From contig JAIBAJ010000001.1 in assembly GCA_019695265.1 (NCBI GenBank), positions 98,347 through 145,921 on the forward strand: a stretch of DNA of 47,575 bases. The letters are read 5' to 3'. This DNA is from Bacteroidia bacterium. Lineage in GTDB: Bacteria > Bacteroidota > Bacteroidia > JAIBAJ01. Every line of letters starts with the position of its first letter. The stretch's first letter is position 1. A program made the position numbers and the translations under genes. The notes under the pieces were generated by a model. That model worked only from the letters and a program-made list of their open reading frames with translations. It had not been told where the DNA came from and did no database searches. Below, one piece after another: positions 1 through 47,575 of this stretch.

Positions 1-708
1 GTCATTTTTCAAAATTATTGCCGGAGGATAACCTTCCTTCATCAGCAATAAATTCATCAGTAGGCGAACCGTACGTCCATTTCCATCAAAAAAAGGATGA
101 ATATGTACAAAGCGATGGTGAAATACAGCAGCCAACGCCAATACATTCAATTCCATCGGATTGGAATTAACCCATTCCAGGAGAGCTTCCATCAATACTG
201 GTACTTTGAGTGCATTAGGAGGAACAAAATTAGCACCGGTAATACGCACCCCTCCATTCCGATATCTACCGGCAAAGTCTTTCTCTATGTTTTGTAAAAC
301 CAAGGAATGAATTTTCAATACATCCTTTTCTGAAAGCGTATAAGCTGGTGTAATAGTTTCATGAAGATAGGCAATGGCATTGTGATGGTTAGTAGCTTCA
401 AAATGCTCACGCATACTTTTGCCTTTAACAGTCATACCATCCTGTAATACAATTTTTGTTTCTTGCAACGTAAGGGTATTTCCTTCGATACTATTCGAGT
501 TATAAGTCCATTCCAACTGAAGCTCTTCTTTAACTTTCTCCAATACGGAAGCAGGCAAAGGCCGTTTGTTTCGAATCAGATTGCGCTTACTTTCCAACCG
601 ATCGAAGTATTCCTTTAACGGATCTAATGTTGCCCTATCAAAATTCCATTCCACCCCACAAAAATATCGTTTATTTTCGGATTTATACCTATCCGATATA
701 TTTTTCAT
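1..708 (-). CDS. Fic family protein AMPylase, 3'-truncated by window edge
   Basis: This is the first 236 residues of a Fic-domain protein; the C-terminus runs off the left edge. Fic enzymes usually transfer AMP from ATP to a target hydroxyl. The catalytic motif HPFFDGNGRTVR is at residues 204-215 and keeps the His, the Asp, the GNG loop and both Arg. An inhibitory motif of the S-x-x-x-E-G type lies at residues 71-76 (SNSIEG), N-terminal to the Fic fold. By family rules that makes it a self-inhibited class II enzyme, so no separate antitoxin is needed. The ATG at 708 has an in-frame TAA three codons upstream. It is transcribed away from the hydrolase at 928. Targets are unknown, and any C-terminal DNA-binding domain would be outside the window. 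Confidence 0.93.
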   Translation of the reverse strand, partial: MKNISDRYKSENKRYFCGVEWNFDRATLDPLKEYFDRLESKRNLIRNKRPLPASVLEKVKEELQLEWTYNSNSIEGNTLTLQETKIVLQDGMTVKGKSMREHFEATNHHNAIAYLHETITPAYTLSEKDVLKIHSLVLQNIEKDFAGRYRNGGVRITGANFVPPNALKVPVLMEALLEWVNSNPMELNVLALAAVFHHRFVHIHPFFDGNGRTVRLLMNLLLMKEGYPPAIILKND

Positions 709-927
709 CACATTTTATGATTCTACTACCATTACTTGGCATTTTAATTATCCTCATCCAAGAGTTTTCCTGGCTCCTAAACCGCCCTCAAATAGTTTTG
801 TTTTGGGACTTATAGAAACATCCATACCAAATCATTCTTAACTTATCTGTTTTACTTGTTCGTTTCACCTTATTTATAACCTCCTAATCTACCAATCTTG
901 GTATCAATTATTTTCTAAGTTTGCTTC

Positions 928-2148
928 ATGCGTTACCTCCTGTTATTTACCTTTTTGCCTATTTTGGGCTTGGCACAACCTTGCCGATTTCTTTCCCAAG
1001 TTTTTCCTACAATTTCAAAAACATCGGATGTTGTTTATGCCAATGCACCGGCGATTCCCGCTGTTTACGTAAGCGAAAATGTTACCACTAACCAGGATCA
1101 AACCATGGATATTTGGTTTCCGGTGGGAGATACTATGGCAAAACGCCCGGTTATTTTATTTGCACATGGTGGTGGATTTATTAGCGGTTCCAAAGACAAC
1201 GATGACATGCAATATTTAGCTGACACCTTTGCTCATTATGGATATGTGACTGCTTCCATGAACTATAGAATAAATTTGAATGCTGCCAGCACCTCCAGTG
1301 TAGACCGTGCCATTTGGCGTGCTACTCAGGATGGTAGTGCGGCAATTAGGTATTTAAAGGAAAATGCCAATACGTATGGCATTGACACCAATCATATATT
1401 TATGTGGGGTAGCAGTGCTGGTACATTTTTGAGCTTATCACTGATGTATTGTAGCGATCAGGAAAGACCATCCAGCGCAAACAGTGGCTTCTTACAACCC
1501 GATTTAGGATGCAAGGATTGTGTAGGCAATAATTACCATCATCGTGGCAGACCGGATGCCTTGGTAGGATGCTGGGGTGCCATTGCCGATACCTCTTGGA
1601 TTAGTCCGGCGGAATATAAACCCACCATTATGTTTCATGGCGATATTGATCCGGTGGTTCCTTACTCGGAAGGTTATCCATTTTCAGCATTATTTACTGC
1701 ACCATGGGTTTTCGGATCTCAACGAATGGATCAACGCCTCAATCATCTTAACCTCAACCATGAATTTTATATCGGCACCAACCAATTACACGAATACTGG
1801 GGAGTAGTAAACGGCATATTTCCTCCCGGACCAGTAACAGACCCCGACTACCCGGATATTATTCAAAAATCAGCCTTGTTTCTATACCAGGTTCTTGGAG
1901 AACCCGGCTGCTCCGCCGTTGGAATCAATATCTCTGAGCAAGAAAAGTGCTATGCCTTTTACTCAGAAGGTGAAATTCATATCAATTGTCCCAAGAACCA
2001 AATACTTAAATTGTACAACTTAGATGGAAAACTAATACAATCCTTTCAACTTAATAAGGGTTTAAATTCACAAAAAACTCAACTTCCATCCGGATTATAC
2101 ATTTTAAGGGGGGATTTCGAACTTATAAAGCTTAATATTCAAGATTAG
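928..2148 (+). CDS. Secreted alpha/beta-hydrolase (esterase/lipase) with T9SS sorting domain
   Basis: The 406-residue protein begins with a signal peptide (residues 1-16). It has a carboxylesterase/hormone-sensitive-lipase type fold: oxyanion-hole motif HGGG at 80-83, nucleophile elbow GSSAG at 161-165 with Ser163, probable acid Asp241 in a DIDPVVPY strand, and probable catalytic His288. From about 350 on there is a T9SS type-A-like sorting domain (ILKLYNLDGKLIQ, then LPSGLYILRG), so the enzyme is probably exported and anchored or released by the type IX system. The substrate is unknown. The alpha/beta-hydrolase assignment is secure; an ester rather than a peptide substrate is inferred from the HGGG motif. 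The next gene begins 47 nt downstream on the same strand. Confidence 0.9.
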   Translation: MRYLLLFTFLPILGLAQPCRFLSQVFPTISKTSDVVYANAPAIPAVYVSENVTTNQDQTMDIWFPVGDTMAKRPVILFAHGGGFISGSKDNDDMQYLADTFAHYGYVTASMNYRINLNAASTSSVDRAIWRATQDGSAAIRYLKENANTYGIDTNHIFMWGSSAGTFLSLSLMYCSDQERPSSANSGFLQPDLGCKDCVGNNYHHRGRPDALVGCWGAIADTSWISPAEYKPTIMFHGDIDPVVPYSEGYPFSALFTAPWVFGSQRMDQRLNHLNLNHEFYIGTNQLHEYWGVVNGIFPPGPVTDPDYPDIIQKSALFLYQVLGEPGCSAVGINISEQEKCYAFYSEGEIHINCPKNQILKLYNLDGKLIQSFQLNKGLNSQKTQLPSGLYILRGDFELIKLNIQD

Positions 2149-2195
2149 TCTAAAAAGTCTCGTTTAGCAAAGGTTTGGGTATAATTTTGGAGATA

Positions 2196-3044
2196 ATGAA
2201 AATCCCCTCAACCCTTTGGATGGCTATTCTAGGCCTTAGCTGCATTGGCCTTGCCTCTTGCAAAAAAACCGATGAAATAACCAATGATTTGGTAGAAGAA
2301 TATATTTTAGATGGATTCTACCAAAAAGGCGACCCTGCCGATGGTGGCCTAATCTTTGAAATTGATGGAAATACAGGCTATTTTACCGATTTTGGTGATA
2401 GCTACTTAGGAAACAATCCCAGCTTAATAAAAGTTGGCGATGTATATTTGAAAAACATCACCAAAATTGGCACTAACAAATGGAAAGCCGATCATTTGCA
2501 TGCAGAATATGCAGTGATCAGTATTCCAAATGGCTTTCATTTTGAAGAAACCGAAATCACCTTATCTAAATCGAACGGAATTATCACTTTGGAGTTTTCC
2601 AATCCGGACAAATGGGACATGACCTTCACCAAAATTACCGACCCATCCAATGGTGGTGGTGGCGGTGGCGGTGGCGGCGGTGGTTCAACAATTGACACCA
2701 TACTGGCTCAGGATTTTTCCGGAAATGTGGGGGATCGGATTCCATTTTCTTTTAATTGTCCGGCAGGAACAACTAAACTAACTGTAAAGACAATTGAAAC
2801 AACTCCCGGATCTTATTTAAACTATGCAGATATGTTCCTGAGACAAGGAAGTACTCCTAACATCAACCACAATCCACCAACTGACTATTCCTATACTTGG
2901 ACTGCCGATTGTGCCGGAGTTAACCCCAATGCAGATTCAGAAATTTGTGTTTTCTCTAACCCTACTTCCGGAAACTGGTATGGAACCCTTTACGCCTACA
3001 ATCATTATTTTAACTCCCGGGTTTTGGTCATAGTTGAAAAATAG
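2196..3044 (+). CDS. Lipoprotein with poly-glycine linker and PPC-like C-terminal domain
   Basis: The frame is open from 2175. The ATG at 2196 is preferred because a GGAG sequence lies just before it and it gives a clean lipoprotein signal ending in lipobox LASC, with Cys22 as the lipidation site. Residues about 25-150 form a domain I do not recognise. Residues 153-163 are eleven consecutive glycines. Residues about 164-282 resemble a bacterial pre-peptidase C-terminal (PPC) domain: an ADMFLRQGSTP strand, paired cysteines, then NPTSGNWYGTLYAYN. PPC domains are beta-sandwiches often found on secreted enzymes and usually non-catalytic. No catalytic motif is visible, so a surface-binding role is only a guess. 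Confidence 0.85.
   Translation: MKIPSTLWMAILGLSCIGLASCKKTDEITNDLVEEYILDGFYQKGDPADGGLIFEIDGNTGYFTDFGDSYLGNNPSLIKVGDVYLKNITKIGTNKWKADHLHAEYAVISIPNGFHFEETEITLSKSNGIITLEFSNPDKWDMTFTKITDPSNGGGGGGGGGGGSTIDTILAQDFSGNVGDRIPFSFNCPAGTTKLTVKTIETTPGSYLNYADMFLRQGSTPNINHNPPTDYSYTWTADCAGVNPNADSEICVFSNPTSGNWYGTLYAYNHYFNSRVLVIVEK
2652..2684 (+). repeat. In-frame (GGN)11 triplet repeat encoding poly-Gly
   Basis: Eleven consecutive GGT/GGC codons encode the glycine hinge between the N-terminal domain and the PPC-like domain of the lipoprotein. The mix of GGT and GGC makes it imperfect at DNA level. Unit gain or loss would keep the frame and only change hinge length. Confidence 0.95.
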
Positions 3045-3067
3045 CCAGAATGGAATAGAACAATTTT

Positions 3068-3124
3068 ACCAATGTTATTTGGAAAATAGTCCAAAAACTA
3101 ATTTGAAAATTACAGTGGTAAAGG
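3068..3124 (+). repeat. Dispersed repeat R3, copy 1
   Basis: A stretch of about 57 nt beginning ACCAATGTTATTTG and ending ATTACAGTGG plus a few bases. It matches 37118-37172 on the same strand and 16209-16260 on the opposite strand. It lies between the convergent stop codons of the lipoprotein and the E1 gene. It contains a short inverted repeat TTGGA...TCCAA. No reading frame is evident. Confidence 0.75.
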
Positions 3125-3169
3125 ATTAAGCAAATGCTGTTTAGGCTGACAATAGGTATAGGATAAAAT

Positions 3170-5254
3170 TTAAAAAGAAAGCAATTCTTCCAATTTCAAC
3201 TTAACCTTTTCTGCATTGGGTAACATAGCTTGTTCCAACGTGGAGTTTAATGGTATTGCAGGAAGATTCTCAGCTCCTTGTGTTAGGACGGGGGCGTCTA
3301 AACTTCGGAAACAATTTTGTTGAATTCGGGCAGCAATGCTTTGAGCAAAGCTATTATTTACTGCTTCTTCGGTTAGCACCAAACACCTTCCATGTTTCTT
3401 TGCAGCCTGGAATATGGCTTCCTCATCGAGTGGATATAAGGTTCGCAAATCGAGCACCTCTACCCTTCCTTCAAATGCTTTTGCAGCATTCATGGCCCAA
3501 TAAACACCCATGCCATAAGTTATTACCACACAAGTTGTATGAGTGAAGGAAGTATTAGCCTCTTGTACCAACCTTGCTTTGCCAAAAGGTATAACATAAT
3601 CTTCATCCGGCTCCACAGTTTTTGCTTCTTCAGTACCTTTAATTTTCGACCAATACAATCCTTTATGCTCAAGCATTACAACCGGATTTGGATCATAATA
3701 TGCAGCTTTCATCAGGCCTTTTAAATCAGCTCCTGTGCTAGGGTAGGCAATTTTAATCCCTCGAATATTGGTTAAAACCGACTCAACACTGGATGAATGG
3801 TAAGGACCACCGCTACCATAAGCACCAATCGGTACCCTTATAATACAACTAACCGGCCATTTTCCATCACTCAAATAACACGAACGACTTACTTCCGTAA
3901 ATAACTGATTCAGTCCAGGCCAAATATAATCTGCAAACTGAACTTCCACAATTGGTTTTAACCCAACAGCACTCATCCCAACGGTACTTCCAATAATAAA
4001 TGCCTCCTGGATTGGGGTATTAAAAACCCGGTTACTTCCAAACTTTTGAGCTAGTGTAGCAGCTTCCCTAAACACACCTCCTAGTCTCAGCCCAACATCT
4101 TGTCCGTATAGTAAACTTTCCGGATGCTTCTCCATTATTTCCTGTACAGCAAAAAGTGCACAATCTACCATCACGGTCTTTTCTTTACCTTGAGGCGACC
4201 GCTGTCCCTTCTCACTTACAATTGGTGTTGGAGCAAAATCATGATTAAACAAATCCGCCGGTTGTGGATCCGGAGCTAGCAATGCCTCTGCATAATCTTT
4301 TTCAACACGCAATTGGGAAGCCTTTTGGATGGTATCAATTTCGCTGGCCTCAAGTCCGGCAGCAAGTAACTGTCTACGCAACCTGGGCATAGGGTCACGC
4401 AAAGCTGATTTTTCTAAATCGTCTCGATACCATTCTTTTCTCACACCACTTGTATGGTGGTTAAGAAGCGGAACTTTTGCATGCACTAAAAAAGGCCTTC
4501 TTTCATTCCGAATTAGCCCCATTACTTCTTGTATGGTTTGATAACAGGACGTGAAATCAGTACCATCAATGCTACGAGTTTCTAATCCCTTAAACCCCTT
4601 GGCATATTCAGCGGCATTCTGAGCCCGGGTTTCTGTTGCATTGGCACTAATATCCCATTCATTATCTTGCACCAAATACAAAATGGGCAGTTTTTTAAGT
4701 ACAGCCATTTGGAAGGCTTCGGCCACTTCTCCTTCCGTAACAGAAGCATCGCCAAGCGAACAAACTACCAAAGGATAATTCCCTTCAAAATCAGCTGTTA
4801 ATCCTTGCAGTTCTTTGTATTGAATACCCATGGCCACTCCGGTGGCCGGAATTGCTTGCATTCCGGTGGCAGAAGATTGCATAGGTATCTTGGGCATGGT
4901 ATCCCGTTTTAAACTTGGATGAGAATAGTAGGTTCTGCCTCCTGAAAACGGATCGTTTCGCTTAGCCAACAATTGAAGCATAAGCTCATAGGGTGTCATA
5001 CCTATAGAAAGCAGAATAGAATCGTCGCGGTAATAGGCTGAAAGGTAGTCGTATTTTGTTAATTGCATACCTACTGCTATCTGAATAGCTTCATGTCCAC
5101 GACTGGTAGCATGCACATATTTAGCTGTAACAGCTGCATTTTTCTCATACAACTCAGCCATAGAATAGGCAGTACACATTAATTCCCAAGCACTTAACAG
5201 GGTCTCTGTGGAAACAGCTTGGGCTTTCTTTTCGGAGTATAACACTTCGGCCAT
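3170..5254 (-). CDS. 2-oxoacid dehydrogenase E1, fused alpha and beta subunits (branched-chain type)
   Basis: The 694-residue protein joins both E1 subunits of a thiamine-diphosphate-dependent 2-oxoacid dehydrogenase. E1 decarboxylates the 2-oxoacid and passes the acyl group to lipoyl-E2. The alpha half (about 1-345) has the TPP/Mg motif GDASVTEGEVAEAFQ beginning at G168-D169 and closing with the DNEWDIS segment, variants of GDG...NN. The beta half (about 360-694) has GQDVG, the FNTPIQEAFIIGSTVGMSAVG core and the VPIGAYGSGGPYHSSS region. The variant GDA/DN pair resembles branched-chain E1 proteins of Bacteroidota, so 2-oxoisovalerate is the likely substrate class, though pyruvate cannot be excluded. 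E2 and E3 genes are not in this window. It converges on the upstream lipoprotein gene. Confidence 0.92.
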   Translation of the reverse strand: MAEVLYSEKKAQAVSTETLLSAWELMCTAYSMAELYEKNAAVTAKYVHATSRGHEAIQIAVGMQLTKYDYLSAYYRDDSILLSIGMTPYELMLQLLAKRNDPFSGGRTYYSHPSLKRDTMPKIPMQSSATGMQAIPATGVAMGIQYKELQGLTADFEGNYPLVVCSLGDASVTEGEVAEAFQMAVLKKLPILYLVQDNEWDISANATETRAQNAAEYAKGFKGLETRSIDGTDFTSCYQTIQEVMGLIRNERRPFLVHAKVPLLNHHTSGVRKEWYRDDLEKSALRDPMPRLRRQLLAAGLEASEIDTIQKASQLRVEKDYAEALLAPDPQPADLFNHDFAPTPIVSEKGQRSPQGKEKTVMVDCALFAVQEIMEKHPESLLYGQDVGLRLGGVFREAATLAQKFGSNRVFNTPIQEAFIIGSTVGMSAVGLKPIVEVQFADYIWPGLNQLFTEVSRSCYLSDGKWPVSCIIRVPIGAYGSGGPYHSSSVESVLTNIRGIKIAYPSTGADLKGLMKAAYYDPNPVVMLEHKGLYWSKIKGTEEAKTVEPDEDYVIPFGKARLVQEANTSFTHTTCVVITYGMGVYWAMNAAKAFEGRVEVLDLRTLYPLDEEAIFQAAKKHGRCLVLTEEAVNNSFAQSIAARIQQNCFRSLDAPVLTQGAENLPAIPLNSTLEQAMLPNAEKVKLKLEELLSF

Positions 5255-5303
5255 CAGGTTAATTCAGGTGGACAAATGTAGGTATTTGGAAATATGCACA
5301 AAC

Positions 5304-5335
5304 AAAAAAGGCCGCCCATTCGATGGACAGCCTTT
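5304..5335 (-). terminator. Rho-independent terminator of the 5358-5966 gene
   Basis: Inverted repeat AAAGGC (5307-5312) with GCCTTT (5330-5335) plus inner CCAT/ATGG pairing. On the minus strand the stem is followed by a T run. It lies about 25 nt after the stop codon of the minus-strand gene and before the E1 start. Confidence 0.85.
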
Positions 5336-5357
5336 CGATTATTAATCACACATTTAT

Positions 5358-5966
5358 TTATTTAATGGCTTTCGCTATTTTTCCACCAAGGGTTTTTCCC
5401 ATTTTCTCATAACTTTCTGCCAAACGAGTTCCTGCATCAAAGTCATATCCACTAAACTGGGATCCGGGAGTGTTAAGAGCATCTGCTTCGTAAAGCACAT
5501 TGGATGGATTGGCTGTTTCTACAATTTTGATATGAAAATCTACATATGCAGGTTGTTTGTATACACCAACATTTACCCCTGGCTCGGTACGAGTTGTTAT
5601 CAAAATTACAGTGTATTTGGCTTCTGTTGCACCACTTTTTACCACCATTCCGGCTCCGTCTAATTGCTTGTTCATGAGTTCTTCAAAATGAGGTTGATAC
5701 CTTTGCTCTCGTGCACCTTTCCAGCCTTTTAACCAGGTATCTCCTTTCCCTTTCTCTTTCTTCTCGGCATCTTCGGTTTTCTCCTTAATATACTCTGCTT
5801 CGGTTTGTTTCTTACCAACCATCATTCCGTCATAAACATATTGCACGTTAAGAACAGTTTGTCCTTTTAGGAATCCTAAATCACCTTTTAATTCTTTTAC
5901 TTTTTGTGCTGAGGCCACACCAAAGGCTAAAACGGCGGCCAAACAAAGGGTAGTTATTCTTTTCAT
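5358..5966 (-). CDS. Exported protein of unknown function
   Basis: The frame is open from 6017, but the internal ATG at 5966 gives a textbook signal peptide (MKRITTLCLAAVLAFGVASAQ), so that start is used; the product is 202 residues. A possible -7 element TAATTTTG lies at 5989-5982, which would give a leader of about 9 nt. The mature protein has a charged segment (around residues 50-85, rich in E and K) and then a mixed alpha/beta region with no catalytic motif or sorting domain that I recognise. It is probably periplasmic or outer-membrane associated. It is divergent from the secreted hydrolase at 6080 and ends at its own terminator, so it is probably monocistronic. Function unknown. Confidence 0.85.
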   Translation of the reverse strand: MKRITTLCLAAVLAFGVASAQKVKELKGDLGFLKGQTVLNVQYVYDGMMVGKKQTEAEYIKEKTEDAEKKEKGKGDTWLKGWKGAREQRYQPHFEELMNKQLDGAGMVVKSGATEAKYTVILITTRTEPGVNVGVYKQPAYVDFHIKIVETANPSNVLYEADALNTPGSQFSGYDFDAGTRLAESYEKMGKTLGGKIAKAIK

Positions 5967-6079
5967 AATTATAAATTTTTTCAAAATTATCACAACTACT
6001 CTTTCTCGAATAACCATTTTTTTAAAAATACTACTATTCCAGTATCTTATTCCTTAATTTCCAAAGGATTTCGTTATGT

Positions 6080-7540
6080 TTGAAAAATTTTTTTATTAAG
6101 CAAATCTACCTACTTGCAATCGCCTTACTCTTAAGCTTGGGAAGTTCAGCCCAATTCTTAATTTCCAAAACCTTTATCCGCTCCTATTCAAAAGCTGAAT
6201 TGGATTCCACACTGAATTCAGTTGGAATTCCGGCAAGTATTGTTGGAACCAAATGGGGTATTGATACTTATAAAGTACTTTACAATACCGTTAGTTGGGA
6301 CAGCACCTCCACCTATGCCTCCGGTTTACTTGTTGTGCCTCGACTTCCCGGTTGTAGTTTCCCCATTGCCATGTATGCCCATGGAACCATGACCTACAAA
6401 GACGATGCTCCTTCCAGAATAGCAGGAATGGAAGCCTATATCGGTTTAATCATTTCCTCCTTTGGATATGTTTCCATTTTACCAGATTATTTAGGAATGG
6501 GTGACGGTCCGGGCTTGCATCCATATCAACATAAACATACAGAGGCTACCTGCATAGTCGATCTAATCCGAGCAACCAAAGAAGCTCTTCCCGATTTAAA
6601 TATTAGTCACAATAATCAATTGTTCTTAACAGGCTATTCCCAAGGTGGGCACGCTGCTATGGCCGCCCAGGAACTCATTCAAAACCACCTCTCGAACGAA
6701 ATGACCGTAACTGCAAGTGCACCTCTTAGCGGTGCATACTCACTTAGTGGGGTTATGGCCGATTTGCTTCTGTTGGATGACGTTTACCCTGAACCTGCTT
6801 ATTTGCCCTATTTGGTCTTCGGATGGAACCAAATTTACCACTTTTACGACAACCCTTCTGAAATTTTAGCCTCCCCTTGGGATACCCTGCTTCCTCCCCT
6901 TTACGACGGAAACCATAACTTTGGTGAAATAAACAGTATAGCACCCGCAGTTCCTAAAACCATCTTTAAACAAACTCAGATTGACTCATTTATTAATGAC
7001 AGCAATTATTTCTTTCGAGTTGCCTTGCGCGACAACGATTCCTACCAGTTTGTTCCAACCAGTCCAACCTACATGATGTTTTGCCGCTCCGACACCAGGG
7101 TACCTTTCGAAAATGCGGTTACTGCAATTGAATATTTCAACGCAAATGGCTGCCAAAATTGCGATACCCTCGACGTTAATCCGGCTTTGGATCACATGGA
7201 TTGTGCCCAATTTGCGGTGTTAAACGTTAAACAATTTTTTGAAGGACTAGCAATTCACGATAGTTGTGCGGCTATGTCATACGAAGAATCCGTGGGAGGA
7301 TGGGAAATTGGTGTAGATTGGATTTACAATCAGTTGGTGGTAAATATGGCCGGTAAAATTTCTGAACCTGCCCAATTATCGGTATTTTCCGTTACCGGCG
7401 ATTTGGTAGCACGATTTGATGTGAATTTCAAAGACCAACAGTTTTTCCCTATCGAAAACATTGGGGCAGGAGTTTATATTGCACAGCTATCTAGCAAGGA
7501 AAAATTGTTCCGAGTGAAAAAATTTGTCGTTGCAAAATAA
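6080..7540 (+). CDS. Secreted lipase-like alpha/beta-hydrolase with T9SS sorting domain, TTG start
   Basis: The 486-residue frame starts at TTG 6080. The nearby ATG at 6076 is in another frame and stops within eight codons. The TTG gives a good signal peptide (residues 1-24), and AAAGGA lies about 11 nt upstream. The catalytic domain has YAHGT at 99-103 (oxyanion region), PDYLGMGDG, nucleophile elbow GYSQGG with Ser187, a later CRSDTRVPF strand (Asp candidate) and DHMDC (His candidate), an arrangement seen in secretory-lipase-like hydrolases. The last 80 or so residues form a T9SS sorting domain (LSVFSVTGDLV, IGAGVYIAQL). A sequence fitting TAnnTTTG overlaps the TTG itself, so the real start could be slightly different. 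Substrate unknown. Confidence 0.85.
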   Translation: MKNFFIKQIYLLAIALLLSLGSSAQFLISKTFIRSYSKAELDSTLNSVGIPASIVGTKWGIDTYKVLYNTVSWDSTSTYASGLLVVPRLPGCSFPIAMYAHGTMTYKDDAPSRIAGMEAYIGLIISSFGYVSILPDYLGMGDGPGLHPYQHKHTEATCIVDLIRATKEALPDLNISHNNQLFLTGYSQGGHAAMAAQELIQNHLSNEMTVTASAPLSGAYSLSGVMADLLLLDDVYPEPAYLPYLVFGWNQIYHFYDNPSEILASPWDTLLPPLYDGNHNFGEINSIAPAVPKTIFKQTQIDSFINDSNYFFRVALRDNDSYQFVPTSPTYMMFCRSDTRVPFENAVTAIEYFNANGCQNCDTLDVNPALDHMDCAQFAVLNVKQFFEGLAIHDSCAAMSYEESVGGWEIGVDWIYNQLVVNMAGKISEPAQLSVFSVTGDLVARFDVNFKDQQFFPIENIGAGVYIAQLSSKEKLFRVKKFVVAK

Positions 7541-7576
7541 AATTTTAAAAAGACGAAAAAAGGAGGCAAATCTCCT

Positions 7577-7584
7577 TATCTTTG
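7577..7584 (+). promoter_or_regulatory. Candidate -7 promoter element of the metH leader
   Basis: TATCTTTG matches the Bacteroidota -7 consensus TAnnTTTG. Transcription from about 7591 would include the whole riboswitch. No clear -33 TTTG lies at the usual spacing. Confidence 0.6.
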
Positions 7585-7601
7585 CAGCAGTTCTTTACAA
7601 A

Positions 7602-7699
7602 CTTATCAAGAACGGTGGAGGGAAAGGCCCTATGAAACCGTAGCAACCGGAGCAATATTCGGTGCTAAGTCCTATCTTCCTTTAAGAAGAAGAGATAAG
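7602..7699 (+). ncRNA. SAM-I (S-box) riboswitch controlling metH
   Basis: The P1 helix is formed by CTTATC (7602-7607) and GATAAG (7694-7699). The conserved S-box core lies between: GGTGGAGGGA, then GGCCC, then ATGAAACC, then GCAACC, with the later GGTGCTAAGTCC segment. SAM-I aptamers bind S-adenosylmethionine and usually switch off methionine genes when SAM is plentiful. Position, core sequence and the downstream terminator all agree with control of methionine synthase. Confidence 0.95.
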
Positions 7700-7727
7700 T
7701 CGGTGTACGCTTAATAATTTGATTTAG

Positions 7728-7763
7728 AAAGCCTCGCTGATTTATTTCAGCGGGGCTTTTTTG
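7728..7763 (+). terminator. Riboswitch expression-platform terminator
   Basis: A strong hairpin, GCCTCGCTGA with TCAGCGGGGC (one G-T pair) and loop TTTATT, is followed directly by a T6 run. It ends about 145 nt before metH. Being between the SAM aptamer and its gene, it is the likely switching element. I did not resolve the competing antiterminator. Confidence 0.9.
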
Positions 7764-7908
7764 TTTTGCTTGTAATCGAACCAACCTAAGGTTTGAAATG
7801 AATAAATAATAAAATCCAGTTGCCCGGCAAAATTTAATTTGAAAACACCTTACTCCTTCCTCACCAATTTTTGCCTTTTTAATAAACAAATACTTCTTGC
7901 TATTTAAT

Positions 7909-10900
7909 ATGACCACTATTTACCAAGCTCTCGAAAAAAGAATTCTCGTCCTCGATGGGGCTATGGGAACTATGATTCAACGTTACCATTTGGAAGAGGC
8001 TGATTTCCGCGGTCAGATTTTTTTAAATCACTCCCACCCCTTGAAAGGGAACAACGACCTGCTTTCTATTACCCGACCAGATGTTATTAAAGCCATTCAC
8101 CGCGAATACCTGCAGGCAGGAGCCGATATTATTGAAACCAATACCTTCAGTGGAACCTGGATTGCCCAAGCCGACTATAAATTGGAAAGTGCAGTTTACG
8201 ACATCAATTTCCAATCTGCTAAAATTGCTAAGGAAGTTGCAGCTGAATTTACTGCCCAAAACCCCGATAAGCCTCGCTTTGTTGCCGGTGCCATGGGACC
8301 CACCAACCGAACCGCTTCCCTCTCCCCCGATGTTAACAACCCGGGCTACCGTGCCATTACCTTCGACCAATTGGTCGACGCATACTCCGAACAAGTAAAG
8401 GCACTAATCGAAGGTGGATGCGACCTCCTCCTTGTGGAAACTATCTTCGACACCTTAAATGCCAAAGCAGCGCTTTTCGCCATTGACCAATACTTCGACC
8501 AAACCGGCACCAAACTGCCAATCATGGTCAGCGGTACAATCACTGATGCTAGCGGCCGAACCCTTTCCGGACAAACCGTTGAAGCATTTTTACATTCCGT
8601 TTCCCACTTGCCTCTTCTTAGTATTGGACTAAACTGCGCCCTTGGTGCACCGCAAATGAGGCCTCACATTCAAACCCTATCTAAAAATACCGAATTCCGA
8701 ATCTCTGCCTACCCCAACGCAGGTTTGCCTAATGCTTTCGGAGAATACGACGAAACCCCCGACATTACCGCAGCTCACATCCGCGATTGGCTAGAACATA
8801 ACTTCGTTAATATTGTTGGAGGTTGCTGTGGAACTACTCCGGACCATATTCGTGCCATAGCTAATGAAGCAGCCAAATTCTCTCCCAGACCTCTGCCTCA
8901 ACTTCCCAAAATCCCTCACTACAGCGGTTTAGAACCTTTAACCATTTACGAGGGTAGCAACTTCATCAATGTGGGTGAAAGAACCAATGTAACAGGTAGT
9001 AAAAAATTCGCTAAGCTTATCTTAGAAGGCAATTTCGAAGAAGCACTTGCCATCGCTCGTCAACAAGTTGAAAACGGAGCCCAGGTGATTGATATCAATA
9101 TGGATGAAGGTATGTTGGATGGCGTTCAGGCCATGACCAACTTCCTAAACCTCATTGCCTCTGAACCCGAAATTTCCAAAGTGCCCATCATGATCGATAG
9201 CTCCAAATGGACCGTTTTGGAAGCCGGCCTCAAATGCATTCAGGGTAAAGCCATCGTCAATTCTATCTCCCTTAAAGAAGGTGAAGAAAAATTCATCGAA
9301 CAGGCCAAACTCGTTCGTCGATATGGCGCCGCCGTAATCGTCATGGCTTTCGATGAAAAAGGACAAGCCGATAATTACCAACGACGTATTGAAGTTTGTG
9401 AACGTGCCTACCGAATCCTCACCGAAAAAATAGGATTCCCTGCTACCGACATCATTTTCGACCCCAATATCCTTACTGTTGCAACCGGAATAGAAGAACA
9501 TAATAACTATGCGGTTGACTTTATCAATGCAACCCGATGGATTAAAGAACATCTCCCCGGAACCAAAGTGAGCGGAGGTGTCAGCAATATATCGTTTTCT
9601 TTCCGTGGAAATGAACCCGTGCGTGAAGCCATGCACACCGCTTTCCTATACCATGCCATTAAAGCCGGTTTAGATATGGGAATTGTTAATGCAGGACAAA
9701 TCGGTGTGTACGACGAAATACCCAAAGACCTCCTGGAACGCGTAGAAGATGTACTCCTGAACCGTAGACCGGATGCAACAGAACGCCTCGTTGAATTTGC
9801 CGAAAGCCTGAAAGGTACTAAGGGCAAAGCAGAGAAAAAAGATGAAGAATGGAGGAATGCCCCCGTGGAAGACCGCCTGAAACATGCTCTGATAAAAGGT
9901 ATGGTCGAGTTTATTGATGCCGATACCGAAGAAGCCCGACTTAAATACGAAAAACCATTGTCTGTTATCGAAGGTCCTCTCATGGACGGCATGAATGTAG
10001 TTGGTGACCTGTTTGGACAAGGGAAAATGTTCTTACCTCAGGTTGTGAAAAGCGCCAGGGTTATGAAAAAAGCAGTTGCTTACCTCATGCCATTTATGGA
10101 TGCAGAAAAAGAAGCCGGGGCAAGCCAATCTCAAGGAAAGGTGCTTATGGCAACCGTAAAAGGCGATGTGCACGATATTGGTAAAAATATCGTTGGCGTA
10201 GTTCTAGGTTGTAATAATTACGAAGTTATCGACCTGGGAGTGATGGTTCCTACCGAAAAAATCCTCGATACCGCACTTGCCGAAAATGTGGATGTAATAG
10301 GCCTCAGCGGACTTATTACCCCTTCCCTCGACGAAATGGTTTCCATCGCTAAAGAAATGGAACGCAGGGGCATGAAAACACCTCTACTCATCGGCGGAGC
10401 AACTACTTCCAGGGTTCATACCGCAGTTAAAATTGAACCACATTACAGCGGAACCACCGTTCACGTCCTGGATGCAAGTCGAAGCGTTCCCGTAGTTAGC
10501 AACTTGCTCTCCAAGGATGCTAAAACCAAATTCGAAACCGATTTAAAAGCCGAATACCAAAAACTAAGAGAACATCACAATAAACATAAATCCGAAAAAG
10601 AACTCATTAGCCTGGAAGAGGCTAGAAAAAACAAATACCAGGCAAACTGGAACTCCGCCAATCGCATTAAACCATCCTTCCTGGGTATAAAATCCTTCGA
10701 AAATTACCCTCTGGACGAAATTGCTCAACACATCGACTGGACTCCCTTTTTCCAAGCCTGGGAATTGGCCGGTAGGTTTCCTAAAATTCTGGATGACGAA
10801 ATTGTTGGAAAAGAAGCTCAAAAACTCTTTGCTGATGCCCAATCCATGCTTCAACGAATTGTAAACGAAAAATGGCTGACCGCCAAGGCAAGCATTGGTT

Positions 10901-11577
10901 TTTGGAGAGCAAATCAAGTCAACCACGACGATATCGCTCTGTTTGCTGATGATGCCGGAACCCAACAATTTCAAACCTTGCACACCCTTCGTCAACAAGG
11001 TAAAAAAGCTGCGAATGTTCCAAGCTTGGCATTGGCCGATTTTGTCGCCCCTAAAGAAGCAGGCGAAGATTACATCGGCGCCTTTGCACTTACAACAGGT
11101 ATCGGAATTGAAAAATGGATTGAACAATTTGAAAAAGATCACGACGATTATTCTTCCATCATGCTCAAAGCCCTGGCTGACCGCTTGGCAGAAGCTTTTG
11201 CAGAATTAATGCATCGTAAAGTAAGAACCGAATTATGGGGCTATGCTAAATCAGAAAACCTCACCAACGAACAATTAATTGATGAGGCTTACCAAGGAAT
11301 TCGTCCGGCACCTGGTTATCCTGCTTGTCCGGATCATACCGAAAAACCGGCTATTTTCCAATTGCTCGATGCGGAAAATCTTACCCAAATTCATTTAACC
11401 GAAAGCTTGGCTATGTACCCCACTGCTGCTGTTTGTGGCCTGTATTTCGCTCATCCGGAAGCCAAATATTTTGGATTAGGTAAAATCGCCAAAGATCAGG
11501 TGGAAGATTATGCCAAACGCAAAGGCCAATCGGTTGAATACATCGAGAAATGGCTGGGCCCGTGGTTAGGTTACTAG
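7909..11577 (+). CDS. metH: Cobalamin-dependent methionine synthase
   Basis: MetH transfers a methyl group from methyltetrahydrofolate through cobalamin to homocysteine. The frame is open from a TTG at 7897, but ATG 7909 ([10 protein letters not shown]) is the family-like start, giving 1222 residues, full length. All four modules are present. The homocysteine domain has zinc ligands Cys243, Cys306 and Cys307. The pterin domain is at about 340-620. The B12 module has the GDVHDIG motif with lower cobalt ligand His755. The C-terminal SAM reactivation domain has [12 protein letters not shown]. Positions run four behind E. coli numbering throughout, so no insertion or break is apparent. It is preceded by a SAM-I riboswitch and followed after 9 nt by repeat R1-A. 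Confidence 0.98.
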
Positions 11578-11585
11578 TTTATTTA

Positions 11586-11942
11586 TTTGGCGGGTCCCAT
11601 TCGCATTAACTAAGTGCATCGGCCCAAAAGAAGCAAGGCTCATGGTCGGGCTATACGTTCCAAGTCCTCGCCGCCCGGGCTAACGCCGCGGTCGCCTGTG
11701 GGCTTTCCACTGCTATCCCTACCCGACTACAGCCCAAAATTTCACGCTTTGAACTAACCCCATCAAGCTTCCATGTTTGTATGAAAACATACATTTTGGG
11801 GTTCCGACCGGGTAGGGATTGTAACGGAAAGCCCACAACCCGAACACTTTCGGGTGAGGACTTGAAGTGAAAAGCCCGACCTGAGCCCTTGCAAAAAACC
11901 CTGAAATCGAAACAAAATCGGAAGGCGAAGGGACCCGCCAAA
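11586..11942. repeat. Dispersed structured repeat R1, copy A (two inverted half-units)
   Basis: The 357-bp element is bounded by TTTGGCGGGTCCC (11586-11598) and GGGACCCGCCAAA (11930-11942). Inside are two inverted half-units (about 11644-11725 and 11809-11883), each starting or ending CGGGTAGGG and GGTCGGGCT. Each half can fold: CGGG/CCCG base, GGC/GCC, then an apical hairpin. It is GC-rich compared with its surroundings, starts 9 nt after the metH stop, and has no believable reading frame. It fills most of the gap to the 50-residue gene at 12040. Confidence 0.85.
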
Positions 11943-11969
11943 AAAAAGAACGAAATATTCAAAAAAAAC

Positions 11970-12001
11970 AAACCCGGTCAGTTCCTGGAACCGCCGGGTT
12001 T
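11970..12001 (-). terminator. Rho-independent terminator of the 50-residue gene
   Basis: AAACCCGG (11970-11977) and CCGGGTTT (11994-12001) form a stem. On the minus strand it is followed by a run of T interrupted by one G. It lies about 40 nt after the stop of the minus-strand gene at 12040. Confidence 0.8.
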
Positions 12002-12039
12002 AAAAAGCCCCTGAATAGGCTTAAAGAATTTACAATCCG

Positions 12040-12192
12040 TTAGTTGTTTAGGATTTTAGCATTAGGATAACGTTGTAACCAACTATGAAATGCTTCTTTA
12101 CTCCTTACGATAATGGTTGTTCTACTGTCTAATTGCACAGTTATTCTTTCAATACCCTCTTCCGACGCTTTGGTTTTTGCTGATCTCGCCAT
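12040..12192 (-). CDS. Small 50-residue protein of unknown function
   Basis: A 50-codon gene encoding MARSAKTKASEEGIERITVQ and then a short beta-rich stretch ending WLQRYPNAKILNN. No signal peptide or membrane segment is present. The N-terminus is basic and flexible. It is supported as a real gene by a good promoter (12215-12245, giving a leader of about 16 nt) and its own terminator at 11970-12001, so it appears monocistronic. The compact basic protein with a conserved-looking W...YP...K tail could be a small regulator or nucleic-acid-associated protein, but that is only a guess. Confidence 0.75.
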   Translation of the reverse strand: MARSAKTKASEEGIERITVQLDSRTTIIVRSKEAFHSWLQRYPNAKILNN

Positions 12193-12214
12193 AACTTGTT
12201 TCTAATTAACGGGG

Positions 12215-12245
12215 CTAATGTATGGCTGTTACTGAAAGTGCCAAA
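12215..12245 (-). promoter_or_regulatory. Promoter of the 50-residue gene
   Basis: On the minus strand, TTTG (12245-12242), a 19-nt spacer and TACATTAG (12222-12215) fit the Bacteroidota -33/-7 pattern with one mismatch. The predicted start is near 12208. Confidence 0.6.
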
Positions 12246-12350
12246 TGATTTTTCGTTAAAAAGAACTAATATTCGTCATAATTTAGACTAACAACTCAAG
12301 CCTGTAAACCAATCCTCACATACCGTAGTCAAGTGCTGATTTTCAACACA

Positions 12351-12743
12351 TTAATTCTTTTTCGAATTCTGTGAAAGCAAAAATCCAATATCTAAACCGG
12401 TAAACACCACATAGTAAGTCATAAACCACAAAAGGAAAGAAACTGCATCGGAATTGTGGGTAAATACATAAATTATTATGAAGGCAAAATACAAGGCCAA
12501 CTTAATGCCCATACTTCCCATAAATACGTTTATAAAACTTTGAGGCCGCCCACTGATGGCATTGGAGACAAAATAATGAGAAACGGATGAGGCAAGGAAA
12601 ATAAACAATACGCTAAAAGGCAAAACAGGCAGTAAAACCAAATCGGGAACCAACTGATGTGCAATAAATGGAGCGGCAATACAGAGCAAGGCAACCGAAC
12701 CGGATACCAACATAAACTGAGAAAAACTTTTGGAAAACTTCAT
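12351..12743 (-). CDS. Small multi-pass inner-membrane protein
   Basis: A 130-residue hydrophobic protein with about four predicted membrane segments (near 10-30, 36-55, 75-95 and 100-120), basic at the N-terminus and ending in a polar Q-N-S-K-K-N tail. It starts 5 nt after the stop of the flavodoxin-fold gene at 12749, so the two are almost certainly co-transcribed and may work together at the membrane. I recognise no enzymatic motif. ATG 12743 is the only sensible start. Confidence 0.8.
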   Translation of the reverse strand: MKFSKSFSQFMLVSGSVALLCIAAPFIAHQLVPDLVLLPVLPFSVLFIFLASSVSHYFVSNAISGRPQSFINVFMGSMGIKLALYFAFIIIYVFTHNSDAVSFLLWFMTYYVVFTGLDIGFLLSQNSKKN

Positions 12744-12748
12744 ACAGG

Positions 12749-13687
12749 TTAAATACCATTTTTATCCCATTCCAAACCTTGGAAATAGGCCATTTGTTTA
12801 TTAATTTTTTTAGGAGATAAGGTTCTGCCAATCCAGGCAAACACAGAAACGATAGGACCAATAACTGACAATGCCGCCACGATGTAATACAAAAACAATT
12901 TCAATCGAAAATAACGATTGGGGTTTCCGGGACCACCCTTTTTACGAATGAAATTGGCCCAGAGTCCAAAAAGTCGAATAGCCCGGGTTTCGATAGGAAT
13001 CAGATTAGGATTAACTGCTACCGCATTGGCTTTTACAAGTTCAGGTTGCATGCCTGAAAAATCACCTTTAGACAAATAAGCATGAATAATTTCTCCAAAC
13101 TTTGAAGCATGTTGAATTTGAGCATCAGTAACACCGGATGGACCAAAAATTCCACCCATAAATCCTTCCTTCTTACCTGCAAATAGCCAAGCTGAAAGGG
13201 TAATTAAACTTACCACATTTGAAGCCGGATCTACCAATGCAATATTCCCAACCAATCTTGCCTTACGAACCAATAACAATTCTTTCAATTTTTCCATGGC
13301 GTTTAGCCACATATTTCTGCACCCCGTAACAGTAATTATTGGCTTATTGGCAATTAGACTCTTAACATCTTCCTTTTCCAACAAGCCTTGCACTAACAAA
13401 CTTGGCGATAAAAACCAGGGAGCATAACCAAGAATAACCAAATCGTAGCTCTCCATTTCCTGAATCGGCTCAACCAATAATTCGTCGGGTCGAGGCATGC
13501 CCAAAAATGTTTCGGGCATTAAATCAAAAAAAGTAGGAACAGTCCAGGGAAAAGGATAATCCTGAACGGGATAATACCGTTTGTAATCTACCTGATGACC
13601 GGCCATTTCCAAAGGCTTGGTTATGGAATTAAGAATTCGGGTAAGCTGTCCGGTTTGGCTCCAATAAAGCACTACTATCTTCGACAC
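12749..13687 (-). CDS. Flavodoxin-fold protein, resembles proteins annotated as dialkylresorcinol condensing enzyme (DarA)
   Basis: The 312-residue protein begins with IVVLYWSQTGQLTRIL, a flavodoxin-like phosphate-binding loop (S-x-T-G-x-L/T). A second strand, YDLVILGYAPWFLSPS, and ITVTGCRNMW follow in flavodoxin order. A hydrophobic segment near 265-290 suggests C-terminal membrane anchoring. The FPWTVPTFFDLMPETFLG stretch resembles Bacteroidota proteins named DarA-like, which occur in aryl-polyene/flexirubin pigment clusters. No ketosynthase or other pigment gene lies nearby, so an NAD(P)H- or FMN-dependent reductase role is equally possible. It heads a two-gene operon with the membrane protein at 12351. 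Confidence 0.75.
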   Translation of the reverse strand: MSKIVVLYWSQTGQLTRILNSITKPLEMAGHQVDYKRYYPVQDYPFPWTVPTFFDLMPETFLGMPRPDELLVEPIQEMESYDLVILGYAPWFLSPSLLVQGLLEKEDVKSLIANKPIITVTGCRNMWLNAMEKLKELLLVRKARLVGNIALVDPASNVVSLITLSAWLFAGKKEGFMGGIFGPSGVTDAQIQHASKFGEIIHAYLSKGDFSGMQPELVKANAVAVNPNLIPIETRAIRLFGLWANFIRKKGGPGNPNRYFRLKLFLYYIVAALSVIGPIVSVFAWIGRTLSPKKINKQMAYFQGLEWDKNGI

Positions 13688-13788
13688 ATTCTTTTGGTTA
13701 AGGAGAAAAAATCGGTCAAAAATAAAAATTTGTCCATGAGTTCTACTTAAAATCCATGGAAACTTAAAAAATGTCAGGGCTTTTTATG

Positions 13789-13796
13789 TAGGTTTG
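13789..13796 (+). promoter_or_regulatory. Candidate -7 promoter element
   Basis: TAGGTTTG matches TAnnTTTG. It sits about 20 nt before the TTG start at 13817, giving a leader of about 14 nt. No clear -33 box is present. Confidence 0.45.
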
Positions 13797-13816
13797 TGGT
13801 CTAAAGTTTAATTCGA

Positions 13817-14668
13817 TTGAGAGTCCTGCTGTCGACATTTGCAATTTTTCTTTCCCTGGTTAGTTCGGGCCAATCGGACATGCTTCTTACCAATGGAAAG
13901 CTTAAAAAAGTATATGTTTATTCAATTGATTATTTCCATGTCAGATATGCTAAAAAGCTAAAACCCAACCTTAATTTGGCATTGGTAGAAAGCCAAACTA
14001 AAGTATTGGAACAGAATTTCCTGAAGAAACTTTACCTAATAAACACTCATTATAGCCAAAAACTAGAAAAGTATAAAGCCAAGGGAAAAAGTCAGAAGGA
14101 AGTGGATGAATTTAGCTTTGATCAAAAAATAAAACAAGCAACAGAAGAAGAAAAGCTTCAAAAAGAAAAAGACCTGGCAATAGCCAAACTCAGTTACCAA
14201 GGCTTAAAGAAAAAAAGAAAGGAAATGGTTTTTTCGGTAACAACGGAAGGAGTAGAACAGGTGATTTATAGTCCCGACACCTTGGGTTTTCTGGACTCAA
14301 GTAAGGTGGAAGTAGAATACAACGTTGGAGAAATGCGGAGGTATATTAAAGGAGAGCAAGACGGGCGCAAAGTAAAATCGCCTTGGGCTACCGTTTGGGG
14401 CACCGGAATTGGAGCCATTGGTGGCATAGGTGGAGCATTTTGGGGGCCAGTGATTCCAGCCACCTATATTGTTTTGGTTGCAGTAAAAAAGAAAAATAAA
14501 AACCTGGAAAAACAAGTTCCAAAACCGGAGTTATTAGAAGATGAAGCCTATATGGATGGATTTAATAAAACTGCCAAACGCCGCAAAGTTGCCAATGCTA
14601 CCTATGGCGGAATTGCCGGACTTGCAGTTGGAATTGGAACTTACCTGTATCTTCTTAGGTTTAAATAG
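13817..14668 (+). CDS. Exported protein with coiled-coil and glycine-zipper segments, TTG start
   Basis: The 283-residue frame begins at TTG 13817, which directly opens a signal peptide (MRVLLSTFAIFLSLVSSGQS). No in-frame ATG exists near it. Residues about 60-140 are rich in K, E and Q and likely helical or coiled. A glycine-zipper-like stretch (GTGIGAIGGIGGAFWG, near 195-210) and a second Gly-rich hydrophobic segment near the C-terminus suggest membrane insertion. A basic cluster (KKKNKN) follows the first. No enzymatic motif is recognised. The next gene, another TTG-started exported protein, begins 28 nt later, so they are probably co-transcribed. Confidence 0.8.
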   Translation: MRVLLSTFAIFLSLVSSGQSDMLLTNGKLKKVYVYSIDYFHVRYAKKLKPNLNLALVESQTKVLEQNFLKKLYLINTHYSQKLEKYKAKGKSQKEVDEFSFDQKIKQATEEEKLQKEKDLAIAKLSYQGLKKKRKEMVFSVTTEGVEQVIYSPDTLGFLDSSKVEVEYNVGEMRRYIKGEQDGRKVKSPWATVWGTGIGAIGGIGGAFWGPVIPATYIVLVAVKKKNKNLEKQVPKPELLEDEAYMDGFNKTAKRRKVANATYGGIAGLAVGIGTYLYLLRFK

Positions 14669-14696
14669 TCAAACCCATTTTAGTTTAAAGCCGCTT

Positions 14697-15989
14697 TTGA
14701 AAAATCAACTTTTCTACCTTTTACTTATTCTTACTTGCTTTGGATTGGGCTGTACACCTTCCGATCCAACCGATCCAACCATCATTGATAATACCAAAGA
14801 GACCAACTTTGTTTCTGATTGGATGGAAAAATTGGGAAGTACTTCTTCACGTGCCGGGCTCAATTCCCCCAAAGCTTCCAGGGTATTTGCCTATTGCGGC
14901 ATTGCTTGCTACGAAGGAATTCACTTTAGCAATACCCAACTCCATTCACTGGAAAACAAAATAAATGGACTAACCAACTTACCTAAACCTTCCGATTCCA
15001 AGTCTTACCATTGGGGATTGGTTTCCAGTTTTGCACAAAAGCAGGTTTCTTTTTATTTGTTTAACACCGCCTCTATCGAGTTGAGGCAGGAATTGGTTGA
15101 TTTAGCACAAAACCACCGCAGCCAACTCATGAATCAGGGGGTTAGCGCTGAAATTATCGGCAATTCCATTTATTTTGGCGAAGAACTAGGTAATGCCATC
15201 ATTCAATGGATTATGAATGATAATTTTAAAACCGCAGATACCAGCTCCTATACCATTCCTACAGGTTTAGGTTTATGGGAACCAACAGCTTCCGGAAATC
15301 CGGTTTTGCCACATTGGGATAAATTTCGTTACCTCGTTTCTGACCCGGAAATGGTTTGCAGCCCAGGAATTCCAAACTACTTTTCTACCGAAACCAACTC
15401 CATTTACTACCAGGATGCCTATGAAGTTTACGAACTTAGCTCTGCTATAACTGACGACCAAAAACAAATAGCCGACTACTGGGCTGATGGTAAAAATGGA
15501 GTTAGTGCAGCTCATCATGCACTGGAATTGTTGCGAAATATCATTCGACAAAAGAACCTTAACCAGGAAACCTCGGCTTTAGCATTTGTTAAATTAAGTA
15601 TTGGACTCAGCGATGTTTACCAAAATTGCTGGAAAACCAAATACCAACACAATTCCATGCGGCCTGAAACTTACATCAAACAACAATTAAACAATAACTG
15701 GCAACCCTACCTTAGCTCTCCTGCTACACCTGAATTTAGTTCTGCCATGGCCGTGCAATCCGGGATGATTTACCAAGTATTCCAGGACCTATTTGGCGAT
15801 TTAAATGTGGTTGATAGTAGTTTGGTATCAAAAGGAATTAGCCCCCGAAGCTACTCAAGTGTAAATCAGTTAGTTGATGAAGCAGCCTACTCGTCCTTGT
15901 ATGGAGGAACTCAATTTAGACATAGCATTGAACAGGGAATGTATCAAGGTCGTTGTATTGGGCAAAAAATCAACGAATTGGACTTGTAA
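14697..15989 (+). CDS. Vanadium haloperoxidase/PAP2-superfamily lipoprotein, probably catalytically dead
   Basis: The frame is open from 14541 inside the preceding gene. TTG 14697 gives a lipoprotein signal with lipobox GLGC (Cys19) and 430 residues. The fold matches bacterial vanadium-dependent haloperoxidase relatives: K315-x6-R322-P, then TPEFSSAMAVQSG, then AAYSSLYGGTQFR and GRCIGQKI at the end. The PSGH-type motif reads S349-A350-M351, replacing the catalytic His (H404 of fungal chloroperoxidase). The third motif has Ser400 and Gln406 where an anion-binding Arg and the vanadate-ligating His (R490, H496) should be. Lys315, Arg322 and Ser349 remain. Family membership is clear from the surrounding residues; loss of activity is inferred. 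Confidence 0.85.
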   Translation: MKNQLFYLLLILTCFGLGCTPSDPTDPTIIDNTKETNFVSDWMEKLGSTSSRAGLNSPKASRVFAYCGIACYEGIHFSNTQLHSLENKINGLTNLPKPSDSKSYHWGLVSSFAQKQVSFYLFNTASIELRQELVDLAQNHRSQLMNQGVSAEIIGNSIYFGEELGNAIIQWIMNDNFKTADTSSYTIPTGLGLWEPTASGNPVLPHWDKFRYLVSDPEMVCSPGIPNYFSTETNSIYYQDAYEVYELSSAITDDQKQIADYWADGKNGVSAAHHALELLRNIIRQKNLNQETSALAFVKLSIGLSDVYQNCWKTKYQHNSMRPETYIKQQLNNNWQPYLSSPATPEFSSAMAVQSGMIYQVFQDLFGDLNVVDSSLVSKGISPRSYSSVNQLVDEAAYSSLYGGTQFRHSIEQGMYQGRCIGQKINELDL

Positions 15990-16208
15990 AACCAAGCGCT
16001 AAGCTCACAATCTAATCGTAAAATTCAACCTGATTGGAATTAACTCCGGCAAGAGTTATCGCTATTTTCTACTTGAATCCAATATCATGTTGGGACAAAT
16101 TCATTCTTTTCCTCCGATATTTCAATTAGCCTAACCGATAGCAATTCTGTTAAGGTATAATCCAGGTTTAGCATTAATAGATATAAATAACTTTTGCATC
16201 GGTACATT

Positions 16209-16260
16209 CCGGTATAATTTTCAAAATAGTTTTTGGACTATTTCTCAATTCACATTGATA
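16209..16260 (-). repeat. Dispersed repeat R3, copy 2 (inverted)
   Basis: Read on the minus strand, ATCAATGTGAATTGAGAAAT and the following TCCAAAAACTATTTTGAAAA align with R3 copies at 3068 and 37118. It lies between the haloperoxidase-like gene and the MazG-like gene. The rest of the 299-nt gap (15990-16288) shows no gene or clear hairpin. Confidence 0.7.
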
Positions 16261-16288
16261 TAACCCAATTTTTTTCCAACTTGCAGCC

Positions 16289-16618
16289 ATGACCATTCAA
16301 GAAGCACAAACCAAAGTTGATCAATGGATAAAGACCACCGGAGTGAGGTATTTCAATGAGCTAACCAATACCGCCATCCTCATGGAAGAAGTTGGCGAAG
16401 TGGCTAGAATTATGTCAAGAAAATTTGGCGAACAATCCTTTAAGGAAGGCGAAAACGATGAAAAACTTGGCGACGAAATGGCGGATGTTCTTTTTGTACT
16501 AATTTGCTTAGCCAACCAAACAGGAATAGACCTAACTCAATCCCTTGAAAAAAATTTAGACAAAAAATCCAAAAGGGATGCCAACCGACATAAAAACAAT
16601 CCAAAATTAACAAGCTAG
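16289..16618 (+). CDS. MazG-like nucleotide pyrophosphohydrolase
   Basis: The 109-residue protein has the MazG-superfamily metal-binding pattern: E33-E34-x-x-E37 (MEEVGEVARI) followed by E63-x-x-D66 (GDEMADVLF) on the next helix. These all-alpha enzymes hydrolyse nucleoside triphosphates to monophosphates and pyrophosphate and help clean the nucleotide pool. A single MazG domain of about 110 residues is the normal size for the short forms. The AddB-like gene starts 3 nt after its stop, so the two are co-transcribed and probably translationally coupled, linking nucleotide hygiene with DNA repair. Confidence 0.9.
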   Translation: MTIQEAQTKVDQWIKTTGVRYFNELTNTAILMEEVGEVARIMSRKFGEQSFKEGENDEKLGDEMADVLFVLICLANQTGIDLTQSLEKNLDKKSKRDANRHKNNPKLTS

Positions 16619-16621
16619 TTC

Positions 16622-19453
16622 ATGGAGTCATTTGTAGAAAGGGTAGCGCAACATATATTAACCAATTATCCGGATCAGATTCACCAATTAGCGGTTGTAT
16701 TTCCCAACCGCAGGGCAGGTACTTTTTTAAAAAGAACCCTGGCTCGTTTGGCCGGTAAACCAATTTGGTCGCCTTCTACTTTTTCAACCGAAGAGTTTAT
16801 GGTAAAACTATCCGGGATGACCTTACTGGATAACCTAAGTGCCTTGTTTAAGCTATACCAGGTTTATACCGAATTGGAAGGAGAGAAAGCCGATACTTTT
16901 GAAAAATTTATGGGCTGGGGGCCGACTTTAGTAAAAGATTTTAATGAAATTGACCTATTTCAAATTGATGCCAGGCAATTGCTGAATTACCTATCAGATG
17001 TAGAAAAATTAAAACAATGGAATGTTGGTGACCCCGAGCCAACTCCTTTGCAAAAAGAATACTTAGAATTTTGGGAAAAGCTTTCAAGTTGGTACCTTGC
17101 CTATACCCAAGTTCTAAAACAAGAAAATAGCGGTTACCAAGGACTCATATTTAGGGAAGTAGCACAATCAAAACTCCGATACACTTCCAATCTTCCATTT
17201 AAGAAAATAATTTTGGCAGGATTTAACGCCCTCAACACCTGCGAAGAAGAGCTATTCTCCTTTTTGATAGAAAGTGGACAAGCAGATATGTTGTGGGATC
17301 TGGATAGCTATTACACCCAAGATCCAATACAAGAAGCCGGGTACAACTTCCGAAAACTCGCTAACAAAGCTGTAATTACCAAGGCAATAAAACCATTAGA
17401 AGTCAATTACTTATCCGAATTACCGAAGAAAATCACCATTACCGGAGTTCCTATGCAAACCGCTCAGGCCAGGTCCATGCAACTGTTGCTGGAAGAATGC
17501 GCCACCCGGGAGTCCATCAGCATTGAAACAGCTATAGTACTTGGAAATGAAGAGTTAATTTATCCGGTTCTATCTTCCATTCCGGTTTCATTGGGAAATT
17601 TCAATGCCACCTTAGGTCTACCATACGGATCTACCAAATCCTTTTCATTCATGATGATAGTGTTGGAATTAATGGAATATTCCAACCTTCATCACCGAAT
17701 TTCAAACCGTTTGCTTTTGTCTTTATGTTTACACCCCTATGCCGAACACTGGTTGGGGATAGAATCCATAAGACAAATACAAAAAAACCTTCAAGAAAAA
17801 AAAATCAAATTTGGCTTCAGCTTTGAGGAACTCATGGACGACATGAGTCCAAAAAATCAAACCAAATTTCAATGGTTGAAAGCCCAAATGTTCAACCCGA
17901 CTGAAACTTGCCAAATTTTAAATAACCTTGTTGAAGAGATTCTGGAGAAATTAAATCTAACTAGCCATTCTGACGACTTGGAAACCGAAGAACAAATTGG
18001 TCAAAATCTATTAAGTCAGGAATTGTACTTCACGAAGGAAATTTTAGAAAAACTAGGTCGGTTTATTCCGTTATTGCCTAGCAACGAAATCAGTCTAAAA
18101 TCATTAATCAAAATCATTAATCTTTTAGCAGCGAAAGAAAGTATTCCCCTCGTTGGAGAGCCATTAAAGGGGCTGCAAGTAATGGGAATGTTAGAAACAC
18201 GGAACCTGGATTTTAAAAACATTTTCCTTCTGGGTTTTAACGAAGGCAAAATTCCATCCGGAGAAAACACCGCTACCTTTATTTCCAACGAATCCCGGTT
18301 TCATTTTGAACTACCAACCCAGCATGAGCGGGATGCAGTTTTCGCTTATCACTTTTATAGATTAATGCAACGTGCTGAGAACATTTGGCTCATTTACGAT
18401 ACGGATGAAGAAAAAGGAGAACCCAGTCGATTTTTGCTTCAGGTAGAAAAGGAATGGTCTAAAATAAATAAGAACCTTAGTATTGAATACAGGAATCCAT
18501 TTCAGCTACCAACTGCTGCAAAGGAGCCCAATTTACTAGTAAAAAAGAATCCAAACCACCTGGAAAGCATTTGGAAAATAGGACAAGAAAATGGCTTTTC
18601 ACCAACTGCTTTAAACTCCTTTAGAAAATGCAGCTTGCAGTATTATCTCAAATACCTGGCACGCATTCAAGGAGAAGAAAGGGAGGAAACCCAATTAGAA
18701 TATAACTTGTTTGGAACCATTATTCATGCTTGTTTAGAAACCTTGTTTACACCCTTTATAGGAACCCGGATTTCGAAAGAAATAGTGGAAATAATTCAAA
18801 GCCGAAGTAATGAAGAGTTAGAACAAAAATTTGAAGAATTAACCCATATTGCAATACAGGATGCCGGAAGATATATCATTGATTTAGAGATTGCAAAAAC
18901 CTATATTTCCAATTATTTGGATAAACTTTCTGAAGAATTAACCCAGGAAACCATCCTTTATACCTTGGAAAAAACCATGGAATGGTGGATAGATTTAGGT
19001 GAAGAAAAGCGAGTAAAAATCAGCGGAAAAACCGACCGAATTGACCGGATTGGCTCGGATTACTTTGTACTAGACTATAAAACCGGAAAAATTGATAAAA
19101 AAGAATTGAATCTTAATGAATGGGAAGAATTGCTTGAAAAACCAAATCTAGACAAGGTTTTCCAATTAATAAGTTATTCCTGGTTATTGAACCGTTCTGA
19201 ACAAGTTCCGCCCGAAGACATTGTACCCGCCTTCATTTCATTTCGAAAGTTAAATGACTGGCACTTGAAACTTACCCTATCACCCGGCATTTCTTCCCAA
19301 ACAGATCGATTAGACAAGGAAAGCCTTGTTAAATTTGAAGAAATTATAAAAACTATATTGAACAATTTGTTGGATATAAATCAAAATTTCACTCAGACCG
19401 AAAACAAGAAAATCTGCGAATCTTGCGATTACAAAAAACTATGTTCCCGATAA
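16622..19453 (+). CDS. AddB-like PD-(D/E)XK nuclease with degenerate helicase domain
   Basis: The 943-residue protein resembles AddB, partner of AddA in double-strand break end processing and recombination. The N-terminus reads VVFPNRRAGTFLKRTLA, the AddB version of a Walker A region without a GKT. An inactive UvrD-like helicase body follows. The C-terminal part has the nuclease core FVLDYKTGK (Asp818, Lys820) and four cysteines for an iron-sulfur staple: Cys670 and C932-x2-C935-x5-C941, the typical AddB arrangement. No addA (UvrD-type helicase) gene is in the window. ATG 16622 follows the MazG stop by 3 nt. Repeats R2 and R1-C lie downstream. Confidence 0.88.
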   Translation: MESFVERVAQHILTNYPDQIHQLAVVFPNRRAGTFLKRTLARLAGKPIWSPSTFSTEEFMVKLSGMTLLDNLSALFKLYQVYTELEGEKADTFEKFMGWGPTLVKDFNEIDLFQIDARQLLNYLSDVEKLKQWNVGDPEPTPLQKEYLEFWEKLSSWYLAYTQVLKQENSGYQGLIFREVAQSKLRYTSNLPFKKIILAGFNALNTCEEELFSFLIESGQADMLWDLDSYYTQDPIQEAGYNFRKLANKAVITKAIKPLEVNYLSELPKKITITGVPMQTAQARSMQLLLEECATRESISIETAIVLGNEELIYPVLSSIPVSLGNFNATLGLPYGSTKSFSFMMIVLELMEYSNLHHRISNRLLLSLCLHPYAEHWLGIESIRQIQKNLQEKKIKFGFSFEELMDDMSPKNQTKFQWLKAQMFNPTETCQILNNLVEEILEKLNLTSHSDDLETEEQIGQNLLSQELYFTKEILEKLGRFIPLLPSNEISLKSLIKIINLLAAKESIPLVGEPLKGLQVMGMLETRNLDFKNIFLLGFNEGKIPSGENTATFISNESRFHFELPTQHERDAVFAYHFYRLMQRAENIWLIYDTDEEKGEPSRFLLQVEKEWSKINKNLSIEYRNPFQLPTAAKEPNLLVKKNPNHLESIWKIGQENGFSPTALNSFRKCSLQYYLKYLARIQGEEREETQLEYNLFGTIIHACLETLFTPFIGTRISKEIVEIIQSRSNEELEQKFEELTHIAIQDAGRYIIDLEIAKTYISNYLDKLSEELTQETILYTLEKTMEWWIDLGEEKRVKISGKTDRIDRIGSDYFVLDYKTGKIDKKELNLNEWEELLEKPNLDKVFQLISYSWLLNRSEQVPPEDIVPAFISFRKLNDWHLKLTLSPGISSQTDRLDKESLVKFEEIIKTILNNLLDINQNFTQTENKKICESCDYKKLCSR

Positions 19454-19531
19454 ATTTAACCTAAAAATGTCATTAGAAATTTTAAACTACGTTTCGAGAC
19501 AAGTGTTAGGATGGTTTTCAAGTATTTTTTA

Positions 19532-19608
19532 CCGAGAGAACATTTTGTAATATCAATTTATATATTAATTTTCTTATGTAAAATTGTAATAACATAATGT
19601 ATCCTCGG
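19532..19608. repeat. Palindrome inside R2, first of tandem pair
   Basis: CCGAGAGAACATTTTGTAAT pairs imperfectly with ATAACATAATGTATCCTCGG across an AT-rich centre. It has the same CCGAG/CTCGG ends as the next palindrome, so both belong to one small family. Confidence 0.75.
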
Positions 19609-19632
19609 CATATTCCTAAATTGGTAAGAATA

Positions 19633-19707
19633 CCGAGAGTACAAAATGTAAGTCCTATGAAGAGTTAATATTTCTTGTAAAATAGGACTAACATTTTGTT
19701 TCCTCGG
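19633..19707. repeat. Palindrome inside R2, second of tandem pair
   Basis: CCGAGAGTACAAAATGTAAG, continuing into TCCTAT, pairs with ATAGGACTAACATTTTGT, continuing into TTCCTCGG. This is a stem of about 26 bp with few mismatches and a loop of roughly 23 nt. It is not followed by a T run, so it is unlike a simple intrinsic terminator. Confidence 0.8.
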
Positions 19708-19889
19708 CACTAACTAACACTAGCTCGGGGTTAACCTGTCTACCCACATCCAAACGCACTTGTCATTTGTTCACTTCGTTTCAAATGATAATTTCGGGAT
19801 TAAGCCGGTAAGTAAAGGTTGGAAATTGTTCCAACTTGCAGTGGACGAATAGATAAAGAAGGTCTTGTGTAACCTATTAAACTATGAGG

Positions 19890-20040
19890 TTGCACCCTCG
19901 GGCAACGATAGAGGCAAGTAGCTCCAAGCCAACGCAGCGTTTAGCGGAGTTGGCTTGGACTACAGCCGATAGCGTGACCCGAACGCCCGTGCAAGGTATT
20001 GGGGTTTAGCAAAACTAGTGTTGGGCGGAGGGGGCCCGCA
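19890..20040. repeat. Dispersed structured repeat R1, copy C (solo half-unit)
   Basis: A single half-unit, ending GGCGGAGGGGGCCCGC at the side facing rocD. It folds as nested stems: TTGCAC/GTGCAA, TCGGG/CCCGA, GTAG/CTAC and an apical stem of eleven pairs, TCCAAGCCAAC with GTTGGCTTGGA. Its partner half is missing; R2 lies in that direction. The outer end is 53 nt from the rocD stop codon. Confidence 0.85.
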
Positions 20041-20093
20041 TACTAGGAATTTAAAAATAAACGATTCGTCTCGGTGGACTTATTCTGCAGACC

Positions 20094-21332
20094 CTAATTA
20101 CCTGACAGTTCCTCCAAACTAGAACGAATAATAGCCACACATTCCAGCAATTGCTCTTCGGTAATACAAAGCGGAGGGGCAAATCGGATGATATTCCCAT
20201 GGGTTGGTTTGGCCAACAATCCCTTTTCTGCCATTTTTAAACAGAGATCCCAAGCACTCTTTCCGGGCTTTTCATCAATTACAATGGCATTAAACAAACC
20301 CTTTCCTCTTACCAAATGTAGAAGATCGCTTTGGGTTTTTCTTAGTTCAGTCCGAAAAATTTCACCCAAGGCATAGGCATTTTGAGCCATATTTTCCTCC
20401 ACTAAAACCTGGAGCGAAGTAATGGCCACAGCACAAGCCAATGGATTTCCGCCGTAGGTACTACCATGCTGACCGGGTTTAATAGTTAACATCACTTCAT
20501 CGTTGGCAAGCACGGCACTAACCGGCAAAACCCCGCCCGATAAAGCTTTACCCAAAATAAGCATATCCGGATGTACCCCTTCATGGTCACAGGCAAGCAT
20601 TTTACCTGTTCGGCAAAGTCCGGATTGGATTTCATCAGCAACAAACAATACATTTGCCTCCTTGCACAAATTGAAACAAGCTTTCAAATAACCTTCATCC
20701 GGCACTACAATTCCGGCTTCCCCTTGAATAGGCTCTACTATAAATGCCGCCACATTCGGATTTTGCAAGGCAAGAGCTAATGCGTTAGAATCGTTGTATG
20801 GAATAATTTGAATACCCCCGGTAAAAGGTCCAAAGTTCGATTTACTATCCGGATCGGTACTTGCAGAAACAATGGTGGTGGTACGACCGTGAAAATTGTT
20901 TTCACAAAAAACTATTACAGCTTCGTCTGTTGCAATTCCTTTAACCTCGTAAGCCCATTTCCTGGCCAATTTAATGGCTGTTTCAACTGCCTCAGCACCT
21001 GAGTTCATTGGCAAAACCTTATCAAACCCAAATAAAGAGGTGATATACTGCGCATATTCACCTAACAAATTATTGTGAAATGCCCGGGAAGTAAGGGTTA
21101 TTTTTTGCGCCTGGCTAATTAGGCTTGCAATAATTTTCGGGTGACAATGACCTTGATTGACAGCACCATAAGCCGATAAAAAATCGAAATACTGTTTACC
21201 TTCCACATCCCAGACATAAACTCCTTCACCTCGCTCCAAAACAACCGGTAGCGGATGGTAATTATGTGCTCCAAATTTTTCTTCAAGCTGAATTAATTCT
21301 TGTGAAAGGCTCATTTCTATTACATTAGACAT
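20094..21332 (-). CDS. rocD: Ornithine aminotransferase
   Basis: RocD transfers the delta-amino group of ornithine to 2-oxoglutarate, giving glutamate semialdehyde and glutamate, in arginine/ornithine and proline metabolism. It is a class III PLP aminotransferase. With ATG 21332 it has 412 residues, the family's length; the frame extends to 21392 but those residues are not family-like. SGAEA is at 111-115, FHGRT at 148-152, [12 protein letters not shown] from Asp233 and the PLP Schiff-base Lys262 in LGKALSGG. The ornithine-type beginning [10 protein letters not shown] separates it from acetylornithine and GABA aminotransferases. A -7 element and a palindrome lie upstream. Confidence 0.93.
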
Positions 21333-21347
21333 AAGTTCCGATTTTTG

Positions 21348-21355
21348 CAAAGATA
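21348..21355 (-). promoter_or_regulatory. Candidate -7 promoter element of rocD
   Basis: TATCTTTG on the minus strand, a full TAnnTTTG match, 15 nt before the rocD ATG. The predicted start is near 21341. Confidence 0.55.
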
Positions 21356-21373
21356 AAAGGAAAACCCGACTTA

Positions 21374-21389
21374 CAGGTATAATTACCTG
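21374..21389. promoter_or_regulatory. Palindromic operator candidate upstream of rocD
   Basis: CAGGTATAATTACCTG is an inverted repeat with arms CAGGTA and TACCTG. It is placed about 18 nt upstream of the -7 element, over the expected -33 region, where a repressor or activator dimer could act. Confidence 0.45.
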
Positions 21390-21465
21390 CAAACCTCGCC
21401 AGGCTGCAAACTATTCCTAAATCCAAGCAACAAGTTTTTACAGAACGAAATGGAGTACAAATAGC

Positions 21466-21921
21466 TTACTCAAACCATTCCTGGCTGGAATACTTTCTAT
21501 ATTGAATTAATTTGGCCATGTGAGTAAAAGCCTTTACCAGACCTGCTTCCGATTTCCCATCCGGCTCCAATGCAATTGCCGTTCGAGAAACTTGAGTCTT
21601 TTTACCTGCTTCAGGCAAAACCCTGTCGATGCATTCTGCCTGATCGAATCGGCACTTAATAATTACCTGCTTTTCTTTTATCCCAAAAACAATATCTTCA
21701 GCATTAACGGCCATTAATTCTACCACATCCCTTCGAATAAGTTTCCCATTTTCAAAGCATTCAATTGTTAAGTATCCCTTCTTCACATCAATGGTATATT
21801 TGCCGGATAATTTACCGTTGATGTATTCAATTGTTTTTTCCATACTTACATCCTGCCCGGAAGCGTTATGGGTAAAAACCAAAGAAAGAAAAAGGCTAAA
21901 AAGAATCAAGAGTTTATTCAT
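21466..21921 (-). CDS. Exported protein of unknown function
   Basis: The frame is open from 21942, but ATG 21921 gives a compact signal peptide (MNKLLILFSLFLSLVFTHNASGQ) and 151 residues. The mature part is predicted mixed alpha/beta with two cysteines (ECFENGK and KCRFDQAEC regions) and no recognisable motif. It is divergent from the exported protein at 21976, with only 54 bp between starts, so the two probably share a regulatory region. Function unknown. Confidence 0.8.
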   Translation of the reverse strand: MNKLLILFSLFLSLVFTHNASGQDVSMEKTIEYINGKLSGKYTIDVKKGYLTIECFENGKLIRRDVVELMAVNAEDIVFGIKEKQVIIKCRFDQAECIDRVLPEAGKKTQVSRTAIALEPDGKSEAGLVKAFTHMAKLIQYRKYSSQEWFE

Positions 21922-21975
21922 GTTTCGAACATTCATTAGCAAAAATCGTAGTAATTTCCCTTTTGCCCAAACCTT

Positions 21976-23076
21976 TTGAATATTTTTTCCAGAAATACAG
22001 TTAAATCAGGACTTACCTTGCTAATTATTTTGGCAAGTTCGGTTTATTCCATTGGGCAAAAGGCCAGGTTTTACGGTAAGTTCATTGTTGAAAAGGGAAA
22101 CATGGACAAAGCGGTTATCTATATTACCAAAAACGGTCAAGCGGTTAGAACCATCTATCCGGATGGACAAAAGTTTGAATTTGACTGTGAATTGAATGCA
22201 GATTATATTTTTTCGTTTGAAAAGCCGGGCTACATCACCAAGAAAATTGCTATTAACACCTATGTTTCAGACGATCGAAAGGATGAAGGCTTTGATCCTT
22301 ATCGGTTTTTTGTCTACCTATTTCCTCAGATTGAAGGAGTAAACACGGTTATTTTCAACCAACCCGTTGGGAAAATCATGTACAAAGACGACGAAGATGA
22401 TTTTGGTTTTGATACAGATTACACCAAGAGTATTGAAGCACAAATGAAGGATTTTGAAGCAGATTATAAAAATAAGGAAAAGCAGTTAGAAGCCAATCCG
22501 CCACCGGCAGCAGCGGCACAAGCAGTTCCTACTCCGGTAACACCTGCACCTGCGCCTGCAACATCCAATGCTGCCGCGCCATTGCCTCCACAGCCCGAAG
22601 CATCTCCGAAACCGGTAATAAGCCAATCTAAACCTGCCATTAATCCAGCCATGGAAGAGAATGCAAAAAAATCATTTTCACCCGCTATTGCCGAGGATTA
22701 TAAAAAATTCTCCAATGGCACTGAAGATTTAGAAAAACGCAAACAAATTTTGGCCGCTGAAGACCAGGCCAGAAGAGACCGGGAACTAGCTGCAATGAGT
22801 GAAGACGAAAAAAGAAGAAACCGAGTAGCCGCCAGCATCGAAGAAATGAAACGAAACCAATATCCCAAGCCACCTGAACCCAGTTACCGCAGAACAGAAA
22901 ACTACATTAAGGAAGCAAGAAGAGAAATATTAGAAATCATTTTAACAGGAGAATCCGTATCCACAGTTTATAGAAGAGTAAAATGCGATTTCGGTGGTGA
23001 ATATTATTTCAGAAACAATATCAGCATTTCCAAATGGATGTTTGACAATGCCTTTACCACCAAAATAGGTAAATAA
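21976..23076 (+). CDS. Exported protein with Pro/Ala-rich linker, TTG start
   Basis: The 366-residue frame begins at TTG 21976 and immediately encodes a signal peptide (MNIFSRNTVKSGLTLLIILASS...). Residues about 28-120 look like a beta-sandwich domain (VIYITKNGQAVRTIYPDGQ, then FSFEKPGYITKKI), typical of Bacteroidota envelope proteins that decorate a core structure. Residues about 174-220 are rich in Pro and Ala, and about 245-295 are highly charged and likely helical. The C-terminal 60 residues form a conserved-looking block (YIKEARREILEIILTGE...YYFRNNISISKW). No enzymatic motif is seen. It is divergent from 21466. Confidence 0.8.
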   Translation: MNIFSRNTVKSGLTLLIILASSVYSIGQKARFYGKFIVEKGNMDKAVIYITKNGQAVRTIYPDGQKFEFDCELNADYIFSFEKPGYITKKIAINTYVSDDRKDEGFDPYRFFVYLFPQIEGVNTVIFNQPVGKIMYKDDEDDFGFDTDYTKSIEAQMKDFEADYKNKEKQLEANPPPAAAAQAVPTPVTPAPAPATSNAAAPLPPQPEASPKPVISQSKPAINPAMEENAKKSFSPAIAEDYKKFSNGTEDLEKRKQILAAEDQARRDRELAAMSEDEKRRNRVAASIEEMKRNQYPKPPEPSYRRTENYIKEARREILEIILTGESVSTVYRRVKCDFGGEYYFRNNISISKWMFDNAFTTKIGK

Positions 23077-23098
23077 TCAAATTTCTGAGGTAAAGTCC

Positions 23099-23128
23099 AT
23101 TGCCACTTCAGATTGGGACTTACTTTTG
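23099..23128 (+). promoter_or_regulatory. Promoter of the DUF420/CAMC pair
   Basis: ATTG (23099-23102), an 18-nt spacer and TACTTTTG (23121-23128) fit the -33/-7 pattern. Predicted start near 23135, giving a very short leader to ATG 23142. Confidence 0.5.
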
Positions 23129-23141
23129 CACAAATTTTCTT

Positions 23142-23696
23142 ATGTCAAACTCTTCTCCATTAAATGTTTCGGACAAATTTCTGTTCCGATTTGTAACAGG
23201 GATTTCCATTTTTGTTTTTCTAGTGGTGGTTCTTTTAAACAGAAAACTTATTCCTGTTACCATAGAAACCCCGGATTTTGTGTATTTCCTTCCAAAATTA
23301 AATGCCATTTTAAACGGAACTTGCGCCCTTTTGCTGCTGGTTTCCCTTTACTTTATTAAACAAAAAAACATCGAAATGCATAAGAAGGTCAATTTATTGG
23401 CTTTCATCATTTCCGCTGTATTTTTAGTTTCCTATATCCTATTCCATTACTTTGTAAAAGAAACTTCCTTCGGCGGACAAGGTTCCATCAGGTATGTGTA
23501 CTACACCATACTTATTACCCATATTGTGCTGGCTGCCATTGTTTTACCTTTGGTATTATTATCGTTTCACCGAGGCTTGCAAATGGATGTTGTACGTCAT
23601 CGAAAACTAGTTAGGTTTGCCTATCCAATTTGGTTATATGTGACCATTTCAGGAGTTGTGGTTTATTTGATGATTTCACCTTACTACCAATTTTAA
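23142..23696 (+). CDS. DUF420 membrane protein
   Basis: ATG 23142 (MSNSSPLNVSDKF) is preferred to 23100 because the promoter lies between them; the product is 184 residues. It has five hydrophobic segments, with histidines at or near their ends (KKNIEMHKKVNLLAF, SYILFHYFVKET, ILITHIVLAAIVLPL, MDVVRHRKLVRFAYPIWLY), the pattern of the DUF420 family. In Bacteroidota and Bacilli this family is found beside cytochrome oxidase assembly genes. The exact step is uncertain. The CAMC protein starts 4 nt after its stop, so they form an operon. Confidence 0.9.
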   Translation: MSNSSPLNVSDKFLFRFVTGISIFVFLVVVLLNRKLIPVTIETPDFVYFLPKLNAILNGTCALLLLVSLYFIKQKNIEMHKKVNLLAFIISAVFLVSYILFHYFVKETSFGGQGSIRYVYYTILITHIVLAAIVLPLVLLSFHRGLQMDVVRHRKLVRFAYPIWLYVTISGVVVYLMISPYYQF

Positions 23697-23700
23697 TAAA

Positions 23701-24012
23701 ATGAAACCCAAAACAATTTTGATTTTCGTTGTAGTGTTGGCAACTATTCTTATACTTTCCAATAGCGAACTAATGGCTCAATGTGCCATGTGCAGAGCCA
23801 ACGTAAAAACCAACCTCAACGACAATGATGGAATTGGAGGCGTAGGGCATACCTTAAACAATGCCATTTTGTATTTAATGGCGGTTCCTTACCTGCTGAT
23901 TTCCTCCGTTTTTTATGTATTCAACAAAGAAAAAGTAGATAACTGGGTTACAGCAAAATGGAATTCATTTCGTTCTGGAAGTAAATCCGGAAAAACTTCT
24001 GTAGAGGCTTAA
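23701..24012 (+). CDS. Small membrane protein with CxxC motif (CAMC)
   Basis: The 103-residue protein has an N-terminal signal or anchor segment, then QCAMCRANV with a C-x2-C pair directly after it, and a second membrane segment (LNNAILYLMAVPYLLISSVFYVF). The CxxC would face the periplasm if the first segment is cleaved or a signal anchor, so a metal-binding or redox role in respiratory complex assembly is plausible, in line with the co-transcribed DUF420 gene. Its stop overlaps the trpS stop tail to tail (24009-24012). Confidence 0.85.
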   Translation: MKPKTILIFVVVLATILILSNSELMAQCAMCRANVKTNLNDNDGIGGVGHTLNNAILYLMAVPYLLISSVFYVFNKEKVDNWVTAKWNSFRSGSKSGKTSVEA

Positions 24013-24977
24013 TAACCTAGTTTCTCTTTTACCTTTCCAAGAACTGTTATTGCAATTTTCCTTGCCTTAACGGCACCGATTTTCAATTGTTCATCAATTT
24101 CATCGGGGTTAGCCATTAAATGGGTGTAGATTTTTCTTTCCTCCTGAAATTTTTCAACCAGCACCTCAAACAAAGCCTGTTTAGCATGTCCATAACCAAA
24201 TCCACCTGCTTGGTATTTGGCCCGAATATCAGCGACTTGGCTTGGTTCAGCAACTAATTTATACAAATTGTAAACGTTACAAGTATCCGGGTTTTTTGGT
24301 TCTTCAAGCGGGGTACTATCCGTTTGAATGGATTTAACCACTTTCAGCAATTCCTTCTCAGGCAAGAAAATATCAATGGTATTTCCATAAGATTTACTCA
24401 TTTTTTGGCCATCGGTACCCGGAACAATCATCACCTCTTCCTGAATTTTAGCTTCAGGAATAACCAACACTTCTCCGTAATGAAAATTGAAGGTTCTGGC
24501 AATATCTCTGGTCATTTCCAAATGTTGCTGTTGGTCTTTTCCAACCGGAACTACGTTGGCATCATACAACAAAATATCGGAAGCCATTAAAACCGGATAG
24601 GTAAACAAGCCTGCATTTACATCACTCAATCGCTCAGACTTATCTTTAAAAGAGTGCGCATTAGCAAGCATTGGAAATGGCGTGAAACAATTCAAATACC
24701 AGGTTAATTCGCAAACCTCAGCCATATCACTTTGGCGATACAGCGTATTTTTCTCCGTATCAAAACCAAAGGCCAACCAGGCAGCAGCAACGGCTCTTAC
24801 ATTTCTTTTTCTAAGTTCAGCATCCTTAATGGTGGTTAAAGAATGTAAATCGGCAATAAATAAAAAGGCATCATTGGCGGGGTCGTTGCTCATTTCAATA
24901 GCAGGTCGGATAGCTCCCAAAATATTTCCCAGATGAGGGATACCTGTACTTTGAATTCCGGTTAAAACACGTGGCAT
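24009..24977 (-). CDS. trpS: Tryptophanyl-tRNA synthetase
   Basis: TrpS attaches tryptophan to tRNA-Trp. The 322-residue protein is the normal class Ic size. The HIGH-type signature reads TGIPHLGNILGAI near residue 11, and the KMSKS loop is DGQKMSKSYGN, intact. The start MPRVLTGIQSTG is family-like. It converges with the CAMC gene and shares 4 nt (TTAA) with it at the stop codons. Confidence 0.97.
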   Translation of the reverse strand: MPRVLTGIQSTGIPHLGNILGAIRPAIEMSNDPANDAFLFIADLHSLTTIKDAELRKRNVRAVAAAWLAFGFDTEKNTLYRQSDMAEVCELTWYLNCFTPFPMLANAHSFKDKSERLSDVNAGLFTYPVLMASDILLYDANVVPVGKDQQQHLEMTRDIARTFNFHYGEVLVIPEAKIQEEVMIVPGTDGQKMSKSYGNTIDIFLPEKELLKVVKSIQTDSTPLEEPKNPDTCNVYNLYKLVAEPSQVADIRAKYQAGGFGYGHAKQALFEVLVEKFQEERKIYTHLMANPDEIDEQLKIGAVKARKIAITVLGKVKEKLGY

Positions 24978-25076
24978 GGCTTAAGATTGAGCGCAAAAAT
25001 AACCAATACCTATTACAAATCTGAAATAGACCAATGTTACATGGCAATTGGCTTAGTAAACTGCTTAATTAGTTAG

Positions 25077-25985
25077 CTAAAGAAACTCGGCATTTCTTTT
25101 CAAACCCAACCATCCTGTTCTTTTAACGGCAGATTTAGAAAAAAATCGACTAAAAACCTCCTCCGTTATCTCTTTCCAACCCTCATATTCCAGCATATCC
25201 TCTTTTGGTAAGAAACGAGGCTCGTTGTGTGGTTTCGAAAAGCGATTCCAGGGGCAAACATCCTGGCAGGTATCGCATCCAAACATCCAGTCGTCGAATT
25301 TACCTTTCCATTCAACCGGAATAGCTTCTTTTAATTCAATGGTAAAGTAAGAAATACATTTACTGCCATCTACCACCTGCGGTTGAATAATGGCTTGGGT
25401 AGGACAGGCATCAATACATCGGGTACAAGTACCGCAATAATCCTTTATTGGTCCGTCGGGCTCCAGTTCCAGGTCTATGATTAATTCGGCAATGAAAAAG
25501 AAAGAACCCTGTTGCTTGGTAATCAGGTTGGAATTTTTTCCAATCCATCCTAAACCGGATTTTTGAGCCCAGGCTTTATCCATAACAGGAGCCGAATCAA
25601 CAAAAACCCTCCCCCCCACTTCGCCAATCTCCTCCCGTATCAAACTTAAGAACTCGAACAATTTATCCTTAATTACCATATGATAATCTTCACCATAGGC
25701 ATACTTAGAAATTTTATGGTTAGAGGATTGTTGTTTTTGATCCGGAAAATAATTAAGCAACAGAGAAACAACAGATTTAGCACCTGGCACAAGCAAACGA
25801 GGATCAAGTCTAAGATCAAAATAATTGGCCATGTAAGCCATTTTTCCATGGTAATTATTTGATAACCAAGCTTCTAATCTAGGGGCTTCCTCTTTTAAAA
25901 ACTCTGCTTTAGAAATACCAACATAATCGAAACCAAGGCGTTTGGCAATGGCTTTAATTTGAACAGAATGTTGGAATTGTTTCAT
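25077..25985 (-). CDS. queG: Epoxyqueuosine reductase
   Basis: QueG reduces epoxyqueuosine to queuosine in tRNA, using cobalamin and two [4Fe-4S] clusters. ATG 25985 ([18 protein letters not shown]) is used; the longer frame from 26060 runs through the promoter and is not family-like. The product is 302 residues. Cluster motifs [16 protein letters not shown] and [11 protein letters not shown] are complete. The [22 protein letters not shown] block is a QueG hallmark. QueG and MetH, both cobalamin enzymes, occur in this window, so the host must obtain cobalamin. Confidence 0.95.
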
Positions 25986-25998
25986 AAAAAACGGAAAA

Positions 25999-26006
25999 CA
26001 AAGATA
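25999..26006 (-). promoter_or_regulatory. Candidate -7 promoter element of queG
   Basis: TATCTTTG on the minus strand, 13 nt before the ATG; full match to TAnnTTTG. TTTG occurs 15 nt further upstream, shorter than the usual spacing. Confidence 0.5.
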
Positions 26007-26246
26007 GAACGTAGCAAGTTGCAAACCACGCCTACCTGGCCTAAATAAACCAGAATCCAATTATTAAACCGGCTAATGCTGAATCAAATTCGGAAATAGA
26101 TAAACCATTCTTACACCCTGATAACAGCTTTCTTTCCCTGCTTAATTCGTCTAAAACCAATAAGTTAACTGTGCAATTCGTACTTCAACTTAAAAATGTG
26201 GAATTCATCAAACCTAACGAACCTAGCTTATTTTAAAATACTTAGG

Positions 26247-26680
26247 ATGCGGGCCCCCTCCGCCCTATATTTTTGATTCAAAACCCAAAACTACCTGCAC
26301 GGGCGTCGGGTCACGCTATCGGCTGTAGTCCTCGTCCCCCTAGGCTATCGCCGTAGGTGTCCTGTGGGCTACTTGCCTCTATCGTTGCCCGAAGTGCAAT
26401 CTCCAAGGTAATTACTAATCGAACTTGCGTCAGGATCTATTAGTATACTGCAAAGGGAGAAATATTCAATACTGCCATTTTTTCTAAGTTATTCTTTTAA
26501 CTATGGTAAAAGTACTGCAGATCGGGCTTGCAACTCGGGCAACGATAGAGGCAAGTAGCTCCAAGACCTGAAAGCGCTAGCTGAAAGGGATTGGACTACA
26601 GCCGATAGCGTGACCCGAACGCCTGCTGCAATACCTTTGGAATAAACCAAAAGATTGACAGGCGGAGGGGGCCCGCCAAA
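26247..26680. repeat. Dispersed structured repeat R1, copy D (two inverted half-units)
   Basis: The 434-bp element starts ATGCGGGCCCCCTCCGCCC and ends GGCGGAGGGGGCCCGCCAAA, an inverted repeat. The left half (to about 26399) and right half (from about 26528) are inverted copies with the core CGGGCAACGATAGAGGCAAG, then GTAGC, hairpin, GACTACAGCCGATAGCGTGA. The two apical hairpins differ in sequence. The centre is AT-rich and unremarkable. The right end is 51 nt from the stop of the phosphate-porin gene. The preceding 240 nt (26007-26246) show no gene. Confidence 0.87.
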
Positions 26681-26730
26681 TAATCTATTAAAAAAAACAA
26701 GGTTTAAACCGGTAAATTATTCAGGAATTC

Positions 26731-28038
26731 CTAGAAAGAAAACTGCATGCGGCAGGTAAAAACATCGTCTTTAAGATCTTGCTCAAAGCCCTTCAAACTA
26801 GTTTTTTCATTGCGCACCCAATCATAGAATAACATCAATTTAAGGTTGGTATTAATGAGGTAATTAAATCCAAATCCAAAGGTTTGAAATTTGATATCTG
26901 CCTCGGTAAAGTTGGATGAAGCCGGTCCAATTTCAGCGCCACTCACTTTGGAATTAGGATCGAAAAAATCATACTTAAAAACCAGTTGATAATTTGGTTT
27001 GAAAACGGGTTGTATGAAGTAAAAAATACCGGCATTAAAAGGACGGATATAAATAGGATTGGCCAATTCGGTAGTATTTGCAGGGGTTCTATTAGAAGAT
27101 TTGGAACCTGTTTGAGTACCCATCCAAAATTCGGCTCTCAGTTCAGTAATCCCCCATTTTGTTTTCAATCGGAATTGGGCATCGGCTTCGTAATATTGCC
27201 GCGGTGCCAGGCGTCCCACATTGGAAGGATTGGAATCGACTACAAACACTTGATTACCATTTGAACCGGTTTGAAGAAAATAGCGAGTTGGAATTTGCTG
27301 ATTAATACCACCCGAAAGATAAGAGATGGAGGCAGAAAAGTCGAATTTGTTAACGTGATTAGCTCGGATAAAGGAAAGGCGACCAATTAAATCTTTGGTT
27401 TGGTCAAACTCTAAGTTATTAGTAAGGCCTTGTCCGTTGGAAACACTAAAGTCCAAAGAAAAACGATTCAACAATCCGGAAGCTTTTCTTGGCTGAATGG
27501 TTACCATGGCGCCCAGGTCGCGTTCGACCGGCAAGAGGGTTTGAGACACCCTACCCCGTTCAGGCGACTCCCTGACAGCAGAAGAATAATTCACTTCAAA
27601 TCCGAAAGGTCTGGCGTAAACTCCGGTGGTAAAACAAAGCAAGCCCCATTTTTTTTCATAGATTCTTCCAAAAAAATCACGGATAAAGACTCCTCTTTCC
27701 GTGCCATCGAATTGAAAAACAAAATAGATAATAGGTAATTTTTGCTTGTTGAGTTTAAGATAATCAAACCTAATTCTACCTCGACGCAGGGTAAACCTAT
27801 TGTTTGAATTAGAGCTAAAGTCCCCGCCTGAGAAACCTTTAGCGCCTTTGGATTCGGCCCATTGGTATTGGGGTTGAATATAACCTGAAATGTTAACATT
27901 ACCAAACTTCTTCAGCAATGGTCTGAGTGTATCCACCATTAACAAAGAGGAGTCGGGTATGGTGATGAAAGGTTGCTGAGCGAATACATTTTGAATTAAA
28001 CCCAATCCAAGAAAACAAAAAAGAAGGAATTTTTTCAT
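26731..28038 (-). CDS. Phosphate-selective porin (OprO/OprP family)
   Basis: The 435-residue outer-membrane protein begins with a signal peptide (1-20). It has the features of an OprO/P-type porin: N-terminal NVNISGYIQPQYQWAESKG, RFTLRRGRIRFDYLK, alternating amphipathic strands with aromatic girdles, and a terminal strand ending in Phe (CRMQFSF), the usual outer-membrane assembly signal. Porins of this family form trimers and pass phosphate or polyphosphate. Its neighbours are two inner-membrane phosphate transporters on the opposite strand, which supports the substrate. The divergent 269-bp region carries Pho-box-like repeats. R1-D lies just after its stop. Confidence 0.9.
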   Translation of the reverse strand: MKKFLLFCFLGLGLIQNVFAQQPFITIPDSSLLMVDTLRPLLKKFGNVNISGYIQPQYQWAESKGAKGFSGGDFSSNSNNRFTLRRGRIRFDYLKLNKQKLPIIYFVFQFDGTERGVFIRDFFGRIYEKKWGLLCFTTGVYARPFGFEVNYSSAVRESPERGRVSQTLLPVERDLGAMVTIQPRKASGLLNRFSLDFSVSNGQGLTNNLEFDQTKDLIGRLSFIRANHVNKFDFSASISYLSGGINQQIPTRYFLQTGSNGNQVFVVDSNPSNVGRLAPRQYYEADAQFRLKTKWGITELRAEFWMGTQTGSKSSNRTPANTTELANPIYIRPFNAGIFYFIQPVFKPNYQLVFKYDFFDPNSKVSGAEIGPASSNFTEADIKFQTFGFGFNYLINTNLKLMLFYDWVRNEKTSLKGFEQDLKDDVFTCRMQFSF

Positions 28039-28069
28039 TCAGCTTAACAATTTGATAATTCTGCAAAAA

Positions 28070-28119
28070 GATTGCCTTAATCTTGTTTAAAGTTTGCCTT
28101 AATATTAATTTAATGTTAA
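28070..28119 (-). promoter_or_regulatory. Pho-box-like 11-bp direct repeats upstream of the phosphate porin
   Basis: On the minus strand: TTAACA (28119-28114), N5, TTAATA (28108-28103), N5, GCAAAC, N5, ACAAGA, N5, GCAATC. Repeats are phased at exactly 11 bp across about 50 bp. On the plus strand this appears as repeated TTGCCTTAAT 22 bp apart. PhoB/PhoP-type response regulators bind 11-bp-spaced direct repeats. A near-match -7 element (TCTTTTTG, 28071-28064) follows, about 26 nt before the ATG. Confidence 0.6.
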
Positions 28120-28244
28120 GAAATGGCCCAAACATGGATTAAATACAAAAATCTAATTATCAATAGATTATAAATCCATCGCTTGCAACCCTACTACAAG
28201 CCGGACAAAGGAAAAAGAATGAATTTGAAGATTAGGAAAGAAAC

Positions 28245-28289
28245 TTTACATTGGCTTAACATTGGAAGGGGGGACCACTAATATTTTTG
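28245..28289 (+). promoter_or_regulatory. Pho-box-like direct repeat and -7 element upstream of PiT
   Basis: TTTACA (28245-28250), TTGGC, TTAACA (28256-28261), TTGGA: two 11-bp units agreeing at 9 of 11 positions. The second unit overlaps the -33 region of a promoter whose -7 element is TATTTTTG (28282-28289), 18 nt before ATG 28308. An activator box replacing the -33 element is the classical Pho arrangement. Confidence 0.6.
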
Positions 28290-28307
28290 CTTCAAAATTT
28301 GAAATAG

Positions 28308-29708
28308 ATGGATTTATCAGTTAGTTTACTAATTCTTCTTGCCATTTGCATTTTGTGTGCATGCGCCTTTGAATTTATCAATGGATTTCATGACACGGCC
28401 AATGCAGTAGCGACTGTAATTTACACCCACTCCTTAGAGCCAACCAAGGCCGTTTTACTTTCAGGAATTTGCAATGCTTTAGGGGTATTGGTAGGAGGAA
28501 TATCGGTTGCTATGGGAATTATTAATTTGTTACCGATAGACATATTACTTGACCAACAGATTTCGCATAGTTTGAGCATGGTGTTTGCGATGTTATTGAC
28601 AGCTATTATTTGGAATTTAGGCACCTGGTATTTAGGCATTCCGGCATCGAGTTCTCATACCTTGATAGGCTCCATTTTAGGTGTTGGGCTTGGATATTCC
28701 TTGTATTCGGGTGGAAGTTCATCTACAGTGAATTGGGGAAAAGCCGGCGACATCGGACTTTCCTTATTAATTTCTCCGTTCTTCGGGTTTAGTCTTACCA
28801 TTTTCCTTATGTTTTTAATGAAACAATTTATCAAGGATAAAGAGATATTCAAAGAGCCAAACAAAAAGAAAGGTCCACCCAATTGGATAAAGTATTTATT
28901 GTGGTTTACCTGTGCTTCGGTGAGTTTTACACATGGATCGAACGATGGACAAAAAGGAGTTGGACTAATTATGCTAATCTTAATTGCGATTGCACCAACC
29001 TACTACGCTTTGGATATGGAAAAGAACCACAAGGATATGTTTTCGCAAGTGGCCCAGATTCAAAATGTTGCCTTTGCATTGGAACATACCAAGCTATCGT
29101 CTACAGATAGCGTACAGGTTTCAAAAATAAGTACTGAAACCTCCCAGTTAAATGCTTCTTTGGCCGCCATGGGAAATGATATTCATTTTAATAAGCAAGA
29201 TCGGTTTAGAGGCAGAAAGAACATTTTGATTATTGAAAAGGCCAGTAAAAAACTTTTGGAAAGTGAGGATTTGGAGATTAGCGAATCACAACGCAAGGTG
29301 CTAAGCGGTTCGGTTAAAAAACTTTTGGATTATACCAATTACACCCCACTATGGGTAATAATACTCATATCCTTATCGCTTGGTATCGGCACCATGGTTG
29401 GCTGGAAACGAATCGTAGTGACCATTGGAGAGAAAATTGGAAAAACCCATTTAACTTATGCACAAGGAGCAAGTGCCGAATTGGTAGCAGCAAGCACCAT
29501 TGGAGTTAGCACTATGTTAGGACTGCCGGTAAGCACCACCCATGTGCTTTCTTCGGGAATTGCAGGCAGCATGGTTGCCAGCAGTGGAATAAGAAACCTT
29601 CAGCGTAAAATGGTAACGAACATTGGATTAGCATGGGTACTTACACTTCCTGTTTGTATAACCTTATCGGCCAGTTTGTTTTATCTATTCCGCCTCATTG
29701 CCGGATAA
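28308..29708 (+). CDS. PiT-family inorganic phosphate transporter
   Basis: The 466-residue inner-membrane protein carries both PiT signatures: FINGFHDTANAVAT near residue 24 and SFTHGSNDGQKGVG near residue 205. PiT carriers move phosphate, usually as a metal-phosphate complex, with protons or sodium. Five or so membrane helices precede and about four follow a soluble loop of roughly 100 residues (about 240-340), which in this phylum is often acidic and charged. It is divergent from the porin and 15 nt upstream of the Na/Pi cotransporter. A pit gene without a PhoU-like partner on its own strand is explained by the PhoU-like domain in the next gene. Confidence 0.93.
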   Translation: MDLSVSLLILLAICILCACAFEFINGFHDTANAVATVIYTHSLEPTKAVLLSGICNALGVLVGGISVAMGIINLLPIDILLDQQISHSLSMVFAMLLTAIIWNLGTWYLGIPASSSHTLIGSILGVGLGYSLYSGGSSSTVNWGKAGDIGLSLLISPFFGFSLTIFLMFLMKQFIKDKEIFKEPNKKKGPPNWIKYLLWFTCASVSFTHGSNDGQKGVGLIMLILIAIAPTYYALDMEKNHKDMFSQVAQIQNVAFALEHTKLSSTDSVQVSKISTETSQLNASLAAMGNDIHFNKQDRFRGRKNILIIEKASKKLLESEDLEISESQRKVLSGSVKKLLDYTNYTPLWVIILISLSLGIGTMVGWKRIVVTIGEKIGKTHLTYAQGASAELVAASTIGVSTMLGLPVSTTHVLSSGIAGSMVASSGIRNLQRKMVTNIGLAWVLTLPVCITLSASLFYLFRLIAG

Positions 29709-29723
29709 TCAAATTAGGGTAAG

Positions 29724-31469
29724 ATGTTATTTGGCATGTTGAATTTTCTTCAGTTTCTAGGTTCTTTGGGTTTATTCCTGTATGGAATGAAAACCTTAAG
29801 TGAAGGAATTCAAAGAGCCGCCGGTGAGCCTTTAAGAAACTTGTTGCGATCGGCTACCAAACACCGAATTTTAGGGGTGTTAACCGGGATGCTATTGACC
29901 ATCGTCATTCAATTTTCTTCTGCATCAACCGTGATGTTTGTGAGCTTTGTGAATGCAGATTTACTAACGGTTTTCCAAAGTTTTTCATTAATTATTGGTG
30001 CCAATATCGGAACCACCCTGAAAGGATGGCTGTTTGCCTATGTGGGATTTCAAGGTCAAATTCAGCTTTCGCACATTGCCATAGTACTATTAGGATTATT
30101 CTTTCCTGCTCTTTTTAGCAGAAACAAGAAACTCAAATACACGGCTGAATTCTTTTTTGGGATGGGAATTTTGCTGATAGGGCTTGATTTTTTAAAACGC
30201 AGCTTACCGGATGTACAAGAACACCCTGAATTGGTAGAATGGATAAGGAGTTACTCCTCACAAGGCTCAGCATCATTACTTTTATTTGTACTTATTGGAG
30301 CAATTATCACGGCCTTATTGCAAAGCTCATCAGCCATGATGATTATTGTTTTAGTTTCTGTAAGTCAGGGTTGGGTGGATTTTTACCATGCTTCAGCTAT
30401 GATATTGGGAGAGAATATTGGGACAACCATAACTGCAAATCTAGCAGCACTGGTGGCAAATACGAATGCCAAACGGGCAGCTTTGTTCCATACGCTATTT
30501 AATTTAACCGGTGTAATCTTATTCTTGCCACTGCTATATCCCGCCTTGCAACTATTAGATCTGTTTTGCACCCAGGTTCTTCAAATGCCTGTATCTGCCT
30601 TTTCTTCTGCACCTAAGGCTCAGGAGGCCGTTATTCCTGTTGCATTGGCCGTTTTCCATACCATGTTTAACACCCTTACAGCATTGGTTGTTCTTCCTTT
30701 CCTGAAACAATTTGAAAAACTGCTATTATTTATTTTACCAAATAGAGAAGAAGAAGAACAGCACCATCTTCAATACATAAGCCGAGGACTTCTTAACACC
30801 ACCGAAATATCTCTGGAAGAAGCTCGTAAAGAAATTGCAAGGTTTGGAAATATTACTCGCCGAACCACTACGTTTATTCAGTCCATCGTAGACGAAAAGG
30901 AATCCAAACACAAAGAAATACTTATTGAAAGAGTTGCAAAATATGAAGAAATAACCGATCGGATTGAATTGGAAGTGGCCAGTTATTTATCGCATGCTTC
31001 AGAACAAGAAATAAGTGTTGAAACCAGTCAACAAATTAGGGCAATGCTGATGGTAATTGGAGAATTGGAAACCATAGGCGATATTTGTTTTCATCTGAGC
31101 AAATCGCTGGAAAGGAAAACAGAGCAAAAAATCTGGTTTAACCAGGACCAACGGGATTATTTAAAAGAATTACATATACAATTGGTTAAGGCTTTTGATA
31201 TTATGATTGAGAATTTAGAGGCCAATTATGATAAAGCCCAAATAGAACAATCCTTGATGTTAGAGGCAAGTATTAACTCCTTGCATGATAAGGCAAGAGA
31301 TAAAAACCTCAAGCAAATTGAAAAAGGAAAGGTAAAATTAAATGGGGCATTAATTTTCAACGACCTGGTAAGTGGTTACGAGAAAATCGGCAACCATGTA
31401 TTAAGGGTTTCCCAAGCCATAGTTGGAATTAATACCAAAAGGAGTTTGATTGGAGAGTATGGAGCTTAG
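29724..31469 (+). CDS. Na/Pi cotransporter family protein with C-terminal PhoU-like domain
   Basis: The 581-residue protein has the NptA/SLC34-like repeats: FSSASTVMFVSFV with GANIGTTLKGW, then QSSSAMMIIVLVS with GENIGTTITAN. These two inverted Q-S-S/GxNIGTT repeats form the sodium and phosphate path. Residues about 345-570 are a helical PhoU-like domain (coiled E/K-rich helices), usual in bacterial members. ATG 29724 is 15 nt after the PiT stop; ATG 29736 is an alternative. The two phosphate carriers form an operon and probably differ in affinity or coupling ion. The stop codon overlaps that of the convergent vWA gene by 4 nt. Confidence 0.92.
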   Translation: MLFGMLNFLQFLGSLGLFLYGMKTLSEGIQRAAGEPLRNLLRSATKHRILGVLTGMLLTIVIQFSSASTVMFVSFVNADLLTVFQSFSLIIGANIGTTLKGWLFAYVGFQGQIQLSHIAIVLLGLFFPALFSRNKKLKYTAEFFFGMGILLIGLDFLKRSLPDVQEHPELVEWIRSYSSQGSASLLLFVLIGAIITALLQSSSAMMIIVLVSVSQGWVDFYHASAMILGENIGTTITANLAALVANTNAKRAALFHTLFNLTGVILFLPLLYPALQLLDLFCTQVLQMPVSAFSSAPKAQEAVIPVALAVFHTMFNTLTALVVLPFLKQFEKLLLFILPNREEEEQHHLQYISRGLLNTTEISLEEARKEIARFGNITRRTTTFIQSIVDEKESKHKEILIERVAKYEEITDRIELEVASYLSHASEQEISVETSQQIRAMLMVIGELETIGDICFHLSKSLERKTEQKIWFNQDQRDYLKELHIQLVKAFDIMIENLEANYDKAQIEQSLMLEASINSLHDKARDKNLKQIEKGKVKLNGALIFNDLVSGYEKIGNHVLRVSQAIVGINTKRSLIGEYGA

Positions 31470-33553
31470 TAGGCCCCACCCCATTTGCGAACAAACCATT
31501 CCATAGCCAGTAAAAGGATAATCAATCCAAAAATCCATTTAAGGTGAATGGCCTCATCAAAGGTTGAATAGTTATAAATTACCGGTTTAAGATTTTCGGA
31601 CTTTTGGATTTCGTTTGAAATGTTTTTCATATCCTTTGGCAGGTAAAATTTACCATGAGTAGCCAAAGACATAGTCCTTAAGAGCTGGTGATCAGCCGTG
31701 ATAGTTGTGAATTCCAATTTAATTTCGCTCACCACAAATTTACCATTGGCTTTTAAAAGCTTATCACCCATTTTAGTGGAAGCTTCGTAAGAATATACAC
31801 CCGGAGGAAAAATACCGGCATCCAGACGATAAGACCTATCCGTTTTGCCCAAAACAAACTGGTATTTCTTGCCTTTAGAATTGGAAACCATTAAGTTTAT
31901 ATCAGCTTGATTGATTAATTCATAGCTATCATTATAAATCTCCCCTTCAAATAGAACAGACTCGTTTTCTTGAAATTTATTCTTGGTAATTATTCGGAAC
32001 TGGCTTTTGTCTTGCTTCACAGCCAGGTACTGAACAATCTTACTCACCAATTCATCAAAATTGCGGGTAGATTTATTTTGATTAAAGTCTGCCAGTCTCC
32101 ATTTCCAGCAGTTTTCGCCTAAGAGGCTACCCATTTTACGATTTCCATTCTGGCCAAAAACAAGTAAAGGATTTTCGGTATTTACTGTACCTATTTTTTG
32201 AAACAACAAAGTTTGGGCACCAGGGCTAGATTTAAAATCTCCGTAGGGAGATAGTAAAGGCGGAAATTTTTCCAATTGTGAGGTTAATTCGGGGCTCAGA
32301 CTAAACAATGCAAAATTTCGGTTAAAAATTGCTTGGGTTTCATTAGTCGTATTGGAACGAGTTTGAATACTAACACCGTTTCCCAACTGATTAAAATTTG
32401 GAATGGAAGAAGATGAACTTACAACAAATAAAGCCGGAACTTCCGTTTTAAGAAGTTCTTGAATACAATTTTGACCATCCCCAGATGCTGCCGGAATACC
32501 ATGGAAAATCACTAGATTGTAGGCTTCAAGCTTCTTTTTAAGGTTAAGTGCTGAGCTTGTTTCCACCTCATAACTTTGATTGGCTTCAATGGAATTTTTC
32601 AATGCCGCAATGTCGGGGTGAGGATTTGCATAAACCAATAACACTTTTTGCCTTCCATCCAACACTTCAATATAGGCTTCAGCGGTATTATTAGAGGTAG
32701 TTACTTCGCCCTTAATGGTTTGCAATCGAATACTATATCGCTGCATTCCAACTTTTTCCGCCTTAAGCATGAAGGAGAACTGCTTTTGAAATCGATTTCC
32801 GGCAATTTGGAAATCTTGGCTTGCTTTAACTTGTCCGGATTCGTCTATGATTTGAATGACAGAACTCAAGCCTTGACAAAGTTTAGCTTCTACCGTGATC
32901 TCCAAAGGAAAGTTGTTTCCTAGGTATGCATATTTATTATGACTTACCAAGTTAATTAACAGATCCTTTTTGGGCAAAGTATCACCCAACCCTACCGCGT
33001 AAATTGGCACACCCAATTCTTTGGAAACAAACACCGGGTTATTACCTTGATTATAAATACCATCGGTAGCAAGTACAATGGCACCTAAATTCTGGTTGGA
33101 GAACCGGTCGCGGATTTGTGAAACTACGGCGGAGAGATTCGTAACCTTTCCATTGTAATTTACATTCTCATTGGCTGAAATTTCCTCATCAAAAACAAAG
33201 GAACTCACATCAAATTTTGACTCCAATTGAGATTTCAACTGAGACCACTCCTCAACAAATTCCTTTTCATAATAAGACTTTTTACCAACTGCAGTTATTG
33301 AACTGGAGTTGTCTCTTAAAAAGACCAATTTAGGCTTTTGAACCTCCCTGTGATTAGTTGCCAACAGAGGTGATAACAATAAAAAACTTATCAAGAACAA
33401 ACTCAAAAACCGGAAGGCTGCAATCAGTTTTTTCAACCAGGGGTTCATTTCCGGAAAAACATCCCTTTTACCATACAACAGCCAAGAAAAGAAAGCTGCT
33501 ATAGCCAAACAAACTAATACGTACCAGACAGGATATTCCAATGATAAATTCAC
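31466..33553 (-). CDS. vWA-domain inner-membrane protein
   Basis: The 695-residue protein has two N-terminal membrane helices (about 8-25 and 40-65), a periplasmic von Willebrand A-like domain and a C-terminal membrane helix (about 670-690). The MIDAS motif DNSSS (D-x-S-x-S) follows KLVFLRD, and the later MIDAS Asp is in LATDGIYNQG. Residues about 200-310 look like a beta-rich CARDB or Ig-like domain, then a second Rossmann-like segment at 320-420. The family is common in Bacteroidota next to Bat-like genes, but its role is unknown. It lies 12 nt after the PASTA gene and ends the four-gene cluster. Confidence 0.85.
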   Translation of the reverse strand: MNLSLEYPVWYVLVCLAIAAFFSWLLYGKRDVFPEMNPWLKKLIAAFRFLSLFLISFLLLSPLLATNHREVQKPKLVFLRDNSSSITAVGKKSYYEKEFVEEWSQLKSQLESKFDVSSFVFDEEISANENVNYNGKVTNLSAVVSQIRDRFSNQNLGAIVLATDGIYNQGNNPVFVSKELGVPIYAVGLGDTLPKKDLLINLVSHNKYAYLGNNFPLEITVEAKLCQGLSSVIQIIDESGQVKASQDFQIAGNRFQKQFSFMLKAEKVGMQRYSIRLQTIKGEVTTSNNTAEAYIEVLDGRQKVLLVYANPHPDIAALKNSIEANQSYEVETSSALNLKKKLEAYNLVIFHGIPAASGDGQNCIQELLKTEVPALFVVSSSSSIPNFNQLGNGVSIQTRSNTTNETQAIFNRNFALFSLSPELTSQLEKFPPLLSPYGDFKSSPGAQTLLFQKIGTVNTENPLLVFGQNGNRKMGSLLGENCWKWRLADFNQNKSTRNFDELVSKIVQYLAVKQDKSQFRIITKNKFQENESVLFEGEIYNDSYELINQADINLMVSNSKGKKYQFVLGKTDRSYRLDAGIFPPGVYSYEASTKMGDKLLKANGKFVVSEIKLEFTTITADHQLLRTMSLATHGKFYLPKDMKNISNEIQKSENLKPVIYNYSTFDEAIHLKWIFGLIILLLAMEWFVRKWGGAY

Positions 33554-33565
33554 CTCAACTACACA

Positions 33566-34369
33566 TTAGTTTGGAACAGATAAGGTATCAGGTTTTACCT
33601 TACTAAAATCGCTTGTTAAAAATATATCGATACTTTGTCCTGAGCCAATTCTTGCCTCTGGTCTAAAGAGAGGCGCCTGGCGATACACCTTGGCCGTTAA
33701 GCTATCTTTGACCGTATTGTCCCACAAAACCGATCCAACACTCAAGGAAGAAGATTCAATTGCTGAAACTGCTTCCAATTTAGTTAGTCCAATCAGGTTA
33801 GGAACATAAATATCCTCATCTCCCAATCCGCTACCTACCACCAAATTCACAGAACTTCCCTTATTCACCAGGGCTCCGGGCTTAACTTCCTTTCCTCCTA
33901 TTAGTTGTTTCAAAACTGCATTCTTAGCCAAATCAGGTACATATTGTAACCGTCCAACTTTTAGTCCGTAGGTTTCAATTCGGGCAGTAGCCTGACGTAA
34001 TGTCAAATCAACCAGATTAGGCATTTTCACCTTGGGGGGTAAAATAGCATTAACTGTTAAATATATTATTCTATCTTTTTTTACGAAAGAACCAGGCTTT
34101 GGCACTTGGTCGGCTACGGCGCCTTTTTGTGCTTTTAGGTCAAAAACCGAATCAATAATAGCATAACGTAAATTGGTTGATTCAATAAATTTATCCAAAT
34201 CTGCTTTGTTTTTCCCTTTAAAATCAGGCACTTCAACCTTTTCACCATTATGAGTATAAAAACCTAGGATAAACATTACCAAGGTAGTGAATACAATCCA
34301 GCCTCCGATAATGATACCCATTTGCTTTAAAAAGGGTTTAGATTTTACAAAAATTAGTATTTCCTTCAT
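33566..34369 (-). CDS. PASTA-domain membrane protein
   Basis: The 267-residue protein has one membrane helix (about 17-38) and three PASTA repeats in the periplasm (about 45-110, 112-182 and 185-255), each beginning (V/M)PxLxGLT-like: VEVPDFKGKN, VKMPNLVDLT and IYVPNLIGLT. PASTA domains bind peptidoglycan fragments or beta-lactams in other phyla. There is no kinase or transpeptidase domain here, so this is a stand-alone PASTA protein. It lies 53 nt after the T9SS protein gene and 12 nt before the vWA gene. Confidence 0.93.
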   Translation of the reverse strand: MKEILIFVKSKPFLKQMGIIIGGWIVFTTLVMFILGFYTHNGEKVEVPDFKGKNKADLDKFIESTNLRYAIIDSVFDLKAQKGAVADQVPKPGSFVKKDRIIYLTVNAILPPKVKMPNLVDLTLRQATARIETYGLKVGRLQYVPDLAKNAVLKQLIGGKEVKPGALVNKGSSVNLVVGSGLGDEDIYVPNLIGLTKLEAVSAIESSSLSVGSVLWDNTVKDSLTAKVYRQAPLFRPEARIGSGQSIDIFLTSDFSKVKPDTLSVPN

Positions 34370-34422
34370 TTCTTGCGCTTGGGTTCAATTAACAAAAGTA
34401 CCTAGAAAAAATTCTCTTTGAC

Positions 34423-35547
34423 TTAATTTGCTACTATCTTTTTACGAAATCTATGTTTAGGGGATGCAATATCTAAAATAAACACTCCCGGACCGGCAAC
34501 CGGAATTTTAAAAAAATCTAAAGTCTTGGAAAACTCTCTGGAATATACCAGTTGTCCCGATTCTGTTATTAGCTGCAATTTTAGCGGAAATTCCGTTGAC
34601 TTTATTGTTGTCAAATTCACAATGACCTCATTCGTTTGTTGATCAAATCGCACTTTCAAAGGATTGTTAGGAAAAGGTGTCAATGAAACATAATCTATCA
34701 AAGAATCAATAGACAGGGAATAGAGCTTGCCACCTGATTGGTTTATTATTTGGTATTCATCACTCATATACAGGTGTGAATTGGATGAAAACACAACAGA
34801 TTCGCGCTGGGTGGTATTGGTTTGAAACTGGTACGGAATCCCTTGAAAGAAGGAGGCATTTTGAATTTCATCAAAAACCCAAAACCCTTGATAAGATTGC
34901 AAAAACAAACGATCTCCTGTTGGATTAATGTCAGCACCGGTAATCCAATAACCGGTATTAAAGCTATCTAATAAAGTTGGAACAAAAGTTCCAGGGTGGT
35001 CGGGAAGTTGATACAATTTTGCATACTGACTGGTTCCTCTATTTTTAGAAACCAGGTATAAATTTCCATTCCACCAAAACATAGACTCACAATCAAAATT
35101 CATCTCCTCAGTTGCTGGAGGAAAAGCAGTTTGATCAGGATAGGCAAAATGAATTACACCAAGGGTATCAATTCCGGTTCCACTAACTAAATCAGGATTA
35201 GGCAAAATATATATGCAAAGGTTGGTTCGGGCATTGCCATTGTTTCCAAAATCACCAACAAAAAATCTTCCATCGTCACTTCTGGCCAAATCTTCCCAAT
35301 CCACATTGGTTGCACCATTAACCGTTAAAATCGATATCAAATTAGCATGTGAATCGATTTGAAAAAGCTCCGGCTGATTCCCACTGTCATTGATGCTCCA
35401 CAATCGTCCATTGGTAGAAGTTTCCAGGCCGGATGTTTCCATACAACTGGAGGGGAAAGTTCCAACTACTTGCAAATCAACATGTGTTTGTCCCAAAACA
35501 AATCCGGGGAAACTTAACACCATCAATAATACAAGGAGTTTATTCAC
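34423..35547 (-). CDS. Secreted protein, probable beta-propeller, with T9SS sorting domain
   Basis: The 374-residue protein begins with a signal peptide (1-19). The body has repeated SINDSGNQPELFQID, DGRFFVGDFGNNGN, and GNLYLVSKNRG-like strands, suggesting a propeller similar to esterase/phytase-like or NHL-type surface proteins. The last 75 residues form a T9SS sorting domain (LQLITESGQLVYSREFS, then GPGVFILDIAS, ending in a KK basic tail). No catalytic residues are obvious. It starts 3 nt after the gatA stop, so it is translationally coupled to a cytoplasmic enzyme gene, an unusual pairing. Confidence 0.82.
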   Translation of the reverse strand: MNKLLVLLMVLSFPGFVLGQTHVDLQVVGTFPSSCMETSGLETSTNGRLWSINDSGNQPELFQIDSHANLISILTVNGATNVDWEDLARSDDGRFFVGDFGNNGNARTNLCIYILPNPDLVSGTGIDTLGVIHFAYPDQTAFPPATEEMNFDCESMFWWNGNLYLVSKNRGTSQYAKLYQLPDHPGTFVPTLLDSFNTGYWITGADINPTGDRLFLQSYQGFWVFDEIQNASFFQGIPYQFQTNTTQRESVVFSSNSHLYMSDEYQIINQSGGKLYSLSIDSLIDYVSLTPFPNNPLKVRFDQQTNEVIVNLTTIKSTEFPLKLQLITESGQLVYSREFSKTLDFFKIPVAGPGVFILDIASPKHRFRKKIVAN

Positions 35548-35550
35548 GAA

Positions 35551-36963
35551 TTATATTGAATTGGCGAATTGCAACAATTTCTCCTCTTCAAAATGATTAG
35601 CCATCAATTGAAGACCAAAAGGCATTCCATCCTTATTGTTTCCAAGAGGAATAGAAATTGCCGGAACTCCAACTAAATTGGCCTGAACCGTGTAAATATC
35701 TTCCAAATACAACAAAATAGGGTCATTGGATTTCTTACCAATTTCAAATGCCGGTCCCGGAGTAGTTGGCATAATCATAAAATCATAGGTCTTGAGCAAG
35801 TTCGAAGTAAAATCCCTCAAAACCCTTCTCACCTTTTGGGCCTTGGTATAATAGGCATCGTAATATCCGGCGCTTAAAACAAAAGTTCCCAACATAATTC
35901 TCCGCTGAACTTCTTTTCCAAATCCTTCCGACCTGGATTTCTTATATGTACTCTCCAAATCAGTGGCATTCGGACTTCGGTAGCCAAAATGGATTCCACT
36001 GTAACGACTTAAATTTGAACTAGCCTCAGCAGTAGTTAATACATAGTAGGTTGGAACCAAATAATCCAGGTAAGGAAAATCAACTGCTTCCACTTCATGA
36101 CCTTGGGATCTAAGAAATGCTATCTTTTCAAACATCATTTCTTTCAACTCGCTATCCAAAGCCGGACTTTCCAAACATTCCTTCAAGTAACAAACTTTTG
36201 CCTTGCCTTCAAATTTCAGCTGATTGGAAAAAGCAGGAACCGGTTTGGAAGAAGCGGTTGCATCGAAATCATCTTTCCCTGCAATAACTTCCAAAATTAA
36301 AGCGGTATCTTCAATGGTATGGGTTAAGGGGCCAATTTGGTCAAAGGAGGAACCATAGGCAAGCAAGCCCCACCTTGAAACCCTGCCATAAGTAGGTTTA
36401 AGTCCAACGATTCCACAAAAAGAGGCAGGTTGACGAATACTTCCGCCGGTATCACTGCCTAGGGCTGCCAAACATAAATTTCCGGCCACTGCAGCTGCAC
36501 TGCCTCCTGAACTTCCACCAGGAACCAACTTTTCATTTAAAGGATTCCTAACTACACCAAAGGCAGAATTCTCATTGCTACTTCCCATAGCAAATTCATC
36601 GCAATTCAATCGGCCAATAATAACAGCATCTTCTGCCAATAGTCGTTCTACAACGGTTGAACTAAACAAAGATTCAAAACCACTTAATATTTTTGAAGCA
36701 CCTGAAACTTGATGACCCTTATAACAGATATTGTCTTTGATTCCAATGACCATACCTGCCAACTTTCCTCCCGTCCCATTTTTCAACTTCTGATCAACCT
36801 GCCTAGCTTTTTCCAAAGCAGTTGCCTCAAACACTTCTAAAAAAGCATGAAGGTGCTTTTTCTCTTCAATTCTTGCAAGGTACTGCTTGGTAAGGCCTTC
36901 AACAGTTATTCTATCTTCCAATAAATCAGCTTTTATTTCTTTTAAGGTGGTATACGAATTCAT
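35551..36963 (-). CDS. gatA: Asp-tRNA(Asn)/Glu-tRNA(Gln) amidotransferase subunit A
   Basis: GatA hydrolyses glutamine and supplies ammonia to convert misacylated Glu-tRNA(Gln) or Asp-tRNA(Asn). With ATG 36963 it has 470 residues. The amidase triad is present: Lys76 (GIKDNI), cis-Ser151 (PGGSSGGSAAA) and nucleophile Ser175 (GSDTGGSIRQPA), all three residues behind S. aureus GatA. The longer frame from 37002 is not family-like. gatB and gatC are not adjacent, which is common in this phylum. It heads a minus-strand cluster of four genes. Confidence 0.96.
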   Translation of the reverse strand: MNSYTTLKEIKADLLEDRITVEGLTKQYLARIEEKKHLHAFLEVFEATALEKARQVDQKLKNGTGGKLAGMVIGIKDNICYKGHQVSGASKILSGFESLFSSTVVERLLAEDAVIIGRLNCDEFAMGSSNENSAFGVVRNPLNEKLVPGGSSGGSAAAVAGNLCLAALGSDTGGSIRQPASFCGIVGLKPTYGRVSRWGLLAYGSSFDQIGPLTHTIEDTALILEVIAGKDDFDATASSKPVPAFSNQLKFEGKAKVCYLKECLESPALDSELKEMMFEKIAFLRSQGHEVEAVDFPYLDYLVPTYYVLTTAEASSNLSRYSGIHFGYRSPNATDLESTYKKSRSEGFGKEVQRRIMLGTFVLSAGYYDAYYTKAQKVRRVLRDFTSNLLKTYDFMIMPTTPGPAFEIGKKSNDPILLYLEDIYTVQANLVGVPAISIPLGNNKDGMPFGLQLMANHFEEEKLLQFANSI

Positions 36964-37117
36964 TACTTGCAAAGGTATTCCCAAACTTGATACTTCCTCC
37001 AAATTATCTCAGAAGTATCAAATTTCCTTTCCAAATAAAAGTTACTTCTTGGGACTACTGCTTGTGGTTAGCATTCATCATGCTATCCATTCCTGAATAC
37101 CAGGCTAAAAAAGTAAT

Positions 37118-37172
37118 ACCAATGTTATTTGAAATAATATCCAACTCTATTTTGAGAATTACAGTGGCAAAT
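37118..37172 (+). repeat. Dispersed repeat R3, copy 3
   Basis: ACCAATGTTATTTGAAATAA and later TTTTGAGAATTACAGTGG match the copy at 3068 in order and spacing. It lies in the gap between the gatA start and the terminator at 37241. The remainder of the 330-nt gap shows no gene. Confidence 0.75.
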
Positions 37173-37240
37173 GCCAATTACCTTTTGAATAAGTCCTTTA
37201 GCATTAGGTCTGGAGCATTAGGATTATTCATTCTTAGGGC

Positions 37241-37273
37241 AAAAAAAAGAGGCTGCCCTTTTGGGACAGCCTC
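37241..37273 (-). terminator. Rho-independent terminator of the large T9SS protein gene
   Basis: GAGGCTG (37249-37255) pairs with CAGCCTC (37267-37273), with CCC/GGG inside. On the minus strand the stem is followed by eight T. It is about 20 nt after the stop codon. Confidence 0.92.
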
Positions 37274-37293
37274 CTTCAAAAAATCGGATAAAA

Positions 37294-39189
37294 TTATTTT
37301 ACAATTACAGATTTGGTAGCAGAGAAGTTACCGGCTGTTACATTGTAAGCATACATACCTGTAGGAAGTGAAGACAAATCTACAGAAACATTGTGAACAC
37401 CATTGGTTTGACGACCTTGGTTAAGGCTCATTACAGTTTTACCAGTAATGTCAACTATTTTAACCATAACGTCTGAATTTTCTTTCAACTCGTAAGTAAT
37501 GGTAGATGGACCATTGCTTGGGTTAGGATAAATATTTAATGAAGCTGACAAAGCATTAACTTCATTGATACCGATTGGGCCATCAAGGTTCAAACGAACT
37601 ACCGGAGTAGAAGAACCATAGTAGTACCAACCTGGGTTAGTAGCAGTTTCGTCATAGATGAAAGAAACGCCTGGGTATTTGTACAAGCTAGGCTCAGAAG
37701 TAGCAACAAATACTTGTTTGCCACCTGAATTACCCAAGTATTCAACTGTTGCAATGTAATCAGCGTTTGCAGAAATTACATAAGGATCAGTTAATGGAAG
37801 GGTGATATAGGTGAAAGAAGTACCGGTTGATAAGTCGGTAACTTGGTTTTGAGCAATAGTCATTTCAGCAGAAGCAGCAACTTCATTAGCAGCTAAAGAA
37901 GTTGTTACAGTGCTATCTACTTCATAAAGAACTGCACGAATAACTTCACCAACAGTATTTGCCATGTTAGCAGTGCTGTTAACAAGAGCAAAAGTGATAG
38001 AAGTAGCAGTTACATCTCCTTGAGAAGTTACTTCGTAGTAGTTACCAATTTTGTATGGTTGAGAGTTGGTTGTACCGGTTTCAACACCATTGCTGATTCC
38101 GCTAACAGTAGCGTTAAAGCCACCATCAACAGCATAAACGCTATCAGTAATAGCAAAATTGTGGGTGATAACGTTATCGGTAGGAGTAGCATCCGTTGCA
38201 TCGGCACTAACAGTAAATTCAACTGAATATGAACCAACTTCAGAAGCTGCATAAGGAGCAGTTACAAACAAAGTATCAGAACTTCCGGAAGCGAAACTTG
38301 CTACTGGAGTGCTGGTTTGATCATAAACGTTGGTTGTTCCTTTGTTAACTTTTACATTCAATTTTGCATTGGTTGCAGCTTGACCACCATTGTTGCTAAT
38401 TAATGTAGCAAAATCAGTAGACTGACCAATGAAAGAAGGAACCATAGAATATGCATACGAAATAGCTTCGGTAGCAACCAAGTCATTATCCGGAGCATCA
38501 ACCAATTGAACATCGTCAATCATCCAGGAATAACCACAACCAGGTGCAGAACCAGGTCCGCTAGTGTATGAACTTGGACTCCAGAATTCGAAACGAATCC
38601 AAACAAATTGTTGGTTTCCGGCAACAGAACTAATGTTTACTGTTACGTTCTCAGGATTGATTGGATCGTCGTTGTTAGCAACCAATGCATTAACCGGGAA
38701 TTTAGTCCAGTTAGTTCCGTTAGTTGAAACAAATACAAAAGTTGAATCGTCAAAACGACGGTAGTTTTGTTGAAATTGCAACAAAACACCAGGGTGACCA
38801 GAACAGTTAATTGGAGATGCAGTTGTTAAATCTGCAACTTGGTTACCTGAACAAAGTAAATCTGAATCGAAAAGAGCGTATCCGTTTGCAGCAGTGGTAG
38901 AAGCAATTGGATCAATCGGGAAAGAACCGGAAGGAACTGCATTACCTATTACCCAGTTGTCTGAATTTCCTGACTGGTTACTGATAGTCCAGTTGGCAGC
39001 AACAGAAAAATCATCTTGCCAAATAGTCGCAGCAGCATTTTTTGCTACACCTTGGTTCTGTTTTTTAACGTGATAACCGGTGTGGTTGTTTTTTTTGTTT
39101 GCCGGAAAACGTTCTGTTGAGGCTACTTGTCCGAAAACAACCGTAGCAGCCGTCAACAAAATACCAGCAGTCGTGTAAAACTTTTTCAT
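37294..39189 (-). CDS. Large secreted T9SS cargo protein with MAM/jelly-roll-like and Ig-like domains
   Basis: The 631-residue protein begins with a signal peptide (1-20) and has a short basic stretch before the first domain. Residues about 55-235 look like a MAM/concanavalin-like jelly roll (DDFSVAANWTISNQSGNSD, then YALFDSDLLCSG, WIRFEFWSPS, YSWMIDDVQLVD). Residues about 240-345 are CARDB/Ig-like (AKLNVKVNKG, then FTVSADATDATPTDNV). Residues about 555-631 are a T9SS type-A sorting domain starting LNIYPNPSNG and ending TKSVIVK. Codon choice looks more uniform than in its neighbours and the gene has a promoter and strong terminator, so high expression is likely. No catalytic site is visible; an adhesin or surface structural role is probable. 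Confidence 0.88.
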   Translation of the reverse strand: MKKFYTTAGILLTAATVVFGQVASTERFPANKKNNHTGYHVKKQNQGVAKNAAATIWQDDFSVAANWTISNQSGNSDNWVIGNAVPSGSFPIDPIASTTAANGYALFDSDLLCSGNQVADLTTASPINCSGHPGVLLQFQQNYRRFDDSTFVFVSTNGTNWTKFPVNALVANNDDPINPENVTVNISSVAGNQQFVWIRFEFWSPSSYTSGPGSAPGCGYSWMIDDVQLVDAPDNDLVATEAISYAYSMVPSFIGQSTDFATLISNNGGQAATNAKLNVKVNKGTTNVYDQTSTPVASFASGSSDTLFVTAPYAASEVGSYSVEFTVSADATDATPTDNVITHNFAITDSVYAVDGGFNATVSGISNGVETGTTNSQPYKIGNYYEVTSQGDVTATSITFALVNSTANMANTVGEVIRAVLYEVDSTVTTSLAANEVAASAEMTIAQNQVTDLSTGTSFTYITLPLTDPYVISANADYIATVEYLGNSGGKQVFVATSEPSLYKYPGVSFIYDETATNPGWYYYGSSTPVVRLNLDGPIGINEVNALSASLNIYPNPSNGPSTITYELKENSDVMVKIVDITGKTVMSLNQGRQTNGVHNVSVDLSSLPTGMYAYNVTAGNFSATKSVIVK

Positions 39190-39215
39190 TGTATTTTGTG
39201 ATTTTATAAGAAGTG

Positions 39216-39247
39216 CAAATTAAAGTATTCTAAATGATAATGCCAAA
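39216..39247 (-). promoter_or_regulatory. Promoter of the large T9SS protein
   Basis: On the minus strand, TTTG (39247-39244), a 20-nt spacer and TTAATTTG (39223-39216) approximate the -33/-7 pattern with one mismatch. Predicted start near 39209 gives a leader of about 20 nt. Confidence 0.55.
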
Positions 39248-42118
39248 TTAAACTTCGCTTAACTCCATGTACGACTCCATTGGTTCGCAACTACAAACCA
39301 AATTGCGGTCACCATACGCATTATCTACTCTACCAACGCTTGGCCAGAACTTATTCTCCCGAATCCATTCCGCCGGATAAACAGCTTTCTCCCTTGTATA
39401 GGACCTCGACCATTCTCCCGAAATTACTACCCCGGCAGTATGTGGTGCATGCTTTAATACATTGTCTTGCTTATCGGCTAAACCGGAAACAATTTCTTCA
39501 ATCTCCTTGCGGATTAATATTAATGAATCGCAAAATTTATCTAACTCATGCAAGCTTTCACTTTCCGTAGGTTCCACCATTAAGGTTCCGGCAACCGGAA
39601 ATGAAACGGTCGGCGCATGGTATCCATAATCCATCAATCGTTTGGCTATATCTTCCACCTCTACTCCGCATACTCTTTTAAATTCCCTGCAATCCAATAT
39701 CATTTCATGGGCTACTTTGCCATTCTTCCCCTGGTATAAAATCGGAAAATGCTTCTCCAATTTGGACTTCATATAATTGGCATTCAAAATTGCATACTTG
39801 GTCGAATTTACTACGCCTTCCTTTCCTAACATCCGAATGTAGCCATACGAAATTAGTAAAATAAGGGCGCTACCGTAAGGCGCTGCAGAAACCGATGTAA
39901 TAGCCTTTTCTCCCCCGGTTTTCACCAAAGCATGTCCTGGCAAAAAAGGTGTTAAATGTGCCGCCACTCCAATCGGACCTACGCCCGGACCTCCACCACC
40001 GTGAGGAATAGCAAAGGTTTTATGTAAATTCAAATGACAAACATCTGCCCCAATCCTTCCGGGAGAGGTTAATCCAACCTGCGCATTCATATTCGCACCA
40101 TCCATGTAAACTTGTCCACCGTTGGCATGAATTACCCGGGTAATCTCCGTAATGGCTTCTTCAAATACACCGTGGGTTGAAGGATAGGTAACCATCAAAC
40201 ACGCTAAATTATCTTTGTATTGTTCTGCCTTTGCTTTCAAATCAGCAACATCAATATTCCCCGATTCATCGCATTTTACCACCACTACCTGCATACCTGC
40301 CATCACTGCTGTGGCCGGATTAGTTCCATGCGCCGATTGCGGAATTAAGGCTATGGTCCGATGTGCATCTCCTCTACTTAAATGATAGGCCCTAATCACC
40401 ATCAAACCGGCATATTCACCTTGCGCACCACTATTTGGCTGAAAACTCATCCCTGCAAAACCGGTTACCTGACATAAATATTTCTCCAAATTATCAATCA
40501 TCTCGCGGTATCCGGCGGTTTGATTCACCGGCGCAAATGGATGCAAATTGGCAAAATTAGGATCGGTAATAGGATACAACTCACTCGCTGCATTCAACTT
40601 CATGGTGCAGGATCCCAAGCTAATCATTGAAAAAGTCAGAGACAAATCTTTGTTCTCCAACATTTTAATATACCTCATCATTTCTGATTCCGAATGATGA
40701 GAATTAAACACCTGCTGCTTCAGTATCTCTCCCTTTCTAACCAATCCTTCCGAAACTGAAACCGGTTGTGCACTAATGGTTGTTATGGCTACAGCTTGCC
40801 CACCTTTCAATCCGGCAAATAGAGCAAGTACAGCCTGAATATCCTGAGCCGAAGTAGTTTCATTCACACTGATTCGAATGCTTCCATCGGCAGCATAAAA
40901 GAAATTCAACTCTTGCTTTTCAGCGGCTTCCTTCACCGTGTCTGCTGCTTCGTCCACAATGCATAAAGTGTCGAAATGGGTCAGATTTTGAACCTTTACG
41001 CCCAATTGCACCAATCCGTTCTTCAACAAGGTAGCGGCTGAATTTACCTTGGTTGCAATCCGTTTCAAACCTGCCGGACCATGATAAACTCCATACATAG
41101 AAGCCATAATTGCCAACAAGGCCTGTGCTGTACAAATATTCGAAGTAGCCTTGTCGCGGCGAATGTGCTGCTCCCTGGTTTGCAATGCCATACGCAAAGC
41201 CCGGTTTCCATTGCTATCAACGCTTACACCAATAATTCGTCCCGGTATAAAACGCTTAAACTCTTCTCTGGTAGCGAAAAATGCAGCGTGCGGACCTCCA
41301 AAACCCATTGGAACACCAAAGCGTTGACTATTCCCAACTACTACATCTGCTCCCCAATCGGCCGGCGCAGTTAGCAATACCAACGAAAGAATATCGGCAG
41401 CAACTGCCAAACGAATGCCATGGCTTTTGGCGCTGGCAGCAAATTCAGAATAATTATAAACTTCTCCATTCGAAGCCGGATATTGAACCAAGGCTCCAAA
41501 CATGTTCTCATTAAAAACTACCGTTTCATGATTTCCAATCAACAATTCTATTCCCAATGGAGCCGAACGGGTTTTTAACACATCAATGGTTTGATCGAAA
41601 CAACGCTCAGACACAAAAAACACATGAGATGAATTCTTCTCCTTTGGCCTGCTGTGATATAACATTATCATGGCTTCGGCCGCCGCTGTGGCTTCATCCA
41701 GCAACGAAGCATTGGCAATTTCCATCCCGGTGAGTTCCATAACCAAGGTTTGAAAATTCAATAATGCTTCCAACCTGCCTTGTGCAATTTCCGCCTGATA
41801 CGGTGTATAAGCCGTGTACCAACCCGGATTTTCAAGAATATTTCTACGAATCACCGATGGCACAATCGTTGGGTGATACCCTTGCCCGATAAAAGACTTA
41901 AATACTTTATTTTTCTTACCCAAATCACCAACGTGGTTCAAGTAATCGTATTCGCTTAATGCCACAGGAAGATCCAATTCCTTCTCCAATCGAATTTGGG
42001 AAGGTACGGTTTGTGAAATCAGTTCGTCTAAACTTGAAACACCAATACTTTCAAGCATTTTGGCAGTTTCTTCGGCGTTGGGGCCAATGTGTCGGGAGGA
42101 GAAGGAGTCAGTAATCAT
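39248..42118 (-). CDS. gcvP: Glycine dehydrogenase (decarboxylating), P-protein
   Basis: GcvP decarboxylates glycine and passes the aminomethyl group to lipoyl-GcvH. The 956-residue homodimeric form contains both halves; ATG 42118 (MITDSFSSRHIGPNAEE) is used since the longer frame begins at a TTG. FIGQGYHPTIVPSVI and the ATAAAEAM region mark the N-terminal half. The C-terminal half has GMSFQPNSGAQGEYAG, HGTNPAT and the PLP Lys700 in NLHKTFAIPHGGGGPG. gcvT and gcvH are not nearby. A -7 element TATCTTTG lies 11 nt upstream. R1-B is found further upstream. Confidence 0.97.
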   Translation of the reverse strand: MITDSFSSRHIGPNAEETAKMLESIGVSSLDELISQTVPSQIRLEKELDLPVALSEYDYLNHVGDLGKKNKVFKSFIGQGYHPTIVPSVIRRNILENPGWYTAYTPYQAEIAQGRLEALLNFQTLVMELTGMEIANASLLDEATAAAEAMIMLYHSRPKEKNSSHVFFVSERCFDQTIDVLKTRSAPLGIELLIGNHETVVFNENMFGALVQYPASNGEVYNYSEFAASAKSHGIRLAVAADILSLVLLTAPADWGADVVVGNSQRFGVPMGFGGPHAAFFATREEFKRFIPGRIIGVSVDSNGNRALRMALQTREQHIRRDKATSNICTAQALLAIMASMYGVYHGPAGLKRIATKVNSAATLLKNGLVQLGVKVQNLTHFDTLCIVDEAADTVKEAAEKQELNFFYAADGSIRISVNETTSAQDIQAVLALFAGLKGGQAVAITTISAQPVSVSEGLVRKGEILKQQVFNSHHSESEMMRYIKMLENKDLSLTFSMISLGSCTMKLNAASELYPITDPNFANLHPFAPVNQTAGYREMIDNLEKYLCQVTGFAGMSFQPNSGAQGEYAGLMVIRAYHLSRGDAHRTIALIPQSAHGTNPATAVMAGMQVVVVKCDESGNIDVADLKAKAEQYKDNLACLMVTYPSTHGVFEEAITEITRVIHANGGQVYMDGANMNAQVGLTSPGRIGADVCHLNLHKTFAIPHGGGGPGVGPIGVAAHLTPFLPGHALVKTGGEKAITSVSAAPYGSALILLISYGYIRMLGKEGVVNSTKYAILNANYMKSKLEKHFPILYQGKNGKVAHEMILDCREFKRVCGVEVEDIAKRLMDYGYHAPTVSFPVAGTLMVEPTESESLHELDKFCDSLILIRKEIEEIVSGLADKQDNVLKHAPHTAGVVISGEWSRSYTREKAVYPAEWIRENKFWPSVGRVDNAYGDRNLVCSCEPMESYMELSEV

Positions 42119-42128
42119 ATTAGTCAGC

Positions 42129-42136
42129 AAAGATAG
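42129..42136 (-). promoter_or_regulatory. Candidate -7 promoter element of gcvP
   Basis: TATCTTTG on the minus strand, 10 nt before ATG 42118, identical to the octamer before metH, rocD and queG. No clear -33 box. Confidence 0.5.
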
Positions 42137-42273
42137 GGGGAACAGACGAATAATGACAGCCTCAAACCTGAATTAAATCATTTTTCACTCAGAAGTTTTT
42201 AACTGAATCAGGTTGTCTGTTAGTAAACTCATTCGGATGGGTAAAATTTACTGCATTTCTGTTTTATTTCTTA

Positions 42274-42852
42274 TTTGGCGGGCCCCTTCAGCCTACCTTT
42301 CTTTACACTTCTTCCAAATTGGTTGCATCGGCTTCAGGTCACGCTTTCGCCAGTAGTCCTCGTCCCCCTCGGCTAACGCCATTGGGGTCCTGTGGGCTAC
42401 TTGTCTCAATCGTTGCCCGAGGTGCAAACCCAAACTGCCTTGTTCTAAACCTGGTTTTGCCTATTACCCATCTTACAATTCAATATTTTACACATGGCCA
42501 ACCAAATACCATGGATATAACTTTTTGACACTAATAAAACCAGATTACGCATTACAAATTCTTCCCGAAATGCTTCGGGAGGGGTAAACCCAACTAAATC
42601 AAGTAGTTCGGATTAGGTATCCTCGTATTGATTAATTTGCGATAGAGAATACAATTCACCTCACCCGGAAGTGGCAAAAGCTCGTACCTATAAGCAAATG
42701 CCCGGGCTTGGTCCGGGTAGGGATAGAGGCAGTTACCCCACAGCACCACGCAGCGATAGCAAGTGGGGCGAGGAGTAACGCCGAAAGCCCGACCATGAGC
42801 CGGGCTTTCGGTTGTAAAAAGCGCAAAACGAATGCGAATGGGACCCGCCAAA
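42274..42852. repeat. Dispersed structured repeat R1, copy B (chimeric halves)
   Basis: The 579-bp element runs from TTTGGCGGGCCCC (42274-42286) to GGGACCCGCCAAA (42840-42852). Its left half-unit (42323-42427) is of the type found in copies C and D (TTGCA...TGCAA base, GTTGCCCGA). Its right half-unit (42713-42792) is of the type found in copy A (CGGGTAGGGATAGAGGC, GTTAC...GTAAC, CCCC/GGGG apical stem). Between them are about 280 AT-rich nt with one small hairpin, CCCGAA...TTCGGG (42564-42579). It is 44 nt from the stop of the peptidase gene. Confidence 0.85.
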
Positions 42853-42896
42853 AAATCCAACAAAATCTAGTTAAACCGGGCGAGACCGGAAATTAA

Positions 42897-44939
42897 CTAC
42901 CAAATTTTAGCCCGTTTTTCAGGCGCAACCCACATTTTATCTCCTTCCTTTACACCAAAGGCTTCATAAAACTCGGTCAAATTGGTTAAAGGTCCATTTC
43001 CTCTAAACTTTCCGGGCGAGTGAGGGTTGGTATTAACTTGCTTCTTCATGGCTGCAGGAGTAAAATTCGTTCTCCAGATTTGGGCCCAACTCAAAAAGAA
43101 ACGTTGATTTGGGGTAAAGCCATCGATTAATTTACCTTCTTTTGCCTGGGTAGTTTTTTGGAATGCGGCATAGGAAATAGACAATCCGCCCAAGTCGGCG
43201 ATGTTCTCACCCAAAGTCAATTCCCCGTTGATATGCAAGGAATCGATGGCCACGTAACCATTAAATTGAGCAACCACCATTTGGGTTTTGTTCAAAAACT
43301 TCTCCTTGTCGGAGGCGGTCCACCAATCTTTCATGTTACCTTCTTCATCAAATTGCGAGCCTTGGTCGTCGAAACCATGCGTTAATTCATGTCCAATTAC
43401 AGCGCCAATGGCAGCATAATTAACCGCATCATCGGCACCGGCAAAATAGAAAGGAGGCTGCATAATTCCGGCAGGGAAGGTAATTTCATTGCTGGTTGGG
43501 TTGTAATAGGCATTAACTGTTGGCGGGCTCATTAGCCATTCCATTTTATCAACCGGTTTGGGAAGTTTTTCGTAATTATGACGAATTTCAAACTCCACCG
43601 AATTGATGTAATTTTCGAAGTGAGAATTTCTGGAGATGGTTAATTTGCTGTAATCTCTCCAGGTGTCGGGGTAGCCCAATTTACGGATAATGGTATTTAA
43701 TTTCTTTTGAGCTTTTTCTTTGGTTTCGGCGCTCATCCAATCCAAACCATTGATGCGCTCGCGGTAAGCAGCAATGAGGTTGTTCACCATTTCATCTACC
43801 TTTTTCTTAGATTCTTCAGGGAAGTACTTAGCCACAAACAATTGACCTAAAGCCTCACCCATCATTTGGTCAACTTCCGAAATAGCCCTTTTCCATCTTG
43901 GTTTCATTTTCTTTTGTCCCGACAAAGCAGTACCATAGAAATCGAAATTAACTTGAGCTACTTCGTCGCTTAGTTGATCCGAAAATGAAGTGATGATATT
44001 CCAGCGTAGGTAAGCTTTCCAAACATCCAGGGGTTGAGATTTAATTAAATCGCTGGCTTTTTGGAAAAAATCAGGCTGACCGATGATTACTTCCTTTGCA
44101 GCACCCAATCCGATAGCTTGCAAATAGGTAGAAAATTTAATATTCGGATATTTGGAATCCAGCTCGGCAATAGACCATTTGTTGTATTGTTTCTCTAAAT
44201 CCCGAAGTTCCACATTGGTCATAGAGGCTTTTGCAAGTTCTACTTCCAGGTTATAAACTTTTTCGGCATTGGCAGTTGCGGTTTCTTTTGATTCTCCCAG
44301 AAGTTCAAAGTCTTTCACCAACAATTGTTTGTATTTATCTTGAAGCGATTTGGAATCGGGGTCGTTTCTAAGGTAATAATCCCGATCGGGCATGCCTAAT
44401 CCGCCTTGGTTGGCCTGAGCAATATTTACGCTGGAGCTTTTTGGGTCGGCGCTCACATAAATAGACCAAACGCCTTTTACACCTTTCATTTGCGAAGTAG
44501 CAAACCAGGCCATCAGTTGGTCGTTGGTTTTAATTTCATTCACTTGTTGAAGGAAACGAGCCAAGGGTTTTACGCCGTCTTTATTCTTCTTAACCGAATC
44601 CATGTAAGTGAAGTAGTAATCTCCAATTTTTTGTCCATTGGAACCCGGAGTATTTGCTTTTTTGGTATTTTCTTCCAAAATGCCTCTCAAGCGGTATTGG
44701 TTTTCTTCCAGTAAAGCAGAAAAACTGCCCCATTTGCTTTCGGTCGAAGGAACAGGATTGTTTTTTAACCAGCCACCATTGGCGAATTCATAGAAATCAT
44801 CTTGTGGGCGTACCGATTTATCCATATTGGCCAAATCGATTGGTTTAACCTGAGATTTATCTTTCCCATCCGGGGTAAAGGAATAGAATAGAACGATGCC
44901 TGACAGAGCGGCAAGTCCAATGGCATTTTGCAATTTCAT
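42897..44939 (-). CDS. M13-family zinc metallopeptidase (neprilysin/PepO-like)
   Basis: The 680-residue protein has an N-terminal export segment (residues about 5-23), the M13 N-terminal domain (RPQDDFYEFANGGWLKNNPVP) and the gluzincin site: HELTH at 517-521 and third zinc ligand Glu578 in GENIADLGG. NAYYNPTSNEITFPAGI is a typical substrate-binding strand. It ends EKRAKIW, the family's C-terminal Trp. M13 enzymes cleave oligopeptides outside the cytoplasm. It has its own promoter and is probably monocistronic. Confidence 0.97.
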   Translation of the reverse strand: MKLQNAIGLAALSGIVLFYSFTPDGKDKSQVKPIDLANMDKSVRPQDDFYEFANGGWLKNNPVPSTESKWGSFSALLEENQYRLRGILEENTKKANTPGSNGQKIGDYYFTYMDSVKKNKDGVKPLARFLQQVNEIKTNDQLMAWFATSQMKGVKGVWSIYVSADPKSSSVNIAQANQGGLGMPDRDYYLRNDPDSKSLQDKYKQLLVKDFELLGESKETATANAEKVYNLEVELAKASMTNVELRDLEKQYNKWSIAELDSKYPNIKFSTYLQAIGLGAAKEVIIGQPDFFQKASDLIKSQPLDVWKAYLRWNIITSFSDQLSDEVAQVNFDFYGTALSGQKKMKPRWKRAISEVDQMMGEALGQLFVAKYFPEESKKKVDEMVNNLIAAYRERINGLDWMSAETKEKAQKKLNTIIRKLGYPDTWRDYSKLTISRNSHFENYINSVEFEIRHNYEKLPKPVDKMEWLMSPPTVNAYYNPTSNEITFPAGIMQPPFYFAGADDAVNYAAIGAVIGHELTHGFDDQGSQFDEEGNMKDWWTASDKEKFLNKTQMVVAQFNGYVAIDSLHINGELTLGENIADLGGLSISYAAFQKTTQAKEGKLIDGFTPNQRFFLSWAQIWRTNFTPAAMKKQVNTNPHSPGKFRGNGPLTNLTEFYEAFGVKEGDKMWVAPEKRAKIW

Positions 44940-44966
44940 TTAAAACTAAATTTGGGTAAGCGGGGT

Positions 44967-44997
44967 CAAAAGTATAGTTTATCCCCAAACTCGCAAA
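44967..44997 (-). promoter_or_regulatory. Promoter of the M13 peptidase gene
   Basis: On the minus strand, TTTG (44997-44994), a 19-nt spacer and TACTTTTG (44974-44967) match the Bacteroidota -33/-7 consensus fully. Predicted start near 44960. Confidence 0.75.
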
Positions 44998-45036
44998 TAA
45001 AGATTCCTAAGTAGAAAACCTGTACAAAAAAGGACA

Positions 45037-46827
45037 TTAATTTCCGGACTGATTCTCGCGAATTTGTTTTTGGTACAATTCGAAGTAACTTCCTTTAAGA
45101 GCAATGAGGCTATCATGGTCACCTTCTTCCACGAGGCGACCTTCATCAAGAACCAGAATATGATCGGCATCTTTAACAGAACTGACCCGATGAGAGATAA
45201 TAATACTGGTTTTCCCTTGCATTACCTTTTTGAGGTTGGCAAGGATATTTTCCTCTGTTTGGGTATCTACTGCTGACAAGCAATCATCGAAAATTAGAAT
45301 TTTCGGATTACGAATAATTGCTCTGGCAATGCTTACCCGTTGTTTTTGTCCACCCGAAAGAGTTATTCCTCTTTCCCCGACAATGGTATCGAAACCTTTC
45401 GGAAAAGCCGAAATATTGTCATAAATATCCGCGTCTTTAGCTGCTTGGGCAATAAGAGCCTGGTTGGTTTTATCCTGAATACCAAAGGCAATGTTATTAG
45501 CTATGGTATCACTAAAGAGAAAAACCTCTTGAGGGACATAACCGGTTTGGTGACGAAGGCTATCCAAGTTTAGCTTGGTTAGGTTTTGATTATCGATTAA
45601 AATCTCCCCTGAACTAGCATCAAACAAGCGGAGTATGAGAGAGGCAATGGTACTTTTTCCGCTTCCGGTTCGGCCAATGATAGCCAAAGTTTTACCGGCT
45701 TGTACCGAAAAGCTCAGTTCATCCAAGGCTTTAATTCCACTTTCCGGATAAACAAAGCTCACCTTATTAAACTCAATTTTCCCTTGAATTTCCAGGCTAT
45801 CAAAATTGGAATTTTGAATTTCCGGCTTGGTAAATAAAAATTCATTAATCCGCTGTTGAGAAGCTGCTGCCCGCTGAACAATGCTACTAACCCAACCAAT
45901 TGAGGCAAAAGGCCAGGTTAACATATTAATGTATACAATAAATTCGGCAATATTCCCCAGGCTTAGTTCCCCTGAAATTACCTGTTTACCTCCGATATAA
46001 ACAGTTAATATGGTGCTTAAACCAATGAGAATCATCATTACCGGGAAAAACAAGGAATTAATGTATGCCAACTGCATCGATTCCTTTTTATAGGCTTGGC
46101 TATCCGATTCAAAATAGCGTATATAAGCCGATTCCCGATTGTAGGCCTTAATAATTCGGATACCAGAAAAAGCTTGTTGCACATTGGAACTAATGGTGCT
46201 TAACATGGCTTGAACCTTTTCGCTTTGCTTGTTGATTTTCTGGCTAACCCAATAAATCAATACTGACATCAAAGGAAGCGGTAACAAGGCATAAAAACTT
46301 AGTTCAACATTTACCGAAAACATGCTGTACAAAACAATGACAATAGTAGCTGCCAGGTTGGTAGTGTACATAATTGCCGGACCAATATACATTCGGGTAC
46401 GGCTAACATCTTCGGTTATACGATTCATTAAGTCACCCGTGCTGTTTAACTTATAAAAAGACAAACTCAATTTTTGGTAGTGGTCGTATAAATCATTTTT
46501 GATATCGAACTCTATTAACCGGGACATAACGATTAATGTTTGACGCATCAGAAACATAAAAAAACCTTTGATTAAGGCCATAGATATTAGCAAGATGCCG
46601 CATATAATAAGGGCTTTTGAGAATATTTCCAGAAACTCCGAATTCAGGTTGAAACCATTGAAAGTTCGTGCAATATTTACAGACTCCACCACCAAATCAA
46701 CTGCATACCGAACCACCCTGGCCGGGTAAATAGCGAACACATTAGATAAAACAACGAAAAGAATTCCGAACGACAATCTAACCCAATACCTGGCGAAATA
46801 CTTATTTAACGACCATAAAGCCTTCAT
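45037..46827 (-). CDS. ABC exporter half-transporter with degenerate catalytic Glu
   Basis: With ATG 46827 (MKALWSLNKYFARYW) the product has 596 residues; the longer frame begins at a GTG 17 codons earlier. Six membrane helices (about 18-300) are followed by an ATPase domain with Walker A GRTGSGKST (Lys391), LSGGQKQR and the H-loop ISHR. Walker B reads ILIFDDC, so Asp515 stands where the catalytic Glu usually is. In heterodimeric exporters such as the BmrC type this marks the half that carries the non-catalytic site. No partner half is in the window. The substrate is unknown; MsbA-like lipid or multidrug export is possible. Confidence 0.9.
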   Translation of the reverse strand: MKALWSLNKYFARYWVRLSFGILFVVLSNVFAIYPARVVRYAVDLVVESVNIARTFNGFNLNSEFLEIFSKALIICGILLISMALIKGFFMFLMRQTLIVMSRLIEFDIKNDLYDHYQKLSLSFYKLNSTGDLMNRITEDVSRTRMYIGPAIMYTTNLAATIVIVLYSMFSVNVELSFYALLPLPLMSVLIYWVSQKINKQSEKVQAMLSTISSNVQQAFSGIRIIKAYNRESAYIRYFESDSQAYKKESMQLAYINSLFFPVMMILIGLSTILTVYIGGKQVISGELSLGNIAEFIVYINMLTWPFASIGWVSSIVQRAAASQQRINEFLFTKPEIQNSNFDSLEIQGKIEFNKVSFVYPESGIKALDELSFSVQAGKTLAIIGRTGSGKSTIASLILRLFDASSGEILIDNQNLTKLNLDSLRHQTGYVPQEVFLFSDTIANNIAFGIQDKTNQALIAQAAKDADIYDNISAFPKGFDTIVGERGITLSGGQKQRVSIARAIIRNPKILIFDDCLSAVDTQTEENILANLKKVMQGKTSIIISHRVSSVKDADHILVLDEGRLVEEGDHDSLIALKGSYFELYQKQIRENQSGN

Positions 46828-46969
46828 AGAAGTGGCAAAAGTACTAAGAATGAAATCAAATATTGTATTCTTCCCCACATTTTAAATTGGAATTCTTCAT
46901 CCTTAAAAAAATCTTCATGAACAAACCTGATACATTGATCACAAACTAATCAATAGTACTTTTTAGCTT

Positions 46970-47120
46970 CGTTTCAAGACAAGTGAAAGTATGGTTTTCA
47001 TGTAAATTTGAATTGAAAGAAAACCTAACTAACACTCTCCAGGGATTAACTCAAATCGGCCCACCTCCCAGCTCATTTGCCATTGGTTCACTTTGTTTCA
47101 AATGACAATTTTAGGATAAA
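46970..47120. repeat. Dispersed repeat R2, copy 2 (uninterrupted)
   Basis: The copy starts CGTTTCAAGACAAGTG and ends TTTCAAATGACAATTTTAGG. It contains a stem GGTTTTC...GAAAACC where copy 1 carries the two inserted palindromes, and a stem TCATTTG (47073-47079) with CAAATGA (47099-47105). It lies between the divergent starts of the ABC exporter and the histidine kinase; the rest of that 474-nt gap shows no gene. Confidence 0.75.
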
Positions 47121-47301
47121 ACCATGAATACAATATAACTGTGCAAAATGCACAAAAACTTAGTGGTCCTTCAAAAAGAATTAAAAATAAAATGAGCCCT
47201 ATTCGAAATGGAGTAAGCTAAAAATCTATGGTTTTCTTAAAATTCATGAAGAAACTGCCTTCTTCAAATTACCTATCTTCGCTTCCTGAAATGTACTTGC
47301 T

Positions 47302-47575
47302 ATGAGTAGAAGAACCTTGCGTGTATTTATTTTTTTAGGGGTGGTCTCCATTTTAGGGGTTTTGACCCTACAGGTTTTTTGGTTAAAAAACGCTTTTAGT
47401 TTTGAGGACAGGGAATTTAACGACCGGGTTAACCTGGCATTGCGAAGGGTTGCCAACATTATTTCAATCATGAAAAAGGAAGACCGGCCTTACCAGCAAG
47501 TTACTCAGGTAAGTTCCAACTATTTTGTGGTTAGCATGAATGATTCGCTTCATCCTTATTTATTGGAAAGGCTTT
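47302..47575 (+). CDS. Probable sensor histidine kinase, N-terminal part only (cut by window edge)
   Basis: Ninety-one codons are present. The product starts MSRRTLRVFIFLGVVSILGV with a membrane helix to about residue 26, then WLKNAFSFEDREFNDRVNLA and a periplasmic sensor segment. A membrane helix followed by an FNxRVNxAL block is the usual start of Bacteroidota sensor histidine kinases; the kinase core itself lies outside, so this is a moderate call. TATCTTCG at 47274-47281 is a one-mismatch -7 element. Confidence 0.65.
   Translation, partial: MSRRTLRVFIFLGVVSILGVLTLQVFWLKNAFSFEDREFNDRVNLALRRVANIISIMKKEDRPYQQVTQVSSNYFVVSMNDSLHPYLLERL

Follow-up and report, generated by a model that had tools for sequence, protein, structure and literature searches.

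Candidate PHO-type operators for a PhoB-family regulator in the divergent porin and PiT-NptA promoters of a Bacteroidia genome

Are the 11-bp direct repeats that lie between a divergently transcribed porin gene and a phosphate transporter gene in this Bacteroidia genome the operators of a phosphate regulator? Transcriptomic studies have delineated the PhoB regulons of both Bacteroides and Flavobacterium, and in the open literature that we searched (a scope outside which subscription journals and regulon databases lay) we found no published definition of a Bacteroidota Pho box, which leaves the DNA site undefined there. The B. fragilis study, in which PhoB was found to bind a 512-bp fragment of the pstC promoter, gives neither a consensus nor a repeat for this protein (PMC3547664), and the F. 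johnsoniae study gives neither a motif nor a Pho box (PMC8115612). PHO-box sequences are reported to vary between bacteria (PMC4415409). We propose, with a probability of about 0.86, that both promoters contain PHO-type operators of a Bacteroidia form, with the half-site (C)TTAACA(T)-N4, that would be bound by a PhoB-family regulator and activate the porin and PiT-NptA genes.

The features of the locus are collected in the table, with positions referring to the window, that is, the whole stretch of 47,575 nucleotides that was analysed. The best NCBIfam model for the PiT product is PitA, at 421 bits, short of that model's cut-off of 800, and the NptA-type gene follows PiT after a gap of 15 bp. 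No homologue of PstC (TIGR02138) was found in this genome, while 64 of the 149 sampled Bacteroidia have matches; because PstC is missing from it, PiT, NptA and the porin of this locus are probably the main phosphate uptake of the genome. In this pst-less organism, a single intergenic region of 270 bp probably sets most of the phosphate uptake.

Table. Coordinates of genes and promoter elements in the window; candidate operators are given with their repeat units.
Feature	Position	Strand	Details
OprP/OprO-type outer-membrane porin gene	26731..28038	-	PF07396, E 3e-4, 20.6 bits, slightly below the 20.9 cut-off
Intergenic region between the divergent porin and PiT genes	28039-28307		About 270 bp
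Weak -7 element of the porin promoter	28064..28071	-	TCTTTTTG, 5/6 consensus bases; 49 bp (38+11) from box start
Three degenerate 11-bp units	28066..28098	-	GGCAAACTTTA, AACAAGATTAA, GGCAATCTTTT; lag-11 self-similarity
Candidate PHO-type operator, porin	28099..28120	-	Two strong units, CTTAACATTAA and ATTAATATTAA; both matrices; TTAACA 28119-28114, N5, TTAATA 28108-28103
Whole porin array	28120-28066	-	Strong and degenerate units
Candidate PHO-type operator, PiT-NptA operon	28244..28265	+	11-bp units CTTTACATTGG and CTTAACATTGG; both matrices; TTTACA 28245-28250, N5, TTAACA 28256-28261
TTG at the -33 position	28262..28264	+	Closes the second half-site; 17 bp ahead of the -7 element
-7 element of the PiT promoter	28282..28289	+	TATTTTTG; 38 bp from box start
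PiT-family inorganic phosphate transporter gene	28308..29708	+	PF01384, 299.5 bits
Na/Pi cotransporter gene, NptA type, with C-terminal PhoU-like domain	29724..31469	+	PF02690 and PF01895 above cut-off

The initial annotation had described 11-bp direct repeats in both divergent promoters, and on re-reading the sequence we found its repeat coordinates to be exact on the PiT and the porin sides alike. The two PiT units are identical at 10 of 11 positions, a degree of similarity that is matched at lag 11 by a fraction of 2e-5 of the window positions, and the TTG at the -33 position of the PiT promoter forms the end of the second half-site. On the porin side, an array of five units had been claimed. 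As an array it is real, with 26 of 46 matches at lag 11 compared with a mean of 12.1 (a value reached by 1.5e-4 of the 57-mers in the window), but units 3 to 5, which extend it into the core promoter, are degenerate. A weaker box-like sequence, CTTAACAATTTGATAATTCTG (28043-28063, +; score 11.2), lies in the porin leader on the opposite strand and outside the array.

One alternative would be that promoter DNA rich in A and T yields such repeats by chance, as the bare pattern might suggest: within this genome, TTWACA-N5-TTWACA has 8 matches against 7 for the reversed control, i.e. it occurs at chance level, and a three-mismatch pattern likewise stays at the level of its reversed controls. Our case rests on an extended matrix, on position and on a fixed spacing to the -7 element, not on the bare pattern. 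We trained a first matrix on 18 PiT promoters of other Bacteroidota and a second one, with no PiT sites, on DUF47, porin and NptA sites of other genomes that carry the exact core pattern. By the first matrix, the porin operator ranks first in the window (20.2 bits) and the PiT operator second (19.6 bits), compared with a best score of 6.1 on either strand outside the intergenic region; by the second, the PiT operator ranks first (26.1) and the porin operator second. That matrices trained elsewhere place both sites at the top of the window, together with the conserved -7 spacing and the enrichment before phosphate genes described below, makes an origin by chance hardly credible.

The initial annotation had itself named conservation upstream of orthologous phosphate genes as a test of its proposal, and the repeats are in fact conserved there. 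We sampled 80 PiT loci from Bacteroidota other than this genome and from a small number of further phyla. A motif-free comparison of the 180 bp upstream of PiT made lag 11 prominent among lags 6 to 23, with 16 of 77 cases compared with 1 to 9 for the other lags, and in about 20 of the loci the gene strand reads CTTAACA-NTNN-CTTAACA(TTG). By the second matrix, a box lies no more than 220 bp from the gene at 46 of 83 PiT genes and 7 of 18 porins, as opposed to 1 of 374 other genes of the same loci (Fisher test, 6e-39 for PiT and 9e-10 for porins, with kinship between genomes ignored); about half of the PiT genes have no recognisable box. Boxes are also present at 9 of 30 pstC loci, every one of them on the pst strand. 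Across 396 Bacteroidia genomes, the exact sequence CTTAACA-N4-CTTAACA occurs at about 82 sites, compared with about 27 for its reverse, and the genes behind these sites are mostly DUF47, PiT, NptA and porin genes. The genomes compared include no relatives of the same family or order.

The spacing between box and core promoter is conserved as well. When the same 396 genomes were searched, with no choice of genes, for TTAACA-NTNNN-TTAACA-N6-36-TAnnTTTG, 79 matches were obtained, compared with 3 for the reversed pattern. Among the 77 of these that were listed there are 75 distinct sequences, and in 63 of these 75 the distance from box start to -7 element is 27, 38 or 49 bp (±1), where an even distribution would give 22 (p 7e-23, kinship between genomes ignored). 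In about 20 of 29 loci, the genes behind such sites encode PiT, DUF47/PhoU-like proteins, NptA, a porin, PstC or PhoB. Similarly, in 54 phosphate promoters the -7 element was found at 38 bp 19 times, at 49 bp 9 times and at 60 bp 4 times, and one phase modulo 11 holds 43 of the 85 -7 matches. The spacing of 38 bp seen at PiT in the window is the most frequent one among the PiT genes of other Bacteroidota, and the 49 bp of the porin recurs at five porin loci of other genomes; in several promoters with a spacing of 49, the extra turn is filled by weaker units. The boxes of the window thus stay on a constant face of the helix relative to the core promoter, a criterion by which a PHO box is recognised, at 38 bp for PiT and 49 bp for the porin. 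As far as sequence can tell, the operator works as a PHO box in every operator test that we ran.

A broader reading, which we consider somewhat better than an even bet, is that a Pho operator common to the class exists in Bacteroidota, with its own consensus, three discrete promoter geometries (strong half-site pair at 27, 38 or 49 bp from the -7 element), one regulator, degenerate units in the gap and the primary sigma factor. If the three geometries are real, one regulator would activate from three positions, each a helical turn apart, and activation would go through the unusual primary sigma factor of Bacteroidota. The matrix and the spacing rule could make phosphate regulons predictable from sequence across a phylum that is important in the gut, the soil and the sea, and the geometry of activation on TAnnTTTG promoters becomes directly testable.

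Which protein would bind these sites? The genome encodes seven OmpR-type regulators, one of which, on contig C10, is PhoB-like: its two best NCBIfam models are TIGR02154 (PhoB) and NF053854 (Bacteroides PhoB). As it stays under both equivalog cut-offs, with 223.2 of 296.2 bits and 215.7 of 270 bits, respectively, we call it PhoB-like, or a member of the PhoB family, and not PhoB; the box-adjacent regulators of other genomes are likewise under the PhoB cut-offs. It combines a receiver domain (PF00072) with a winged-helix output domain (PF00486), and its recognition helix, DRTIDVHIRKLREK / RTIDVHIRKLREK, is close to that of E. coli PhoB, DRTVDVHIRRLRK, with few differences. Elsewhere, genes of the PhoB clade lie divergent from or beside the boxes of TonB receptors (two loci), porins, DUF47 and pst, and in one further locus a box stands directly 5′ of phoB, with the -7 element at 38 bp.

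It could be argued that another OmpR-family regulator of this genome binds the repeats, given that there are seven to choose from, that tandem 11-bp sites are found family-wide and that the promoter of the genome's own phoB-like gene has only a weak box (GTTAACTTAATCTTAATGCGA, score 4). Nevertheless, in several other genomes the regulators adjacent to boxes belong to the PhoB clade, standing at 57-71% to the C10 protein and at no more than 39% to the next regulator of this genome, and no other regulator recurs beside boxes, which renders the alternative quite improbable. In the tree, PhoB copies with and without a linked box intermingle, with no separate clades and with the recognition helix common to both, and linkage alone therefore singles out no orthologue. 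Four genomes have two PhoB-like regulators with near-identical helices, one of which is box-linked, and in some genomes two regulators may share one operator. Two loci have a box upstream of a PhoB-related response regulator of about 122-126 aa that consists of a receiver only, and in one of them this gene is divergent from phoB. In the present genome, two KdpDE-like sensor/regulator pairs (contigs C44 and C192) each have a KUP-type potassium transporter beside them.

From the biology of PhoB and from the phase rule, we infer the following mechanism for the PhoB-like regulator. Its output domains would bind the tandem half-sites head to tail, along one face of the DNA, and the bound regulator would adjoin the -33 region of a TTG-N17-TAnnTTTG promoter on its upstream side, or overlap it. 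It could then recruit RNA polymerase and hold the sigma factor where the -33 region of the promoter is poor. In this way, one intergenic region would activate the porin in one direction and the inner-membrane transporters PiT and NptA in the other. Binding by this regulator, activation rather than repression, and a response to phosphate are all predictions.

A PhoB-family regulator might be bound here and activate PiT and the porin constitutively or in line with growth, with no starvation switch. A phoB mutant of B. fragilis expresses BF3715 (PiT) and pstCAB at 52- to 500-fold lower levels, yet phosphate limitation does not change their expression in the wild type (PMC3547664); OprP (Fjoh_0542) of F. 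johnsoniae is not induced (PMC8115612); and the PhoB-like regulator gene of our genome has no PhoR gene beside it. On the other hand, other PhoB targets respond to phosphate in B. fragilis (PMC3547664) and in F. johnsoniae (PMC8115612). In the latter organism, OprP and a TonB receptor adjoin phoBR, and the receptor Fjoh_0545 is induced (PMC8115612), and it is this induced receptor that the box-adjacent TonB receptors resemble in type and position. We consider activation without a starvation switch rather unlikely, while giving it more weight than the other alternatives discussed here, and retain PHO-type operators of a PhoB-family regulator as the preferred reading.

Among known systems, the E. 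coli PHO box bound by PhoB (CTGTCAT-N4-CTGTCAT) is alike in its tandem 11-bp units, each with a 7-bp core and a 4-bp spacer, in preceding the core promoter of genes for phosphate uptake and in the nearly equal recognition helix of its regulator. Both half-sites have T in the second position and CAT in positions 5 to 7, but CTGTCAT is replaced by TTAACAT here, and the core promoter is of the Bacteroidota type, with a TTG at -33 and TAnnTTTG at -7, the latter lying at 27, 38 or 49 bp. The E. coli arrangement, with about 10 bp between the box and the -10 element downstream of it, comes closest to the 27-bp class. The initial annotation had also seen a resemblance to the Firmicutes form. The PhoP box of B. 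subtilis reads TT(A/C/T)A(C/T)A, its units standing 5 bp apart, and both sites of the window match it in letters and in spacing, TTAACA included, a likeness that is silent on descent; the 7+4 register fits E. coli equally well. Unlike the PhoP box, the Bacteroidota sites conserve a C before and a TTG after the half-site, beyond the PhoP-like core, and the best NCBIfam model for the regulator is PhoB. Because the 7+4 register suits E. coli and the regulator is PhoB-like in its helix and best NCBIfam model, no link to Firmicutes is needed. Cyanobacterial PHO boxes, which are repeated CTTAACCT-like octamers, share the CTTAAC core and the 11-bp phase, but here CTTAACAT stands in place of CTTAACCT.

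As for further members of the regulon in this genome, a TonB receptor gene on contig C15 has a box, GTTAACACAAACTTAACCTTG (20023-20043, -; score 16.8), with TTGTTTTG at 49 bp. Its product has Plug and CarboxypepD_reg domains and resembles in type the box-adjacent receptors of two other genomes; it is probably a third member. The promoter of a lipid-kinase gene on contig C39 has the correct spacing, and we dropped it for its matrix score of 4.2. Finally, a gene for an M1-type peptidase lipoprotein on contig C88 has a box scoring 20.7 (865-885, -), with a -7-like sequence that overlaps the start codon, a misfit to the geometry described above.
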